The notes under the pieces were generated by a model that was not told the origin of the DNA, did not search any database, and saw only the letters and a program-made list of their open reading frames with translations. A stretch of 64,000 bases of DNA from Desulfobacteraceae bacterium. GTDB lineage: Bacteria; Desulfobacterota; Desulfobacteria; Desulfobacterales; Desulfosalsimonadaceae. The stretch is from positions 62,001 to 126,000 of the forward strand of contig QZKW01000088.1 in assembly GCA_003599885.1 (NCBI GenBank), read 5' to 3'. Positions 1 through 64,000 of this stretch are shown in pieces (positions within the stretch are counted from its first letter, which is position 1; each line of letters starts with the position of its first letter). Position numbers and translations under genes: made by a program.

Positions 1-229
1 CCGTCAGACGTTCGCAGCCTTCCACAGATATGGTATCCGCCCGGAAATAATCACACTGGGTGATGACATCATGAACAAAAATAAAGGACAGGCTCATGAC
101 CCCAATCAAGAGTGCAAAAAAAGCGCTTTTGAAAAGAATCCGCAGACTTTGCCGAATACCTACGGCCTCTTTTTTCACCGGCGGTTTTCGCTTATAGCGA
201 TTTTTTCTGTTTTTCTTAAATCCCAACAA
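1..229 (-). CDS. ftsQ: Cell-division protein FtsQ, N-terminal part (cut by window edge)
   Basis: Only the first 76 or so residues lie in the window. The reading frame shows a very basic cytoplasmic head (KKNRKNRYKRKPP), one membrane segment (ALLIGVMSLSFIFV) and then the start of a POTRA-like domain (ADTISVEGCERLT), the layout of FtsQ/DivIB. A TTG start at 229 is preferred: a GGAAG sits six bases upstream, and the start overlaps the last codons of murB by 14 nt. FtsQ links the early and late divisome proteins in the periplasm. Position after murB at the end of the dcw cluster agrees. The start codon is the least certain part. Confidence 0.8.
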   Translation of the reverse strand, partial: MLGFKKNRKNRYKRKPPVKKEAVGIRQSLRILFKSAFFALLIGVMSLSFIFVHDVITQCDYFRADTISVEGCERLT

Positions 230-1169
230 TTTGCACTTCCGGTTCCAAAATAACGTTAAACTTCTTAAATACCGTCTCTCTTACGATTTCCATCAGGCTC
301 AGGATATCGGCGGCCGAAGCAATTCCCCGGTTCACAATATAATTGCCATGCATGGGCGAAATTTCCGCATCACCAACCCGAAGGCCCTTTAGCCCCGCCA
401 GATCAATCAGCTTGCCGGCAGGTTCACCGTTCTCCGGATTTTTAAAAAAACAGCCCGCGCTGGGGAGGTGGGTGGGTTGGGCCGCCCTTCTGTTTTTTAA
501 CAAGGTGTCGGCTTCAGCCGTCAGACTTTCCCGACACCCTGGGAACAGACTAAACTGTCCTTCAATGATAACGCAGTCATTGATACTGGCAGGAACGGCA
601 TCCGGGAACGACAGGCGGCGGTAGTCAAACAGCAATGCCGATCCTTTCAGTTGAAGGTTCTTGCCATCCGGAAGAATCACCCGAATGATTTCAAGTACGC
701 TGCCCATGGCGCCCAACGCCGTGCCGGCGTTCATCCGGATTCCGCCGCCAACCGTTCCCGGAATCCCTATCGCAAAATTCATTCCAGCCAGGCCCTTATC
801 GATGGCATACCGGCACAAACTGTTCAATTTAGCGCCCGCCATTGCTGAAATTTTTTCGATACCGATCTGAGAAATCTCTGTCAGGCGACCGGCCATGGAA
901 ATCACAACGCCCCGGAATCCGCCATCCTTCACCAGTAAGTTGGATCCGCCGCCGAGAACCAAAAACGGCACCCCATTATCCCGAAGTAAAGGCATCAGAG
1001 ACATGAGTTCGCTTTCGTCCGTCACAGCGACCCAGGCGTCCGACGGCCCGCCGACCCGAAACGAGGTATGGCCGGACATGGGCTCATCAAAGCGTACACG
1101 GTGGGCGAACCGCTGTTGTAACTGATTTTTAAGCGCTGTTTTTATCGTCATAATCCACGCAAACACCAT
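216..1169 (-). CDS. murB: UDP-N-acetylenolpyruvoylglucosamine reductase MurB
   Basis: FAD- and NADPH-dependent reduction of UDP-GlcNAc-enolpyruvate to UDP-MurNAc in the cytoplasm. The 317-residue protein shows the FAD-binding signature (PFLVLGGGSNLLV, residues 68-80), the IGIPGTVGGGIRMNAG loop (about 134-149) and the C-terminal PSAGCFFKNP block (236-245). The position normally held by the catalytic Ser of the AGSFFKNP block is Cys240 here. A second ATG at 1151 (MTIKTALK) is an alternative start. It follows murC by 16 nt, within the dcw operon, and its end overlaps ftsQ. Confidence 0.96.
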   Translation of the reverse strand: MVFAWIMTIKTALKNQLQQRFAHRVRFDEPMSGHTSFRVGGPSDAWVAVTDESELMSLMPLLRDNGVPFLVLGGGSNLLVKDGGFRGVVISMAGRLTEISQIGIEKISAMAGAKLNSLCRYAIDKGLAGMNFAIGIPGTVGGGIRMNAGTALGAMGSVLEIIRVILPDGKNLQLKGSALLFDYRRLSFPDAVPASINDCVIIEGQFSLFPGCRESLTAEADTLLKNRRAAQPTHLPSAGCFFKNPENGEPAGKLIDLAGLKGLRVGDAEISPMHGNYIVNRGIASAADILSLMEIVRETVFKKFNVILEPEVQIVGI

Positions 1170-1185
1170 TTGACAGACCTGCCTG

Positions 1186-2559
1186 TTACCGGCTTAGTTC
1201 GGTTAACAGGGCTTCCCCGCTTTTCCACACATCGCCAGCGCCTAACGTCAACACCAGATCCCCTTGCCGGACGATGTCCTTCAACCGGCTGACAGCATCC
1301 GAAGACGTATTGACGCAGGTGACATCTTTATGCCCGTGACTTTTTATCCCCTCACAGAGCATGACATGATCAACACCTTCAATGGGGGTTTCGCCTGCGG
1401 AATAAATCGGCAGCAAAACCAGGACATCAGACTGATAAAACGCCCGGGTGAACTCATCATACAACGCCCGGGTCCGGGTATACCGATGGGCCTGAAATGC
1501 CACCACCAGGCGCCGCCCCGGCCAGCTCTGGCGTATGGCATCAAGCGTCACTTTGATTTCCGTGGGATGATGGCCATAGTCATCCAGCACCTTGATCCCG
1601 GACGTTTCACCCTTGATCTCAATCCGCCGCCCCACTCCCTGCAATCGTTCCAGCGCGTACTTGATCTGATCAAAAGGGATATCCAGTTCCAGGGCCACGG
1701 ATATACCGGCCAGCGCATTGTATACATTGTGATTGCCCGGCATGTTCAGCACCACATCGCCCATTGACACGCCTTTGCAAAAAACGGTGAAGCGGCTTTG
1801 CAGCCCGTCAAACGAAATGTCTCTGGCCTGAAGGTCCGCCTGAGCGCTGAGTCCATAGGTAACAAACCGTTTTTTGATCTGAGGGATAATCTCCTGCACC
1901 GCTTCATTGTCCAGGCACAGCACCGCCAGTCCATAAAACGGGATACGGTCAATAAATGTTAAAAACGAGGATTTGATGTTTTCGATGTCCCCATAAAAAT
2001 CAACATGTTCAAGATCAATATTCGTCACCACCGCAATGGTCGGAGAAAATTTCAGGAATGAACCGTCACTCTCGTCGGCTTCTGCGACAATATAATCCCC
2101 GCCGCCCAGAACCGCATTGGTGTTGATGCTCTTTAATTTACCGCCGATCACTACGGTGGGATCCAGTCCGCCATCGGCCAGAATCCCGGCCAGCATGGAT
2201 GTTGTGGATGTTTTTCCATGTGCCCCGGCTACGGCGATGCTGTATTTCAGGCGCATCAGTTCCGCCAGCATTTCAGCTCTCGGAATCACGGGAATCGATG
2301 CTTCCAGAGCGGCCCGGACTTCCGGGTTATCCGGCCGGATGGCGGATGATATCACCACAACATCCACAACCTTAATGTGATCGGACGCATGTCCTTTATA
2401 TATGGTGCCGCCCAGCTTACACAGCCTCTCGGTAATGTCGGACAATACGGCATCAGAGCCGGACACCCGGTAACCCAGATTAAGCAGCAATTCGGCAATA
2501 CCGCTCATGCCGATGCCTCCGATTCCCACAAAAAAGATATGATATTGTTTTCGATACAT
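1186..2559 (-). CDS. murC: UDP-N-acetylmuramate--L-alanine ligase MurC
   Basis: Adds L-Ala to UDP-MurNAc, the first amino acid of the stem peptide. The 457-residue protein has the N-terminal Rossmann-type motif [14 protein letters not shown], the Mur-ligase P-loop [12 protein letters not shown] (about residues 111-122), the central [13 protein letters not shown] block and the [10 protein letters not shown] motif typical of MurC. Length is normal for the family. It lies 22 nt after murG and 16 nt before murB, in the usual murG-murC-murB order of dcw clusters. Confidence 0.97.
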
Positions 2560-2581
2560 AAAAACTCTTATAACCTAAGGG

Positions 2582-3742
2582 TTATCCGGCGCATAACGGT
2601 TGCGCCCCGGTGTTGATAATCCGATAAATGTCATCCACAATTTTATCTGCGGCATCCGGCTGACTAAACTGCCGGATCTTTTCCCCGGCGATTTTCAAGG
2701 CATCCGGATGACCGGCATAATATTCGATTCGCTCCGCCAGAAGTTTTCCGGTGAGTTCGCTTTCCATAATCATTTCAGCTGCACCGCCGTCCACAAGGGC
2801 CTTTGCGTTAAACACCTGATGATTGTCTGTGGCAAACGGGAACGGTATAAACAAAGCAGGCCTGCCTGCGGCCGTTAATTCCGCAACCGTTGTTGCACCG
2901 GACCGGCAGATCACCAGATCCGCCTGACGGTACCGGGCGGCCATGTCCTTAAAAAAAGGGGCCACTTCATGACGAATCATCTTCTGCTCATAAGCGCTGC
3001 GCACCAGGTCCGCATCCGTAGCGCCCGTCTGGTGAATCAGGGTGTAGTTTTCAGGATCTTTTATGCAATCCATGGCTTCCAGCATCGCCATGTTGAGCCG
3101 GTGCGCCCCCTGGCTCCCGCCGGATATCAGAATCGTAAAGCCTTGGTTTTTCCTCCCGGTTTCAGCAGAAGCGCCGTTTTTCATGGTCTGCAGAATCTCA
3201 GCACGAACCGGATTTCCGGTGAAATACATCTTATCCGGGGTTTTAAATCCAGTGCCGGGAAAGGATACATAGATCCGTTGCACCAAACCGGCCAGCATCC
3301 GGTTGGTCAGTCCGGGGATGCTGTTTTGTTCACAGATGACTCTGGGTATCCGCAACATCCAGGCACCGAGAACCACCGGACCGGCTGAGTATGCCCCCAT
3401 GCCGATAACGGCATCCGGCTTAAAGGCAACCAGAAGTTTCAGAGAATCGATTAATCCTTTGGGCAGTTTCGCCACGGAACGGAGTTTGGCGAACACGCTT
3501 TTGCCTTTGATCCCTTCCGCCGAAATCCTTTTTTTGGCATAAGGCGTATTGGCCAGCACAGTTTCTTCAATTTTTTTCCCGCTGGTCACAAATAAAATCT
3601 CCGTCTTAGCCTGTCTCTTAACAAAGGTTTCGGCAATGGCGATTCCGGGGAACAAATGTCCGCCGGTACCGCCGCCGGCAATCACCACCCGCAGGGCGCC
3701 TGCTGCCGTTGAATCAGTATTTACCGTTTCTGTGATGCCCAT
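2582..3742 (-). CDS. murG: Undecaprenyl-PP-MurNAc-pentapeptide GlcNAc transferase MurG
   Basis: Membrane-associated GT-B glycosyltransferase converting lipid I to lipid II. The glycine-rich N-terminal loop VVIAGGGTGGHLFPGIAIAE, the acceptor-side GMGAYSAGPV block, the ISGGSQGAHRLN loop and the C-terminal CRSGATTVAELTAAGRPA UDP-GlcNAc motif are all visible. The start at 3742 overlaps the end of ftsW by 22 nt, suggesting coupled translation. About 18 extra residues precede the first beta strand, so initiation slightly downstream cannot be excluded. Confidence 0.97.
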   Translation of the reverse strand: MGITETVNTDSTAAGALRVVIAGGGTGGHLFPGIAIAETFVKRQAKTEILFVTSGKKIEETVLANTPYAKKRISAEGIKGKSVFAKLRSVAKLPKGLIDSLKLLVAFKPDAVIGMGAYSAGPVVLGAWMLRIPRVICEQNSIPGLTNRMLAGLVQRIYVSFPGTGFKTPDKMYFTGNPVRAEILQTMKNGASAETGRKNQGFTILISGGSQGAHRLNMAMLEAMDCIKDPENYTLIHQTGATDADLVRSAYEQKMIRHEVAPFFKDMAARYRQADLVICRSGATTVAELTAAGRPALFIPFPFATDNHQVFNAKALVDGGAAEMIMESELTGKLLAERIEYYAGHPDALKIAGEKIRQFSQPDAADKIVDDIYRIINTGAQPLCAG

Positions 3743-4845
3743 ATATTCATCAATACGCCGATTAATCCCAGATTAATGACCAGTGACGACCCGCCGTAAC
3801 TTAAAAACGGCAGGGTTAATCCTTTGGTCGGCAAAAGGCTCAGATTCACCGCCATGTTAATGACAGCCTGCAGGGTGATGGAAACGGTGATGCCCAATGC
3901 AAGCAGGGAACCGAAGAAATCCCGTTCCATTTTTGCGATGGTAAGGCCCCGCCATAAAACTATCAAATAAAGGCCTATGACGATGAGCACCCACCGCAGC
4001 CCGCCTTCTTCCCCGATCACGGAAAAAATAAAATCCGTATGCGGGTCCGGAAGATAAAAAAGCTTCTGGTATCCCTGGCCGAATCCTTTTCCCCAGAGGC
4101 CGCCGGAACCAAAACCCATCAGCGAATGAATCACCTGATATCCTTCAGCTTTGGGATATTGCCAGGGATCCCAGAACGATAAAACTCTTTTCAATCTGTA
4201 GGAGCTTGAAAATATTAAAAAAATAGCCGCCGGCAGCACCACGAGAAGTGCGGTGGTGACCAGTTGCCTCAGACTGACCCGGCCGGCGAACATCAACAGC
4301 CAGCCCATGGCCCAGAAGATGACCACAGAGCCATAATCCGGCTGCAAGAGAATCAGGATGGAAAATATCATCAGCACTACCACGTGAGGCATAAAACCGA
4401 TGGCAAAGGATTCAATGCGATCCTGTTTTTTGGCAATGGAATAGCCCATAAACACAATCAGGGCAAACCGCGCCAGCTCAACGGGCTGAAACCGGAAATA
4501 CAAAAAATCAATCCACCGGACCGAACCTTTGACCTCCCGGCCCATGCCTTCAAGCAGCACCACCACGAGGAGCGCCATTGAACCTGCGAACAACAGATAA
4601 GATGTCCGGCGATACATCTGGTAGGGGATATATCTGCCGATCAAAAACGCGAGAAAACCAATTCCGGCAGAAATCAACTGCCTGGTGAAAAAATAATATT
4701 CATCTTCGTAATTCTGTAACGCGATGGCTGAGCTTGCGCTGTATACCATGGCAATGCCGATTCCCGTCAACAAGAGCACCGGCAGCATGACAGTCACATC
4801 ATAAGACAAACTGGCTGCTTTCTGATTGGTTTGCTTCATCTTCAC
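3721..4845 (-). CDS. ftsW: SEDS peptidoglycan glycosyltransferase FtsW
   Basis: Integral membrane glycan polymerase of the divisome, working with FtsI. The 374-residue protein is very hydrophobic, with about ten predicted membrane segments. SEDS hallmarks are present: FRFQPVELARFAL, PDPHTDFIFSVIGEEGG and TKGLTLPFLSYGGSS. It overlaps murD by 4 nt (ATGA) and murG by 22 nt. Position between murD and murG identifies it as FtsW rather than RodA. Confidence 0.96.
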   Translation of the reverse strand: MKMKQTNQKAASLSYDVTVMLPVLLLTGIGIAMVYSASSAIALQNYEDEYYFFTRQLISAGIGFLAFLIGRYIPYQMYRRTSYLLFAGSMALLVVVLLEGMGREVKGSVRWIDFLYFRFQPVELARFALIVFMGYSIAKKQDRIESFAIGFMPHVVVLMIFSILILLQPDYGSVVIFWAMGWLLMFAGRVSLRQLVTTALLVVLPAAIFLIFSSSYRLKRVLSFWDPWQYPKAEGYQVIHSLMGFGSGGLWGKGFGQGYQKLFYLPDPHTDFIFSVIGEEGGLRWVLIVIGLYLIVLWRGLTIAKMERDFFGSLLALGITVSITLQAVINMAVNLSLLPTKGLTLPFLSYGGSSLVINLGLIGVLMNIWASQKR

Positions 4846-6197
4846 CGACCTGTTAGTTGTGCGATTGACCTGACAAAATCATCGCCCCGCTGGGCGTAGC
4901 TGGTGTACATATCAAAACTGGAACACGCCGGGGAGAGCAGCACCGTATCCCCACTGACGGCTGTTTCTGCGGCCAGAAAAACGGCTTCCCGCATATTACG
5001 CACCCAAGCCACGGGAACCATGTCTTTAAATACCGGCTCGATCTTTTCCGCAGCCTCTCCCATGACAATCAACTGTTTGACGCAACGGGCCATTTGGGGT
5101 TTCAGGCTTTCATAGCTTCCGCCTTTGTCCCGGCCTCCCATAATGAGGACCACCGGACCGGAAAAGGATTCCAAAGCCCTCACCACAGCGTCCACATTGG
5201 TTGCCTTGGAGTCATCATAAAAAGCCACCCCGTTCTTCGTATCCACATATTCAACCCGATGGTGAAGACCTTCGAAAGTCTTCAGCGCACTGGTGATCCC
5301 TGCCATCGTTCCGCCCACAGCCAGGGTCGCAAGTCCTGCGGCAGCGGCATTTTCCAGGTTGTGACGCCCCTTCAGGGGAATGCCTGAACACTCCACCGGC
5401 TGGTCTCCGTCATCCGGAGTATGAAACCAGAGGGTCTGCCCATCAATCCAGGCGCGGGTGTCGACAATTTGCGCGCAGTTAAAAGCGAATTTCGTTGCGG
5501 TCAAATTTTCGGATATGGCGAGAATGGCCGGATCCGCGTCATTAATGATACAGATATCGTTCACTTCCTGATTTTCAAAAATTCTTGCCTTGGACCGGGC
5601 ATAATCATCAAAATCCGTGTATCGCTCCAGATGGTCATCGGTAATGTTTAAAATCACACTCACATGGGGCCGGAACCGGTCGATGGTATCCAGTTGAAAG
5701 CTGCTGATTTCCGCCACAATAAAATCAACCCCCTCCTGGTGGTCGATCAGTTCAATCAGCGGTGTTCCGAGATTGCCGCCGGTCAGAACGTTGAATCCCG
5801 ATTGCCGGAGCATTTCACCCAGCAGCAGGGTCGCGGTTGATTTGCCGTTGGTTCCGGTAATTGCAAGGATCGGGGTATGGAGGAAGTGATACGCCAGCTC
5901 GATTTCCCCGATCACCGGCACCCCTTTTGCCTTTGCACTTACCACCGGCCCAATCGTATGGGGCACGCCCGGACTCAGCACAATCAGGTCCGCGTTCGCA
6001 AAGGAAGTCTCTTCATGCCGGTCCAGTTCGATATCAACGCCCAAGGCGTTCAGCTCCGGCAATATTTCCTGAAATTCTTGAGGCTTGCGGTTATCCGTCA
6101 CCGTCACCGAACACCCCTGAGCCACCAGAAATCTGGCCACGGAAACGCCGGATCTGCCCAGACCGGCCACCACAATATGTTTGTTTTTTAAGTCCAT
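4842..6197 (-). CDS. murD: UDP-N-acetylmuramoylalanine--D-glutamate ligase MurD
   Basis: Adds D-Glu to UDP-MurNAc-L-Ala. The 451-residue protein contains an N-terminal VVAGLGRSGVSVARFL Rossmann motif, the ATP P-loop AITGTNGKSTATLLL, LNITDDHLERY, and the YDDSKATNVDAVV motif of MurD. Length is as expected. The gene follows mraY by 15 nt and overlaps ftsW by 4 nt. Confidence 0.97.
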   Translation of the reverse strand: MDLKNKHIVVAGLGRSGVSVARFLVAQGCSVTVTDNRKPQEFQEILPELNALGVDIELDRHEETSFANADLIVLSPGVPHTIGPVVSAKAKGVPVIGEIELAYHFLHTPILAITGTNGKSTATLLLGEMLRQSGFNVLTGGNLGTPLIELIDHQEGVDFIVAEISSFQLDTIDRFRPHVSVILNITDDHLERYTDFDDYARSKARIFENQEVNDICIINDADPAILAISENLTATKFAFNCAQIVDTRAWIDGQTLWFHTPDDGDQPVECSGIPLKGRHNLENAAAAGLATLAVGGTMAGITSALKTFEGLHHRVEYVDTKNGVAFYDDSKATNVDAVVRALESFSGPVVLIMGGRDKGGSYESLKPQMARCVKQLIVMGEAAEKIEPVFKDMVPVAWVRNMREAVFLAAETAVSGDTVLLSPACSSFDMYTSYAQRGDDFVRSIAQLTGR

Positions 6198-6212
6198 AAA
6201 ATTCAGTGTCTG

Positions 6213-7304
6213 TTATCTCAGTTTTAAAGTGCTGATGGCAAACAGCGCCAGAATAATCGCGATGATCCAGAACCTTACAATCACTTTGGATTCCGGCCAT
6301 CCCTTTAATTCAAAATGATGATGCAGCGGCGCCATGCGAAAAATCCGGCGGCCTTTTGTCAGTTTAAAATATCCGACCTGAAGAATGACGGACATGGCCT
6401 CCATCACAAAAATACCGCCCACCAGAACCAGCAGGATTTCCTGTTTGGTGATCACCGCAATGATTCCGAGCAGCGCGCCCAGGGGCAATGACCCCACATC
6501 CCCCATAAAAATCTGCGCCGGATAGCTGTTAAACCATAAAAACCCCAGCCCGGCTCCGGCGATGGCCCCGCAGATGATGGTTGCTTCGCCGCATCCGGCC
6601 ACGTAACTGAGCTGGAGATATTCGGCAATTTTCAGATGGCCCGTGACATAGGCAAACAGCATGTAGGTCGCGGCGGCGATGGTCACGGGCCCGATGGCCA
6701 GACCATCCAGTCCGTCAGTGAGGTTCACCGCATTGGATGCGCCTACGATCACCAGAATGGCAAAAAGGATATACCAGGGCCCCAGATCCGGGGTTACGGT
6801 TTTAAAAAAAGGAATCGTGACCTGGGTATGAAATCCCGGATACATATAAATGATGAATCCGGCGATTCCGGCGATCACCACCTGAAGAATCAGTTTTCCC
6901 CTTGCGGTTAATCCGGTGTTGCGTTTTTTGATCTGTTTTAAATAGTCATCGGTAAAACCGATGCCGAAATATCCGGCAGCCACAAACAGGATAATCCATA
7001 TATAGAGATTGGATAAATCCACCCACAGCAGCGTTGACACCAGAATGGACAGAAGAATCAACACACCGCCCATGGTGGGTGTTCCGGCCTTGCCCTGATG
7101 GCTCTCGGGTCCGAGTTTCCGGATATACTGGCCGATCTGTTTTTCCCTGAGCAGGCGGATCATATAAGGCCCCAGAACAAAACAAATCAGCAGAGCGGTC
7201 AAACTGGCGCAGATGGTGCGAAACGTGATGTACCGGAACACGTTGAGCACCGAAAAATCCGCCTGAAATCTATTAAACAAGTGATACAGCATAAAAATAT
7301 CCAA
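6213..7304 (-). CDS. mraY: Phospho-MurNAc-pentapeptide transferase MraY
   Basis: Transfers phospho-MurNAc-pentapeptide to undecaprenyl phosphate, giving lipid I. The 363-residue polytopic protein has the catalytic aspartates in FTDDYLK, then [12 protein letters not shown] and [12 protein letters not shown], and the MraY-specific triple-His [12 protein letters not shown] near the C terminus. Start at 7304 gives [10 protein letters not shown]; the ATG four codons in is also possible. It lies 15 nt after murF. Confidence 0.97.
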
Positions 7305-7319
7305 AAAAAATAATAGGGC

Positions 7320-8747
7320 TTATGTGCTTTTATCCGCTTCTTCCAGCAGGTGAACGATTGTTTCCATCCCGACACTTCGGGAACCTTTGACCAGCACCCA
7401 GTCTTCAGGCCCCAGAACGTCCGCCAGCCGCTCGGCCAGATCCGCTTTTTCCCCGATAACGATACAATCGTCCGTCATGCCCTGTTTGCTTGCCCCTTTT
7501 TTCACGGCAGCCGCATACTCCCCGGTCAAAAAAAGCATGTTGATTCCCGATTGCGCAGCGATTCTGCCGATGTCCTCATGCAGACGTTCCGAATCCGCGC
7601 CCAGTTCAAGCATATCCCCTGCCGCGAGCACACCTTTTTGAGTGCCTTTTAACGTGACCAAAGTCTTAATGGCCGCTTCCATGGAACCCGGGTTGGCGTT
7701 ATACGAATCATCAATAATAAAAAAACCCTGCCGGGATTTCCGGATATTCATGCGACCATGCACCGGCGCAAATGCGGCGATGCCGGCGTGAATATCTTCG
7801 GCTGAAACACCGGTCAAATAACCGATGGTCGCCGCCGCCAAAGCGTTCGACACCATAAACCGGCCCGGAGCTGGGATATCGATCTGAATCTTGGCCGGAA
7901 TGGTCTGATCGGGCAGCACAAGGGTAAATTGCGTGCCGAACGCTTTGTTTTGGATGTCCAGGCCCCGCACATCGGCGCCCGCTGACTGACCGAAATACAC
8001 CACCCGGCAGCGCGCCGACGCCCCCAATTTTAATCCGCAGGGATCATCCCCGTTTAAAACAATGGCGCCGGATTCTTTTATGTTCTCCATCAATTCGCCC
8101 TTGGCCGCCATCACCTCTTCCAGGGAGCCCAGACCTTCCAGATGGGCCGGGGCGACATTGGTGATAATGCCGTAATCCGGCTGACAAATTTCCGAGAGCC
8201 TTCGGATTTCGCCGGAATGGTTCATGCCCATTTCCACCACCGCCGCCTGATGGGAGGCATTCAGTCGCAGGAGGGTCAACGGAACGCCGAATTCATTATT
8301 GAGATTCCCGATGGTCTTTAAGGTATGATACTTGCGGCCCAGTACCGAGGCGCTCAGTTCTTTGGTGCTTGTCTTTCCATTGGACCCGGTAACCGCCACC
8401 ACAGGGATGTGAAAGCGGCGGCGATGAAATGCGGCCAGATCGCCCAGAGCCCTTACCGTGTCAGCTACTGCAACGCAGCAGATATTTGCTTGTGTCCAGG
8501 ATGCGATTTCCTCATCCCCCACCTTCCGGCGGTCCACCACAAGCCCTTTAACACCGGAAGCAATCACCCCTGGAATAAAGGCATGCCCGTCATGGTTCGC
8601 GCCTTTAACCGCCACAAACAGATCCTGTTTGGCAATATTCCGGGAATCAATGGATATCCCCTCAAACGAGACGGATGCGCCGCCGGATACCTGTTCACCA
8701 CCGGTTGCAGACACAATTTGATCGATTGTCCATGGAACCGGAGCCAT
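7320..8747 (-). CDS. murF: UDP-MurNAc-tripeptide--D-Ala-D-Ala ligase MurF
   Basis: Adds D-Ala-D-Ala to the UDP-MurNAc tripeptide. The 475-residue protein has the P-loop VAVTGSNGKTSTKEL, the NNEFGVPLTLL motif and the IDDSYNANPGSMEAA block characteristic of MurF. Its ATG shares one base with the TAA stop of murE (TAATG), so the two are probably translationally coupled. Confidence 0.97.
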   Translation of the reverse strand: MAPVPWTIDQIVSATGGEQVSGGASVSFEGISIDSRNIAKQDLFVAVKGANHDGHAFIPGVIASGVKGLVVDRRKVGDEEIASWTQANICCVAVADTVRALGDLAAFHRRRFHIPVVAVTGSNGKTSTKELSASVLGRKYHTLKTIGNLNNEFGVPLTLLRLNASHQAAVVEMGMNHSGEIRRLSEICQPDYGIITNVAPAHLEGLGSLEEVMAAKGELMENIKESGAIVLNGDDPCGLKLGASARCRVVYFGQSAGADVRGLDIQNKAFGTQFTLVLPDQTIPAKIQIDIPAPGRFMVSNALAAATIGYLTGVSAEDIHAGIAAFAPVHGRMNIRKSRQGFFIIDDSYNANPGSMEAAIKTLVTLKGTQKGVLAAGDMLELGADSERLHEDIGRIAAQSGINMLFLTGEYAAAVKKGASKQGMTDDCIVIGEKADLAERLADVLGPEDWVLVKGSRSVGMETIVHLLEEADKST

Positions 8748-10318
8748 TAATTTTCCCCTGTTTCGATAAGGATTAATGCCGAATTCGCTTTTTCACGGTC
8801 ATCAAAGTGCAGGGTTCTTTGGCCGATAATCTGGTAGTCTTCATGGCCTTTGCCGGCAATCAAAACCGTGTCTCCGGTTCGCGCCACCCGAATCCCCAAA
8901 AAGATGGCCTTTTCACGGTCCGGCTGGATGATATAGCCGCGCTCGGTGGGTCCGGCTTCCAGTTCCCTTTCTGTATACTCGCGGTTCAAAACAGGCGTAA
9001 CGCCTGCCAGAATATCATTAATAATGGCATCGGGCGATTCAGTCCGGGGGTTATCTGATGTAATCACCGCCAGATCGCTGAGCCGTGCGGCAATTTCACC
9101 CATTTGCGGTCGTTTCTTCCGGTCTCTGTCGCCACCGCAGCCGAATACGCAAATCAGCCGGCCGGTGACAATTTCCCTTAACGTGGTCAAGACGTTTAAA
9201 AGCGCATCCGGCGTATGGGCGTAATCAATATAAATGTGCCGGTTAGAACGGCTGGGAATGCGCTCGAGGCGGCCGTGAACCCCGCCAAACGATGACAGAC
9301 CTTTGATAATTTCCGAGGGAGTCAGCCCCATCGCAATCCCTGCGCCGGCAGCGCACAGGATATTTTCGAGATTATAGCGTCCCACAAGCTGCGACCGGAA
9401 TGTGACGGCGTCATTCCCAAACCGGATTTGTCCGTTCATGCCGTGCTCGTCAAACACCACTTCATCGGGAACAACCGCATTTGATGGGTTTGATCCCACG
9501 GCAATCACACGCACATTCCTTAAAGGACCGCTCAGAAGTTCCCGGCCTTTTTCATCATTATGATTGATCACCGCCGCCGCATGCCCGGATTTCGGGCCAA
9601 CGGCCAGATATTCAGTGAAAAACCGCTGTTTGCAGGCCCAATAGTCGGCCATGGTACTGTGAAAATCGAGATGATCCTGGGTCAGGTTGGTAAAAATCCC
9701 CAGATCAAACCGGCAGCAATGAATACGGTCCAGCGCCACCCCGTGGGAAGACACTTCCATCACCACATGGGTCACACCGGCTCCCGCCATTTCCGACAGG
9801 ATTTTCTGCAGATCTGAAGATTCCGGCGTTGTCAGGGGATTATCAAATATACGCCCCTGATACCGGTAATTAATGGTGCTGATCACCCCCACATCAATAC
9901 CCCGGCTCATGAGCAAATGCTCAATGAGGTAGGCGGTGGTGGTCTTGCCGTTGGTTCCGGTGATGCCGATCAGATACAGCTTTTCGGAAGGATTATCATA
10001 AAACGCCGCAGACATGGCAGCCAGCGCCTTGCGGGTATCTTCCACCGAAACCACTGACGCCTGACGCCCGTCCGTCAAAGGGCCATTGTGGCGCCCATTC
10101 ATTACAACCGCCGAAGCGCCTCTATTCACCGCATCCTGGATAAACCGATGACCGTCAACATGGGTCCCTTTGATGGCAAAAAACATCGCGCCATCGGTCA
10201 CTTGATCAGAGCGGTAATGGACGGATGATATCTCCGGATCAGCGCCTTGCACGGCAGATGAGGGCGCATGCCTCACCCTTGCCGATGCAATTGCAGAAAT
10301 GATCCGAGACAGCTTCAT
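8747..10318 (-). CDS. murE: UDP-MurNAc-Ala-Glu--meso-diaminopimelate ligase MurE
   Basis: Adds the third stem-peptide residue. The 523-residue protein has the P-loop GITGTNGKTTTAYL, the VMEVSSHGVALDR block and, near residue 414, the SDNPRTE sequence. DNPR is the known signature for meso-diaminopimelate specificity, so the cell wall should be of DAP type. It overlaps ftsI by 4 nt (ATGA) and murF by 1 nt. Confidence 0.97.
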   Translation of the reverse strand: MKLSRIISAIASARVRHAPSSAVQGADPEISSVHYRSDQVTDGAMFFAIKGTHVDGHRFIQDAVNRGASAVVMNGRHNGPLTDGRQASVVSVEDTRKALAAMSAAFYDNPSEKLYLIGITGTNGKTTTAYLIEHLLMSRGIDVGVISTINYRYQGRIFDNPLTTPESSDLQKILSEMAGAGVTHVVMEVSSHGVALDRIHCCRFDLGIFTNLTQDHLDFHSTMADYWACKQRFFTEYLAVGPKSGHAAAVINHNDEKGRELLSGPLRNVRVIAVGSNPSNAVVPDEVVFDEHGMNGQIRFGNDAVTFRSQLVGRYNLENILCAAGAGIAMGLTPSEIIKGLSSFGGVHGRLERIPSRSNRHIYIDYAHTPDALLNVLTTLREIVTGRLICVFGCGGDRDRKKRPQMGEIAARLSDLAVITSDNPRTESPDAIINDILAGVTPVLNREYTERELEAGPTERGYIIQPDREKAIFLGIRVARTGDTVLIAGKGHEDYQIIGQRTLHFDDREKANSALILIETGEN

Positions 10319-12138
10319 GCGCCCCGCTCTCCTGCGCCGATGGAAACGTTTAACTGCTCTTTATTCAGCTCATCCTCATCGGGAATGGCCGGGGGCACAT
10401 TCATATAATTAAATGTTTCTTCCGCGATTTCCCGGAATACCGGGGCCGCCACGAGGCCGCCGTAATGATGTTTCTGGGGCGAATCAATCACCACCAGAAT
10501 GGCCAGTTCCGGATTTTCCATCGGGGAAAACCCGACAAACACACCGTTATATTCACAGTTTCGATAAGTGCCGTCCGCATTTAGTTTCTGGGCGGTGCCG
10601 GTCTTGCCGCACACCGTATACCCCACCGGCACCGCCTTCGTGCCGGTCCCTCCCGGCGCTGTGGCCGCGCTCATCATTTGCATCAGGGTTTGGGCTGTTG
10701 ATGCCGAAATCGTCCGCCGTTTTTGCACCGGCTCGAAACGTTTGATGATATTTCCGGCTTCATCGGTTACTGCATCCACAAGATAGGGGGTCATCAGGAT
10801 TCCCTGGTTGGCGATGGCGGAAATGGCCGTCACCAGTTGGATGGGCGTTACCGTCAATCCCTGACCGAAAGCCACCGTCGCCTGATCAATGGGTTTCCAC
10901 AACTTGTAATGGCGGAACAGCCCCTTGGCCTCTCCGGGACAGTCAATACCGGTTTTATCGCCAAAACCGAAGCTTTTCAGTGAGCTATAAAGACATTCAG
11001 GCCCAATGACCTCCCCGATCTTGACCGAACCGATATTGCTCGATACCTTGAGGATATCATGAACCGTCAGGTAGCCATATTTATGGGTATCACCGATGGT
11101 GTTTCTTCCGACTCTATAACGGCCGTTCTCACAAAAAAACATCTTCTCCGGGGTAACGAGGCCTGATTCTATGGCAGCGGCCATAGTAAACACCTTCATG
11201 GTGGATCCGGGTTCAAAGGTGTCTGCAATGGCCCGGTTGCGCCAGACGCTTTCCGGAAAGGATCCAAAAGAGTTCAGATTAAATGTGGGATAATGGGCGA
11301 TGGCTTTGATGGCGCCGGTTTTGGGGACCATGACAATGGCAATACCGCTTTTGGCGTTATTTTCCGTAACGGATTTGCCGAGGGCTTCTTCAGCGATATA
11401 TTGAATGGTGCTGTCGATGGTCAGAATCAGATTGTCGCCCTCATACCCCGGCGCAGCCACTTCACGGGTATCAAAAACCCGTCCCATGCGGTCCTTGATT
11501 ATGGTCCACTGCTTAGGGTCGCCCTGCAAGTCCTTATCAAAATACTTTTCCAGCCCTTCAATTCCCTGGCCATCCACGCTTGTAAAACCAACCACCTGAG
11601 CAGCCAGCGTTTTATTGGGATACGCCCGGCAAAACGCGGAATCGAATTCAAAGCCAAATATTTTCCGGGATTGCAATTCGACTTTCAGGGCATGGGCCAC
11701 CGCCGGAGACACCATCCGGTTTAAAAATTTGAACTCTTTTTTTAAACTGAATATTTGATAGACGCTTTCGGAATCCATCTTTAGAATACCGGCGACCACC
11801 TTCGCCAGATCCTGTTTTTCCTTGTCGCCCAGCATGATTTCATTCTGCTTTTCAATCCTTCGAATTTTTTGCGGATGCACACCGATTTCGACAGTTTCCG
11901 TATTGATGGCCAATTCCCTATTCTTTGCGTCAAGAATCGCCCCGCGTTTCCCCCTGCCCTGAATGCATTGGCTGTATTGAGAGGATGCGGTTTCAGACAG
12001 AAAGTCATCTTTAACGACCTGTAAATAAATCACTTTCAACCCGACAATCGCATACAGAACCGTTATGAACACGCCGATGATTGCAATCCGGTGGTTCCGA
12101 AGCTCATATCTCTTGTTTTCAACTTTAGGTGAGTTCAT
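10315..12138 (-). CDS. ftsI: Divisome transpeptidase FtsI (class B penicillin-binding protein 3)
   Basis: Periplasmic D,D-transpeptidase of septal peptidoglycan with one N-terminal membrane anchor (about residues 18-37). The PBP dimerisation region covers roughly 60-230. The catalytic motifs are SxxK at Ser312-Lys315 (GSTMK), SSN at 366-368 and KTG at 512-514 (CGKTGTAQ). At 607 residues it is close to the E. coli length. I see no PASTA repeats at the C terminus. Start and stop overlap ftsL and murE by 4 nt each. Confidence 0.96.
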   Translation of the reverse strand: MNSPKVENKRYELRNHRIAIIGVFITVLYAIVGLKVIYLQVVKDDFLSETASSQYSQCIQGRGKRGAILDAKNRELAINTETVEIGVHPQKIRRIEKQNEIMLGDKEKQDLAKVVAGILKMDSESVYQIFSLKKEFKFLNRMVSPAVAHALKVELQSRKIFGFEFDSAFCRAYPNKTLAAQVVGFTSVDGQGIEGLEKYFDKDLQGDPKQWTIIKDRMGRVFDTREVAAPGYEGDNLILTIDSTIQYIAEEALGKSVTENNAKSGIAIVMVPKTGAIKAIAHYPTFNLNSFGSFPESVWRNRAIADTFEPGSTMKVFTMAAAIESGLVTPEKMFFCENGRYRVGRNTIGDTHKYGYLTVHDILKVSSNIGSVKIGEVIGPECLYSSLKSFGFGDKTGIDCPGEAKGLFRHYKLWKPIDQATVAFGQGLTVTPIQLVTAISAIANQGILMTPYLVDAVTDEAGNIIKRFEPVQKRRTISASTAQTLMQMMSAATAPGGTGTKAVPVGYTVCGKTGTAQKLNADGTYRNCEYNGVFVGFSPMENPELAILVVIDSPQKHHYGGLVAAPVFREIAEETFNYMNVPPAIPDEDELNKEQLNVSIGAGERGA

Positions 12139-12437
12139 GGGATAATGATTACCTGTTTTGGATCGGGGGTTGTCAGTTCAAACCGTTCTTTGACGATTTC
12201 CGCCAGCACCTGGGGGGATTTGAGATGCACCAACTCAATGGTCAGGTATTTCTGCATGTGCTGAAGATCTTTCTGCTGTTTCTTCGCGCCGGTCAATTCA
12301 TAGCCGGTGCGGATGCATTGCACCCCGCACCATGTCTTGAAAAAAAATCCAATAATGAACAATGATAAAAAAACAAAGCTCACGCCCATAACTCTTGGCG
12401 TAAAAACCGTCTGACGTATTTTTTTATTTGTATTCAT
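12135..12437 (-). CDS. ftsL: Cell-division protein FtsL-like
   Basis: A 100-residue bitopic protein: basic N terminus, one membrane segment (about residues 17-33, GVSFVFLSLFIIGFFFK), then a helical, coiled-coil-like stretch rich in K, Q and E and an ELTTPDPKQV tail. This layout and the position directly before ftsI fit FtsL, which forms a complex with FtsQ and FtsB. Sequence conservation in this family is weak, so the call rests on topology and synteny. It has two extra Cys residues just outside the membrane (WCGVQC). Confidence 0.85.
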   Translation of the reverse strand: MNTNKKIRQTVFTPRVMGVSFVFLSLFIIGFFFKTWCGVQCIRTGYELTGAKKQQKDLQHMQKYLTIELVHLKSPQVLAEIVKERFELTTPDPKQVIIIP

Positions 12438-12512
12438 CTCTGCAAACCGGCTTGACTAACTATTTTTAAATCGATATCCGGCACATACCCTCAATCCAGA
12501 GCAATCCCACCG

Positions 12513-12707
12513 TCATCGGCACAGGCAACCCTTACCTTCTATGCTCGTGCAGGCATAGCATACCGAGCTGCTCAACTTGACACACGCCTTGCAGCACCCA
12601 TCCGGCAAGACAAAACGGTCGGTCGTTTTTACCGGAGCAAACATGCACAGCAGAACAATCGCCACCGCCAGACCCAGGCCAAAAAACATTTTTAGTTTAA
12701 TCATCAT
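12513..12707 (-). CDS. Small Cys-rich membrane-anchored protein inserted in the dcw cluster
   Basis: A 64-residue protein I do not recognise. It has a basic start, one hydrophobic segment (about 9-26) and a short outer domain with seven cysteines at 38, 39, 42, 50, 53, 61 and 63, in the pattern CCxxC...CxxC...CxC. A near-perfect ribosome site (GGGAGGAAG) ends one base before the ATG, which argues for real expression. It sits between rsmH (44 nt) and ftsL (75 nt), where most dcw clusters have nothing. The cysteines could bind metal or form disulfides; no function is assigned. Confidence 0.7.
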   Translation of the reverse strand: MMIKLKMFFGLGLAVAIVLLCMFAPVKTTDRFVLPDGCCKACVKLSSSVCYACTSIEGKGCLCR

Positions 12708-12751
12708 TCTTCCTCCCTTGAACAGGAAAGTATCGATGGCACGGCGACCGA

Positions 12752-13690
12752 TCAGAGCTTTTCGGCGACCCGCAGGCAGGCGCTTCTCGCCATTGGGTTG
12801 TCAGACACTTCAGCATCAGATGGCCGACCGGCTTTCCGGGTCAGGATTTTAACGCTTTTCTTGTTATTGCAGATACATTCAGGGAAATCCCTCGGACATG
12901 TGCAATTTCCCTCCCACGATCTGAACCGCCTTTTGACAATGCGATCTTCAAGCGAATGAAAAGACAGGAAACACATCCTGCCGCCCGGATTCAACAGGTC
13001 CAGGGCATCATCCAGAAAGGCTTCAAGAACTTCCAGCTCTCTGTTCACCGCGATACGCAGGGCCATAAACACTTTTGTTGCCGGATGTTTCTTGCGCTGA
13101 TGCTGGGCGCGGGCGGGAATCGCATCGCAGACCCATTTCGCAAGTTCCTGGCTGGTACTGATTTTCTGCACAGTTCTCACGGCGATAATTTTCTGGGCAA
13201 TTTTCCGGGCCCATCGTTCTTCGCCATAATCCCTGAAAATCGTTTCAAGTTGTGCCTGAGATTCGTTATTGACAATATCTGCGGCAGTGATTTCGGATGC
13301 AACGTTCATCCGCATGTCAAGAGGTTCATTCTTTTGAAAACTGAATCCGCGGCCACTGTTTTCAATCTGATTCAGCGAGAGGCCTAAATCTGCGATGATG
13401 CCATCGACTTTCAAGATATTTAATTGCGACAGGATATTCGGGAGATGGACGTAATTCTCATGGAACAGGCGAACATTGGAACCGTAGGGCTTTAACAGGT
13501 GCGTTGCATTACTGATCGCATCCGCGTCCTGGTCGATGCCGATCAACAGGCCATCAGGTAAGATCTTTTCCAGAATTGCTCTGGAATGGCCTGCCCCGCC
13601 CAGCGTACAGTCTACATAGCAGTTTCCCGGCTTGCAGTTCAGGTACGTTATTATTTCATCCAACATGACGGGGGTATGACGATACTTCAT
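12752..13690 (-). CDS. rsmH: 16S rRNA m4C1402 methyltransferase RsmH
   Basis: SAM-dependent N4-methylation of C1402 in 16S rRNA. The 312-residue protein starts with RHTPVMLDEII, has the SAM-binding DCTLGGAGHSRAIL loop, GIIADLGLSLNQIE, and the C-terminal LSFHSLEDRIVKRRF and RKAGRPSDAEVSDNPMARSA motifs. It follows mraZ by 4 nt, as in nearly all dcw clusters. Confidence 0.97.
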   Translation of the reverse strand: MKYRHTPVMLDEIITYLNCKPGNCYVDCTLGGAGHSRAILEKILPDGLLIGIDQDADAISNATHLLKPYGSNVRLFHENYVHLPNILSQLNILKVDGIIADLGLSLNQIENSGRGFSFQKNEPLDMRMNVASEITAADIVNNESQAQLETIFRDYGEERWARKIAQKIIAVRTVQKISTSQELAKWVCDAIPARAQHQRKKHPATKVFMALRIAVNRELEVLEAFLDDALDLLNPGGRMCFLSFHSLEDRIVKRRFRSWEGNCTCPRDFPECICNNKKSVKILTRKAGRPSDAEVSDNPMARSACLRVAEKL

Positions 13691-13694
13691 GACG

Positions 13695-14186
13695 CTAAAG
13701 TCCTAATTTTGCGATTTCGCTTTTGACCTCCTCTTTTTTCATATCCACTTCCTGCATTTCCCTATCTTCATCAACCCGTCTTTGCTTGTTCCAGATCTCA
13801 AAATGATCGGTCACGCCGACAAGGGAGATGTCTTTTTCCAGTTGTGCGTAATTTCGCAGCTCCGGGGGAATGAGAATGCGGCCCTGCTTGTCCAAAGGAC
13901 ACTCTGCGGCCGCGCCGATAAAAAACCTCCTGAATCGCCTCAACTCATCGCTTGTTTCAGGCCGGGAAAGGATTCTATCTTCAATTTCATACCATTTTTC
14001 ATAGGGGTATGCGACCAGGGCCTTGTCCAGGCGCGTGACAAAGACCCCTTCGCTTTTATAAGCTTCCAGAACCTGACGGAATCGCACCGGAATGATGATG
14101 CGACCCTTTGGGTCGATGGCATGTGTTGACTCCGTTCGGAATCGGGGCTGTGTTCTGGATAAGGACATGGAATGCGCGCGCTCCAT
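13695..14186 (-). CDS. mraZ: Transcriptional regulator MraZ
   Basis: SpoVT/AbrB-fold DNA-binding protein that controls its own dcw operon. Two repeated half-domains are visible, each with a conserved DPKGRIIIPVRFR or DKQGRILIPPELR type motif (about residues 24-36 and 95-110). At 163 residues it has about ten extra N-terminal residues compared with the usual form. The ATG at 14186 has a poor ribosome site and falls in the third 10-bp repeat of the MraZ-box array; an internal ATG at 14168, with GGAG 12 nt upstream, may be the true start. Confidence 0.95.
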   Translation of the reverse strand: MERAHSMSLSRTQPRFRTESTHAIDPKGRIIIPVRFRQVLEAYKSEGVFVTRLDKALVAYPYEKWYEIEDRILSRPETSDELRRFRRFFIGAAAECPLDKQGRILIPPELRNYAQLEKDISLVGVTDHFEIWNKQRRVDEDREMQEVDMKKEEVKSEIAKLGL

Positions 14187-14189
14187 TAA

Positions 14190-14209
14190 GGTCCACTTTT
14201 AACCACTTT
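14190..14209 (-). promoter_or_regulatory. Two tandem MraZ boxes ahead of mraZ
   Basis: On the minus strand two consecutive 10-base units read AAAGTGGTTA and AAAGTGGACC, followed in phase by TTAATGGAGC. GTGG repeated at a 10-bp step just upstream of mraZ is the known MraZ recognition pattern, so this is the predicted autoregulatory operator of the dcw operon. Confidence 0.75.
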
Positions 14210-14217
14210 TATTATCT

Positions 14218-14245
14218 ACGCTATAGAAATACTTTAAATTGTCAA
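14218..14245 (-). promoter_or_regulatory. Candidate sigma-70 promoter of the dcw operon
   Basis: On the minus strand a perfect -35 TTGACA (14245-14240) is followed after 16 nt by TAGCGT (14223-14218), which keeps the three most conserved -10 bases. Transcription would start near 14211, placing the MraZ boxes at the very start of the transcript. The -10 is weak, so its exact position is uncertain. Confidence 0.5.
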
Positions 14246-14521
14246 GAAAAAAATAATTCGAACTATATTTTTTTCTAATGATTAACGAAGATTAATAAAA
14301 TAATAAATAAAGTGGTTTTTTGTGGATGCCTATTTTTATTTTACAGATAAAGCGCATACATTCAATGAAATAATGACGGTCCCCTAAAAATTAAAAATTT
14401 CACTTCTTTCTACAGCATGTGGTGATAAAATCAAAATATACGCACAATATATTGTACTAAAAAATTTATCAACTGACTTTTTAAATAATTTTCAAATAAT
14501 CGCTGGGCCATCAATCAAAGC

Positions 14522-14550
14522 TTGACCTGAACAAAGGACGGAAATAAGCT
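14522..14550 (+). promoter_or_regulatory. Candidate sigma-70 promoter of the hybrid kinase
   Basis: TTGACC (14522-14527), a 17-nt spacer, and TAAGCT (14545-14550) form a reasonable sigma-70 promoter about 80 nt before the kinase ATG. Spacing is ideal; the -10 matches at the key first, second and last bases. Confidence 0.45.
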
Positions 14551-14633
14551 GACTATTAATATATTATGCCGACATCCCTTGTCGCCCGGCCGAATTGTTT
14601 GAAATAATCAGTTGATTCGTTTATTTTAATTTT

Positions 14634-16967
14634 ATGACTCAAAAACCAGAATGGGAACACCGGCTGCAGCACGAGCAGGTCAACCGCCTCTATGACCAGT
14701 CCTATATCGCGTCCGCAGGCGCCGTTGCGGCATCGGTCACCACCGGCGCGATCCTTTGGGCACAGATAGTCCATTGGCAATTGATCCTCTGGACGGCGGC
14801 GGCCATTGCCGTCACCCTGATCCGCTATGGTTTCACCCGTCGCTATCAAAAACTGAACCCTGCCCATCAAGATCCCCTGATCTGGAAAAATCGATTTATC
14901 CGGATGATCTTAATTTCAGGCTCTGTCTGGGGCAGTTCGGCGTTTCTGGTTTCATCCGGAACGTCCCTTCCCCACCAGATATTTGTGTGGTTTATTTTGA
15001 CGGGCATGGTTTCCGGCGGCATCGGGACCTTCTCGCCCGTCCTGCCCGCATTTCTGGCCTATGCCTTTCCCGCGCTCCTGCCCCTTAGCGTCGTTTTTTT
15101 TCTGACCGGCGAGACCATGCAAATGGCCATGGGAGGCATGGTGCTCCTTTACCTCGTGCTTGCTTCGCTTTCCGCATTCAACCTGAACAAACAAACCCGC
15201 ACCACCCTGATGGTGCAATTTGAAAACATTGATTTGATTCGTCATCTGGAGCAGGAAAAACAACGGACGGAGGCCATAAACAAAAGCCTAAAGTTCGAGG
15301 TTGTGGAGCGCAAACGCATTGAAGAAATTTTAAAAAAACATCAGGAAAACCTTGAAGCCATGGTGGGGGAACGCACAGAGGCGGTAAAAAAATCCAATAT
15401 TACCCTTAAAATGGAAATTGCCGAACGGGAAAAAACCGAAGCCGCATTAAAGGAATCTGAAGAAAAATACCGGCTGGTGGTGGAAAACGCAAACGACGCC
15501 ATCGTTATTTACCGGGATGACCGGATCCTGTTCCAGAACCAGCGAACCGCAGAACTGCTGGGGTATGCACCTGAAGAGCTGTCGGAATCGCCGCTGATTG
15601 ATCGCTGCCACATCAATGACCGGCGCTTTTTTTTGGATCTCATGCAAAGCGCATGCGGCACTCAGCCTGTCCCTGCCAGCAAAGGCTTGCGGATGACCCA
15701 TAAAGCAGGGCACGTGCTGTGGACGTTGATCAGCATAGCGCCCGTTACCTGGGAAAACGCCCCAGCCCTTCTGCTTTTTATCAGGGATGTCTCCCGGCGA
15801 AAACGTCTTGAACAACAATTATTTCAAGCCCAGCGACTGGAAGCCATCGGCACCATGGCTGCCGGCATTGCCCATGATTTCAACAATATCCTTTCCGGCA
15901 TTCAGGGCAATACATCCCTGGCCCTCATGAAAATAACCCAGGCCCACGAGCACTTCAACGCCTTCACAGACATTGAATCCTTTATCGCCAACGGCACGGA
16001 CTTGACCCGGCAGCTTCTGGATTTCGCCAGCTCCAAACAGCCCGACCGGCAACCAACAAATATCAATCAATTATTAAACGATACAACAACATTGTTCTGC
16101 CGGCCCCGAAAAGAACTGCGGTTGCGTACATCCTATTCCAGCGGAGTGGCAGTGGTTGAAACAGACAGGGGGCAAATCCGGCAGGCCGTCATTAACCTGT
16201 TGGCCAATGCCTGGCAGGCCATGCCGGATGGGGGGGATATTTATATTAAAACAGAAAATGTCCGGCTCCAGACGGCGGATTCCGACCCTTTTCAAATTCC
16301 ATCCGGAGACTATGTGCTGATCACCCTCACCGACACCGGCCAAGGCATGGAGCCGTCGGTGGTGTCCAAAATATTCGATCCGTTTTTCACCACAAAAGAA
16401 AAGGGGAAAGGCACCGGCCTGGGTCTGTCTTCCGTCTACGGGATTATTCAACGCCACGAGGGACATATCACCGTGGACAGCCAGCCCGGAACAGGCAGTA
16501 CCTTCCATATTTATTTGCCCGCGTCACAAAAACAGGTCACCCCGGACCCGCACACCCAAGAGGTCATTGTCAGCGGCACCGAGACCATTCTCATGGTGGA
16601 TGATGAACCCGATATGTTAGAAATCGGACAGGCAATGCTTGAAGCTCTGGGTTATCAGGTCTATACCGCCCGCGACGGGGATGAAGCGATCGCCCTTTTC
16701 TTGACGTTAACCCATCGGATTCATATGGTGATCCTTGATATGGTCATGCCGGGGAAAAGCGGCGGGCAGGTATATGACCGGATGCTGGAAATCAACCCGA
16801 ACGTCCGCGTATTGATCTCCAGCGGCTACAGTCAAAACGGTCAGGTGGAAGCCCTGATGAAAAAAGGCCGTTGCGGATTTATTCAAAAGCCCTTCAGCAT
16901 CCAGCTATTAAGCCGGAAGGTGAGAAATGTTCTGGACGCCGGGGAACGCGAAGGTCAGGGTGATTAG
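14634..16967 (+). CDS. Membrane-bound PAS hybrid histidine kinase with receiver domain
   Basis: A 777-residue sensor. Residues 25-190 hold about six membrane segments, followed by a coiled coil (about 200-275), a PAS domain (about 280-395), a HisKA domain with the phosphorylated His near 413 (AAGIAHDFNNILSG), a HATPase domain with N box (INLLANAWQAM) and G boxes (DTGQGM, GKGTGLGL), and a C-terminal receiver (MVDDEPDM, acceptor Asp near 701 in VILDMVMPG). Genes for a partner are not adjacent. No clear ribosome site precedes the ATG, and no other start fits better. Signal unknown. Confidence 0.93.
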   Translation: MTQKPEWEHRLQHEQVNRLYDQSYIASAGAVAASVTTGAILWAQIVHWQLILWTAAAIAVTLIRYGFTRRYQKLNPAHQDPLIWKNRFIRMILISGSVWGSSAFLVSSGTSLPHQIFVWFILTGMVSGGIGTFSPVLPAFLAYAFPALLPLSVVFFLTGETMQMAMGGMVLLYLVLASLSAFNLNKQTRTTLMVQFENIDLIRHLEQEKQRTEAINKSLKFEVVERKRIEEILKKHQENLEAMVGERTEAVKKSNITLKMEIAEREKTEAALKESEEKYRLVVENANDAIVIYRDDRILFQNQRTAELLGYAPEELSESPLIDRCHINDRRFFLDLMQSACGTQPVPASKGLRMTHKAGHVLWTLISIAPVTWENAPALLLFIRDVSRRKRLEQQLFQAQRLEAIGTMAAGIAHDFNNILSGIQGNTSLALMKITQAHEHFNAFTDIESFIANGTDLTRQLLDFASSKQPDRQPTNINQLLNDTTTLFCRPRKELRLRTSYSSGVAVVETDRGQIRQAVINLLANAWQAMPDGGDIYIKTENVRLQTADSDPFQIPSGDYVLITLTDTGQGMEPSVVSKIFDPFFTTKEKGKGTGLGLSSVYGIIQRHEGHITVDSQPGTGSTFHIYLPASQKQVTPDPHTQEVIVSGTETILMVDDEPDMLEIGQAMLEALGYQVYTARDGDEAIALFLTLTHRIHMVILDMVMPGKSGGQVYDRMLEINPNVRVLISSGYSQNGQVEALMKKGRCGFIQKPFSIQLLSRKVRNVLDAGEREGQGD

Positions 16968-16992
16968 ACTGTAGGCTGTAGGTAAGCAAAGC

Positions 16993-17038
16993 GGGCGGAA
17001 TAAGCTGTTTTTTAAAAAATGATTTATTCAGACCGCCC
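16993..17038. terminator. Inverted repeat between convergent genes, possible bidirectional terminator
   Basis: GGGCGG (16993-16998) and CCGCCC (17033-17038) flank an inner AATAA/TTATT pair and a T/A-rich loop, located between the ends of the convergent kinase and MBL-fold genes. It could end both transcripts, though no long U run follows the stem. Confidence 0.35.
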
Positions 17039-17075
17039 TATCGCCTAAACGCCAACAGCCTAAACACCTGAGCCG

Positions 17076-17957
17076 CTACCCGTCTTTCTTTTCCAGATAT
17101 TGCAGCATTCCCCGTATAGTATTGATGGAAAAAAAGTTTTCCCGTTTCAGTATCTGGGGAGGCAGATGTTTTTTCCGGGCATAGACCGGGTCCGCCGCAG
17201 TCAAATCATCTATAATGGCCTGAATGTCCGGATGCTCATTATGCGTCCGATGACGGTTTACCACCTCCACCCATAACAGGAGCTGGGCTCTGGCCGTTTC
17301 CAGAATTTGCAGACCATCAAACCACCTGCCATAATGGGAAAAACAAAGGGGACGGTCCAGAAAAGGAGTGACAGCATCCATGGACGTCAGAAAATCCTCC
17401 AGCACGAATACCGGAGGCGTGGCCGGACGCAGATAGATCGAATCATCCAGTTCATGAAAAATCCCGAACACTTCCCCGCAGAAAAAAAAGTCTTTTCCCG
17501 CAAAACACTGATGATGGGCGGCATGACCGGGAGTCGGAATGACCCGGACGCCGCCCTCAAACGGAATTTCTCCCGCAGTCACAATATTCTCCGGCGGAAC
17601 CGGCAGGATCTTTCCATAAACCTCCGCAACATTCCCCAGAATTTTCAAAGATCCTTCCCACAACCGTTCCGGGTCAACCAAATGCTGGACCGCTTTTTCA
17701 TGGCAGACGACTTTCGCCTCGGGAAACCGACGGACCACATGGCCGATGCCGCCGCTGTGGTCCATATGAATGTGGGTCAAAAAAACCCAGTCCAGACGGC
17801 GGATCCCCCGCCTGTCCAATTCATCAAACAACATCCGGGTGGTGCAGGCCGGGCCGGGATCTACCAGAAAATTCGCTTCCGTTCCCTGGTACAGCCAGGC
17901 TGAAATAAACCGGGTATATCCCAGTTCCGGGACATCCAGATCAATCAAATCAAGCAT
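17076..17957 (-). CDS. MBL-fold metal-dependent hydrolase
   Basis: A 293-residue metallo-beta-lactamase-fold protein. The metal ligands are visible in THIHMDHSGG (HxHxDH), TPGHAAHHQCF and the late CFSHYGRW block; substrate is not predictable. The start at 17957 (MLDLIDLDVPE) is chosen because AAGGAA lies seven bases upstream; a nine-residue-longer form beginning at 17984 has none. A C-terminal helical region of about 80 residues follows the catalytic domain, as in glyoxalase-II-like hydrolases. Confidence 0.88.
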   Translation of the reverse strand: MLDLIDLDVPELGYTRFISAWLYQGTEANFLVDPGPACTTRMLFDELDRRGIRRLDWVFLTHIHMDHSGGIGHVVRRFPEAKVVCHEKAVQHLVDPERLWEGSLKILGNVAEVYGKILPVPPENIVTAGEIPFEGGVRVIPTPGHAAHHQCFAGKDFFFCGEVFGIFHELDDSIYLRPATPPVFVLEDFLTSMDAVTPFLDRPLCFSHYGRWFDGLQILETARAQLLLWVEVVNRHRTHNEHPDIQAIIDDLTAADPVYARKKHLPPQILKRENFFSINTIRGMLQYLEKKDG

Positions 17958-18034
17958 GATGAAATTCCTTTGATACGCTGCCATCTGCTTCGATAGGGGC
18001 TTAATCCCGTTTTTTTAACACCCCGGGCCAAAGG

Positions 18035-18997
18035 TCAACGCTCCAGGGCTTCCAGCGCATCACCGGCAGCCTCCCGGACCGATTCCGGATAATCACCGGT
18101 GTGAACCGCTGTTAACCGGTCAACCATTTCCGCATGTCCCGATTCGCCCAGAAGATAGAGGATATCACCCTTAACCTCAGGCCCGGCAGCTTCAAACCGG
18201 CCCCATAATGATTCCAGAACCTGCGCCGCAAGGTCCTGGCGCCGATCGTTCAGGAATTCAAAACAGACCATCGCGCCCAGCCGCACCGGCCATGTGGGAT
18301 GGATCAGCAGATCAATAAACGCCGGGAACACGGCACCGTTTCCCACCATCATATCGGCCAGCGCTTCGGCATTTCCCGTCTCAACCATCTGCTGCAACGC
18401 CTGAACGCCCAATTGGGAAGGATCGCGGCTGATAATGACACCGGCCATTTCCCGTAAATCCACAGCGCCAATCCATCGAAACCGGTCCTCCACAATCACG
18501 GTGGGCGCTGACCGCACATTGGCAGCCCCTGCAAGTTCCGGGAACAATGCGCCATCCACCACCGTCACTTGTATCCATTTGCAGCGCTTGGCCAGCAGAA
18601 GAACGGACGTCACGGTTTGCGGGCATATCGGGCAATGGGGGGAAACATAAACCGTCACTGCTGCCGGAACCCGGACCTGATCCAGGATTTCGGGTTCCGG
18701 CAGACCGGCAAGGGCCGCCTCATCCTCCCGGCCCTCCAGAAAATCCAGAAACGGCGAAAGCTCCAGCCCGGAGGGAACTGCCCGATAACCGACATTGTCG
18801 GCAATCCGCAAGCCCGGCAAAGAATCGCCGTGGTCCTGTTTTTTCAATCGCACGCTGGGCGCAAGCTCCTGCAACTCACGGCAAAACGCTTCCAATGCCA
18901 GGCTCCGGTCATCATTTGTTACCCGCAGACCGATGGTGACTTTGCCGCCAACCCGCCTTGCCCACTGGCGGATCGTCTCTTGCTCCTGAGAGTTCAT
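18035..18997 (-). CDS. Thioredoxin-fold protein with C-terminal HEAT-like repeats
   Basis: A 320-residue protein. Residues 1-110 resemble the first thioredoxin-like half of the AhpF N-terminal domain. Residues 115-190 form a redox domain with CPIC (YVSPHCPICPQTV) and the cis-Pro block (RSAPTVIV). The rest is alpha-helical and HEAT-like (RLGAMVCFEFLND, VKGDILYLLGESGH, VREAAGDALEALER). No signal peptide is seen, so it is probably a cytoplasmic disulfide reductase or redox adaptor. There is no clear ribosome site; the upstream bases belong to a repeat element. Confidence 0.8.
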   Translation of the reverse strand: MNSQEQETIRQWARRVGGKVTIGLRVTNDDRSLALEAFCRELQELAPSVRLKKQDHGDSLPGLRIADNVGYRAVPSGLELSPFLDFLEGREDEAALAGLPEPEILDQVRVPAAVTVYVSPHCPICPQTVTSVLLLAKRCKWIQVTVVDGALFPELAGAANVRSAPTVIVEDRFRWIGAVDLREMAGVIISRDPSQLGVQALQQMVETGNAEALADMMVGNGAVFPAFIDLLIHPTWPVRLGAMVCFEFLNDRRQDLAAQVLESLWGRFEAAGPEVKGDILYLLGESGHAEMVDRLTAVHTGDYPESVREAAGDALEALER

Positions 18998-19006
18998 TGA
19001 TGAAAC

Positions 19007-19142
19007 CGTAAAAAGTCAAAAGTTGGATGGCAAAGCAAAAAGTTTCAAGTTCAAGGCGCGTAAATTCTGAGCAATGATTAGTACTTTTTGTACTTTGAAG
19101 ACGCGAAGAATTAAACGCAACGCTGAAATTGGGCTTTTTGCG
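19007..19142. repeat. Intergenic element with imperfect inverted ends
   Basis: The interval begins with CGTAAAAAGTC and ends with GGCTTTTTGCG, which are inverse copies at 9 of 11 positions. Inside are further partly complementary blocks (TTCAAGGCGCG and CGCGAAGAA). A single end-like TTCGTAAAAAGTC recurs at 25129-25141. This suggests a small dispersed repeat, but the family cannot be named from one window. Confidence 0.4.
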
Positions 19143-19150
19143 AAGCCATA

Positions 19151-19444
19151 TTAGTTGATTCCGGACAGCTCATGATACATCAGAATCTCCGGAGTTCCTT
19201 CCATCAGGGGTTTGATGGTTTTAAAAAGCGCCTTAAAATGGGCCGTTGAACTGTGGGCCACCAGAGCATCCATGTCTTTGTATTTTTCATAGAACATGAA
19301 CAGGGTCGGGTCGCTCTGGTCCCGGTGAAGGGTATAAACCAGGGTGCCTTCTTCTTCCTTGACCTTTGGAATCACCTCCAGAAGCGCCTGTTCCATTTCC
19401 GCCTCTTTGCCCGGTGCTGCTTTGATTTTGGCTACAACGATCAT
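19151..19444 (-). CDS. Antibiotic biosynthesis monooxygenase (ABM) domain protein
   Basis: A 97-residue single ABM domain. It starts MIVVAKIKAAPGKEAEMEQ, has the central YTLHRDQSDPTLFMFYEKYKD block and STAHFKALF, the pattern of YgiN-type quinol monooxygenases and related heme-like barrel proteins. It is 23 nt downstream of the beta-CASP gene and has a good ribosome site (GGAGGCAGG) ahead of the ATG, so the two are likely co-transcribed. Substrate unknown. Confidence 0.88.
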   Translation of the reverse strand: MIVVAKIKAAPGKEAEMEQALLEVIPKVKEEEGTLVYTLHRDQSDPTLFMFYEKYKDMDALVAHSSTAHFKALFKTIKPLMEGTPEILMYHELSGIN

Positions 19445-19467
19445 CCTGCCTCCTTAAACATTAACCA

Positions 19468-21051
19468 TTAATTGTTTAAATCAATGCATTCGCCGACCTT
19501 CGGCACAACCACATCCCGTCCTTTTTTTCTCAGGGTGTCGGCAAACGCCAGGCTCTGTTCTTCTTCGCCGTGAACCAGGGCGATTTTCTTAACATTTAAA
19601 TTTGAGCGTTCAATAAACCGCATCATCTCATTCTGGTCCCCGTGGGCGCTGAAACCGCCGATTTTCTCCACCTGGGCAGCCAGGGGATATTCCTTGTTCA
19701 TCAGCCGGAGCCTCGGCGGAGCGCCTTTTCTGCCGCCTGCCGCATATGCCTCGCCCTGCTCCAGAATCCGGCGTCCCAGGGTATTTTGCGCCATGAACCC
19801 GACAATGAGAATCGTGTTTTTGGGGTTGTGCATTTTATACCGCAGATGGTGAAGGATACGGCCGGCTTCACACATGCCGGAAGCGGAAATCACCACATGG
19901 GGCTGTTTTTCCCGCATCAGGGACATGGACTCCTCAACGGATGAAGTGAAACGCAACTGTTTGAACATAAAGGGGTTGTCCCCTTTTTTCAAAAAATCCG
20001 CATGGGTGTCCGCATCGTACATTTCCGGATGCTCGCCAAACACCTTGGTGATGTTTGACGCCAGCGGACTGTCGACATAGACCGGGACTTTCGGCACGTC
20101 TCCCTGATGGTACATCTGATGAATGACATACAACAGCTCCTGGGTGCGTCCGAACGCAAAGGACGGAATCAGCAGGGTGCCGCCCCGCTCAATGGTTTCC
20201 TTGAACACCTTCTTAAAATGCGGGGCCATGTCCTCAACCTTCTCATGCACCCGGTCCCCATAGGTGCTCTCCATAATCAGAAGATCAATCTCCCGGTCTT
20301 CTTCAGCAAAATCCAGGGTGGGGTCCTGGAGGATGGGTTTGCTGAACCGGCCGATATCACCCGAAAAACACACGGAAAACCGTTTGCCGTTGCTTCTTGT
20401 TTTCACAATGCTGATGGCCGAACCCAGAATATGTCCGGCGTCATAGAGCGTGCATTCCATGTCCTTGCCGATGGGAAGGGGCTCATGATAAGGAACGCCG
20501 TCAAAATAAGTCAGGGCAAGTTCGGCATCCGCCGTGGTATAGATCGGTTCCACCACTTCCACATGGTATTTCCGGATCAGATCATCAATGGCTTCAAGGT
20601 TTAAATGATGTTTGTCCTTTTTTAAAATTTTCTGGACCGCTTCGATGCTGGCCTGCCGGTTCTTATCCGGCTGGGAACCGTAAGTGACATCCACCAGCAA
20701 TTCACGAACAACCTTATAATTGAGATAATTGGCGTCCGATTCCTGGATATGGGCGCTATCGGGCAGCAGGTATCCGCAGGCATCTGCGGTGGCCCGGGTG
20801 CAGATGACCCGGCCGTTGAACCCTTCTTTGACCAGCAGGGGAATCCGCCCGGAATGATCAATATGGGCATGGGAGAGCAGGGCATTGGTCAGGATAGCCG
20901 GATCAAAGGGCAACTGTCTGTTTTTCCGGTCGGCCTCTTTTCTTCGGCCCTGATACATCCCGCAATCCAGGAGCACATTATTCTGATTCATGGTTAAAAG
21001 ATGCATGGAACCGGTCACTTCCCTCACTGCGCCATAGAATGTTACTCGCAA
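19468..21051 (-). CDS. Beta-CASP metallo-beta-lactamase RNA-processing exonuclease-like protein
   Basis: A 527-residue protein with the zinc motif SHAHIDHSGRIP (about 59-70), a beta-CASP insert (LLIPSFAFGRTQELLYVI, SASGMCEAGRILHHLRY) and a C-terminal RMMBL block (IGGFSAHGDQNEM, LVHGEEEQ). These are the marks of the YSH1/CPSF73-like archaeal-bacterial RNase family. It probably cuts RNA in the cytoplasm. It is divergent from the purine genes and leads the ABM-domain gene. Confidence 0.92.
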   Translation of the reverse strand: MRVTFYGAVREVTGSMHLLTMNQNNVLLDCGMYQGRRKEADRKNRQLPFDPAILTNALLSHAHIDHSGRIPLLVKEGFNGRVICTRATADACGYLLPDSAHIQESDANYLNYKVVRELLVDVTYGSQPDKNRQASIEAVQKILKKDKHHLNLEAIDDLIRKYHVEVVEPIYTTADAELALTYFDGVPYHEPLPIGKDMECTLYDAGHILGSAISIVKTRSNGKRFSVCFSGDIGRFSKPILQDPTLDFAEEDREIDLLIMESTYGDRVHEKVEDMAPHFKKVFKETIERGGTLLIPSFAFGRTQELLYVIHQMYHQGDVPKVPVYVDSPLASNITKVFGEHPEMYDADTHADFLKKGDNPFMFKQLRFTSSVEESMSLMREKQPHVVISASGMCEAGRILHHLRYKMHNPKNTILIVGFMAQNTLGRRILEQGEAYAAGGRKGAPPRLRLMNKEYPLAAQVEKIGGFSAHGDQNEMMRFIERSNLNVKKIALVHGEEEQSLAFADTLRKKGRDVVVPKVGECIDLNN

Positions 21052-21294
21052 GGTATTTCTCCTTTTTAATCAGGTTGATTTTCGGCTGTCATCGTAACAT
21101 GTTAAAAAAATCCGGCATGTTTTTAAAAAATAAAATTTCACCTTTATTTTGCACTTTGATATATAAATTACAACCTTAAAACAGGTAATCTCAATCGTTC
21201 TCACAATCACGCGAACCTCACCAAAACCAAAAAGGAGGAGGCCGGAGGGTTTGTTTTTAAGCGAAACAACGCGATCCGGCCACAATAAAAGCCT

Positions 21295-21972
21295 ATGGGA
21301 ATCAATACCGTTGAAAAAATCGATAATCTCGTGCCGGTCAAAACCGTTCTGATCAGCGTGTCGGACAAATCCGGGCTGGAGACTTTCATTCCGCAGCTTA
21401 CAAAAATCAACCCGGAGGTCCGCATTCTGTCCACCGGCGGCACATTCAACACGATCCGTGAAATTCTGGGAGACCGGGCGGCCACCCTGCTCGCCCAGGT
21501 TTCTGATTATACCGGCCAGCCCGAAACCCAGGGAGGACTTGTAAAAACCCTTGATTTTAAAATATATCTGGGAATCCTGACAGAAACCTACAACCCCTCC
21601 CACCAGGCGGACCTTAAGCGCACTGATGCCAGCGCCATTGACATGGTGATCGTCAACCTCTACCCGTTTAAGGAAACCATCGCAAAACCGGACGCCTTCG
21701 TTGAAATGGCACGGGGGAATATCGACATCGGCGGCCCGTGCATGATCCGTGCCTCCGCCAAAAATTATCTCCGGGTCGCATCCGTGGTGGATCCGTCCGA
21801 TTACCCGGCCATCCTCCGGGACCTGGAATCCAATAATGGCATGACGACCCTTGAGACCCGGTTCCGGCTGGCGCAAAAAGCCTTTGGCCATACCGCAGAT
21901 TACGACCGGGCCATTGCGGATTATCTGGGACGGCAGCCGATGGCTGATGTGTCGTCGTGCTACGGATTTTAG
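21295..21972 (+). CDS. purH: Stand-alone IMP cyclohydrolase-like domain (N-terminal half of PurH)
   Basis: A 225-residue MGS-fold protein matching only the IMP cyclohydrolase half of bifunctional PurH: VLISVSDKSGLE, RILSTGGTF, DMVIVNLYPFKET and NIDIGGPCMIRASAKN are clear. The usual RVKTLHPKIHGG segment reads LVKTLDFKIYLG, so the Arg and His normally there are absent while the Lys is kept. A TAA lies three codons upstream in frame, fixing the ATG as the earliest start; a GGCCGGA/TCCGGCC inverted pair lies in the leader. It would convert FAICAR to IMP, together with the next gene. Confidence 0.85.
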   Translation: MGINTVEKIDNLVPVKTVLISVSDKSGLETFIPQLTKINPEVRILSTGGTFNTIREILGDRAATLLAQVSDYTGQPETQGGLVKTLDFKIYLGILTETYNPSHQADLKRTDASAIDMVIVNLYPFKETIAKPDAFVEMARGNIDIGGPCMIRASAKNYLRVASVVDPSDYPAILRDLESNNGMTTLETRFRLAQKAFGHTADYDRAIADYLGRQPMADVSSCYGF

Positions 21973-21976
21973 CTCC

Positions 21977-22061
21977 CGTAGGGTGGATTAGCGAAGCGTA
22001 ATCCACCGTTTGAATTGGAATCCGATTTTTGGTGGATTACGCTTCGCTAATCCACCCTACG
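21977..22061. repeat. Perfect 31-bp inverted repeat (REP/BIME-like) between the purH halves
   Basis: Two 31-base arms (21977-22007 and 22031-22061) are exact reverse complements with a 23-nt loop. Each arm is itself a small hairpin, GGTGGATTA pairing with TAATCCACC around GCGAAGC. GTAGGGTGGATTAGCG-type units are a widespread bacterial repeat. The right arm ends just before the AAGGAG of the next gene. Confidence 0.8.
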
Positions 22062-22075
22062 AAAAGGAGCGATCA

Positions 22076-23326
22076 ATGACAAACGATCTCAAACAAATGT
22101 ATAAAACCATCATGGATGACCATTTTCCGCCCAACATGGAAATCAGCTTTGTGGACGGCACCCGGCGGCAGACCCTGTTTTTTGAAAAAGTGGCCTGGAC
22201 TATTGAGAATATCCGCAAAGGACTCCGGTACGGGGAAAATCCGGGCCAGGAGGCGGCCTTATATAAATTGATAAACGGCAACCTTATTCTGGCGGATTTT
22301 GAAACCATTCAGCCGGGCCAGTACCTCGTGTCCGACATCGAGCTTCTGCAATCCGGCAAGCATCCGGGAAAAACCAACCTTACGGACGCGGACAATGCCC
22401 TCAACATCCTGCGGTATTTTTCCGATTCCCCCGCAGTGGCCATTGTCAAACACAACAATCCTTGCGGGGCCGCCATATCAGATTCTCTGGAAGACGCTTA
22501 CCACAAGGCCTACATGGCGGACCGGGTGGCGGCGTTCGGCGGGTGCATTGCCGTAAACCGGGCCATTGACCGGCCCACCGCCGAAGCCATTGCAAGGCAG
22601 TATGCCGAGGTGGTGGTGGCGCCGGATTTTGAGGACGGTGCGCTTTCCATCCTCGCCGGACGGAAGAACCTGCGGGTCATTCGGATTAAAAACATCGACA
22701 ACCTCCAGAAATTTGTCGGAAAACGGGTGGTGGAATTTAAAAACCTGATGGACGGCGGCATTGTGGCCCAGTGGTCGTTTGTGCCGGAAGCACTGAAACG
22801 CGAGGATTATGTGCTGGCCCGGTGCGACTACAAAGGCAAAACCTATACCGTCAACCGTCCGCCCACGGAAAAGGAATATGCCGACATCCGGTTCGGGTGG
22901 CTGCTGGAATCCGGCATCACCTCCAATTCGGTAATCTATGTAAAAGACGGGGTGTCCGTGGGCATCGGCACCGGTGAGCAGGACCGGGTGGGGGTTGCGG
23001 AAATCGCCCGCGACAAGGCTTATCGCAAACTGGCGGACCGGTATTGTTTTGAGGCGTTCGGTGTGGCGTATAATGAATTGGCGGACACGGACAAAAAAGC
23101 GGAAATCGACAGTCGGGTGGCGAAGGAAAAAGGCGGGCTCATCGGCTCCACCATGGTGAGCGATGCGTTTTTTCCGTTCCGGGACGGGATTGATGTGGGG
23201 CTCAAGGAAGGGGTTTCGGCGGTGGTGCAGCCTGGCGGTGCCATGAATGATTACCAGGCGATTGAGGCCTGTAATGAGGTGGGGGCGACCATGGTGCTGA
23301 CGGGTCAGCGGAGTTTTAAGCATTAA
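22076..23326 (+). CDS. purH: AICAR formyltransferase (stand-alone C-terminal half of PurH)
   Basis: A 416-residue protein covering the AICAR transformylase half of PurH, which transfers a formyl group from 10-formyl-THF to AICAR. Motifs: LRYGENPGQEAALYK, IVKHNNPCGAA with the catalytic Lys-His pair, FFPFRDGIDVG, VQPGGAMNDY and the terminal LTGQRSFKH. The start at 22076 (MTNDLKQM) has AAGGAG six bases upstream; an in-frame extension to 22010 would run through the repeat arm and is unlikely. It works with the preceding cyclohydrolase gene. Confidence 0.94.
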   Translation: MTNDLKQMYKTIMDDHFPPNMEISFVDGTRRQTLFFEKVAWTIENIRKGLRYGENPGQEAALYKLINGNLILADFETIQPGQYLVSDIELLQSGKHPGKTNLTDADNALNILRYFSDSPAVAIVKHNNPCGAAISDSLEDAYHKAYMADRVAAFGGCIAVNRAIDRPTAEAIARQYAEVVVAPDFEDGALSILAGRKNLRVIRIKNIDNLQKFVGKRVVEFKNLMDGGIVAQWSFVPEALKREDYVLARCDYKGKTYTVNRPPTEKEYADIRFGWLLESGITSNSVIYVKDGVSVGIGTGEQDRVGVAEIARDKAYRKLADRYCFEAFGVAYNELADTDKKAEIDSRVAKEKGGLIGSTMVSDAFFPFRDGIDVGLKEGVSAVVQPGGAMNDYQAIEACNEVGATMVLTGQRSFKH

Positions 23327-23518
23327 AGGTTCAAGGGTCAAGGCATAGATATAATGGCGTTTCTCGGTTTTCACTGCCCCGGCTTGGTGTCTGGGATAAA
23401 GCACCGATTACCAGTAACTTGATTTATGCTTGATGTCTGCCCAAAGGCGGTATGGATATTTTTTGATTAGCAATCATCCCTTATGAATTGGCTGTTATTC
23501 CGGAAGGAATTTTCATTT

Positions 23519-24382
23519 ATGTTTAAAAAAAGCCTACCTTTATTAATCTCGGTTTTTTTTATAGTTGCCACTGTTTGTTCTCAAACTATCATAAACGGAG
23601 AAGTCATAAGGGTTTACGATGGCGACACAATTACCGTTAAGTATATGGAAGAAGAAATAAAAGTCAGATTAAATGGTATTGATGCTCCTGAACTTCATCA
23701 ATTATCTGGAAAAGAAGCACAAATGTATCTTGCCGATTTAATACGCAATAAAAATGTTACAATTATTGACAAAGGTTCTGATAAATATGGACGAATGATA
23801 GCAGACGTTTTTATAGACGGGAAAAAAGTTAATGAAGAACTAATAAAAAATGGACACGCATGGCATTTCAAAAATTATTCGTCAGATAAAAAATTGGCTG
23901 AGTTAGAAGATCAAGCTCGCTTATGTTATCGTGGATTATGGGCATCCACAAGTCCAATACCGCCTTGGGAATTTCGTGAAAAATACGGAGTTTCAAGGAT
24001 GTATCAAGTTTCAAAGGTTTCTCATGACAATCACGGCGGCTATAAGTTCATTTTTTCTGATGATTCGGGAAATCAATATTACAGCAAAACATTAGAAAAT
24101 TGTCCTTGGGAGCTACACGATGAATTCAAAGAAAGATTAAAAGAATATAAAACACAGGAAAAAAAATCGAATTTCTATAAAAGTCCTTCTGAGAAAAAAC
24201 AAACCATTTTAAATGATCAAAATTACTATGGTAATCAACCAGCTTCATCAGGGAAATCTTATTACCAATACACTCCATCAACCTCATCGGAAGATGTTTA
24301 TGTCAAAGGACATTATCGGGAATTAAAAGGAGGGGGTCAAACCTATGTAAGACCCCATTATAGGAGTTCCCCTAACAATTGA
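23519..24382 (+). CDS. Secreted thermonuclease-like (SNase) protein, AT-rich
   Basis: A 287-residue protein with a signal peptide (MFKKSLPLLISVFFIVATVCS) and a staphylococcal-nuclease domain: VYDGDTITV, VRLNGIDAPE and DKYGRMIADVF contain the calcium and catalytic Asp, Arg and Glu residues. A spacer rich in K, S, Q and Y follows, then a YVKGHYRELKGGGQTYVRPH tail motif found on other secreted nucleases. The start at 23519 has GGAAGGAA nine bases upstream. Base composition is much more AT-rich than the neighbours, which suggests recent transfer. Confidence 0.88.
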   Translation: MFKKSLPLLISVFFIVATVCSQTIINGEVIRVYDGDTITVKYMEEEIKVRLNGIDAPELHQLSGKEAQMYLADLIRNKNVTIIDKGSDKYGRMIADVFIDGKKVNEELIKNGHAWHFKNYSSDKKLAELEDQARLCYRGLWASTSPIPPWEFREKYGVSRMYQVSKVSHDNHGGYKFIFSDDSGNQYYSKTLENCPWELHDEFKERLKEYKTQEKKSNFYKSPSEKKQTILNDQNYYGNQPASSGKSYYQYTPSTSSEDVYVKGHYRELKGGGQTYVRPHYRSSPNN

Positions 24383-24451
24383 GGGACCTTAGAAATTTCG
24401 TTATAAATTCGGTAGAATATCATATATAGTTAACTCCGACTTTCCCTTTTT

Positions 24452-24478
24452 ACTTTTCTTTGACACGCAAAGAAAAGT
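24452..24478. repeat. 11-bp perfect hairpin at the left end of the repeat zone
   Basis: ACTTTTCTTTG (24452-24462) and CAAAGAAAAGT (24468-24478) are exact inverse copies separated by five bases, followed by AACAAAAGAAAC. This hairpin type is a common dispersed repeat in Proteobacteria. Confidence 0.65.
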
Positions 24479-25124
24479 AACAAAAGAAACGTGCCCTGCG
24501 CTGTGGAAAGCTCCCTTCCCCTTCGGATTTCCGTGGCGTGGGCAAAAACTCGCTGATAAAGTGGAAAGCCGAGGCTTGTTGTTCCGAAAACGCTTTTCGC
24601 AACCGGCAGGTTCATCGGTATCCATCCGCTCAAACAGTTTGCCCCCGTTATCCACTGAAACCTTCAGGCTCAGGGCCGCATCGCGATGGGCCCCCCCGCC
24701 AAGAGGGCCTTGCCTTTTATTCCGAAAATACAATAAAAACAAAGTTATATGATTGATATGAGCTGCAATCCGGACAAGATCAAGATCAAGGACAAGAAAG
24801 CCCCGATGAAATAAAGAGGATGGGTTTACCTGCGAAATATTTCCCAGGTAAAACTCATTTCAAATTTTTTATAGCGGGCGTTCCGATATCTATGTCGTGG
24901 GGTTTTTGCCCATCGCGCTGCGTCCCGGACGGGCGGTTTTTCGTGGAAAAAGGGGGAAACTGTATGAGCGGCGGCAAAGCGACGCACTTGATGCTTGAAC
25001 CGGTTAAACCCCTGCACCCATCTCTATGCGCCGATCAGCAAGCGAGTTTTTCACCCGCCATGAAAAACCGTCCGGCCGGGAAACAAGCGGCGCGGGGCCG
25101 GGTTTCTTTTGCTACTTTTCTTTG
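24468..25124. repeat. Non-coding zone made of two diverged inverted copies of one repeat
   Basis: The left copy (about 24468-24691) and the right copy read on the minus strand (about 25124-24908) align. Ends match at 22 of 23 bases (CAAAGAAAAGTAACAAAAGAAAC against its inverse). Inside, AAAAACTCGCT, CCGCTCA-ACAGTTT and CGCGATGGGC recur in the same order. The spacer is about 216 bases. No transposase or supported gene is present; short open frames here look like by-products of the repeat. Confidence 0.65.
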
Positions 25125-25785
25125 ATGGGTTCGTAAAAAGTCAGGCAGCCAAAAAAATGGCACTATTTTCTTCTGTACATGTCGTATCAAATCTCACGTG
25201 CAAGGTTTTTGGCTCCTGTTGCCGGATTAACTTTCATTTTGATTCGATACTATACAAAATTAAACGATAAAATTCAATATATTATATTAATTCAGCAGCC
25301 TCTATATAGACAGACCGGCTCTTTGGGGAATATTGGATTTATAGCTTGTGCATTCTCCAATTCACTCATTATCTCTTGAAGCAGATCGCTAGACCATTTT
25401 TTCTCAATGCCCGACTTATCGTTATAAGAAGAGATATCTCTTATGAAAGCGTTTTGTAGCATTTCTTGAACTCAAAAACCATACTTTTTCCAAAAAACTC
25501 TTAATAATTCGAAGTTTATGAATTGTCCGCGAACTGAATCATCCGCTTGCTGAACCTACTGAAACATGCGCCACGGTTTTCCATCCGCCATTTCGTCAAC
25601 CGTCGCCCTAATAATAAGGATACACCCATGACCGAAATAACGGGATACGCCAAAATAAAAATGAGGGTCCATGTCCTGGCCACATATGTTACCAGGAAAA
25701 TCTGAATTTCGGAATAAATGGGATTTACTTAAACGACAGGGTGTTATGAAAAAATCAGACTCAACATCAACGTTGCTGTTTCCAA
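25125..25785. other. AT-rich stretch with no confident gene
   Basis: Begins with TTCGTAAAAAGTC, which resembles the end of the element at 19007. A minus-strand frame of 56 codons (25462-25292, starting MLQNAFIRDISSYNDKSG) has a weak GAG upstream and may be a small gene or a gene remnant; it matches nothing I know. A further 77-codon GTG frame directly after the DUF3786 gene is also unsupported. Confidence 0.35.
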
Positions 25786-26391
25786 TCACCCCCCGATAAG
25801 GGTCAGGATTTTCCGGGTTGTGTATTCCCCCACATCCGCCAGCCCGTCTATGGGCATGAACCGGTTTGCGTTATGGGAATACAGGCAGGTTACCGAGGCG
25901 GGAAACTCATCATCTGCTTCATAAAAAATATAGCACAGCGCGATTTTCGGCAGCGGATACACCATAAACGAAAAATCGCCGCCTGCCCCGGAAGGAGCGC
26001 TCTCACCCTTCAATGCCCCGGTAATTGTTTCCACCGCCCCCTTAATCCTGGCCACATGGGGAACGAGTAAATGTTCCGTGTGGGTTGCAAACGCCCCCGC
26101 ATAAGGCGCGCTGTCCGGAAACTCCTTGAATGACTTGAAAGGCAAGGCAATGCAGCTATCCGGGCAGGCATTCAGGGCGTAAAGGGAGATTAAAATACCA
26201 AACACGGAGGAGTGGCTCTTTTCACCCAGCGTAATCCCGTTTGGGTCAATCACACATTTTTCACCAAATGCATCAAACACAAACCGTTCCCCCGCCTGCT
26301 CGCCGGGAAGGTTCTGTGCCAGGTCTTCCGGCAGATGGCCGTATAGACGGTTCAGATTGTCCTGAACAATTTTTGCATAATTGTCTGTCAT
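25786..26391 (-). CDS. DUF3786 family protein
   Basis: A 201-residue protein resembling DUF3786, a family of anaerobes often found near one-carbon or corrinoid genes. Visible blocks are GEKCVIDPNGITLG, SSVFGILISLYAL, CIALPFKSFKEFPDS, FMVYPLPKIALCYIFYEADDEFPASVTCLYSHNA and ADVGEYTTRKI. The start at 26391 (MTDNYAKIV) is chosen because AGG lies six bases upstream and it clears the preceding stop at 26402; a longer frame to 26442 would overlap that gene. Function unknown. Confidence 0.82.
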   Translation of the reverse strand: MTDNYAKIVQDNLNRLYGHLPEDLAQNLPGEQAGERFVFDAFGEKCVIDPNGITLGEKSHSSVFGILISLYALNACPDSCIALPFKSFKEFPDSAPYAGAFATHTEHLLVPHVARIKGAVETITGALKGESAPSGAGGDFSFMVYPLPKIALCYIFYEADDEFPASVTCLYSHNANRFMPIDGLADVGEYTTRKILTLIGG

Positions 26392-26401
26392 ATCGCACCT
26401 C

Positions 26402-27229
26402 TTACTTCCCGAACGACCAGAACACTTCCAGCCTGTAAACATCCGCTTCGGATTCCGGCTGATACAGATTATAATTTCCAGAACTTACGCTGTCAGATCG
26501 GTCGAACCGGAGCGCATCATAAGTGATTTTGATCCCCACCCGCCGCCAGCGAAGGCCCACATCCCCGAATCCGGAAACCGTCATTTCCGGCTCAAGGCCT
26601 GCGCGGGAACTTCCGCTTAAATTAAAATCCGCCTCATTTCTGGCATAGACCGGCAGCTTGACCCCGGCTGAAGCAAACAGTTCATAATCGGTTAAAAAAC
26701 CAAATCGGAACCCGGCCCCCAACCGGCCATAAAGGCAGCCCCAAAATTCTTGCGCGCCCTGGACCGGGACTCCTGCGGCGGTTTGGGTGTCATCCAGATC
26801 CCGCAACCATGTCTGCACGCCCAGCCCGGCAAAGGACTTCAGCAAAAGCTCCGGAACCGGCCGGAAACAGACAACCCCATCCCCGTAAAATGCTCCGCCA
26901 ACATAAAGCACATCCGTCTTCACCGGGGTACCGGACCATGTTTGGCCGTCATAATCCACTTCACCCAAAAACGCGCCCGCCCCTCCCTGCCATCCGAAAC
27001 GCCGGCCCAAGGACGTCACATCCGCATCCAGACCATACAGCGGCCCGGTTTCTTCAAGCAGGCGGCGTCCGGAATCCGAATATTCGGTCCACCGGAAGTC
27101 ATAAACCGATGCCCCCATGTCCACCCGTGTTTCCGGCTGCCAGCCGGTTTCTGCGTCTGCCGGGCCATGAAAAACCGCCAGAATGGCTGCACAAAGAAAC
27201 ACCCGTTTGACAAATTGTCTGACTGTCAC
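26402..27229 (-). CDS. Outer-membrane beta-barrel protein, function unknown
   Basis: A 275-residue exported protein. A signal peptide (about 1-26, ending PADA) is followed by alternating polar and hydrophobic strands rich in Gly and aromatic residues (GLDADVTSLGRRFGWQGG, YVGGAFYGDGVVC, GRLGAGFRFGF, VSGFGDVGLRWRRVGIKITY) and ends in an aromatic-rich strand (LEVFWSFGK). This is the look of an OmpW/OmpA-like small barrel. No family can be named. It ends 10 nt before the DUF3786 start. Confidence 0.72.
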   Translation of the reverse strand: MTVRQFVKRVFLCAAILAVFHGPADAETGWQPETRVDMGASVYDFRWTEYSDSGRRLLEETGPLYGLDADVTSLGRRFGWQGGAGAFLGEVDYDGQTWSGTPVKTDVLYVGGAFYGDGVVCFRPVPELLLKSFAGLGVQTWLRDLDDTQTAAGVPVQGAQEFWGCLYGRLGAGFRFGFLTDYELFASAGVKLPVYARNEADFNLSGSSRAGLEPEMTVSGFGDVGLRWRRVGIKITYDALRFDRSDSVSSGNYNLYQPESEADVYRLEVFWSFGK

Positions 27230-27253
27230 ATATACCCCGCAATCATAGGTTCT

Positions 27254-27958
27254 CTAAATATGGCCCAGCAAATATGCCTTGCGATTCGTTGCCTCAAATT
27301 TTTCAATGGCATACCGCAGCATGGTTCGGGGCATTTTTGGGTAACGGGGTTTTAAAAACCCTTCCAGGGCCGCCTGATCCTTTTTCCCGGTTTCCCGCAG
27401 CATCCATCCCACAGCCTTGTGGATCAGATCTTCTTTGTCATAAAGCAGGATATCGCTGATCCTGAACGTAAGTTCCAGCTCATTTCGCCGGATGAAGGTC
27501 CAGGTGGCCACAATGCTGATGCGGCGCTCCCACAGATCAGGAGATTCCGCCAGAGCAAGCAGGGGCCGGGGATCCTTGTCCATGAAATACCCGCCCACAA
27601 TGGCGGGCGCGGAAATATCCACCAGGTCCCAGTTGTTCACGTACCGGACCTGGTCCCTGTATAACTGATAAATCGCGGCCTGATCTTTGGGATCCGCTTT
27701 TTGAAACCGGTTCACCAGAAGGATCAGGGCGAACAGCCGCTCTTCATGATAGGGAGACGCCAGGATGTCGGCGCAGACGGAAAGCGGAACCCCGTTATAC
27801 GACCGGGCGGTTTTCCGCAAATCCGGCACCCGGAGACCTAAGAATACGTCCCCTTCCCCGTACTGGCCCTTCCCGGTTTTGAAAAACTGCTGGGAATGCG
27901 CGGCGATTCCGGGGTTTGCCATCCGGCGCAAGGTGTGCTGTATCTCTTCTGATGTCAT
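27254..27958 (-). CDS. DNA alkylation repair protein, AlkD family
   Basis: A 234-residue HEAT-repeat DNA glycosylase that removes N3- and N7-alkylated purines. It starts with the family-type FKTGKGQYGEGDVFLGLRVP, has the NNWDLVDISA motif holding the catalytic Trp and Asp, ERRISIVATWTFIRR, and LIHKAVGWMLRETGKKD. Length is normal. It stands upstream of the beta-barrel gene on the same strand by 24 nt and is divergent from the acyl-CoA operon. Confidence 0.9.
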   Translation of the reverse strand: MTSEEIQHTLRRMANPGIAAHSQQFFKTGKGQYGEGDVFLGLRVPDLRKTARSYNGVPLSVCADILASPYHEERLFALILLVNRFQKADPKDQAAIYQLYRDQVRYVNNWDLVDISAPAIVGGYFMDKDPRPLLALAESPDLWERRISIVATWTFIRRNELELTFRISDILLYDKEDLIHKAVGWMLRETGKKDQAALEGFLKPRYPKMPRTMLRYAIEKFEATNRKAYLLGHI

Positions 27959-28077
27959 TGTTTACTGCCTCAATTCCAGAGGTCCGTTCATGATATAAAA
28001 GCTTCTATACCGTTTGTTTTTGGCATGGCCGGGAAAAAATGACAACCCCAAAAAATTTCTTGATTTCAGGATTCAAT

Positions 28078-28101
28078 ATAAGTAAGTAAATACTTACTTA
28101 T
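28078..28101. promoter_or_regulatory. Perfect palindromic operator ahead of the acyl-CoA operon
   Basis: Two exact 11-bp inverse arms, ATAAGTAAGTA and TACTTACTTAT, separated by AA, lie 77 bases before the thiolase ATG. Size and symmetry suit a TetR-family dimer, and a TetR gene is the second gene of this operon, so autoregulation is the natural inference. The -10 and -35 are not clear. Confidence 0.7.
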
Positions 28102-28177
28102 GAAATTCATTTCCACTTTCATCCCGCATCGTAAAAACACCTGAAAATAAAAACACACCCGAGGCAAAGGAGAGCCC

Positions 28178-29428
28178 ATGAGCGACAATGTCTATATTAT
28201 TGGCGCGGCCATGACCAAATTCGGCAAATATCTGGACCGCTCCATCAAATGCATGACCGGCGAAACCCTTCACGGTGCGCTGAAAGATGCCGGAGTTGAA
28301 AAAAAAGACATTGAAGCCGCATGGTTTTCCAATACCGGATGGGGAATGAACGAATTCCAGCATTGCATTCGCGGTCAGGTGGCCCTGTCGGCCAACGGCC
28401 TGGACAAGATCCCCATGACCAATGTGGAAAACGCCTGCGCCAGCGGCAGCACCGCCCTTCACGCGGCCTGGACAGCGGTTAAAGCCGGTCTTTATGACTG
28501 CGTGCTGGCCATTGGCACGGAAAAAGTCTACAGCGAAGACCGGGCCCTGATGATGAAGGGCTTCATGTCCGGAACCGATGTGGAATTCACCACCCGATAT
28601 ATCGAACAGATGAAAAAAGAAGCCAGGGCCCGGGCCGATGCAAAAAAAGAATCCGGGGAACAAGAAAAAAAACCACGGGAAAAAAAGGACAGCCATTCGG
28701 TCTTCATGGATTTTTACGCCTTTGGCGCACGGGATCACATGAAAAAATTCGGCACCACCCAGCGTCAGCTCGCTGTCATCGCAGCCAAGGCCCACAACAA
28801 TTCCACCTTAAATCCCTATGCCCAGTATACGTTTCCCCTGACGGTGGAAGAGGTGCTGGCCGATTATGAGGTCGCCTACCCCCTGACTCGGGGCATGTGC
28901 TCGCCGGTGGGCGACGGGTCTGCGGCGGTCGTCATCTGTTCGGAAAATTTTTTAAAAACCCATCCCGCAAGCCGGGCGATCCGCATCCGGGCATCTGTCT
29001 TAAAATCCGGGTCCTGGCTGGAAAACACCATCAGCCGGCGGGCCGCGCAAACCGCCTATGAGATTGCCGGGCTTGGGCCAAAGGATATCGGAATCGCGGA
29101 AGTGCATGACGCCACCGCATTCGGCGAACTGCACCAGACCGAGCAGCTGGGATTCTGCGAGGAAGGAGAAGGCGGTCCGTTTGCCGAATCCGGAGCTACA
29201 GCACTTTCCGGACGGCTGCCGGTCAATCCCAGCGGTGGGCTTATTTCCAGGGGACACGCCATCGGGGCTTCGGGCCTTGCCCAGATTTTTGAACTCGTGA
29301 CCCAGCTTCGCGGGGAAGCAGGCAAGCGGCAGGTTCCCCTTCCCCGCATTGCGCTGGCGGAAAACGGGGGCGGCACCATCGGTCTGGGTGAAGCCGCCAT
29401 GTGCATCCATATCCTGTCGGCGTCGTAA
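28178..29428 (+). CDS. Thiolase (SCP2-type acetyl-CoA acyltransferase-like)
   Basis: A 416-residue thiolase-fold enzyme, expected to cleave 3-ketoacyl-CoA or condense acyl-CoAs. The active-site Cys87 lies in NVENACASGST; the later catalytic region is GGLISRGHAIGASGLAQIFE, with a closing AENGGGTIGLGEAAM. A lysine- and glutamate-rich insert of about 30 residues (about 145-175) is unusual. AGGAG lies six bases before the ATG. It is the first gene of the operon under the palindromic operator. Confidence 0.9.
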   Translation: MSDNVYIIGAAMTKFGKYLDRSIKCMTGETLHGALKDAGVEKKDIEAAWFSNTGWGMNEFQHCIRGQVALSANGLDKIPMTNVENACASGSTALHAAWTAVKAGLYDCVLAIGTEKVYSEDRALMMKGFMSGTDVEFTTRYIEQMKKEARARADAKKESGEQEKKPREKKDSHSVFMDFYAFGARDHMKKFGTTQRQLAVIAAKAHNNSTLNPYAQYTFPLTVEEVLADYEVAYPLTRGMCSPVGDGSAAVVICSENFLKTHPASRAIRIRASVLKSGSWLENTISRRAAQTAYEIAGLGPKDIGIAEVHDATAFGELHQTEQLGFCEEGEGGPFAESGATALSGRLPVNPSGGLISRGHAIGASGLAQIFELVTQLRGEAGKRQVPLPRIALAENGGGTIGLGEAAMCIHILSAS

Positions 29429-29504
29429 AAAACATAACCTTGCCGGAAAGAAATCCAGGCCTGCGGTCAATTGACCGTTTCCATTCATCTTTCACAACAA
29501 TCAG

Positions 29505-30146
29505 GTGCCTGTTTTGACCCAAAAACCAATGAGTTTACCCAAAAAACGCATGACTTCCGACGACAGGCGGCAATCGCTGATCGACGCCACCATCCGGGTT
29601 GTGTCCCGCCTCAACTATGACCGGGCCACCACAGCCCTGATCGCAAAAGAGGCCAAGGTCAATGAAGCCCTGATCTACAGTCACTATAAAAGCAAAAAAG
29701 ACCTCCAGATGGACGCCCTCGACTACATGGTGACTTCACGGCTTCAGTTTTACCGCGCCAACCCGGTGTTTCTCCCGGAAAACCGGTGCCAGAGCGTTGT
29801 CAGGTCGCTGAACGCCCAATATCTTCAAATGATTCAAAGTCCCGAAATCCAGGTTTTCTCGTGCCTCTTAAAAGCCATGGTCGCCATTGACCCGGAAATC
29901 CAGAAAAAAAGCATTGCCTGCTCCATGGCGTTTCAGCAATTTATCCGGGAAAACCTGATGGAAGACCGGGTTCGCGGATTTTTTGACGACCGGTTTGATC
30001 CGGACATCATCGCATGGGAAATCCTGGGCAAAATCATTCTCGTCGCTACTCTGGCTGTGACCGGCAGTCTGGACAAATTCGGCATGGATGCTGTCCGGAC
30101 ATCCATCCGGTATCTTGAAGATATCTACCTTAAAAAAAAGCCTTGA
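29505..30146 (+). CDS. TetR family transcriptional regulator
   Basis: A 213-residue repressor-type protein. The N-terminal TetR helix-turn-helix is clear (DRRQSLIDATIRVVSR, TTALIAKEAKVNEALIYSHYKSKKDLQMDAL). The rest is a helical ligand-binding domain with no assigned ligand; the operon points to an acyl-CoA. A GTG at 29505 is the longest start; ATGs at 29529 and 29550 are equally possible because none has a good ribosome site. It likely binds the palindrome at 28078-28101. Confidence 0.9.
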   Translation: MPVLTQKPMSLPKKRMTSDDRRQSLIDATIRVVSRLNYDRATTALIAKEAKVNEALIYSHYKSKKDLQMDALDYMVTSRLQFYRANPVFLPENRCQSVVRSLNAQYLQMIQSPEIQVFSCLLKAMVAIDPEIQKKSIACSMAFQQFIRENLMEDRVRGFFDDRFDPDIIAWEILGKIILVATLAVTGSLDKFGMDAVRTSIRYLEDIYLKKKP

Positions 30147-30182
30147 TCCCGCAAACCCTTTCTACATCAACAGGAGACTATT

Positions 30183-30920
30183 ATGGAAAGTCCCAATGAC
30201 CGGGAATTGGAAGGATTGAAAGACTGGACCCCGGTGGAAAAAACCATTTTTTCCCGGCGCAGCACCCGGGCATTCAAAAAAAAGCCCCTGCCCGACTTTA
30301 TGCTCCGCCGGATTCTCGAGGCCGGGCGGTTTGCCCCGTCTGCCGGGAACTCGCAGCCCTGGCGATTTGCAGTGGTCAAAAGTCCTGAAATTCTGGCTGA
30401 GATGGAAAAAGACGCCATCAAAATGACGAAGATCATGATGTTTTTCTTAGATTACACCCGCAGCCGGTTCCGCAATATATTTCTGAAACCTTTGATTAAA
30501 TTAATTATCCGGCTTATGCACAACGAACTGCATCCCGTGCCCTATGGCCTGATGAACGCCATTGCCGAAGGCCGGGCGCCGGTATTCCATGACGCGCCCG
30601 CCCTGATCCTGTTGTTTGAAGACTGCCGGGGCGTGTCCTCCCCGCCCATGGATACCGGCATCTGCGGCCAGAACATGGTGCTCGCCGCCCACAGCATGGG
30701 AGCCGCCACCTGCTGGATCGGACTCATCAAACTCCTGATGTTTGATCCCAAATGGAAAAAATTTTTCAAGGTAAAATATCCTTACCGCCTGAACGTCTGC
30801 ATTGCCGTCGGCTGGCCCAAAGTCGATTCCGACGGTCCGGTGGAGAGGGAGGTCCAGCTCGTGGAATGGTATGACGGGGGCATGGCGGATGGCCCCCGGA
30901 TTGAAAGGCAGGGTGAATAA
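30183..30920 (+). CDS. Nitroreductase family protein
   Basis: A 245-residue FMN-binding nitroreductase-fold protein. It has the SRRSTRAFKKKPLP phosphate-binding start, APSAGNSQPWRF, and the late MDTGICGQNMVLAAHSMGAATCWIG block. A CAGGAGACT ribosome site precedes the ATG. Members reduce nitro groups, quinones or enones with NAD(P)H; here the acyl-CoA operon suggests a role on an unsaturated or electron-transfer substrate. It ends two bases before the next ATG. Confidence 0.9.
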   Translation: MESPNDRELEGLKDWTPVEKTIFSRRSTRAFKKKPLPDFMLRRILEAGRFAPSAGNSQPWRFAVVKSPEILAEMEKDAIKMTKIMMFFLDYTRSRFRNIFLKPLIKLIIRLMHNELHPVPYGLMNAIAEGRAPVFHDAPALILLFEDCRGVSSPPMDTGICGQNMVLAAHSMGAATCWIGLIKLLMFDPKWKKFFKVKYPYRLNVCIAVGWPKVDSDGPVEREVQLVEWYDGGMADGPRIERQGE

Positions 30921-30921
30921 T

Positions 30922-33099
30922 ATGAAATATGAAAATTTTAAATTTTGGACGCGAATTCCTGATTACAATGACGCAAACGACATGACCACAGGCCTTCTGG
31001 ATTTTGATGACCGGAAATGCCAGCGGTGCGGCATCTGCGAATTCATCTGTCCGGGCCGATCGATCCAGCGGGATTCGAGTCTGTCGGGGTGGCGTAACGG
31101 GCTCCCGAGGCTTGCGCCCACGGCAAAAGGGATTACGGAATGCATCGCCTGCGGGTGCTGCGTGGTGGCCTGCCCTGAACAAGCCATCCGGATTCAAAGA
31201 CAATTCAATCCCGGTTATTTTTTTCACCGCCTCACCCAGACCGGCCACATGACCCTGCCAAAATTATACCGCAAAGACAATCCGCCCCCGGCTGAAACCG
31301 GGGAGGCTTCCGGGACAGCCCTGCCGGCGGGACAACAACCGGCCCGGAAAATCAACTGGGCCTATAAACTTCGGCAAATGGCGCTGCTCAAGGCGGCCGT
31401 ATCCGGATTTACCCGGATGATCACCGAAGAAATCCGTGAAGGCAGGATCATTGACGATGTCCGGGCCAGACGCCGGGGAGAACCCAATGACATTTCCTGG
31501 GCCCGGCTCCTGGAAACCCGGGCCCGGCAAAAACCGGACAAGATTTTTCTCACCTATAAAGATGGGCATGAAAATGGATGCGCGAGCGAAGCCTTCACCT
31601 TCCGCCAGATGGATGACAACGCCAACCGCATGGGAAATTTCCTCCTTCAGCACGGCGGGGGCCGGGGAAAAGGGCTCGGCATCTTCATGCGCAATTCCCC
31701 CCGGTTTCTGGATGTTTTTTTCGGGGCGCAGAAAATCGGCATGTATCTGGTTCCCATCAATCCGGAACTTAAAGGTGAAGGCTTAAACTACATCATCAAC
31801 CATTCGGATATCGAAAGCCTGGTGCTGGATGCTGAGCTCATTCCTTCCTTTCAGACAATGACGGGGGAAACGAAAAACCTCCAACGGATTTTTGTGGATG
31901 ATATGGAAAAGGACGCCCGGGACATGCCGCTGCCTGGGGAAATGATTCCTTTAAGCCGGGCTTACGGCATGATGGCCGAGAATCCAGGCATCGCGAGCAA
32001 TCCGGAAGACATGTGTCTCATCATTTATACATCCGGCACCACGGGCCGTCCCAAGGGCGTTGTGTACCGGTACAAAAAATCATCGGTCAAACTGCTGACG
32101 TTTTTCTCCCATATCCTGCTCCGGGAAGACGACGTTTATTACACCTGCCTGCCATTGTGTCATGGCAACGCCCTGTTTATCACCACCACCATGTCTCTGG
32201 CGCGCGGCGCGAGCATGGCGCTGTCCCGGAAATTTTCCGCCAGCGGGTTTATTGACACGGTGCGCGGGTTCAATGCAACGGTATTCAACACCATCGGCTC
32301 GATTATTCCCATTCTCATGAAGCAGCCGGAAAAAGCAACGGACCGGCAGCATAACGTCCGGGTGGTTTTTTCCGCCGCCTGTCCGGCGGACATGTGGCGG
32401 CCTTTTGAAGAACGCTTCGGGGTGACATTATACGAAGGCTACGGGGCCGTGGACGGGGGCGGAAAAGGCATCATGAATCTCGGCACCGCGCCCGTGGGTT
32501 CCCTTGGCAAACCCGCCGATCCCAGGGAAATAAAGATAGTCGATCCGGCGGGGAATCCGGTACCGGCAGGCGTTCCCGGCGAACTCCTGTTTCAAGTCAA
32601 AAAAGGCGCCAGCGCAGTGGAATATTATAAAAATGAGGAAGCCAGCCGCCGGAAATCATCGGACGGCTGGCTTCATACCGGGGACCTGGTGCGGCAGGAT
32701 GCAGACGGATTCATCTATTTTGTGGGCCGCAACACCGAATCCATGCGTAAAGGCGGGGAAAACGTGTCGGCCTATGAGGTGGAGCATATCATCATGGAGC
32801 ATCCGTCGGTGGAGGAGGCAGCGGTATATGCCGTACCTTCGGACATGAACGAGGATGAAATCATGGCCGCCGTCAAACGGGTGGACGGGCGCAGTCTCAC
32901 GGCCACTGAACTCCGGGGGTTTCTGACGGACAAACTCGCCCGGTATGCAGTGCCGCGTTATATCCGGTTTGTGGATGACTTTCCCAAAACCACCTCCCAC
33001 CGGATCATTAAAAAGCCTTTGGAAGACGAAGGGGTGACACCGGACACGGATGACGGGTTATTTGTGAATTCAGCAGCCAGAAGACAGAATTCAGAATAG
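30922..33099 (+). CDS. Ferredoxin-acyl-CoA ligase fusion protein
   Basis: A 725-residue fusion. The N terminus has two [4Fe-4S] motifs, Cys33/36/39/43 (CQRCGICEFICP) and Cys74/77/80/84 (CIACGCCVVACP). After a linker (about 90-190) comes an AMP-forming acyl-CoA ligase of the FATP/very-long-chain type: FTFRQMDDNANRMGNFL, the ATP loop IIYTSGTTGRPKG near 370, YEGYGAVDGGG and WLHTGDLVRQDADGF. The start at 30922 is chosen because AGGG precedes it and it leaves only a 1-base gap after the nitroreductase. The last residues and the TAG are supplied by a 7-bp repeat element. Confidence 0.9.
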   Translation: MKYENFKFWTRIPDYNDANDMTTGLLDFDDRKCQRCGICEFICPGRSIQRDSSLSGWRNGLPRLAPTAKGITECIACGCCVVACPEQAIRIQRQFNPGYFFHRLTQTGHMTLPKLYRKDNPPPAETGEASGTALPAGQQPARKINWAYKLRQMALLKAAVSGFTRMITEEIREGRIIDDVRARRRGEPNDISWARLLETRARQKPDKIFLTYKDGHENGCASEAFTFRQMDDNANRMGNFLLQHGGGRGKGLGIFMRNSPRFLDVFFGAQKIGMYLVPINPELKGEGLNYIINHSDIESLVLDAELIPSFQTMTGETKNLQRIFVDDMEKDARDMPLPGEMIPLSRAYGMMAENPGIASNPEDMCLIIYTSGTTGRPKGVVYRYKKSSVKLLTFFSHILLREDDVYYTCLPLCHGNALFITTTMSLARGASMALSRKFSASGFIDTVRGFNATVFNTIGSIIPILMKQPEKATDRQHNVRVVFSAACPADMWRPFEERFGVTLYEGYGAVDGGGKGIMNLGTAPVGSLGKPADPREIKIVDPAGNPVPAGVPGELLFQVKKGASAVEYYKNEEASRRKSSDGWLHTGDLVRQDADGFIYFVGRNTESMRKGGENVSAYEVEHIIMEHPSVEEAAVYAVPSDMNEDEIMAAVKRVDGRSLTATELRGFLTDKLARYAVPRYIRFVDDFPKTTSHRIIKKPLEDEGVTPDTDDGLFVNSAARRQNSE

Positions 33100-33157
33100 A
33101 AATGATTCAATCCTTTTTCAATTCTGGATTCCGACTCCTCTATTCCGGATTCCGGAC
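33066..33157. repeat. Heptamer-type repeat overlapping the end of the fusion gene
   Basis: From about 33069 the sequence follows a 7-base step (AGCAGCC, AGAAGAC, AGAATTC, AGAATAG) and later shows the inverse type (ATTCTGG, ATTCCGA). It is one member of the family seen at 40068, 42219, 44159 and 45920, and it runs through the stop codon of the upstream gene. Confidence 0.5.
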
Positions 33158-33190
33158 GATGACCTGTTTATCTATCATAAGGAGAACAAC

Positions 33191-34693
33191 ATGATTTCAC
33201 GAAAAGAAACCAAGGCTTATGCGAACCAGCCGCCAAGGTTCGATGACATGATATGCAGCCTTCCGGCCGCGCCGAAAATACCCAAGGCAATGGTGAAGGA
33301 AACCCGCAAGGTAGTGGCCCTTGCCCGGAAATTCAATCAAGAGGTTGTCCGGCCCCGCGCCCTGGAACTGGACCGCAGGATGCATGAAGATCCGGACTAT
33401 CTCCCCTGGGACATGGTTGAAACCATCAATGACTGGGGGCTTTACACTTTGTGGATTCCCAAAGTTTTCGGGGGCAAAGGCTATAACATGCCGTCCATGT
33501 GCTATTTTATCGAAGAAATCGCATCCGCCTGCCTTTCCATCGCCAATCTGATCGGCGTGCATTACCTGGGCGTCTGCACCCTCACGTCCACCTGGAACAT
33601 GCGGCTCATCAACCACATCTGCCGGGAAGTAACGCTCGGCGAAAAGAATCACACCCCCTGCCTGATCACCCTTGCCATCACCGAACCGGGGGCAGGCACG
33701 GATGTGGAGGAAACCGATTTGATCGGCAAGGGCAACATCACCTGCCATGCCGAAAAAGTCGCGGGGGGATACCGGCTCAACGGAAGCAAGATCTTTATTT
33801 CCAACGGCCACGTCTCCACCTGGCACATGGTCGTGGCCTATTCTGACCTGAAAAAACCCGCTGACACCACGGTGGTTCTGGCCGTCAAAAACGGGACCCC
33901 CGGTTTTTCTTTCGGCCGGAAGGAGCACAAACTGGGCCAGAAAGCCTGTCCGGCCAGTGAACTGATCTTCAGGGACTGCTTTGTGCCGGATGAATTCGTA
34001 TGCCTGGACCCTTCGCAAGTGACCGCCAGCCAACGGCCTCCACGGGAAATCGCCATGCAGATGATCGATTATGTGGTATCCGCCACCCGGGCCGGGGTCG
34101 GCGCATTCGCCACCGGGGCGGCCCGAGGGGCGTTTGAAGCAGCCCTGAATTTTGCGTCCACAACCGTTGTGGCCGGAAAACCCCTGATCAATCATGAGTG
34201 GGCGCAATGCCGGCTTGCCGAAATGTATAAAAACGTAACCCTGTCACGGCTCACCTATGTGGAAACCAATTACGCCAACGGCTTGCATGGCGCTTTCCGG
34301 GAACTTCAGAAAAAACCCATGTATTATTATTACAAATTCATGCCTGCCAAATTTTTCGATAAAATCATGCCCCCGCTCATGAATAAACCGTTCATGACCC
34401 GGCTGTCCCGCAAAGTGCAGATGGACGGGCAGACGGATGATGAAATGCACCGGACCTCCGGGTGGGCGTCGCTGTCCAAATTCGGAGCAACGGACCTGGG
34501 CGTCAAAAACTGTCAGATGGCCCTGGAGATGATGGGGCAGAATGGCCTGCGCCATGACCGGGGAGCGGAAAAAATCCTGCGCGACGCCAAGCTGCTTCAG
34601 ATTTATGAGGGCACCAACCAGCTCAACCGCCTGAACCTGTTTAAGTGCCTGATTGCCGTCGACTGTCCGCAGGCCACTGTTTTTGACGAATAA
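33191..34693 (+). CDS. Acyl-CoA dehydrogenase
   Basis: A 500-residue FAD acyl-CoA dehydrogenase. Blocks include LITLAITEPGAGTDVEE, GSKIFISNGHVSTWHMVVAYS, the long C-terminal helical domain with EKILRDAKLLQIYEGTNQLNRLNLF, in which the usual catalytic-region YEGT motif is present. AAGGAGAACAAC precedes the ATG. Length exceeds the common 380-residue form by an internal insert (about 370-410). It introduces the 2,3 double bond of an acyl-CoA, passing electrons to ETF. Confidence 0.93.
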   Translation: MISRKETKAYANQPPRFDDMICSLPAAPKIPKAMVKETRKVVALARKFNQEVVRPRALELDRRMHEDPDYLPWDMVETINDWGLYTLWIPKVFGGKGYNMPSMCYFIEEIASACLSIANLIGVHYLGVCTLTSTWNMRLINHICREVTLGEKNHTPCLITLAITEPGAGTDVEETDLIGKGNITCHAEKVAGGYRLNGSKIFISNGHVSTWHMVVAYSDLKKPADTTVVLAVKNGTPGFSFGRKEHKLGQKACPASELIFRDCFVPDEFVCLDPSQVTASQRPPREIAMQMIDYVVSATRAGVGAFATGAARGAFEAALNFASTTVVAGKPLINHEWAQCRLAEMYKNVTLSRLTYVETNYANGLHGAFRELQKKPMYYYYKFMPAKFFDKIMPPLMNKPFMTRLSRKVQMDGQTDDEMHRTSGWASLSKFGATDLGVKNCQMALEMMGQNGLRHDRGAEKILRDAKLLQIYEGTNQLNRLNLFKCLIAVDCPQATVFDE

Positions 34694-34712
34694 CCCCTGG
34701 AGGGACCATTTG

Positions 34713-35834
34713 ATGATCACACCCACCGATAAAGAATTAAAACTGATTGACAAGGCATCGGCGGAATTTGCCAAAAAGGAGCTGGCGCCGAAACGCGCGG
34801 AAAACGATCAGTTCCCGTTCGGGCCTTTTTTTGAACCGGTGCTGGGCAAAGCCTTTGCTCTGGACTTTTTTCACACGGTGCTGCCCGAATCCATTGGGGG
34901 AATGGGCCAGGGCATCTGTGCGCTGTCGGTCATCCTGCGCAATCTCTGCCGGGAAGACAGCAGCCTGGGCGGCATTGTCTTCACCAACGCAGCGGCACAG
35001 ATTCTCATGCTGGCGGCGGAGGCAGGGGACACGCTTTCCGAAATCACGGGAAAAGCCGGATCTGTCCGGGACTTTCTGATCGCCTTTCCCGTATTCAACA
35101 ACCCATCGGAAATCGCGCCTGCGGCTGTGGCGAAAAAACGAAGCGACGGTTATAAAATAGACGGCCGCGTTGATTACGTCGTTCTCGGCGGCCTTGCGGC
35201 ACACGCCCTGATCCCGGCCCGCATTGAGGGCGTGGACGGATTTTCCTTTTTCCTGATTGATCCGGCAGACAGCGGCGCATCCGTCAGCCCCCCGATCCAC
35301 AGCCTGGGCCTTAACGCCTGCCCGGCGGTTGATCTTGCTCTTTCAGCGGTCAGGGGAACGCTGGTGGGCGCACCCGGCCAGGGGGCGGCGATTTTTGACA
35401 CAATGACAGACCGGCTGTCCGTGGCGGAAGCGGCCATGTCCGCCGGTGTCATGAAGGGATCGTTTCAGGAGGCGCTTGAATATGCAAAGGCCCGTCAGCA
35501 GGGCGGCCGGGAGATCATCGGCTGGTCCGGCCTGCGGATGATACTGGCGAATATGGCGGTTCACCTTAAAAACGCCGAAATGATCATCACACGCGCAGGA
35601 CAGGCGGTGGACGCGGAAGAATCCGGCTGGCAGGCCTGTTCCAGGGCTGCGGCCATCCATGTGCAGGCAGTCGCCTGTGATGTCACCACCGACGGGATTC
35701 AGGTTCTGGGCGGCGTGGGATATATGAAAGATTTCGGACAGGAAAAGCGGTACCGGGACGCCAAACATCTTCAGGCATTGCTGGGCATGGCGCCCATGAA
35801 GAAGCTGCGGTTTATCGAAAAAATAACGACTTAA
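34713..35834 (+). CDS. Second acyl-CoA dehydrogenase-like protein
   Basis: A 373-residue member of the same superfamily, more diverged than its neighbour. It has LPESIGGMGQGICALSVILRN, TDRLSVAEAAMSAGVMKGSFQEALEYAKARQQGGREI and VTTDGIQVLGGVGYMKDFGQEKRYRDAKHLQALLG. The usual catalytic Glu position could not be placed with certainty. The start at 34713 (MITPTDKEL) follows GGAGGGACC; a longer frame overlaps the preceding gene. It may form a heteromeric dehydrogenase with the preceding protein. Confidence 0.88.
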   Translation: MITPTDKELKLIDKASAEFAKKELAPKRAENDQFPFGPFFEPVLGKAFALDFFHTVLPESIGGMGQGICALSVILRNLCREDSSLGGIVFTNAAAQILMLAAEAGDTLSEITGKAGSVRDFLIAFPVFNNPSEIAPAAVAKKRSDGYKIDGRVDYVVLGGLAAHALIPARIEGVDGFSFFLIDPADSGASVSPPIHSLGLNACPAVDLALSAVRGTLVGAPGQGAAIFDTMTDRLSVAEAAMSAGVMKGSFQEALEYAKARQQGGREIIGWSGLRMILANMAVHLKNAEMIITRAGQAVDAEESGWQACSRAAAIHVQAVACDVTTDGIQVLGGVGYMKDFGQEKRYRDAKHLQALLGMAPMKKLRFIEKITT

Positions 35835-35844
35835 AGGAGGAAAG

Positions 35845-36681
35845 ATGAGCATTTTCAGGGACAGGGTCGCCATCGTTACGGGCGCGGGATCGGGTATCGG
35901 CAAAGCAGTGGCGGAGGCGCTCTGCCAAAAAGGGGCAAAGGTTGTTCTGGCGGATTATAAGGAAGAAACAGTCAAAGCCGTAGCCGCAGCAATCAATATG
36001 AAAACTGGGGGCAAAACCGGTAGCGCCCAGGCCGTTCGCCTGGATGTCACGGATTATGATGCGGTCAAAAAAACAGTGGACGACACGGTTAACACCCTCG
36101 GCCGCCTGGATTATATGTTTAACAACGCGGGCATTGCCGTGGGCGGGGAAGTCCGGGATACGAACATCGATGACTGGCGGGCGGTGCTGAATGTGAATCT
36201 CTTCGGCGTTATTCACGGGGTGGACGCGGCCTATCCGGTCATGGTCCGGCAGGGTTTCGGCCATATTGTGAACACCGCATCCATTGAAGGGCTGGTGGCG
36301 TTTCCCGGAACCGCCGCCTATGTGGCCAGCAAGCACGCAGTGGTGGGGCTTTCCAACACGCTGCGGATCGAAGGCAGGGAACTGGGCGTCAAAGTCAGCG
36401 CGGTCTGTCCCGGTCATATCAAAACCGCCATTTTCAATGACTCGAAAATGGTCAATATCGACCGGAAAAAAGTCCTTGAAATGGTGGCCAAAATCCCCGG
36501 CATCACGCCGGAGGAATGCGCCCGGGAAATCCTGAAAGGGGTTGAAAAAAATACCGGCGTGATTGTCATCACCGCGTTGGCGAAAATCCTCTACATGCTT
36601 CAGCGCCTGAGCCCGGATCTGGCCATGAAGCTCATGTCCCTTGACATGAAACGCATGCGGAACGCCCGGATTAAAAAATAA
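35845..36681 (+). CDS. Short-chain dehydrogenase/reductase
   Basis: A 278-residue classical SDR. The NAD(P) motif VTGAGSGIGKAVAEAL, NNAG and the catalytic Ser/Tyr/Lys region (NTASIEG, AAYVASKHAVVG) are clear. AAAGGAGGAAAG lies just before the ATG. In this operon it is a candidate 3-hydroxyacyl-CoA dehydrogenase. The operon has no recognisable enoyl-CoA hydratase, so that step must be encoded elsewhere or bypassed. Confidence 0.92.
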   Translation: MSIFRDRVAIVTGAGSGIGKAVAEALCQKGAKVVLADYKEETVKAVAAAINMKTGGKTGSAQAVRLDVTDYDAVKKTVDDTVNTLGRLDYMFNNAGIAVGGEVRDTNIDDWRAVLNVNLFGVIHGVDAAYPVMVRQGFGHIVNTASIEGLVAFPGTAAYVASKHAVVGLSNTLRIEGRELGVKVSAVCPGHIKTAIFNDSKMVNIDRKKVLEMVAKIPGITPEECAREILKGVEKNTGVIVITALAKILYMLQRLSPDLAMKLMSLDMKRMRNARIKK

Positions 36682-36735
36682 AGGGCGGGGACGTCCGGCG
36701 CAGCCAACGAAGATACGCTTGAATGCGCATCGGAA

Positions 36736-37275
36736 CTACCAGATCCTGAAGCGCCCGGTATCCAGATGGACAAAATCGGATTTGGCATAGTACCCCACAC
36801 CACCGGCGCGCAAGTCGGCAGCCGTGTTGCGGAGTTTCCAGGTGGGCAGATCAGTGATCCGTATGTCAACGGCCTGGCCTTTCATATGCAGGCTTTTCGA
36901 GGCGACACCGCTGGAATTATGACGCAGGCGGTTGTTGGTTTGCGGGGACCGGTATCCGGAAATGATCTCGATGGTGCCGCGGCTCCCGGTGACCGATTGA
37001 ATTTTGCAGAGCAGGTCGAGAAGTTTCGGGTCAATGGGATGTACGTCGCCGGTGCGGAAATCCCGGAGAAACGTTTTAATTTTTTTCTGTATCGAGTTCG
37101 AGCAGCGGCCCGGGGTGTGCAGAATCCTTAAACATTCTTCGGTATGGGTGTGAAAAAAGGTAAGCGGAACTTTGCCGGGTTCCCTTGCCCAGCCGGTCAG
37201 GGGCGGACACACGAGCAATCCGGCTGCGGCTTGTGCGGCGGTGATCAGAAACCGCCGTCGGCTGATGTTCGGCAT
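36736..37275 (-). CDS. mepK: Murein endopeptidase MepK (YcbK/DUF882 family)
   Basis: A 179-residue exported M15-type peptidase. A Tat-type signal (SRRRFLITAAQAAAGLLV) precedes a domain with FFHTHTEE, ISGYRSPQTNNRLR, SLHMKGQAVDIRI and DFVHLDTGRFRIW, containing the His-Asp-His zinc ligands of MepK. E. coli MepK cleaves 3-3 crosslinks made by L,D-transpeptidases. It lies 23 nt after an L,D-transpeptidase gene, the same pairing as E. coli ycbB-ycbK. AAAGGCGA precedes the ATG. Confidence 0.92.
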   Translation of the reverse strand: MPNISRRRFLITAAQAAAGLLVCPPLTGWAREPGKVPLTFFHTHTEECLRILHTPGRCSNSIQKKIKTFLRDFRTGDVHPIDPKLLDLLCKIQSVTGSRGTIEIISGYRSPQTNNRLRHNSSGVASKSLHMKGQAVDIRITDLPTWKLRNTAADLRAGGVGYYAKSDFVHLDTGRFRIW

Positions 37276-37298
37276 AAGAAATCGCCTTTTATTCGTTT

Positions 37299-39980
37299 TT
37301 AGTGGTTGTACAACGCCCTGATCAGTTTTTGATCCCGGCCGTAAATGTCGCCATTAAAACAGATCCGCCCGTTTTTGTCAACCCATGAGGTTTGATAGGT
37401 AAGATGCACCGGCAGCGGTTCGGGAAGCGTGATAACGACGCGCTTGTTTTCACTGATGCGGGCGCTGATTTTTTCCGGCGTCCAGCCGCCCGTATGGCGG
37501 GACAGCACAAAGGCGGCCAGTTTTACGGGGTCGCTCACCCGGATACACCCGTGGCTGAAATCCCGCTGGTTCCGTGAAAAAAGATTCTGCGCGGGCGTGT
37601 CGTGAAGATACACATCGTATTTATTGGGGAAAACAAATTTTATCCGCCCCAGCGCATTCCAAGGGCCGGGGTCCTGGCGAAGGCTGTACTGTCCCATCCT
37701 GGCCGGACTCACATGCCTCCAGTCGATGCTCCTGGAGTCGAGCTCCCTGGCGTCTGCGTTCCACCCGGAAAAAAGCCGGACATGGCGATTCACCAGATAA
37801 TCTGGGTCTTTTCTGAGTTTTGGAAGCTCTTCATTCCGGGCGATGGTGGGCGGGATGTTCCAGTAGGGGTTTATATCGACATAGGCGATGCGGTCGCTGA
37901 AAATCGGGGTCTGCTGCTGAAATTTCCCCACGATCACGGGGATGCGAAAGGCCTCCTGTCCGCCCTCAAATGCGGTGAGATCAAAATTGGCAATGTTGAC
38001 GAGAACATATGTCTCCCCAAGATCGTGCTCCTGCCAGCGCCATCGTGTCATGTTGATGATGATCTGTTTAATTCTGTCCGCCACGGTTGCGTTCAGGGCG
38101 GCGAAGGTCTTCGGGCCGATGACGCCGTCGGGAAAAAGGCCGTGCCTCCCCTGGATTCTCATGACCGATTGTTTCAATAAAAGACTGTAATGCCCTGTCT
38201 GCGCCACCACCGGGTCCAGGTCCCCGGTCACGGACAGATGATGGATGACGGCGGGGAGGCGTTCATCATGGTCCCCCGGCCGGATGGTCTTCCCGGCGGG
38301 AATGGACGACCAGCCGCCGTTTTTTTCAATCTCCCGGTACGTCTTGAGCGCTTTTTTTAAACCCATGTAGTGCGAATGTGCGGGGGGAAGGCCCTCCAGA
38401 TAAACAGCAAGGTCCGGCGCCCCGAGCGCCTTTTCCAGGGTCGTCTGAGGTTCAAAATTGACATCCCCCGCCTCCGGGAACAAGGCCGGATCCGCAAAAC
38501 GCGGCTTGATCTGGCCCCGGCTGACATCATGGATGTATTTAATCAGGTTAAAGGTCAGCAGGGTATCCAGCTCGGCAAGATCGCGGGGCTGACGCGCCGA
38601 AAAGAGCGCGGAAAAGAGCGCGGAAATCTTATCAACTTCGTAATTCCGGGGATCAAGCCCCTCGGTTTCAGCTTTGGCCAGAAAATCCAGGACAATGGAA
38701 GCCTTCGGCCCCGGACCGTCAGGGGTGACCCAGTATGGGCGAAGGTCTTCCGGATGGTAGACCGCCGCCAGGCAAAAACTTTTGGAGGTCACCGCCAGTT
38801 CCTGTTTTTCCATGCCCATCAATTCGAGGGGGAAACACACCAGATACTCCGACATGGCCGCTGTCAGCGCATCCATCTGCTCCTGTGCATGACAGGGCTT
38901 CAGAAAAAGAATACCCAGGATGACCAGAATGCATAAAACTGCGGACAGCATCCGTTTCCCCAGCTCAGCCCCAAGCTGCCCGCAGGCGGCCATCACATTC
39001 CGGCCCCTGGACTGGCGGATGCGGACAAAAATGTTCCGCTCCACCAGCCGGTCGCGGAATGCTGTCATCTCGGCATCGTCCGGCGTGGTAAACGGCGATC
39101 CATCCACCCCGTTATAGCCGATCAGGTTGACCCTGACCGGAAGCCCTTCAACAAAACCGGCCAGCCGGTCCGCATCCTCAGCCGAATCGTTGACGCCGGG
39201 CAGCAGCACATACCCGATGAGGATAAAATCCCTTTTGCTTGCGGGAAAATCCATGAGGGCGGATTTTAATTGGGCCAGGGGATATCTGCGGTTGATGGGC
39301 ATGAGCCGGTCGCGCAGATCATCCGTCACCGCGTTCAGTGAGACGGCCAGCCGGAGCTTGGCGGGCCTTATTCCAGCCAGCCGCTGAAGGCCGTCCACAT
39401 GCCCGGCGGTGGAGATGGAAACATGGCTGGGCGGGATGGAAAACCCCCGCTGGTCAATGATCACCCGCACCGCCTGAATCACATTGTCCAGATTGTCCAG
39501 CGGCTCGCCCATTCCCATAAAGACAATATTATCAACTGGATAATGAAGCAGAAACCGGGCCGCCCATACCTGCCACACAATTTCCGAAACCGTCAGATTG
39601 CGGACAAATCCCATGTCGCCGGTCACACAGAATTTGCATCCCATCCGGCACCCCACCTGGGACGACACGCACAGGGTGGTGCGGCCGGATGCGGGGATAA
39701 TCACGGACTCCACCAGGCAGTCATCGGAAAGCGCGGTGGCGAATTTCACCACTTCCCCGTCATCAATGCGGGAATGGATGCGGCAGGATGGCAGTTCCAT
39801 GTCCGCCGCAATTTTTCCGGCAAGCGCAATGGACGCCGCAAACTCCGGGGCATGGGCGAAGGTTTCACTGCCGTTTTTAAAAATCTCCCGAAAAAGGGCG
39901 GCAGCATGAAACAGGCCTTTGCCGTACCGGCGGCCAAATTCTTCGGCAAGCTCCGCGCAGGTTAATGAGAATACATCCAC
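37299..39980 (-). CDS. RlmN-type radical SAM methyltransferase fused to a YcbB-type L,D-transpeptidase
   Basis: An uninterrupted 893-codon frame with two unrelated halves. Residues 1-342 are RlmN-like (23S rRNA/tRNA C2-adenine methylation): Cys104 (TLCVSSQVGC), the radical SAM Cys111/115/118 (CRMGCKFC) and Cys333 (AACGQLG). Residues 344-893 are an exported L,D-transpeptidase: a membrane/signal segment (MLSAVLCILVILGILFL), a peptidoglycan-binding block (GLFPDGVIGPKTFAALN) and the YkuD motif with catalytic Cys (FSHGCIRVSDP). An internal ATG at 38951 preceded by GGGGA could also start the second half separately, so either a true membrane-spanning fusion or two read-through genes is possible. Confidence 0.88.
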   Translation of the reverse strand: MDVFSLTCAELAEEFGRRYGKGLFHAAALFREIFKNGSETFAHAPEFAASIALAGKIAADMELPSCRIHSRIDDGEVVKFATALSDDCLVESVIIPASGRTTLCVSSQVGCRMGCKFCVTGDMGFVRNLTVSEIVWQVWAARFLLHYPVDNIVFMGMGEPLDNLDNVIQAVRVIIDQRGFSIPPSHVSISTAGHVDGLQRLAGIRPAKLRLAVSLNAVTDDLRDRLMPINRRYPLAQLKSALMDFPASKRDFILIGYVLLPGVNDSAEDADRLAGFVEGLPVRVNLIGYNGVDGSPFTTPDDAEMTAFRDRLVERNIFVRIRQSRGRNVMAACGQLGAELGKRMLSAVLCILVILGILFLKPCHAQEQMDALTAAMSEYLVCFPLELMGMEKQELAVTSKSFCLAAVYHPEDLRPYWVTPDGPGPKASIVLDFLAKAETEGLDPRNYEVDKISALFSALFSARQPRDLAELDTLLTFNLIKYIHDVSRGQIKPRFADPALFPEAGDVNFEPQTTLEKALGAPDLAVYLEGLPPAHSHYMGLKKALKTYREIEKNGGWSSIPAGKTIRPGDHDERLPAVIHHLSVTGDLDPVVAQTGHYSLLLKQSVMRIQGRHGLFPDGVIGPKTFAALNATVADRIKQIIINMTRWRWQEHDLGETYVLVNIANFDLTAFEGGQEAFRIPVIVGKFQQQTPIFSDRIAYVDINPYWNIPPTIARNEELPKLRKDPDYLVNRHVRLFSGWNADARELDSRSIDWRHVSPARMGQYSLRQDPGPWNALGRIKFVFPNKYDVYLHDTPAQNLFSRNQRDFSHGCIRVSDPVKLAAFVLSRHTGGWTPEKISARISENKRVVITLPEPLPVHLTYQTSWVDKNGRICFNGDIYGRDQKLIRALYNH

Positions 39981-40067
39981 AGGCCACTTCCTTTTTTAAA
40001 GTCCGGGTTTTAGATCCGGGATCATGAATCTATCCTCATTTGCGTCCGGATGTCAACCACGGCCAGA

Positions 40068-40176
40068 GCTACTCGGTATTCAGAATTCAGGAGTCAGGAG
40101 TCAGGAGCCAGAATAAAAATGATTCCTTCCTTTATTCTGACTTCTGAATTCTGGTTCCTGAATACCTGAGTAGTTA
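40068..40176. repeat. Heptamer-type inverted repeat element
   Basis: Left arm ACTC-GGTATTCAG with AGGAGTC-type units, an inner AATGATTCCTTCC core, then ATTCTGA-type units and the right arm CTGAATACCTGAGT. The outer arms are near-perfect inverse copies. It is a member of the same family as the elements at 42219, 44159 and 45920. Confidence 0.6.
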
Positions 40177-40199
40177 CCGATCCATGATGTTCGGGCCAA

Positions 40200-40243
40200 A
40201 TTACCGGCTTTTCTTTACCCCTGAAATGAGCCGGTAATTTTTT
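40200..40243 (+). terminator. Rho-independent terminator-like hairpin in the TonB receptor leader
   Basis: ATTACCGGCT (40200-40209) and AGCCGGTAAT (40229-40238) pair exactly around a 19-nt loop and are followed by five T. No plus-strand gene ends upstream, so it may end a leader transcript of the receptor gene or stop readthrough. Confidence 0.6.
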
Positions 40244-40357
40244 AAAAATGCTGCTTTACATGAACGAAATTTTCTTCCATAACAGATGCTAACCTTTTTT
40301 TTATCCCGGAAAGACACCCAGCAACCGACACTCAACCTAACGACCAGGGAGCCTCTA

Positions 40358-42202
40358 ATGAATCAGATAAAATTCAAGTGGATATGGATCATCTCCATGC
40401 TGACTATAGCGCTGTCTCCCTCTTCCGGTTGGGCAGAGGAAAACGCCTCCGAAAACACAGAAAGTTATCAACTCCAGGAAATCGTGGTCACCGCCACCCG
40501 TGAGGAAACCCTAAAGCAGGATGTGGCGGCCAATATCACGGTGGTCGACCGGGAGGCCATTGAGCGCATGCCGGCCGCCACCGCCGGGGAAGTGCTCCAG
40601 TATATTCCCGGCGTGTCCATTGAATCCAACGGCGGCCCGGGGGCCATGACCACGGCCCGGATCCAGGGCTCGGAAACCCGGCATGTGGCGGTGTATGTGG
40701 ACGGCGTGCCCCTTAACCTGCTGGCCAACCCGCTCACGGACCTCACCTACCTGCCGGTGGATACCATTGAGCGCATCGAGGTCTACAAAGGCGCGGCCTC
40801 TTCGGCCTGGGGCTCCGCCCTGGGCGGGGTCATCAACATCATCACCCGGGAACCGGACCCGGACAAACCCGTTGGGGCATTTGTCCGCTCCTCCTTTGGG
40901 AAGGCAAACACCTCCAAAAACCGGGGCCATGTCAGCGGGACCAAAGACCGGTTCGGGTATTTTCTGTCCGTGACCCATGACCAGAGCGACGGGTTTGTGG
41001 ACAACGCTTCCTATGACCAGACCGCCCTTTACGGCAAGCTCAATTATAAAATCGGAGACGCCAGCCGGATCAATTTCGTGGCCAGCGATGATGACGGCCA
41101 CAATGAAGACCCGCTCATCAATTACCCGGATTTCTGGGACGACATCCACCAGGACCGCTCCTACCAGCGCCTGCTGTTTGAAACCGCTTTGTCTAAAAAA
41201 CTCAAATTTTCCGTGGAAGGACGCCATCATTATTATGACGTAAAGGTTGAAGATGTCTACACGGACAGGCGGGAAATTTATAACGATTATGACGAAACCA
41301 ACTGGGGCGGAAGCGCGAAAGTCAATTTTGAACCGAACGCGGCCCACGCCTTGAATCTCGGGCTCGACAGCGACCGGGGCCGGTTCGACTGGATTAACTA
41401 CACCCGGAAATATGACACCCAGAACTGGGCCGCCTATGCCAATGATACCTTTACCCATGACCAGCTTTCCCTCAATGGCGGTCTCCGTTACGACGACAAC
41501 AAGGATTTCGGGTCTGCCGTGAGTCCGTCCGCCGGCGCGGTGTACCGGATATGTGACGACCGGGCCCTGGTCCGCGCACAGGTGGCCAAGGGATTTTCCG
41601 CGCCGCCCGGAGCCTGGGTCAAGGACCCTGTTTACGGCACCGAAGACCTGGACCCGGAAACCGCGGTGAATTACCAGTTGGGATCGGAAATCCGGTTCCT
41701 GAAATTTTTCAAGTTTGAAACCAATCTGTTTTACGCGGATGTGAAAGACCTGATCCGCTATGATCCGGACACCCGCAAATTTGAAAATATTGATGAGGTC
41801 ACCCGTCAGGGCGTGGAAGGCATTTTGTCCGCAGGCTTTGATTTTGGCCTGGACCTGTCTGTTTCCGGCACATTTACGGATGTGGAGGATGACACCACCC
41901 ACCAGGAGGTCAAGGACATTCCCAAGGAACAGTATCAGGCATCCGCAGCTTATACTTGGCAATGGATGACCCATTCCATCTTAGGGAAATACACGGATTA
42001 CAATTCCACGTACCCGGAAACCAGGGACAAGAAATTCGTGTTTGACTATCTGTTCAAGGCAAAACTTCCGGAAATCCGCTACCTGAACCAGGTTGAAGTG
42101 TTCTGCGCCGTCTATAACCTGTTCAACTCCAACACCGTCTACCGGAGCGACTGGCCCCAGCCGGACCAATGGGCGGAGGCGGGGATTCAGTTCTCTCTTT
42201 AA
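40358..42202 (+). CDS. TonB-dependent outer-membrane receptor
   Basis: A 614-residue receptor. A signal peptide (ending SSGWA) is followed by a TonB box-like segment (QLQEIVVTATREE), the plug domain (AGEVLQYIPGVSIE, VYVDGVPLNL, RIEVYKGAASSAWGSALGGVINIITRE) and a beta-barrel ending in an aromatic-rich strand (AEAGIQFSL). Size and plug resemble BtuB/FepA-like receptors; ligand unknown. The start at 40358 has AGGGAG seven bases upstream; a frame starting at 40286 would add an atypical N terminus. Confidence 0.93.
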   Translation: MNQIKFKWIWIISMLTIALSPSSGWAEENASENTESYQLQEIVVTATREETLKQDVAANITVVDREAIERMPAATAGEVLQYIPGVSIESNGGPGAMTTARIQGSETRHVAVYVDGVPLNLLANPLTDLTYLPVDTIERIEVYKGAASSAWGSALGGVINIITREPDPDKPVGAFVRSSFGKANTSKNRGHVSGTKDRFGYFLSVTHDQSDGFVDNASYDQTALYGKLNYKIGDASRINFVASDDDGHNEDPLINYPDFWDDIHQDRSYQRLLFETALSKKLKFSVEGRHHYYDVKVEDVYTDRREIYNDYDETNWGGSAKVNFEPNAAHALNLGLDSDRGRFDWINYTRKYDTQNWAAYANDTFTHDQLSLNGGLRYDDNKDFGSAVSPSAGAVYRICDDRALVRAQVAKGFSAPPGAWVKDPVYGTEDLDPETAVNYQLGSEIRFLKFFKFETNLFYADVKDLIRYDPDTRKFENIDEVTRQGVEGILSAGFDFGLDLSVSGTFTDVEDDTTHQEVKDIPKEQYQASAAYTWQWMTHSILGKYTDYNSTYPETRDKKFVFDYLFKAKLPEIRYLNQVEVFCAVYNLFNSNTVYRSDWPQPDQWAEAGIQFSL

Positions 42203-42218
42203 TTTGAACGGAATGGCA

Positions 42219-42350
42219 ATAACGCCGGTATTCAGGAGTCAGAATTCAGGAGTCAGAATGGAACGCATCTAAGCTTTCAATAATTTGCCGGTTTTTAATC
42301 AACCGAATTCCGGCTCCTGGATGCTGACTTCTGGATACCAGCGTAGTTAC
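42219..42350. repeat. Heptamer-type inverted repeat element
   Basis: Starts with ACGCCGGTATTCAGGAGTC and ends with CTGGATACCAGCGTAG, inverse copies with a few mismatches. Arms hold AGGAGTC/AGAATTC units on one side and GACTTCT/GGCTCCT on the other. It fills most of the space between the receptor and kinase genes. Confidence 0.5.
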
Positions 42351-42412
42351 AGGAAATGCATATAAAAAACTATCCCGTTGCTTTTTTCCGGCGGCTCTTT
42401 TAGGAATGACCC

Positions 42413-44158
42413 ATGGGCTCCCTTATAAAGAAAAAACTTTTTTATCAAACCCTGGCGTTTATTCTGCCGTTTGTTGTTTTTTCCATTTTCCTCACCAGCG
42501 TGGCGCTGTCCCTGTCGAACAAGCGGTTTTTTCAGAAAACCATTCATCAGGATTACGCCAATATCATCCAAACGGCTTCCGGCAGCATTTCCCGGTTCCT
42601 TGATAACAGCCAAAGGAGCCTGGAAAGTCTGGCCCTGGTCATGGCATCCCTGAAACTCGATCCCTGGCAGAAAGAAATCGCCCTTACCGCCTTTCTTCAT
42701 CAAAACCCGCAGTTTTCAGCCATTGACCTGATCTCCCCCCAGGACAGTATCGCCGCCTCCCCGGAACCGGCGGACCTTCGTCAGCCGGAGCAGCACCAGG
42801 ACCTGCTTGACCGGGCCTTGTCCGGCGGGACCGCCGTTTCCAAAGCCATGGCGGATGGGAATGAACTGCCCTACGCGTATGTTTATGTGCCGGTGCGCCG
42901 CCAGGGAAAGACAGATGAACTTCTGCGGGCCCGGCTGAGTCTCAAATTCATCTGGGATATTCTGGAAGACATCCGGATCGGGGAAAAAGGCCATGTCTAT
43001 GTGATGGATGGTTCCGGCCGCCTCATCGCCCACCGGGATATCCAGCAGGTGCTTCAACCGGCTCAAGCGATCACGCCGGAGGACCTGAATGCCATCCGCA
43101 AGACAGCCGGGCCCCTGGAATGGGTGGGGAAGAATGATGGCGCTTTCTACAACCTGGGCGTTTATATTCCCGGCCCTGACTGGATCGTGATGCTGACCCA
43201 GCCGCGATCTGAAGTGTATGAATATCTCCGTCAAAATATTTTCTGGGCCGCGCTGATGAGCCTGCTGATCGCCATGGGCGCGGTGTTCCTGGGATGGCGG
43301 GGCTCCCGGCGGCTGCTGGCCCCCATTCAGGCATTGCATCTCCATGTGCAGGATATGGGCCGGGGAGACCTGGACCGGAAAATCGCCATTGGCAGGGTCG
43401 ATGAAATCGGGGATCTGGGCAACGCCTTTAATGAAATGACGGATTCCCTGAAAAAATATGTGGACCGGGAGGTTGAAACCGCCCGCACCCTGGCGCACAC
43501 CAAAAACCTCGCGACCCTGGGCACAGTGGCCAGCAAGGTGTCCCATGAAATGGGCAATTTCCTGTTCGGCATTCAGATGATGATGAATGGTCTGAAAAAA
43601 GAGCCCCTGACCCCGAATGGCCTGGGCATCCTGAAAACCATCGAAAACGAGGTGGCGCAAACCAGAACATTCACTAAAGACTTTATGAATTTCGCCAAAA
43701 AGCCCGCCCTGAAATTCGTCCGGCGTTCCCTTGACGGACTGATCCGGGAAGTTCTGGATATCCTCCGTCCGGAAGCCGACGGGCATGAAATCGGCGTCAC
43801 CCTGAACTGGGACCCGGCGATTCCCCCCATCCGCATGGACACCGAGCTGATGAAACAAGTATTTACCAACCTCATCAAAAACAGCCTGGAGGCCATGAAC
43901 GGCGCCGGGAACCTCACCATTACCGGAAAAGCGGCGGGCGAAACCATTCTGGTGTCCGTCGCCGATACCGGCCCCGGCATGGATCCGGAAATATCAGAAA
44001 AACTGTTCGAACCGTTTGTTTCCACCAAAGGCGTGTTGGGCACGGGCCTTGGCCTGGCCATCGTCAAATCCAACATTGAAGTCCACGGCGGAACCATCGA
44101 ATGCGTGAGTGCGCCCGGAAAAGGGGCGGAATTTCTTATCCGGCTGCCGATGGAATAA
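42413..44158 (+). CDS. Cache/HAMP sensor histidine kinase
   Basis: A 581-residue kinase. A membrane segment (about 10-33), an extracytoplasmic cache-like domain (about 35-275), a second membrane segment (about 278-300), HAMP (LLAPIQALHLHVQDMGRGDL), HisKA with phospho-His near 377 (SKVSHEMGNFLFG), and HATPase motifs (FTNLIKNSLEAMNG, DTGPGMD, GTGLGLAIVKSN). There is no receiver and no partner regulator next to it. AGGA lies eight bases before the ATG. Signal unknown; two peptide-type binding lipoproteins are adjacent. Confidence 0.92.
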   Translation: MGSLIKKKLFYQTLAFILPFVVFSIFLTSVALSLSNKRFFQKTIHQDYANIIQTASGSISRFLDNSQRSLESLALVMASLKLDPWQKEIALTAFLHQNPQFSAIDLISPQDSIAASPEPADLRQPEQHQDLLDRALSGGTAVSKAMADGNELPYAYVYVPVRRQGKTDELLRARLSLKFIWDILEDIRIGEKGHVYVMDGSGRLIAHRDIQQVLQPAQAITPEDLNAIRKTAGPLEWVGKNDGAFYNLGVYIPGPDWIVMLTQPRSEVYEYLRQNIFWAALMSLLIAMGAVFLGWRGSRRLLAPIQALHLHVQDMGRGDLDRKIAIGRVDEIGDLGNAFNEMTDSLKKYVDREVETARTLAHTKNLATLGTVASKVSHEMGNFLFGIQMMMNGLKKEPLTPNGLGILKTIENEVAQTRTFTKDFMNFAKKPALKFVRRSLDGLIREVLDILRPEADGHEIGVTLNWDPAIPPIRMDTELMKQVFTNLIKNSLEAMNGAGNLTITGKAAGETILVSVADTGPGMDPEISEKLFEPFVSTKGVLGTGLGLAIVKSNIEVHGGTIECVSAPGKGAEFLIRLPME

Positions 44159-44291
44159 GGCAGGAGACAGGAGACAGAAGACAGGAGTCAGAAGTCAGAA
44201 TAAAAATGATTCCTTCCTTCCTTCCTTCCTTCCTTCCTTCCTTCCTTCCTTCATTCTGAATTCTGTCTCCTGAATTCTGAATACTCTATTA
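44159..44291. repeat. Heptamer-type repeat element with a TTCC microsatellite
   Basis: AGGAGAC, AGGAGAC, AGAAGAC, AGGAGTC, AGAAGTC heptamers lead into about ten TTCC units (44210-44252), then ATTCTGA/ATTCTGT heptamers in inverse orientation. It fills the gap between the ends of the convergent kinase and lipoprotein genes. Confidence 0.7.
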
Positions 44292-45860
44292 TTACCTGAT
44301 CGTGGCCCGCCAAAGACGGCTGGCGCCGCCCTGTGTCAGGGAAAACGGGCCGGGAAGTGAAATGCGGGCAGACATCACGTCAAAGACGGTTTTGTGATAC
44401 AAAAACGTGCCCGGTTGAAGAAAGGCGATACGGGCGTCTATTTGATGGCAGATCGCCTTTGCTTTTTCCGGATCATTTTCAGCGGTCAAAAGCCTGACCA
44501 GACGCGTAACGTCTGCATCCTCAAAACATCCGGCTATCGAAACATTATCAATCAGCGGCGTCCATAGTTTTTCAAACTCTTCCGGTTTACGTTGACTGGT
44601 TCCAAATTCCGTTAAAACAGCCTGAAATTGATTGTTGCCCTGATATTTGCCGGTGAGTTCCTCAAAAGGCAACAGTTTGATGTGCGCCTTTATCCCCACT
44701 TCATTCAAGTCCAGCACAATGGACCGCGCCGCCTGAATCGGGACAAATCCTTCCTTGAAACAAAGAATCGTAAATTCAAATGGTTTCCCGTCTTTTTCCA
44801 AATACTGCCGGTTTTTATCCAAAAACCAGCCCGCATCCCGCAACAGGTCCAGTGCTTTTTGCGGATCATAGGGTAAGGGTGTTAGTTTTGGGTCGCTGTA
44901 GACATTGTCAATGCCCATCGGCCCGACCGCCGCTTTTCCGTATCCGTTCAGCAGGGTCTCGACAATACCCGGCCGGTTGATGGCATGGGTTAAGGCTTGT
45001 CTTACCCTTGCATCTGAAAAAAGCGGATCGTTGGTGTTATATAAAAGGATGGAATACCACGGAAGCGTGTAGGTGTTAAAATGAAACCGATTTTTGGTAT
45101 CGGCCATCATCTGGTAATTTTTCGGGGTAATTTCATGGGCAATGTCGGTTTCACCGGCCAGAAGCCGGGTCCAGCTCTTTTCCTTGTCTTCCTGATAGAA
45201 AAAGGCGACCCCTTCCAGCAGGGTTTTGCCCGCATAATAATCGTCATTTGCCACCAGCTCAACCGATTGATCACCCCGGCGGGATTTGAATTTAAAGGGA
45301 CCCGAGCCGATGGGATGATTGGAAAAATCCCCGGACCCAGCTTTATGTTCCGGGGCAATGCTCATGTCCCAGATTTTGTTTAAAAATTCCGGGTCATTTT
45401 TGTTAAGCGAAATATTGATGCGGGTTGAGGAGAGAATATCTGTTTTCTTTATGGGATTTTCACAGCATTTCCTTGGCCCGGCGAAAGAACTCTGTACTGA
45501 AAATTTCACATCTTGCGCAGTTACCGGTGTGCCGTCGTGAAACCGGGCATTTTTCCGGATCTCGATTGTCCATTTAAATTCTGACGGGTCATAATTCCAG
45601 CTGACCGCTAAATCCGGCTTGAGATCACCCGTTTCATCGGGAACGCACAGGTAACTGAACAGAAACGGATGGATATAGGTTGCCCCGGAGTTTTTCCCAT
45701 CAAACGGATTCAACGACCCGACAGGCGCCGGTATATCATATCGAAGCATCCGGTTTTCCTGAGAAACCGGATGACCGTCATTGCAAGCCGCCACCGACAC
45801 CCATATTAACGCTAAGATAAAGGATTTAATCATTTTTTTAAGTTGTGCCCATACGGGCAT
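44292..45860 (-). CDS. Family-5 solute-binding lipoprotein (orphan)
   Basis: A 522-residue extracytoplasmic binding protein of the oligopeptide/nickel type (SBP_bac_5). A lipoprotein signal ends at the lipobox VSVAAC. Family blocks are DLAVSWNYDPSEFKWTIEIR, ARFHDGTPVTAQDVKFS, GSGPFKFKS and DARVRQALTHAINRP. ATGs at 45860 and 45833 are both possible; the second gives a shorter signal peptide. No permease or ATPase genes are nearby. A perfect palindrome sits five bases before the longer start. It is a paralog of the next gene. Confidence 0.9.
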   Translation of the reverse strand: MPVWAQLKKMIKSFILALIWVSVAACNDGHPVSQENRMLRYDIPAPVGSLNPFDGKNSGATYIHPFLFSYLCVPDETGDLKPDLAVSWNYDPSEFKWTIEIRKNARFHDGTPVTAQDVKFSVQSSFAGPRKCCENPIKKTDILSSTRINISLNKNDPEFLNKIWDMSIAPEHKAGSGDFSNHPIGSGPFKFKSRRGDQSVELVANDDYYAGKTLLEGVAFFYQEDKEKSWTRLLAGETDIAHEITPKNYQMMADTKNRFHFNTYTLPWYSILLYNTNDPLFSDARVRQALTHAINRPGIVETLLNGYGKAAVGPMGIDNVYSDPKLTPLPYDPQKALDLLRDAGWFLDKNRQYLEKDGKPFEFTILCFKEGFVPIQAARSIVLDLNEVGIKAHIKLLPFEELTGKYQGNNQFQAVLTEFGTSQRKPEEFEKLWTPLIDNVSIAGCFEDADVTRLVRLLTAENDPEKAKAICHQIDARIAFLQPGTFLYHKTVFDVMSARISLPGPFSLTQGGASRLWRATIR

Positions 45861-45864
45861 GAAC

Positions 45865-45892
45865 TTTACTTGTAAATCGATTTACAAGTAAA
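45865..45892. promoter_or_regulatory. 28-bp perfect palindrome upstream of the solute-binding gene
   Basis: TTTACTTGTAAATC is followed directly by its exact reverse complement. With one mismatch the symmetry extends a few bases more. It lies immediately upstream of the lipoprotein start and is a strong candidate operator for a dimeric repressor. Its TTACTT core also occurs in the operator at 28078. Confidence 0.6.
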
Positions 45893-45919
45893 CTTGAGCC
45901 AAAAAAGGATTCCCTCATT

Positions 45920-46024
45920 CTGACTCCTGACTCCTGTCTCCTGACTTCTGAATTCTGACTCCTGTCTCCTGAATTCTGAATTCTGACTCCTGTCTCCTGA
46001 ATTCTGTCTTCTGTCTTCTATCTT
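45920..46024. repeat. Fifteen-unit 7-bp tandem array
   Basis: From 45920 the sequence is an unbroken chain of 7-base units of the form CTGNNTY: CTGACTC, CTGACTC, CTGTCTC, CTGACTT, CTGAATT and so on for 15 units, the last being CTATCTT. It stops at the TGA of the upstream lipoprotein gene. It is the most regular member of the repeat family in this window. Confidence 0.85.
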
Positions 46025-46028
46025 CTGA

Positions 46029-47624
46029 TCATTTCCCTTCATTTTTCAACCGGGCGTCCTTCAGCCTGTAAAGTCCTGGATAATCAAATGAAAACGGATG
46101 GTTCAGCGCGAACCGCCTGGACATGGCGTCGATATAAATTTTCTGAAACAAAAAGCTCCCCGGCTGCAAATCGGCAATCAATTGATCAAATTGCTGAAAA
46201 AGCGCTTTCCTCGTCTCCGGATCTTTGGCGGTAAGGGTCAGACCGGTAAGGCGGGTGGCTTCCGGTGAATCAAACCCGCCTGCCTGGGACAGGAGATCTC
46301 TTGATGTGACCCATACTTCGAGAACTTCTTCCGGCCGGCGATCGTTTGCGGTCAGTTCCGTCAGCACGGCTTCGAAATCCGTGTTCCGGGAATAAAAATT
46401 ATAGAATGCATCAGTTGGCATGGCTTTCAGGTGGACCCGGATGCCAATCTCGTTCAGGCAGAGTTGAATGAACCGGGCGACCTTGAGATCTGCGTCGTTG
46501 CCCGCACGCAGCAGCAACTCGAACTCAAACCCCTGCCCGTTTTTTACCAGGTAATGCGTATCCGGGTCCAGGGTCCAGCCCGCTTTTTCAAGGTATCGAA
46601 GGGCCAGCGGCGGATCATAGGCCAGGGGCTTAAGATCCGGATCACAGCAGGCAGTCCGGTTGCCCAGAGGACCGCTAACCTTCTCGGCCATGCCATTCAG
46701 CATATTTTGAACCATATAATCCCGGTCAATGGCATGGGTCAGGGCCCGCCGCACCATGGGGTTTTCAAACAACGGATGATGCGTATTGTAGAGCAGGATC
46801 GAGTAATAATTCCATGAAGATTTCGCAAAATAAAACCGGTCCGCATATTGTTCGATGATTTGATAGTTTTTAACCGTTAAATTACCGACGATATCTGTTT
46901 CCCCTTTGATCAGGCGGGCCCAGGAGTCTTCCCCACGGGGGATATAAGTAAAAACAACCCGGTCAATGGCGGGACGACCGTTGTAATAATGTTCATTGGC
47001 CGCGAATATGACCCGGCCGTCATCTGTCCGGCGGTCAAATTTAAACGGGCCGGAGCCAACGGGCGAACCCTTCAGGTCCAGGTTTGAATGACGGCCCGGA
47101 TCAGGGACCATCTCCAAATCCCACAGGCTGTTTAAAAAAGACGGATCATCCTGATTCAGCTGAATTTCCAGCACATATGTGTCGGTCGCCGTGATTTTCT
47201 TTAGTTTATTACCAAAAATTTTCCGGCTATTTTCAGCAAACGACCGGAGCGAATACGCGGCGTCAGCAGCGGTCACCGGAACCCCATCATGAAACAGGGC
47301 GTCCTGGCGCAACCCGATCCGCCACGTAAATGTTTTCGGATCATAATCCCAGTTGACGGCCAGGTCCGGTTCCAGGTCGCCTTGCGGGTTCAGGACAAAA
47401 AGGAAGCTGTAGATGTATGGGAACACATATGTAGACCCCGAGCACTCCGCCAAGCAGGGGGCAAAGGAGCCGAAGTCGGCGTCCACATCAATCCGCAGGA
47501 CATTGCCGGGCGCGCCGGCAGCGGGCTGATCATGAGGGTCTTCGTTCAGGGAACAGGCCGAAAGCAAAACAACCAGCGCCAGAAGCCCTATATACTCAAG
47601 TATCCGTTGTGCGGAAGTCTGCAC
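46029..47624 (-). CDS. Family-5 solute-binding lipoprotein (orphan, second copy)
   Basis: A paralog of the preceding protein, with DLAVNWDYDPKTFTWRIGLR, ALFHDGVPVTAADAAYSLR, GSGPFKF and NPMVRRALTHAIDRDYM. The open frame extends to 47780, but I prefer the GTG at 47624: it yields a normal lipoprotein signal (ILEYIGLLALVVLLSAC), a length (531) like the paralog, and room for a promoter facing lemA. The ribosome site is weak at each choice. No transporter partners are visible. Confidence 0.85.
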   Translation of the reverse strand: MQTSAQRILEYIGLLALVVLLSACSLNEDPHDQPAAGAPGNVLRIDVDADFGSFAPCLAECSGSTYVFPYIYSFLFVLNPQGDLEPDLAVNWDYDPKTFTWRIGLRQDALFHDGVPVTAADAAYSLRSFAENSRKIFGNKLKKITATDTYVLEIQLNQDDPSFLNSLWDLEMVPDPGRHSNLDLKGSPVGSGPFKFDRRTDDGRVIFAANEHYYNGRPAIDRVVFTYIPRGEDSWARLIKGETDIVGNLTVKNYQIIEQYADRFYFAKSSWNYYSILLYNTHHPLFENPMVRRALTHAIDRDYMVQNMLNGMAEKVSGPLGNRTACCDPDLKPLAYDPPLALRYLEKAGWTLDPDTHYLVKNGQGFEFELLLRAGNDADLKVARFIQLCLNEIGIRVHLKAMPTDAFYNFYSRNTDFEAVLTELTANDRRPEEVLEVWVTSRDLLSQAGGFDSPEATRLTGLTLTAKDPETRKALFQQFDQLIADLQPGSFLFQKIYIDAMSRRFALNHPFSFDYPGLYRLKDARLKNEGK

Positions 47625-47814
47625 GATAAACCAGCGCCCTTTTTTAATCGGAATATTTTTTAACAAGCCGGAAAAGGATAAACTCGCGCTATGGTATTTC
47701 AAGTGCGCCTCTTTAGTCAAACGTTTCATCACGGAAACGCCCTTGCCGTCGGCCGAACCTTTTGCTAATGTGTTAAACACGTTAACCAGGATTCACACAC
47801 AGGGGGATTTCCAT

Positions 47815-48360
47815 TTGTATATTATCATTGCCATCCTGATTCTTGCTGCCGGCTGGGCCGGGTTCACCTTCAACCGGTTCATCCGCCAGCGCAACTGGAT
47901 GCTGGAAGCCTGGAGCGGGGTGGATGTGCAGCTCAAAAGACGGTATGACCTGGTCCCGCGTCTTGTGGAATGCGTGAAGGCATACCGGGACTTTGAGGCC
48001 TCTGTTCTGGAAAGCCTTGCAGCGGCAAGGGCCAATGCCGGGGTTGCTAAGGACGTGTCTGAGACCGGCAAGGTGGAAAATGGGGTCACGCAAACGCTGC
48101 GGTCATTGCTCGCGGTGGCTGAAGCCTATCCGGACCTGAAGGCCAGCCGGAATTTTCAGGACTTGAGCGCCGCACTCATCGATACCGAGGACCAGCTCCA
48201 ATACGCCCGGCGCTATTACAACGGAACTGTACGCGACTACGCCATCCTGGCCGAATCGTTTCCCAGCAGTATTGTGGCGGGGATTTTCGGGTTTCGGCCG
48301 GACGGGTATTTTGAAGTGGAATCCAGCACAGAGCGGCAGGCGCCGGAGGTGAAATTATGA
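47815..48360 (+). CDS. lemA: LemA family membrane protein
   Basis: A 181-residue protein with one N-terminal membrane segment (YIIIAILILAAGWAGF) and the LemA helical domain: EAWSGVDVQLKRRYDLVPRLVECVKAY, LLAVAEAYPDLKASRNF, ALIDTEDQLQYARRYYNGTVRDY. The start is a TTG at 47815 with AGGGGG eight bases upstream, which matches the usual LemA N terminus; an ATG at 47743 would add 24 atypical residues. It overlaps the next gene by 4 nt. Exact role is unknown; the family is common beside DUF2207 proteins. Confidence 0.9.
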   Translation: MYIIIAILILAAGWAGFTFNRFIRQRNWMLEAWSGVDVQLKRRYDLVPRLVECVKAYRDFEASVLESLAAARANAGVAKDVSETGKVENGVTQTLRSLLAVAEAYPDLKASRNFQDLSAALIDTEDQLQYARRYYNGTVRDYAILAESFPSSIVAGIFGFRPDGYFEVESSTERQAPEVKL

Positions 48361-50288
48361 GGATGAAGCTGACTGCACGGATTTTCGAAGAAATGAGACA
48401 CGGTATGTGCCTCCTTGTGATTGGGATGGTTTTGTTGCTGCTGGCGTCGGCCCAGGCCATGGCCCAGGGTGAGCGGATTCTGAGTTTTGACAGCCGGATT
48501 GAGGTCCGGGAAGATGCGTCTCTGGTGGTCACCGAAACCATCACGGTCCAAGCGGCGGGGCGGGAAATCAAACGGGGCATCTACCGTGATTTTCCCCAGC
48601 TCTATCGCGGGCGCTGGGGCCTGAATCAGCGGACCGGGTTCGATGTGCTGGATGTGCGCCGGGACGGAAAACCGGAAAAGTTTCACCTGGAATCCCGGGA
48701 CAACGGCCAGCGGGTCTATATCGGCCAGAGCAATGTCTTCCTTGAACCGGGGGAATACACCTATGAACTGACCTACCAGACGGACCGGCAGCTCGGCTTT
48801 TTCAGAGATCATGACGAGCTGTATTGGAACGTCACGGGAAACGGGTGGAGTTTTTCCATGGATCAGGTGACCGCCGCCGTCACCCTGCCGCCCGGAGCGG
48901 AAGTGATATCTTCGGAAGCTTATACCGGGGCGCAGGGGAGCCGCGGCCGCGACTACGCCAGTGAATTATTGGGTTCAAACGAGATCACGTTTGAAACCAC
49001 CCGCAGGCTTGGGCCTAAAGAGGGGTTGACCATCGTGGTGGCATGGCCCAAGGGGTTTGTAGAGGCTGCCTCGCCTCGGGACCAGTGGATGAATCTGCTG
49101 TACGACAATGAGGGCGTGGCCATCGCCCTGGGCGGCCTGCTGCTGGTGCTGATTTATTATTTTATGGTGTGGATGGCGGTGGGGAAAGACCCGGCCCCCG
49201 GCACCATTATCCCGCTCTATGGTCCGCCCAGGGGATTTTCCCCTGCCGCCTGCCGGAACCTGGTTGAAATGGGGTTTGACCACAAGGCATTTGCGGCCAA
49301 CCTCATCGATCTGGCGGTAAAGGGAGCCATCACCATTGAGCAGGCTGCCGATAAAACATACACCGTGCACAGAAAAAACAGTACCACAGGCCTCCTCCCG
49401 GACGAAAACGCCCTATATGACAAGCTGCTGGGCGCGCGCCAAAGCCTGCCCCTGGAACAGACCTACTACAAAACACTGCAATCGGCCGTCAATAGCCTGA
49501 AAGCGTCCCTCGCGCTCAAATTAGAAAAGACGTATTTCAGGACCAATTTCTGGTATTGGTTCTGGGGCCTGATGTATTCACTGGTTCCTTTTGCCATCTC
49601 CCTGCTGACCTATCGCGACCAGAGCAACACCTGGGGCATGATGATCTGGCTGGCCATCTGGACGCTGGGCGTGACGGTCCTGCTGTCGATGGTGTTTTCC
49701 CTGTGGCGGGGCCGCCAATGGGGGCAGGCGGTGTTCATGACCGTGTTCAGCCTGCCTTTTGTGGGGGGCGAAATCTTCGGATTATGGGCGCTTTCTCAAT
49801 CCACATCCGTGTGGGTGCCGGTTCTGTTTTTGGTCGGCGCGCTGATGAACGGCGTCTTCTATCACCTGATGAAGGCCCCCACGGCAGCGGGGCGAAAGCT
49901 GCTGGACCAGATTGACGGGTTCCGCCGCTATCTGACGGTGGCCGAAAAGGACCGCCTGAACCTCGAGAATCCGCCCCAGCGCACCCCCGAGCTGTTCGAG
50001 ATGTTCCTGCCCTATGCCCTGGCCCTGAATGTTGAACAGGAATGGGCGGAGCAATTTGAGGACGTGCTGGCAAAAGCGGGCACCGGGCAGGAAGGCGGGT
50101 ACTCGCCGTCGTGGTATCACGGCACGGCATGGAGCACGCTGGGGGCGACCGGGTTTGCCGCATCGCTGGGAAGTTCCATGTCATCGGCGATCTCCTCTTC
50201 GTCCACAGCGCCGGGTTCAAGCTCTGGCGGGGGCGGGGGAGGATCTTCAGGCGGCGGTGGCGGCGGCGGGGGTGGCGGCGGCTGGTGA
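48357..50288 (+). CDS. DUF2207 family membrane protein
   Basis: A 643-residue protein: signal peptide, an extracytoplasmic beta-rich DUF2207 domain (ILSFDSRIEVREDASLVVTE, GIYRDFP, ELYWNVTGNGW), a membrane segment near 260-280, a cytoplasmic winged-type part, two more membrane segments (about 400-495), then FRRYLTVAEKDRL and a C-terminal Gly/Ser-rich tail ending in Trp. The lemA-DUF2207 pair with 4-nt overlap is a conserved arrangement. Function unknown. Confidence 0.9.
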   Translation: MRMKLTARIFEEMRHGMCLLVIGMVLLLLASAQAMAQGERILSFDSRIEVREDASLVVTETITVQAAGREIKRGIYRDFPQLYRGRWGLNQRTGFDVLDVRRDGKPEKFHLESRDNGQRVYIGQSNVFLEPGEYTYELTYQTDRQLGFFRDHDELYWNVTGNGWSFSMDQVTAAVTLPPGAEVISSEAYTGAQGSRGRDYASELLGSNEITFETTRRLGPKEGLTIVVAWPKGFVEAASPRDQWMNLLYDNEGVAIALGGLLLVLIYYFMVWMAVGKDPAPGTIIPLYGPPRGFSPAACRNLVEMGFDHKAFAANLIDLAVKGAITIEQAADKTYTVHRKNSTTGLLPDENALYDKLLGARQSLPLEQTYYKTLQSAVNSLKASLALKLEKTYFRTNFWYWFWGLMYSLVPFAISLLTYRDQSNTWGMMIWLAIWTLGVTVLLSMVFSLWRGRQWGQAVFMTVFSLPFVGGEIFGLWALSQSTSVWVPVLFLVGALMNGVFYHLMKAPTAAGRKLLDQIDGFRRYLTVAEKDRLNLENPPQRTPELFEMFLPYALALNVEQEWAEQFEDVLAKAGTGQEGGYSPSWYHGTAWSTLGATGFAASLGSSMSSAISSSSTAPGSSSGGGGGGSSGGGGGGGGGGGW

Positions 50289-50346
50289 TGGGGCGTGTGA
50301 CAGGATATCAGCAGCCCTTCACAGGCGGAAACCGCGTCCGCCAATC

Positions 50347-51477
50347 CTATTCGGTTTCGGTGACGGGATTGGCGGGCGGTTCCCCTGCCCCGGCTTCTTT
50401 GAGGGCTTTTTCCATATTGTCATTCTGTTCTTCAGAAAATGCCTCTCCGCGCCGGATTTCATCAGCTCTATCGCCATATACCTCATCCTGAAGCGCATGA
50501 ATTTTGTCCTGTTTTTCAGCATCATCAAGATCGGCATCATTTAAAATGGCGTTTTTGTTCTCCGTATAGTCCTGGTCTCTTTTGGCAACCGCTTCCACCT
50601 GCGCCTCGGCAGTTTCTATTTTCTCGATATCTTCCGCCGGGAGGTATTCCGACCGGAATTCCCGGATTTTCTCTTTTCTGGCGTCTTCGTTCATTTCATC
50701 CAGATCTTTTTTATAGATCAGCAGCTTCTCCTGATACAGGCTTTCTCCTGTTTTATCAGATAGATATCCGTCAGGCACATCCCCATACACGTCCACTGCC
50801 ACTTGCTGCAACTGCCGTTCTTTTTCACGGCCATACAAGGTGTCATCCTTAAATATTTTGGCGCTTTTTATTTTAAACAACGTGAGCTTATGCTCCTGGC
50901 CGAAGAGTTTCTTAGCCAGTTCTTCGCCCATTTGCGCTTTCCGGAATTCAAAAATCTCGTTTTCCATAAAAATCATATCTTCATCATTTTCAGGCGGATC
51001 AAATCCCACCAGCATCTCCTGGATTCCGAGTTCGCAATCAATATAGGATTCATAAATTTTCAATAATTTATCGGCGGTCTCAGGCGGGAATTGGGAAAAC
51101 AATTCGGTTTTAATCTGGGCCATAAATTCATCCCGGTCTTTTGAATTCCGGTATTTGAAATAAAGAGACGTGATATATTCCCGCAAAGACCCATCCACCA
51201 GATTCATATCAAGATCATCGGCTTGTTTCAACTCATCCAGTTTAGACGGCGCGGCGGTATCCGGTCCGGCTTTTGGCGATAGCTCCGCCGGTTCTCTGTT
51301 GTCTGCCGGAAGGGCGGATTCCAATTGCTCCTTTTCCGGATTCTGTTCTTCAGAAACCAGCGGTAAGATCTTGTTCTCCGGTGTCTCTCCCGGCAGCAGA
51401 TACATGCGGGCAATAATCAGAACCATCACCCCCGCGATGCCGATTAGCGAAACCAGTATTTTTTTGTTTTTGCTCAT
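50347..51477 (-). CDS. Lipase-specific foldase (lipase chaperone)
   Basis: A 376-residue steric chaperone, anchored by one N-terminal membrane segment (about 8-27), that folds the partner lipase in the periplasm. The helical body matches the family: MNLVDGSLREY, EFRKAQMGEELAKKLFGQEHKLTLF, and EYLPAEDIEKIETAEAQVEAVAKR. The conserved RxxFDYxLS motif of Lif proteins is not present; REYITSLYF stands in its place. GAGG precedes the ATG. It is directly downstream of the lipase gene. Confidence 0.85.
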   Translation of the reverse strand: MSKNKKILVSLIGIAGVMVLIIARMYLLPGETPENKILPLVSEEQNPEKEQLESALPADNREPAELSPKAGPDTAAPSKLDELKQADDLDMNLVDGSLREYITSLYFKYRNSKDRDEFMAQIKTELFSQFPPETADKLLKIYESYIDCELGIQEMLVGFDPPENDEDMIFMENEIFEFRKAQMGEELAKKLFGQEHKLTLFKIKSAKIFKDDTLYGREKERQLQQVAVDVYGDVPDGYLSDKTGESLYQEKLLIYKKDLDEMNEDARKEKIREFRSEYLPAEDIEKIETAEAQVEAVAKRDQDYTENKNAILNDADLDDAEKQDKIHALQDEVYGDRADEIRRGEAFSEEQNDNMEKALKEAGAGEPPANPVTETE

Positions 51478-51506
51478 GATCCTCTTTCCAACCCTGATGA
51501 AATAGC

Positions 51507-51550
51507 AAAAAAAAGAGCGGGAAGGCTTTGAACCGCCTCCCCGCTCTTTT
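51507..51550 (-). terminator. Terminator hairpin between lipase and foldase genes
   Basis: On the minus strand AAAAGAGCGGG and CCCGCTCTTTT pair around an 18-nt loop and are followed by a run of T (eight in all), a good intrinsic terminator. It lies after the lipase stop and before the foldase gene, so it probably lowers foldase transcription relative to lipase. Confidence 0.75.
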
Positions 51551-51582
51551 ATAATTTATTGGGATCTGCCAGGCAAACGGAA

Positions 51583-52599
51583 TTAATAGCCTTTTGCTTT
51601 CAGGTCTTTCAAGATTTTTTCATATTTGTCAGGCGCGCTGAAAAACCCGGTAAATCCATAGGGAAGCCCGGTGGCATTGCAATGGTCGATACCGGCGATC
51701 TGGAACAGTCCGCCGTCTTCCATGCCGCGATAATTCGCCCATTTGGCGCTTTTTTCACTGACAACGCCATCGCTCGGCATATGGGGACCTTTGTCGTTTC
51801 TATAACCGATGGTGCTGGCGCCGCACTGAATGGGCATGGTCAGCGCCAGGATCTGGATAACGCCGATCTGGGGCACACCGAGACACAGGAAAGATTTCAT
51901 TTTATGCATATAGCTCTGACAATAAATCCCGGGGATGCTGCTGTTTCCACCCAGCTTCGTATACAGAGCGGCAGCGCCGTTAAGCGACAGGTCATAGGCA
52001 TTCGCCCGGGTGTCCACATACACGTCCGACTCGCCAGGGCCAAACATGGCGCCGAAAATGGTGGTATACAGCGCATTCACGCCAATGCCGGCAAGGCCTG
52101 CGGTAATGCCGTTGATCCCCAGTGCGAAATCCGCCACCGGCGACCCCTGATTGGGGGAATCGATCTGGGTAATGCTCGCGACTTTGCTGGGGGGCAGACT
52201 CCAGGTTTTGGTGCCGTATTTGGAACTGGTGTAGGATGAAAATTTAACCGCATATTTCGGATAAATGCCGCCATGGGAATGGCCGATGATATTTACCTTT
52301 GAATACCCTTTGGGATAAACCTGGGTATTCAAATAATTGGCAAACTGATAGGCTTTTGTGCCGGTGGCTGCGATTTTGTCCACCTGAGCGATGAAAACCG
52401 TCGCGCCTTTGGACTCCAGACGTTTTTTGACGCCGTTGAAATATTCAATGGCGCAGGGGATGTCATTCATTGCAATGCCATGCGCGAGAACGATGGGGTA
52501 TTTGGTTTTGCATGAAGTATCTAATGCAAAACTCTGATACGGAAACAACACCACCGCCATTAAAACGATCACTGATAAAAACCGGCCTGCCTTGCTCAT
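51583..52599 (-). CDS. Secreted triacylglycerol lipase (family I)
   Basis: A 338-residue lipase with a 25-residue signal peptide. The oxyanion segment is YPIVLAHGIA, the nucleophile Ser108 is in NIIGHSHGG, the acid is likely the Asp in PSDGVVSEKS and the His in GIDHCNATG. Extra cysteines suggest disulfides. It sits before a foldase gene, as in Pseudomonas and Burkholderia lipase pairs. A GGAGAGACAG ribosome site precedes the ATG. It is divergent from the sigma-54 regulator gene. Confidence 0.92.
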   Translation of the reverse strand: MSKAGRFLSVIVLMAVVLFPYQSFALDTSCKTKYPIVLAHGIAMNDIPCAIEYFNGVKKRLESKGATVFIAQVDKIAATGTKAYQFANYLNTQVYPKGYSKVNIIGHSHGGIYPKYAVKFSSYTSSKYGTKTWSLPPSKVASITQIDSPNQGSPVADFALGINGITAGLAGIGVNALYTTIFGAMFGPGESDVYVDTRANAYDLSLNGAAALYTKLGGNSSIPGIYCQSYMHKMKSFLCLGVPQIGVIQILALTMPIQCGASTIGYRNDKGPHMPSDGVVSEKSAKWANYRGMEDGGLFQIAGIDHCNATGLPYGFTGFFSAPDKYEKILKDLKAKGY

Positions 52600-52995
52600 C
52601 TGTCTCTCCTTTTTCTCCGTTTGCTGTAATTAAAAAAACCGGGGTCCGTGTTCAGGCAACCCGGCTTTCTTCGAGAGATCCGCGGCTTTCCGTCCCTGCC
52701 TCGCAACAGGTTTGGCATTTTCTGATAAACAGCTAATAAGAACATTAACTCAATTTTTTGGCATGAACACTGTTTCGCTGTTTGATCCCTGTATATAGGA
52801 GCCAGAATTTTAAAACAATCAGGAAAACCCTGATTTCCCACTTCGAAAAGCCTGATTTTTTGAAAAGAGTATATGCTGCGGAAACCATCCGGCACATGCG
52901 CAGGTTTAATCTATTGCGGCCTGTTGATTTTTGTACTAAATGATTAATCTGTCATTTTGATAAACGAGGTGTAATGATTTTATAAGGCGGTAGCG
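52600..52995. other. Divergent intergenic region between lipase and sigma-54 regulator
   Basis: About 396 bases without a gene. It contains AATCAGG (52817-52823) facing CCTGATT (52829-52835), and another CCTGATT 22 bp on (52851-52857). A TTGGCATGAACACTGTTT stretch at 52779 has partial sigma-54 resemblance but lacks the -12 GC. Promoters for both genes must lie here. Confidence 0.5.
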
Positions 52996-54399
52996 TTGGC
53001 TCGAATACTGATTATCGATGATGACCCCGATATTTGCACCATACTGTTGAAGTTATCCGAAGGACTTCACCACCAGGCGTTTATTGCGCATACCCTTGCG
53101 GATGGATTGGCCGCTGCGCAAAGCCAAAATCATGACCTGGTTCTGCTGGATCTGGAGCTTCCGGATGGGAACGGCTTGCAGATTTTACCGGACCTGCTTA
53201 AATCCCCATCCCAGCCCGAGGTGATCATCATTACGGGCGCCGGGGATGGGCGGGGCGCAGAGCTGGCCTTTAAATACGGGGCATGGGACTTTATTCCCAA
53301 ACCTTTTTTGTGGGAAGAGGTTTCCTTGCCCATCACCCGGGCAATTCAATACCGCCTGGAAAAAGAAGCCCGAAAGGGGCCTGTCACTTTAAATCGCAAT
53401 GGAATCATCGGCAAATCCGCCGCCCTTAACGGATGCCTGGATGATGTGGTCCGGGCCTGTATTTCCGACGTCAGTGTTCTTGTAACCGGGGAGTCCGGTA
53501 CGGGCAAGGAACTGTTTGCCAGGGCAATTCATATCAACAGTAAAAGGGCGTCCCGCCGGTTTGTGCCTGTCGATTGCGGCGCCTTGACGGAAACCCTGAT
53601 GGAAAGCATCCTTTTCGGCCATGAAAGGGGCGCTTTTACCGGAGCGTTCAGGCAGACCGATGGGCTGATCAAGCAGGCGGAAGGGGGAACGCTTTTCCTG
53701 GATGAAATCGGAGAACTCCCCTTCACCATGCAAAGAACCTTATTGCGCACACTTCAGGAAAAAAGTTTTCTGCCGCTGGGGGCTGACAGGGAGGTGTCAG
53801 TGGATTTCAGACTGATTGCCGCCACCAACCGGGACCTTGACCAGATGGTTCAAAAAGGCACGTTCCGTGAAGATCTGTTGTTCCGTATTAAAGGGATTGA
53901 ACTTTCCCTCCCGCCGCTTAAAAGCCGAAAAGAAGATATTGAAGAAATTGCGCTTAATAAAATTTATCACCTCGGTGAACAATACGGCAATGAGACAAAG
54001 GGGGTTTCCCGGGAATTTTTGGATGCCTTACAGGCCCAGGATTGGCCCGGCAATGTGCGCGAGCTCATCAATGCGCTGGAATATGCCCTGGCATCGGCGG
54101 GCAAGGACCCAACCCTGTATCCCAAACATCTTCACCCCAAGTACCGGGCCGGAATGATTCAGCAGGAAAAAGCGCCGAAAGCAGGCCGAAGCATTGATTC
54201 AAATGATTATCCCGATATCTCCGAAGACTTTCCCGTTATCTCAACATACCGTGACAACGCCGAAAAACGATATTTACAAACGCTGCTGGTAAAATCCAGG
54301 GGGGACCGGAGTTCCGCCACCCGGCTTTCCGGAATGTCCCAGAGCCGATTGTATGCGCTGCTTAAAAAACATAACCTTTCCCTATCGGATCCTGTTTAG
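52996..54399 (+). CDS. NtrC-family sigma-54-dependent response regulator
   Basis: A 467-residue activator: receiver domain with acceptor Asp52 (LVLLDLELPDG), AAA+ domain with Walker A (TGESGTGKE, 164-172), the sigma-54-contacting GAFTGA (212-217), Walker B (LFLDEIGEL) and DFRLIAATNRDL, and a Fis-type helix-turn-helix (SATRLSGMSQSRLYALLKKH). The start is a TTG at 52996 with AAGGCGG six bases upstream. It lies upstream of a sigma-54 promoter and of a sensor pair, so it is the likely regulator of both. Confidence 0.94.
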   Translation: MARILIIDDDPDICTILLKLSEGLHHQAFIAHTLADGLAAAQSQNHDLVLLDLELPDGNGLQILPDLLKSPSQPEVIIITGAGDGRGAELAFKYGAWDFIPKPFLWEEVSLPITRAIQYRLEKEARKGPVTLNRNGIIGKSAALNGCLDDVVRACISDVSVLVTGESGTGKELFARAIHINSKRASRRFVPVDCGALTETLMESILFGHERGAFTGAFRQTDGLIKQAEGGTLFLDEIGELPFTMQRTLLRTLQEKSFLPLGADREVSVDFRLIAATNRDLDQMVQKGTFREDLLFRIKGIELSLPPLKSRKEDIEEIALNKIYHLGEQYGNETKGVSREFLDALQAQDWPGNVRELINALEYALASAGKDPTLYPKHLHPKYRAGMIQQEKAPKAGRSIDSNDYPDISEDFPVISTYRDNAEKRYLQTLLVKSRGDRSSATRLSGMSQSRLYALLKKHNLSLSDPV

Positions 54400-54441
54400 G
54401 ACCCGGCTTAGAACCACCCTGCCTGATTCCTGAAAAAAAGA

Positions 54442-54478
54442 AAATTCATTCCTGTTTCCAGGAAACAGGAATGAATTT
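54442..54478. promoter_or_regulatory. 37-bp palindrome, candidate enhancer of the sigma-54 promoter
   Basis: AAATTCATTCCTGTTTCC and its exact inverse GGAAACAGGAATGAATTT flank a single A. The centre lies about 87 bp upstream of the sigma-54 -24 element, the normal place for an NtrC-type activator site. It could also act as a terminator: read on the minus strand it is followed by a T-rich run. It starts 42 bases after the regulator stop. Confidence 0.55.
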
Positions 54479-54546
54479 CGCCCTTCCCTCCTGCTTTGAT
54501 TAATTTAAATAATTGATATTGTTAATAAAAAATGAATAGTGATTTT

Positions 54547-54562
54547 TGGCACTCAATTTGCA
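54547..54562 (+). promoter_or_regulatory. Sigma-54 promoter
   Basis: TGGCAC, five bases, TTGCA: an exact match to the -24/-12 consensus with GG and GC ten bases apart. Transcription should begin near 54574, some 55 bases before a small protein gene. Confidence 0.85.
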
Positions 54563-54629
54563 TTGCTTCCTACAAATGAGTGTACGTTTGGCGTTTTCAG
54601 GACTGGTATTTTAAAAAAGGATTTGCGAA

Positions 54630-54806
54630 ATGGTGAAGCAGGCGCAGGGAAACAATGACAAATGGGACATCCGGCCAAATCCAAACGGAAACGGGTTAAA
54701 TATTTGTGTTATTGACGAAAAGAAAGGGCTGTTTTACTGCGGCCTGAATTTTCTCTGGAAATTCGCGCGCATTCCGCTCTATCTCTTTTTAAGGCGCAAA
54801 GCATAA
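54630..54806 (+). CDS. Small protein of 58 residues under the sigma-54 promoter
   Basis: Unrecognised. Start ATG with AAAAAAGGAT ending seven bases upstream, stop at 54806. The N half is polar (WDIRPNPNGNGLNICVIDE); the C half is hydrophobic with aromatic residues and a basic end (LFYCGLNFLWKFARIPLYLFLRRKA), suggesting membrane association. It is the first gene after a strong sigma-54 promoter, which makes it likely to be a real, tightly controlled product. Confidence 0.65.
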   Translation: MVKQAQGNNDKWDIRPNPNGNGLNICVIDEKKGLFYCGLNFLWKFARIPLYLFLRRKA

Positions 54807-54921
54807 CCCTCTTGTTTCGATAGCGCTTATTGCCGATTCGCAAAACAATAAGAGGAAATACAAGAAAAAGAATGGGTTCCTCCAAATTCTCATGGAAAAA
54901 TTCATGAGGATTTTACATATA

Positions 54922-54957
54922 ACCCGGGTTTCTCATCAATTTTGCAGAAACCCGGGT
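54922..54957. promoter_or_regulatory. 12-bp perfect hairpin between the two small genes
   Basis: ACCCGGGTTTCT and AGAAACCCGGGT pair exactly around a 12-nt loop; no T run follows. A second hairpin, TCCCGCC/GGCGGGA, follows at 54982-54998. These could process or stabilise the RNA between the two small genes. Confidence 0.6.
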
Positions 54958-55075
54958 AAACTTTAATTGAAGGCGTCTTTTTCCCGCCATGGGCGGGAGG
55001 CGTTACTGAACTTGATAAAAACCTGATACGGATTTGTTCAATCAGGAAAAAATATATAATAAGGAGTTTGAATCA

Positions 55076-55174
55076 ATGAAAAAAGCATTTGAAATGACCA
55101 AAATGGTTGTTGTTGCAGTTAAAGCATTTGTTGAATACCAGCTTTTTCATCGCAAAGACAAAGACGAATTATAA
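55076..55174 (+). CDS. Very small protein of 32 residues
   Basis: MKKAFEMTKMVVVAVKAFVE is followed by a charged end (HRKDKDEL). It forms an amphipathic or membrane-tethered helix with alternating hydrophobic V/A/F residues. AAGGAG lies nine bases before the ATG. It follows the 58-residue gene with hairpins between them and ends ahead of another stem. No family recognised; possibly a regulatory or signal peptide, which is inference only. Confidence 0.55.
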   Translation: MKKAFEMTKMVVVAVKAFVEYQLFHRKDKDEL

Positions 55175-55533
55175 GCGCCACACTGTCTGGTAAATAAACG
55201 TTCGTAATTAATCCATTATCATTCAGCTAAATTCAGTTGGGCCTCCAATTGATGACGGCGGGGAAATGACAGGAATTGACCGCAAGGTTAATTCCTGTCA
55301 TCCCGCCCGCCGGCTGTATTCCGTTTTTTTAAATCCCGGTTTCCCCCTTTTTCTGAACCCGCTCACAACACCTGTGATGCCTCATCAATATTCCAATTCA
55401 GGCGCTAAACTGAATCTGATATTGACTTAGTTCCTCCTTTCATCGCATCATCAAAGTCTCATCCATTGCATAAAATATAAAAAATTGGCGGCATTACAGC
55501 ATGGAACCAAGAACGCCTTCTTGAAAGACAGCC
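55175..55533. other. Intergenic region with a long hairpin
   Basis: Contains the stem at 55257-55308 and a following T run (55324-55330), then about 200 bases with no gene I can support before the binding-protein gene. Probably separates the small-gene transcript from the sensor operon. Confidence 0.5.
55257..55308 (+). terminator. Long hairpin after the 32-residue gene, likely terminator
   Basis: The core ATGACAGGAATT and AATTCCTGTCAT pair exactly around a 12-nt loop, extended by GGCGGG and CCCGCC. Seven T occur about 15 bases further. The inner ATTCCTGT matches the core of the palindrome at 54442. Confidence 0.5.
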
Positions 55534-56658
55534 ATGAGAAAAATTTTCTATTCAGTTGTCATCTGGAGCTTATTCTTTTCTCCCATGGACGCATCCTCTG
55601 AAGAAAGAATGCGCGTTGTATTTATTAATCCCGGTTTTTTCGATGTCCATAATCCGACAGGCGGTTTCTGGCTTTCTGTTTCATCCTTTATGAGAGCTGC
55701 GGCAGAGGATTTGAATATTGACCTGGAAATACTCTATTGCGACAGAAATCATATAAAAATGAAAAATCTGGCGGAAGAAGTGATTTCACGAAAAAATCCG
55801 CCGGATTATCTGGTTGTTGTAAATGAGAAATTGTCCGCCGGGCCGATTATTATCAATGCGGACCAGGCCGGCGTGAAAGTTTTTGTGATACTGAACGGGT
55901 TTGAAGGTGAGCAGCGCCAAAAAATGGGACCGCCGAGGAGCAGGTATAAACACTGGCTCGGCACCCTGATTCCGGACAATCATTTTGCCGGTTACCAGGT
56001 TGCAAGACTCGTGATTGATCAGGCATTAAATGCCGGAATCAAAACACCGGACGGCCGTCTTCACCTTATCGGTTTTTCAGGGGATTATATTACCCAGGCA
56101 TCGATAGAGAGAGTCGACGGCTTAAAGCAGGCGGTGGCCGAATATCCGAATGTGGATCTGAAACAAGTGATCCCCTGCAACTGGTCGAAAGACGAGGCAA
56201 GAAGCAAAACCCCTAAAGTTCTCAAACGTTACCCTGAAACAGATGCGATATGGTGCGCAAACGACCCCATCGCCATCGGCGCCCTGGAAGGCGCCGCAGC
56301 AGCGGGTAGAACTCCGGGAAAGGATATTTTTCTGGGCGGGCTGAACTGGGACCCGCCGGGCCTTGCCAAAGTTAAAAGCGGAGAAATCGTCACTTCCGTC
56401 GGCGGCCATTTTATGACCGGCGGATGGGCCCTGATTTTGCTGTATGACTATCATCACGGGCGGGATTTTGCCGAAGACGGAACACTGCTTAAATATAAAA
56501 TTTTCGGCGCGTTACACATTGAAAACATTGATCAATTTATAAACACATTCGGCGACCGGGATTGGCGGAAAATTGATTTTACCCGGTTTTCCAAAATATT
56601 GAACCCGGATATCCGCAAATATCAGTTCAGCGTGGAATCAATTTTAGAAAACCAATGA
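55534..56658 (+). CDS. Periplasmic sugar-type binding protein (sensor component)
   Basis: A 374-residue exported protein of the periplasmic binding-protein type (LacI/RbsB fold, Peripla_BP_4): signal peptide to about 22, then VVFINPGFFDVHNPTGGFW, DNHFAGYQVARLVIDQAL, LHLIGFSGDYITQASIERVDGLKQA, AIWCANDPIAIGALEGAAAAGR and KDIFLGGLNWDP. No ABC transporter genes are adjacent; instead a hybrid kinase follows by 66 nt, as in LuxP-LuxQ-like pairs. Ligand unknown. Weak ribosome site. Confidence 0.88.
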   Translation: MRKIFYSVVIWSLFFSPMDASSEERMRVVFINPGFFDVHNPTGGFWLSVSSFMRAAAEDLNIDLEILYCDRNHIKMKNLAEEVISRKNPPDYLVVVNEKLSAGPIIINADQAGVKVFVILNGFEGEQRQKMGPPRSRYKHWLGTLIPDNHFAGYQVARLVIDQALNAGIKTPDGRLHLIGFSGDYITQASIERVDGLKQAVAEYPNVDLKQVIPCNWSKDEARSKTPKVLKRYPETDAIWCANDPIAIGALEGAAAAGRTPGKDIFLGGLNWDPPGLAKVKSGEIVTSVGGHFMTGGWALILLYDYHHGRDFAEDGTLLKYKIFGALHIENIDQFINTFGDRDWRKIDFTRFSKILNPDIRKYQFSVESILENQ

Positions 56659-56724
56659 ACGCCTTTTCAAAACCGTCCGTCTCATCATCCAATGAATGGA
56701 AACTGAATCAATGACTGGAAACAG

Positions 56725-59166
56725 ATGAAAAGAATCTTTTCAAAAACGCTGGCCTTATTCATAGCCGGCTTTTGCCTTTTTGCATTTACCTATCATTCGC
56801 ATCAGGTCCGGCGGATTCAGCATGCCGTCAACGAACATGCAAAAATTGTCGCCGGATCGATCTGGGATCTCAACCCAAAGGGTTCCGAGGAATATCTCCG
56901 TGCAGTGGCAGCAAACAACAACTATGAACAGCTTCTTGTTCAGGACTCTGATGGAAATATTTTCATCGAAGTGAAACAGCCGGCCGTCAACCTGTTTGAG
57001 ACCGAGTTAATCAGGCTGAAGCTGATTCCGCGCGTACGGGTTTCCGCTGATATTTTTTACCACAAAGAATTATTGGGTAAGGTTGAGGCCTTGTGGCTGG
57101 ACAAGTCGATTTATGTCTATGCCTATGCATTCCTGGTAGCGCTGTTATTGTTTGCGGTTGTTTTGCTTAGCAGACGGATTCTAAGGGCAAAAGCCACTCT
57201 GGAACAAATGGTGAAAGAGCGGACCCTGACCCTGACCGAAAGGACAGAAGAACTTCGTTATTCTGAAGAGTTACACAGAATTACCATCGGAAGCATCTCG
57301 GATCCCGTTTTTATAACCGATGACAACTTTCGTTTTACATACATCGGAGAAAATGTCTCTCAAATTTTAGGGTACTCGGCTCAGGAAATTCAGGCTATAG
57401 GAGACATTAAGTCCCTTGTGAAGAATGATTTTTTCAGCCTTGAACACCTTAAAAATACAGGCGAAATCCGCAACATCGAAAGCAGTATTACCGGAAAAGA
57501 CGGCAAAAAACATTTCTTTCTTATCAATGTCAAATATGTATCCATTAAAAATGGCACCATTCTCTATACGTTTCATGAAGTCAGCGAGCTGAAACACGCG
57601 TATGATTCCGTTACGAAAAGCGAAAAATCGTATCGGACCCTCGCCGAAAATCTGCCGGGCCTGGTATACCGTTTGTTTCTCAAAGAAAACAGCAGAATGC
57701 AGTTTTTCAACACCCTGCTTGAACCCATGACCGGCTATCAGGAAACGGATTTGACCAGCGGAACCATACGCCTTGTTCAACCCGGAATTATTGAAACAGA
57801 CCGGAAGCGGATAGCCTCCGCCATGGAAAAAGCCATTCAGGAGAAAGCGCCCATTGATGTGGAATACCGGTTCCAGCACAAGTCAGGGGAGATCCGCTAC
57901 TTTCATGAGCGGGGAAAACCGGTGTTCGATGAAGAGGACACGCCTTTATATGTCGACGGGGTCATTTTTGATATCACCGATAACAAAAACACATTAATAA
58001 AACAGCATAAACTTGAGGAACAGCTGCGTCAGGCCCAGAAACTTGAAGCCCTCGGCGCCCTTGCAGGCGGCATCACCCACGATTTCAACAATATTCTGTC
58101 CGCCATCTTCGGCTATACCCAATTGGCCCTGGTGGAACTGCCGGATGACAGCCCTGTCAAAACCTATCTCAATAATATGTTTGATGCAGCCAAACGGGCC
58201 AGGGAACTGGTTAAACAAATCCTCACTTTCAGCCGCCAGGAAACCCAGAAACAGTTTCCTGTGGAGGTTCGGGTTATTATTAAAGAGGCGCTAAAACTCC
58301 TGCGCGCCTCAATCCCCGCCACCATAGAGATCCGGCAAAATATTGCCCCGCATTGCGGAAACGTCCTGGCGAATCCAACCCAGATTCATCAAATTCTGAT
58401 GAATTTATGCATCAACGCCTATCATGCCATGCGTGAAACGGGCGGTATCCTGAGTGTTTCCCTCACGCCGCTCGATGCAGCCAATTGCAGTGGCGCCATC
58501 AGTGGTTTTGGCCTCCGGCCTGGACCCTGCCTGCGTCTTGAGGTGACCGATACGGGCCATGGCATGGACAGGCAAACGCTGGACCGAATATTCGATCCCT
58601 ATTTTACCACAAAGGCCAGGGGAGAAGGAACGGGGATGGGGCTTTCGGTGGTCCACGGGATTGTCAAAAGTCACGGCGGGCAGATTACGGTGAGCAGCGA
58701 ACCGGCTAAAGGCACTACGTTCCAGATCTATTGGCCGGTCATCGAGCAGGAAGCGTTTCAGGGCGAAGCCTTTTTTACGGAACCGCTTCCTTCAGGGACT
58801 GAAAAAATCCTGCTCCTTGATGATGAGGAACAGACCCTTCGTGTCGAAGAAACGATTCTGAAAAGTCTTGGCTATGCTGTGCATGCCTTTACAAGCCCCC
58901 TGGCAGCCCTGGAATGTTTCCGCGATCAACCCGGGGCCTTTGACCTGATTGTAACGGACATGACCATGCCCGTCATGACCGGGGACAATTTTTCCCGGGA
59001 AATTCTGAAAGTGCGTCCTGGCATGCCGATTATCCTGTGCACCGGATACAGCGAAACCATTTCCGAAACGGAAACAAAACAAATCGGCATCAAGGCCTTT
59101 ATTTTTAAACCCATCGAAATTAAGACTTTTGCTGTGCTTCTTCGGGAGATTTTGGGATCTGCTTAA
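56725..59166 (+). CDS. Two-PAS hybrid histidine kinase with receiver domain
   Basis: An 813-residue sensor: N-terminal membrane segment (about 7-24), a periplasmic stretch (about 25-135), a second membrane segment (about 135-153), a coiled coil, two PAS domains (about 185-295 and 305-425), HisKA with phospho-His near 452 (GGITHDFNNILS), HATPase (MNLCINAYHAM, DTGHGMD, GTGMGLSVVHG) and a receiver (LLDDEEQ, acceptor in IVTDMTMP). Directly downstream of a periplasmic binding protein, it probably reads that protein's ligand state and signals to the sigma-54 regulator by way of phosphotransfer. Confidence 0.93.
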   Translation: MKRIFSKTLALFIAGFCLFAFTYHSHQVRRIQHAVNEHAKIVAGSIWDLNPKGSEEYLRAVAANNNYEQLLVQDSDGNIFIEVKQPAVNLFETELIRLKLIPRVRVSADIFYHKELLGKVEALWLDKSIYVYAYAFLVALLLFAVVLLSRRILRAKATLEQMVKERTLTLTERTEELRYSEELHRITIGSISDPVFITDDNFRFTYIGENVSQILGYSAQEIQAIGDIKSLVKNDFFSLEHLKNTGEIRNIESSITGKDGKKHFFLINVKYVSIKNGTILYTFHEVSELKHAYDSVTKSEKSYRTLAENLPGLVYRLFLKENSRMQFFNTLLEPMTGYQETDLTSGTIRLVQPGIIETDRKRIASAMEKAIQEKAPIDVEYRFQHKSGEIRYFHERGKPVFDEEDTPLYVDGVIFDITDNKNTLIKQHKLEEQLRQAQKLEALGALAGGITHDFNNILSAIFGYTQLALVELPDDSPVKTYLNNMFDAAKRARELVKQILTFSRQETQKQFPVEVRVIIKEALKLLRASIPATIEIRQNIAPHCGNVLANPTQIHQILMNLCINAYHAMRETGGILSVSLTPLDAANCSGAISGFGLRPGPCLRLEVTDTGHGMDRQTLDRIFDPYFTTKARGEGTGMGLSVVHGIVKSHGGQITVSSEPAKGTTFQIYWPVIEQEAFQGEAFFTEPLPSGTEKILLLDDEEQTLRVEETILKSLGYAVHAFTSPLAALECFRDQPGAFDLIVTDMTMPVMTGDNFSREILKVRPGMPIILCTGYSETISETETKQIGIKAFIFKPIEIKTFAVLLREILGSA

Positions 59167-59569
59167 ATACCCGGATCAATGCCCGGCAATAAGGCGGATT
59201 TCCTCCGGTTCCGGATATGGCGGTTCATGAATCAGAGTTACAAAAAAAAAACCAGACTTTTTTAAAAAAATATAAAGTGCTCTTTCTTTTGCGATCCTTG
59301 TGTTCTTTCGCGGTGGAAGAAAAACAGCCTTGAAATCTGGACCCCATTTTTTTCAGGCCACCTCTTTGCCCCGGACTTTTACCGGCTATTATAAATGATG
59401 GCATCCGCTTAAAAGTCGGACACCCCCATAAAAAATGCAGGGGTATCCCGAAATAGGCCGCATAAATCCATTGATCCTCCAATTTTTCCCCTTGAAATTT
59501 CGAGCAAATGCGATAAACTCCTACGCTTGAATTTAAAAACACTGAAGACACATCACAAAGGGCAAGCTT
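59167..59569. other. Intergenic region before the 2-oxoacid oxidoreductase operon
   Basis: About 400 bases with no gene. It holds a stretch resembling the common CTTTGTGTTCTTTCGCGGTG dispersed repeat (59300-59315), a CCCC/GGGG stem near 59430-59450 and the promoter candidate at 59492-59519. An opposite-strand frame of 168 codons here is not credible. Confidence 0.5.
59492..59519 (+). promoter_or_regulatory. Candidate sigma-70 promoter of the kor operon
   Basis: TTGAAA (59492-59497), a 16-nt spacer and TAAACT (59514-59519), about 50 nt before the first ATG of the operon. Matches are moderate. Confidence 0.45.
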
Positions 59570-59890
59570 ATGAAATACTGGCGGGAGCCTCTGGACACGG
59601 GTGAAATTGATGTGGTCCGGGGGAAAGTCTATATCATCAAGGATCGCTGCAAGGGCTGCGGGTACTGCATTGAATTCTGCCCCAGAGAAGTTTTGGCGTT
59701 TTCCAAGGAATTCAACAAAAAAGGCTACCATCCGCCGATGCTCGTCAAATCCGATGGGTGCTTAAACTGCCATTATTGCGAACTCCTGTGCCCGGAATTC
59801 GCCATTTATACGGTGGCCGACGAAGGTGAAGCGGGCCCGAACCCGGTGGCCTCGGCAACCGAAAATCAGAAAAGCAGGCTGAAAGCTTAA
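59570..59890 (+). CDS. korD: 2-oxoacid:ferredoxin oxidoreductase, delta (ferredoxin) subunit
   Basis: A 106-residue two-cluster ferredoxin with CKGCGYCIEFCP and CLNCHYCELLCP, each a [4Fe-4S] site. Position ahead of alpha, beta and gamma subunits identifies it as the electron-carrying subunit. AAAGGG precedes the ATG by about eight bases. The last 25 residues are an alanine- and serine-rich tail. Confidence 0.9.
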   Translation: MKYWREPLDTGEIDVVRGKVYIIKDRCKGCGYCIEFCPREVLAFSKEFNKKGYHPPMLVKSDGCLNCHYCELLCPEFAIYTVADEGEAGPNPVASATENQKSRLKA

Positions 59891-59959
59891 CGGATTCATA
59901 AATAAGCCAACTGTAAGCTTTTACCTATAGCCTATAGCCTAACCCCCTATCTACCTAAC

Positions 59960-61117
59960 ATGGAAACATTGATGGAACCCAAAGTACTGACAGGTGAACA
60001 TTTTATCAACGGCGACGAAGCGTGCGCGGAAGGGGCTATTGCGGCCGGATGCACGTTTTTCGGGGCCTATCCCATCACCCCGGCCACCGAAGTGGCGGAA
60101 CGCATGGCCGAACGGCTTCCGGACCAAGGCGGAACCTTTATCCAGATGGAAGACGAGATCGCGGCCATCACCTCCATTCTCGGGGCCGCGTGGACCGGCG
60201 CCAAATCCATGACCGCCACCTCCGGGCCGGGGTTTTCCCTGATGATGGAAACCGTGGGCCTGGCCGTGGTCACGGAAACCCCCTGCGTGGTGGTGAATGT
60301 CCAGCGGGGCGGACCAAGCACGGGGCTTCCCACCATGGGCGCCCAGGGGGATATGATGCAGGCCCGGTGGGGGTCTCACGGGGACTATGAAATCATCGCC
60401 ATTGCCCCGTCTTCCCCCCAGGAAATGTTTGATCTCACCATTGAGGCGTTTAACTTGAGCGAAAAATACCGGGTGCCGGTGTTCATCATGTCCGATGAAG
60501 TGGTAGGCCATATGAGTGAAAAAGTGGTGATCCCGAAGGCCTCAAAAATCAAAACCGTTTCCCGGCCGCGTCCCAGCGGCCGCAAAGACCGGTTTAAGCC
60601 TTACCAGCCGGGGCCCAACGGCGTGCCGCCCATGGCCACCATCGGCGAGGGATATAACGTGCATGTGACCGGACTCACCCATGACGAGCAGGGGTATCCG
60701 GTCATGTCCGTGGACACCCAGAAGGAAATGATGACCCGGCTTATAGGGAAAATCAGAAACAATCTGGACGACATCATCCGCACGGAATCCTATCTGCTGG
60801 ATGACGCGGACATCGTGATCGTGTCCTACGGGGTGTCGGCCCGCACCAGTTATACCGCCGTGGAGCAGCTTCGCGGCATGGGCATCCGCGCCGGACTCTT
60901 CCGGCTCATCACGGTCTGGCCCTTTCCGGAAAAACAGATCCGGGAGCTGGCCACGCGGGTGAAAGGTTTTGTGACCGTGGAAATCAACATGGGCCAGATC
61001 TGTCGGGAAGTCGAGCGATGCGCGGGATCCAAGGTTCCGTCCTATCTGGTGGGCCATACCGGCGGCACCGTCATCACGCCGGACGCGGTGATTCAATTGA
61101 TAAAAGAAGTTTTTTAA
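59960..61117 (+). CDS. korA: 2-oxoacid:ferredoxin oxidoreductase, alpha subunit
   Basis: A 385-residue subunit of a thiamine-dependent enzyme that oxidatively decarboxylates a 2-oxoacid to acyl-CoA with ferredoxin as acceptor. Blocks: GAYPITPATEVAERMAE, QMEDEIAAITSILGAAWTG, SGPGFSLMMETVGLA, VVNVQRGGPSTGLPT and IMSDEVVGHMSEKV. These are closest to 2-oxoglutarate-type KorA, but branched-chain substrates cannot be excluded. An ATG five codons in (MEPKVLTG) is an alternative start. A TATAGCC-type short repeat lies just upstream. Confidence 0.92.
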   Translation: METLMEPKVLTGEHFINGDEACAEGAIAAGCTFFGAYPITPATEVAERMAERLPDQGGTFIQMEDEIAAITSILGAAWTGAKSMTATSGPGFSLMMETVGLAVVTETPCVVVNVQRGGPSTGLPTMGAQGDMMQARWGSHGDYEIIAIAPSSPQEMFDLTIEAFNLSEKYRVPVFIMSDEVVGHMSEKVVIPKASKIKTVSRPRPSGRKDRFKPYQPGPNGVPPMATIGEGYNVHVTGLTHDEQGYPVMSVDTQKEMMTRLIGKIRNNLDDIIRTESYLLDDADIVIVSYGVSARTSYTAVEQLRGMGIRAGLFRLITVWPFPEKQIRELATRVKGFVTVEINMGQICREVERCAGSKVPSYLVGHTGGTVITPDAVIQLIKEVF

Positions 61118-61132
61118 GAGGAATTTCGATAT

Positions 61133-61990
61133 ATGGCAATAGCGAAACGGCAACCAAAATCAACGTCTGCACCACTTTCACCGGACCCGAAGCATCCGCT
61201 GGAAGACCTGATCCGGATGGAGCGCATTCCCCATATCTGGTGTCCGGGGTGCGGGGTGGGAACGGTTTTTTCCGCCTGCCTCAGCGCGATCCAGCAGACC
61301 GGCATTGATTACCGGAAATTTTCCATGGTGTCCGGCATCGGGTGTTCGGGCCGGGGCGCCGGGTATGTGCGGCTTGATTCCTTTCACACCACCCACGGCC
61401 GGGCCATTCCCTTTGCCACGGGCATCAAGATGGCGGACCCGTCCCTTAATGTCATCGTGTTCTCCGGAGACGGGGATCTGTTCGCCATCGGCGGCAATCA
61501 TTTTATTCACGCGGCCCGGCGCAACATGGACATTACGGTGATATGCGTCAATAATTTCATCTACGGCATGACCGGCGGCCAGGTGGCGGCCACCACGCCC
61601 CACATGGCCAAATCCTCTACCACGCCTTTCGGCAACCCGGATTCGCCGTTTAACCTGCCCCTCCTGGCCATTGCTTCCGGCGCCACCTATGTGGCCCGCT
61701 GGACCATGATCCATTCCAGGGACCTGACCCTTGCGTTTGAGGAAGCCATTGGGCATCGGGGGTTTTCATTCATTGAAGTGCTGTCGCCATGCCCCATCAA
61801 TTATACCCGGCGGAACAAAATCAAAACCATGGACATGGTCCGGCAGTTCCATAACAACACCATCATTAAAAATCATGCAAACCCGTCGGAACTGGACATT
61901 GATTTCCAGAAAGGGGTGGTGCTGGGGAAATTCATGGATATCGACAAACCGACCCCGGATGAAATTCTTGCAAAACTGAGAAATCAGTAA
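61133..61990 (+). CDS. korB: 2-oxoacid:ferredoxin oxidoreductase, beta (TPP-binding) subunit
   Basis: A 285-residue subunit that binds thiamine diphosphate: CPGCGVGTVFSACL holds a conserved Cys pair, GDGDLFAIGGNHFIHAAR and VNNFIYGMTGGQ form the TPP-Mg motif, and ARWTMIHSRDLTLAFEEAI follows. AGAGG lies about 12 bases before the ATG. It lies 15 nt after the alpha gene. Confidence 0.93.
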   Translation: MAIAKRQPKSTSAPLSPDPKHPLEDLIRMERIPHIWCPGCGVGTVFSACLSAIQQTGIDYRKFSMVSGIGCSGRGAGYVRLDSFHTTHGRAIPFATGIKMADPSLNVIVFSGDGDLFAIGGNHFIHAARRNMDITVICVNNFIYGMTGGQVAATTPHMAKSSTTPFGNPDSPFNLPLLAIASGATYVARWTMIHSRDLTLAFEEAIGHRGFSFIEVLSPCPINYTRRNKIKTMDMVRQFHNNTIIKNHANPSELDIDFQKGVVLGKFMDIDKPTPDEILAKLRNQ

Positions 61991-62030
61991 AACGTTTAAA
62001 AATAGGCACTTATTACTTCAGGAAAACCAA

Positions 62031-62657
62031 ATGACACAAACCAAGAAAATCATGCGCCGGGAAATCATTGTCACGGGATTCGGGGGCCAGGGCATTATTC
62101 TGGCCGGGCGGATCCTGGGCCAGGCCGCAGCTTTGGGAGACAAGAAGGAAAGCACCCTGGTTCAGTCCTACGGCCCGGAATCCAGGGGCGGGGCGTGCGC
62201 GGCCCAGGTGATTGTTTCAGACATCACGATCCAGTATCCCTATATCAAGAATCCGGACATCCTGGTGTGCATGTCCCAGTCGGCGTATGAGAAATATATC
62301 AATGACCTGAAACCCGGCGGCCTGCTGCTGACGGACAAGGACCTGGTGAATCCGGAAGGAAACCGGGATTATTTTGATATCCCCGCCACCCGCATGGCCG
62401 AAGAACTGGGCCGGAAAATGATGGCCAATATCATCATGGTTGGTTTTGTCACGGCGGTTTCCGGGGCCATTTCCCTGGATGCGGCCCGGGAAGCGGTGAT
62501 GGATTCGGTTCCCAAAGGCACGGAAAAAATGAACATTGCCGCCTTCACCAAAGGATATGAATACGGCCTGTCCAAGCTGAAGGGCCGGGCCCATAAAGCA
62601 TCGGAGACATCGTCACATGATCAGGCGGGGCCGGACCGGTCAGGAGCCACTCCATGA
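62031..62657 (+). CDS. korC: 2-oxoacid:ferredoxin oxidoreductase, gamma subunit
   Basis: A 208-residue CoA-side subunit with the typical start REIIVTGFGGQGIILAGRIL, STLVQSYGPESRGGACAAQVIVS and NIIMVGFVTAVSGAISLDAAREAV. The start at 62031 is given; an ATG seven codons in is possible. The stop overlaps the next ATG by 4 nt (ATGA), so the following oxidoreductase is part of the operon. Confidence 0.92.
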   Translation: MTQTKKIMRREIIVTGFGGQGIILAGRILGQAAALGDKKESTLVQSYGPESRGGACAAQVIVSDITIQYPYIKNPDILVCMSQSAYEKYINDLKPGGLLLTDKDLVNPEGNRDYFDIPATRMAEELGRKMMANIIMVGFVTAVSGAISLDAAREAVMDSVPKGTEKMNIAAFTKGYEYGLSKLKGRAHKASETSSHDQAGPDRSGATP

Positions 62658-64000
62658 AGCAACCAAAAGAAAGACTGCATCGGGTGGTGGTGGTCGGCGC
62701 AACACCCTCAGGCATTGCAGCCGCCAACAAACTGGGGGAACTGGGCATCCCGGTCACCTTGATTGACGGCAGCGCCGATCTGGACCGTAAATTGTCGGAC
62801 GACAGCCTGCGCCTGAAATCCGGGGTGGGGTTTCAGCATGCCCACCGGCCCGGACTGATCCGGATTTTGAGAAACCCCGGCATTAAATGTATTCTCCCGG
62901 CCCGGGTCACTTCCGTCAAACACAGCCATCAGGGGTTCCGGGTCGGCGTTAAACAAATGCAGACATTTGTGGACCCGGACCAGTGCATTCTGTGCGGACG
63001 CTGCGTAACAATATGTCCGGTTCAGGATTGCGGGGCTGAAAACGCGGTCCGGATCAACAGCCGGCAGAGCCTGCCGGGCCGGGCCGTGATTGACAAGCGG
63101 CGGCTGCCCCTGTGCCGGGAAAGCTGCCCTCTGGGGGTCAATGTCCAGGGCTATATGGCGCTGGTCAGGGAACGGAAATTCGAACAGGCCCTTGATCTGA
63201 TCCGGGAGCGGAATGTCTTGCCCGGTATCTGCGGCCGTATCTGCACCCACCCCTGCGAGGCGGTCTGCCGCAGGGGCGAGAAGGACGGCGCGGTGGCCAT
63301 CCGCGACATCAAACGGTTTCTGGCGGATGCAGCATCAGAGGGTAAAACCCTACATCCCCCCGCACCCAAACGGCCTGAAAAAATCGCGGTGATCGGTTCC
63401 GGTCCGGCAGGGCTTGCGGCAGCCGCGGAACTGGCGCGCCAGGGCTGCGGCGTCACGGTTTTTGAGAAAGAAAAAGAAGCCGGCGGTCTCCTGCGCTACG
63501 GCATCGGGCCCCACCGCCTGCCCCGGAACATCCTGGACCGGGAGCTGAATTATATTCGGGCGTTGGGCGTGGAAACCGTCACCAGCCATCCTGTTCAGCT
63601 GAAAGATCTTGCGGATTTGTCCCGGAAATTTGACGGGGTGATTCTGGCGGCCGGTTCGTGGGCCGACCGGCGGCTGGGAATGCCGGGGGAGGATCTGGAC
63701 GGGGTTTTTGGGTGCATTGACTTTCTCTCCCGGTTTTACCGCGGAGAAACAACGGCCTTAAAAGACCGGGTGGCCGTGATCGGCGACGGCAACGCCGCCT
63801 ATGATCTGGCCCGGGTGCTTCGGCGGACCGGCGCGGACGTGACCATCGTGTCCTGGTTTGCGAAAGACCAAATTCCCGCGGACCCGGAGGAAATATCAGG
63901 CGCTGCTGATGAAGGCATCCGCCTCATGGATCAGACCCGGGTGGTGGCCTTTGAAGGGGAAAAAGGCCGGTTCCGGCGCCTCGTGTGCCGGCCCACCCAG
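62654..64000 (+). CDS. FAD/[4Fe-4S] oxidoreductase, HdrA/GltD-like (cut by window edge)
   Basis: At least 449 residues; the end is outside the window. An N-terminal Rossmann FAD-type motif (VVVVGATPSGIAAANKL) is followed by a [4Fe-4S] site (CILCGRCVTICP, near 113), a GltD-like cluster region (LCRESCPLGVNVQGY, GICGRICTHPCEAVC), a second FAD motif (VIGSGPAGLAAAAEL) and an NAD(P) motif (VAVIGDGNAAYDLARVL). It overlaps korC by 4 nt, implying electron transfer between the Kor enzyme and pyridine nucleotides, possibly with bifurcation. That coupling is inferred. Confidence 0.88.
   Translation, partial: MKQPKERLHRVVVVGATPSGIAAANKLGELGIPVTLIDGSADLDRKLSDDSLRLKSGVGFQHAHRPGLIRILRNPGIKCILPARVTSVKHSHQGFRVGVKQMQTFVDPDQCILCGRCVTICPVQDCGAENAVRINSRQSLPGRAVIDKRRLPLCRESCPLGVNVQGYMALVRERKFEQALDLIRERNVLPGICGRICTHPCEAVCRRGEKDGAVAIRDIKRFLADAASEGKTLHPPAPKRPEKIAVIGSGPAGLAAAAELARQGCGVTVFEKEKEAGGLLRYGIGPHRLPRNILDRELNYIRALGVETVTSHPVQLKDLADLSRKFDGVILAAGSWADRRLGMPGEDLDGVFGCIDFLSRFYRGETTALKDRVAVIGDGNAAYDLARVLRRTGADVTIVSWFAKDQIPADPEEISGAADEGIRLMDQTRVVAFEGEKGRFRRLVCRPTQ

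Follow-up and report, generated by a model that had tools for sequence, protein, structure and literature searches.

Fusion of an rlmN paralog to an LdtD-type transpeptidase gene in one Desulfobacteraceae genome, probably by insertion of a transferred cassette

RlmN methylates A2503 of 23S rRNA and A37 of tRNA. Why should such an enzyme share a reading frame with a peptidoglycan L,D-transpeptidase? This question is raised by one open frame in the window, by which we mean the whole stretch of 64,000 nucleotides that was analysed. An earlier note on this DNA had described a single frame joining both enzymes, with a membrane segment at the join and an alternative in-frame start at 38951, and had raised the idea of a link between ribosome modification and the cell wall.

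The frame and its two halves

The frame runs from 39980 to 37299 on the minus strand, from a GTG start to a TAA stop, over 893 codons. A stop codon or frameshift at the join, which the earlier note had named beforehand as evidence that would overturn the fusion, was sought in the given sequence and none was found. The fusion is therefore real in this one assembly. Its parts are as follows.

38952–39980, minus strand: rlmN2 half, residues 1–343, with a GTG start
37299–38951, minus strand: LdtD/YcbB-type L,D-transpeptidase half, residues 344–893 and the TAA stop
38946–38967, minus strand: join region; the DNA is like the rlmN of genome G007 from 38968, and like the ldt of genome G750 up to 38945
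38886–38951, minus strand: internal signal sequence, residues 344–365, with a hydrophobic core preceded by Lys-Arg and a possible signal peptidase I site, CHA↓QE, judged by eye
38949–38951, minus strand: in-frame ATG (Met344), candidate internal start, with GGGG upstream at 38958–38961

Pfam searches of the 893-residue protein give Radical_SAM at residues 106–270, Scaffold at 404–545, PG_binding_1 at 593–629 and YkuD at 657–827, all above the curated cut-offs, which agrees with the two families proposed earlier (radical SAM of RlmN type and YcbB-type transpeptidase). In a 19-residue Kyte-Doolittle scan, windows above 1.6 start only at residues 336–348, the best being 345–363, so that the predicted membrane segment does lie at the join. 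It is directly preceded by Lys342-Arg343. By alignment, the join coincides with the natural end of RlmN2-type proteins: the position of Arg343 is the exact C-terminus of 2 of 11 RlmN2-type homologs (ending GASLTTR and GASLAAR), a third is of the same length, and the others in this set end anywhere from 2 residues before to about 16 after it.

In the RlmN half, the radical SAM CX3CX2C motif is CRMGCKFC, residues 111–118 (39627–39650). Two further cysteines, Cys104 (TLCVSSQ) and Cys333 (ACGQL), align with Cys in 3rf9, while the 4pl1 chain has Ala at the position aligned with Cys104; we take the two further cysteines of RlmN to be 118 and 355 in E. coli numbering. The nearest solved RlmN structures by sequence are 6fz6 (E 3.4e-58) and 3rf9 (E 3.8e-58), and in alignments with solved RlmN chains the half is covered from residue 3 or 13 as far as residue 339, just beyond ACGQL. 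It thus resembles 3rf9 and 6fz6 in the motif, both further cysteines and the core as far as ACGQL, but differs from them in being a divergent second paralog at the family cut-off, and in that its frame runs on into a transpeptidase. Against TIGR00048, which has an equivalog cut-off of 290 bits, the fusion scores 286.5 and the RlmN half alone 290.0, compared with 292.0 for the rlmN2 counterpart in G007 and 409.9 for the RlmN encoded on contig C22 of the same genome. Given the difference between 409.9 and 290.0, the fused half is judged by score to be a second, divergent and spare paralog, the canonical-scoring RlmN being the one on C22. The earlier label of RlmN needs this qualification. At least two separate RlmN matches above 180 bits are present in 13 of 60 genomes, this one included, by a hand count of the table. 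No paper on rlmN paralogs in desulfo- bacteria was found in the literature searched, nor any on a gene fusion of rlmN with a transpeptidase.

The transpeptidase half has a YkuD domain of 96.2 bits (cut-off 23.4) with the catalytic motif SHGCIR, in which the cysteine is Cys812 (codon 37545–37547). The Scaffold domain (PF20142, 95.5 bits, cut-off 24.6) and PG_binding_1 (PF01471, 25.1 bits, cut-off 23) are both N-terminal to it. The nearest solved transpeptidase structures by sequence are YcbB 7aj9 (E 5.8e-62) and 6ntw, which have the same order of Scaffold, PG-binding and YkuD and with which the GCIR cysteine aligns. Unlike these, it stands in frame behind an RNA methyltransferase, and at 265.4 bits it misses the NCBIfam equivalog cut-off of 425 bits (PRK10594). 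On its domains it is classed as a complete transpeptidase of LdtD/YcbB type, below the LdtD equivalog level.

Directly behind the fusion lies a further cell-wall gene:

36736–37275, minus strand: second cassette gene, of mepK type, for a peptidoglycan endopeptidase (Peptidase_M15_2); separated from the fusion by 23 bp

It scores 158.4 bits with Pfam Peptidase_M15_2 (cut-off 27) and 173.2 bits with the MepK equivalog NF053624, below the cut-off of 185. With this gene behind the fusion, the unit is recognized by sequence as an ldtD-mepK cassette, as in E. coli K-12 (b0925-b0926), where the two families, their order and their direction are the same; the gap, however, is 23 bp here and 180 bp in E. 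coli, and here the cassette follows rlmN2. A review (PMC12729407) describes MepK as the LD-specific endopeptidase able to supply the activity needed once L,D-crosslinking takes over. We surveyed the 35 distinct genomes or records with a transpeptidase match of at least 150 residues, several of which offer a flank of only about 1.5 kb. A co-directional mepK match starts at most 255 bp behind ldt in 17 of the 35; it is nearby but in the opposite direction in 5, and there is none in the flank examined in 13. In one of these 13, G009, an M15-like open frame lies downstream but was left unscored by the search. An rlmN match beside ldt occurs in 1 of the 35, namely this genome.

The genome as a whole gives one YkuD and one Peptidase_M15_2 match (E ≤ 0.001), and the YkuD match is the fusion itself. 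No other YkuD gene was found, so that the fusion has no obvious YkuD-type backup. Contig C65 (6196–6486, minus strand) carries about 51 residues from the end of an LdtD-type transpeptidase, an orphan piece in a frame that overlaps the end of what is presumably an MlaA/VacJ-like gene. It is possibly what is left of an older transpeptidase; a comparison of its neighbours with the collected loci of relatives gave no match.

Relatives and the origin of the cassette

If the fusion were old, relatives should share it. The earlier note had suggested looking for it there, and it was not found: in relatives the genes are apart. When the full protein was used as query, only this genome gave one match over both halves, both among 60 relatives (itself included) and among 11 genomes of the genus. 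Wider searches gave matches in 71 of 389 genomes of the order (E ≤ 1e-105), 17 of 389 of the class (E ≤ 1e-130) and 9 of 395 of the phylum (E ≤ 1e-130), and again both halves were spanned in this genome only; the three samples overlap, many of their genomes are fragmented drafts, scoring was confined to the top candidates, and limits as strict as these would miss strongly divergent fusions. Among named genomes, none of the best 80 of 587 confirmed loci covers both halves. A few transpeptidase matches start up to 21 residues before the join (G309 from 323, with internal stops; G103 from 328; G214 from 334), and a few RlmN matches extend beyond their own stop. An old fusion common to relatives was rejected, given that no other genome has a spanning match from genus to phylum. 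As far as the searches reach, this is a single-genome fusion, built of known parts.

The same-genus genome G007 (with a contig of Desulfobacteraceae bacterium isolate clean1013) carries the genes separately, which is one of the two things that the earlier note had said would together speak against the fusion. Its rlmN2 stands alone, with its own TGA stop and 84% amino acid identity, 50 bp from a convergent SDR gene. Its ldt and mepK are split over two other contigs, with ldt divergent from an adjoining PAS histidine kinase. In the window, the SDR gene lies on the far side of the cassette:

35845–36681, plus strand: SDR-family gene; the 3' end of its G007 counterpart is the direct convergent neighbour of rlmN2

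Because that 3' end directly adjoins rlmN2 in G007, the SDR gene is taken to mark the other border of the insertion. At the DNA level, the window is 85% identical to G007 on the rlmN2 side (38968–39995) and 84.5% on the SDR side (36273–36686), while the cassette between them is only 71–74% identical to G007's own ldt and mepK. The cassette is closer to G750, with 79.5% identity to its ldt (37315–38945) and 82% to its mepK (36736–37272). The border between G750-like ldt and G007-like rlmN2 thus falls between 38945 and 38968. G007 is an imperfect picture of the ancestral order, because its contig lacks the window stretches 30394–33322 and 34453–36272, a sign that this region has undergone other changes as well. 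At about 6279–6300 of its contig C470 an acyl-CoA dehydrogenase-like gene runs directly into the middle of the SDR gene, whereas the window contains an additional 1.8 kb there, between 34452 and 36273; this may be a deletion or an assembly join in G007.

G750, G525 and G497 belong to the same phylum but to another class. In a tree of 25 transpeptidases, the copy described here groups with these three (support 92/92, short of what the tree tool marks as strong), and G007 groups with G015 (98/93, marked strong), so that the ldt part does not fit its genome phylogenetically. The same forks are left unsettled in the mepK tree (21 rows). The contig of G750 begins just before ldt, the frame of which is closed upstream with no RlmN sequence, and its ldt-mepK gap of about 320 bp is longer than here. 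We also considered whether a cassette of the G007 type had moved within the genome, and rejected this, since the tree separates the two ldt copies. This genome's counterpart of the G007 PAS kinase (90%, contig C18) has no ldt or mepK match within the 18 kb around it. A search for border repeats in 36600–40300 gave only imperfect matches (61–94% alike), none resembling a target duplication.

The nearest match of the cassette is in G750, a genome of another class, and for this reason the cassette was probably acquired by transfer from another Desulfobacterota lineage, at the end of rlmN. We propose that an ldtD-mepK cassette was inserted between the SDR gene and a spare rlmN paralog, and that the insertion would have replaced the rlmN stop codon together with the transpeptidase's own start and N-terminal region, the frame staying open. 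Transfer in which a short stretch at the end of rlmN2 was replaced is the best account of the mosaic, the route being our reading of the borders. The fusion has the look of a gene-transfer accident rather than of a new connection between ribosome and cell wall, because relatives keep the rlmN and transpeptidase genes apart.

Starts, export and separate products

A candidate promoter is located upstream of rlmN2:

40027–40056, minus strand: promoter-like site, 10 of 12 consensus positions; consensus match only

No other promoter-like site lies on the minus strand within 36600–40400, although the 2 sites found compare with 2.4 expected in shuffles. A weak terminator-like stem of 5 pairs is present at the join (38954–38942, minus strand), in a region with 7 such sites against 4.7 expected (sd 2.3). 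The unit would probably be transcribed from the rlmN2 promoter.

In close relatives the frame of ldt begins upstream of the join. In G007, G750 and G015 it extends upstream of the Met344 position, and the usual start codons are at least 22 codons further up. We therefore think it probable that the transpeptidase here has lost its original start and N-terminal region, and that its translation begins either at the start of rlmN2, by read-through, or at the ATG at 38951. An ATG occupies the Met344 position in G525, while in G750 and G015 ATGs lie within the signal sequence, a few codons in, and for that reason an old ldt start at or after the join is also conceivable. Two transpeptidase orthologs, L170 (position 95–235) and L161 (about 8034–8118), have no ATG or GTG before the signal sequence; their sole usual upstream start is a TTG 28–36 codons before it, and L170 has an ATG 8 codons in.

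Ribosomes that start at the GTG would read on into the transpeptidase, making the signal sequence internal and leaving the methyltransferase in the cytosol. Signal peptidase I would most likely then cut at CHA↓QE, freeing the transpeptidase into the periplasm, while RlmN2 would keep a hydrophobic tail. The signal sequence ends in CHA here and in G750, and in CLA (G007), CYA (G015), GFA (G045) and GNA (G044) elsewhere. A small-X-Ala end suits signal peptidase I, and by analogy with known Sec signals cleavage is most likely, although the site is not uniform, G525 having DRA. Some transpeptidase may also start at the ATG at 38951, and the two enzymes would then act separately. Taken as a whole, we consider it probable that this is a single-genome fusion formed by cassette insertion, expressed from the rlmN2 promoter and yielding separately acting enzymes. 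It would be a clean case of a probably transferred cassette that loses its own start and persists by using the frame of a resident gene. Given that the join falls on a signal sequence, export could undo the fusion.

A second reading is that two products are made throughout, with ldt translated mostly or only from the ATG at 38951, either with little read-through or with a stop present in most cells but lost from the consensus. The ATG is present, as the earlier note stated, and is preceded at a suitable spacing by GGGG. In G007 and G750, two close relatives, the residue aligned with Met344 is Ile (ATT), as if a start had been gained, and the ATG of G525 at this place points the same way. The pairing resembling a Shine-Dalgarno interaction has an energy of −5.5 kcal/mol, which makes initiation possible; the value is not telling, as 53 of the 358 internal ATGs reach it, and so do 27 of 40 ORF starts (open frames of at least 250 residues, taking the best start within the first 40 codons of each). 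However, no stop halts translation arriving from rlmN2, and a product starting at Met344 has no positive side chain before its hydrophobic core, where the fused form has Lys-Arg. We regard this reading as possible but doubtful.

A stable bifunctional protein is improbable. This would be a single-pass membrane protein with RlmN2 inside, the transpeptidase outside and their activities coupled, and in its favour are the continuous frame with both catalytic sets, the Lys-Arg and strong hydrophobic stretch that make such a topology feasible, and the presence in it of the sole YkuD domain found in the genome. Yet none of the other genomes searched has the fusion, RlmN2 is a spare paralog, and the signal sequence at the join ends in small-X-Ala like that of the free transpeptidase of several relatives, so that cleavage is likely. 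Purifying selection has acted on both halves, dN/dS being 0.21 when rlmN2 is compared with G007 and 0.27 when ldt is compared with G750, values that mostly cover the time before the fusion and say little on the time since. Relative-rate counts show no excess on this genome's side (13 versus 16, 10 versus 14; 33 versus 45, 24 versus 49). These results argue against long decay. Nothing supports a functional coupling of the two halves, and the link between ribosome modification and cell wall suggested earlier is not upheld: relatives have the genes apart, the fusion is in one genome, and the transpeptidase part looks horizontally acquired. In the strongest form of this reading, the cell's only YkuD transpeptidase would be made solely as a stable membrane protein fused behind an RNA methyltransferase, with the methyltransferase working at the membrane and the level or state of an RNA-modifying enzyme setting 3-3 crosslinking capacity, which we consider very unlikely. 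A fusion of cytosolic and periplasmic domains in a database need not be a working bifunctional enzyme.

The idea of a chimeric contig, suggested by a draft assembly of 90 contigs with a contamination estimate of 2.4%, was rejected as a leading explanation and is highly improbable, given that it needs two false joins some 2.2 kb from each other, of which one would have to fall in frame just where rlmN2 naturally ends, that both flanks match the same-genus genome G007, and that the GC3 of ldt (0.675) and mepK (0.672) equals that of the SDR gene (0.677).

A short repeat, TTCAGGAGTCAGGAG, occurs in the window in clusters at 40079–40107, 42231–42259, 44267–44281 and 45924–46001, with 12 matches when as many as 2 mismatches are allowed, where 0.09 would be expected. 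An imperfect inverted repeat includes the cluster that lies upstream of rlmN2.
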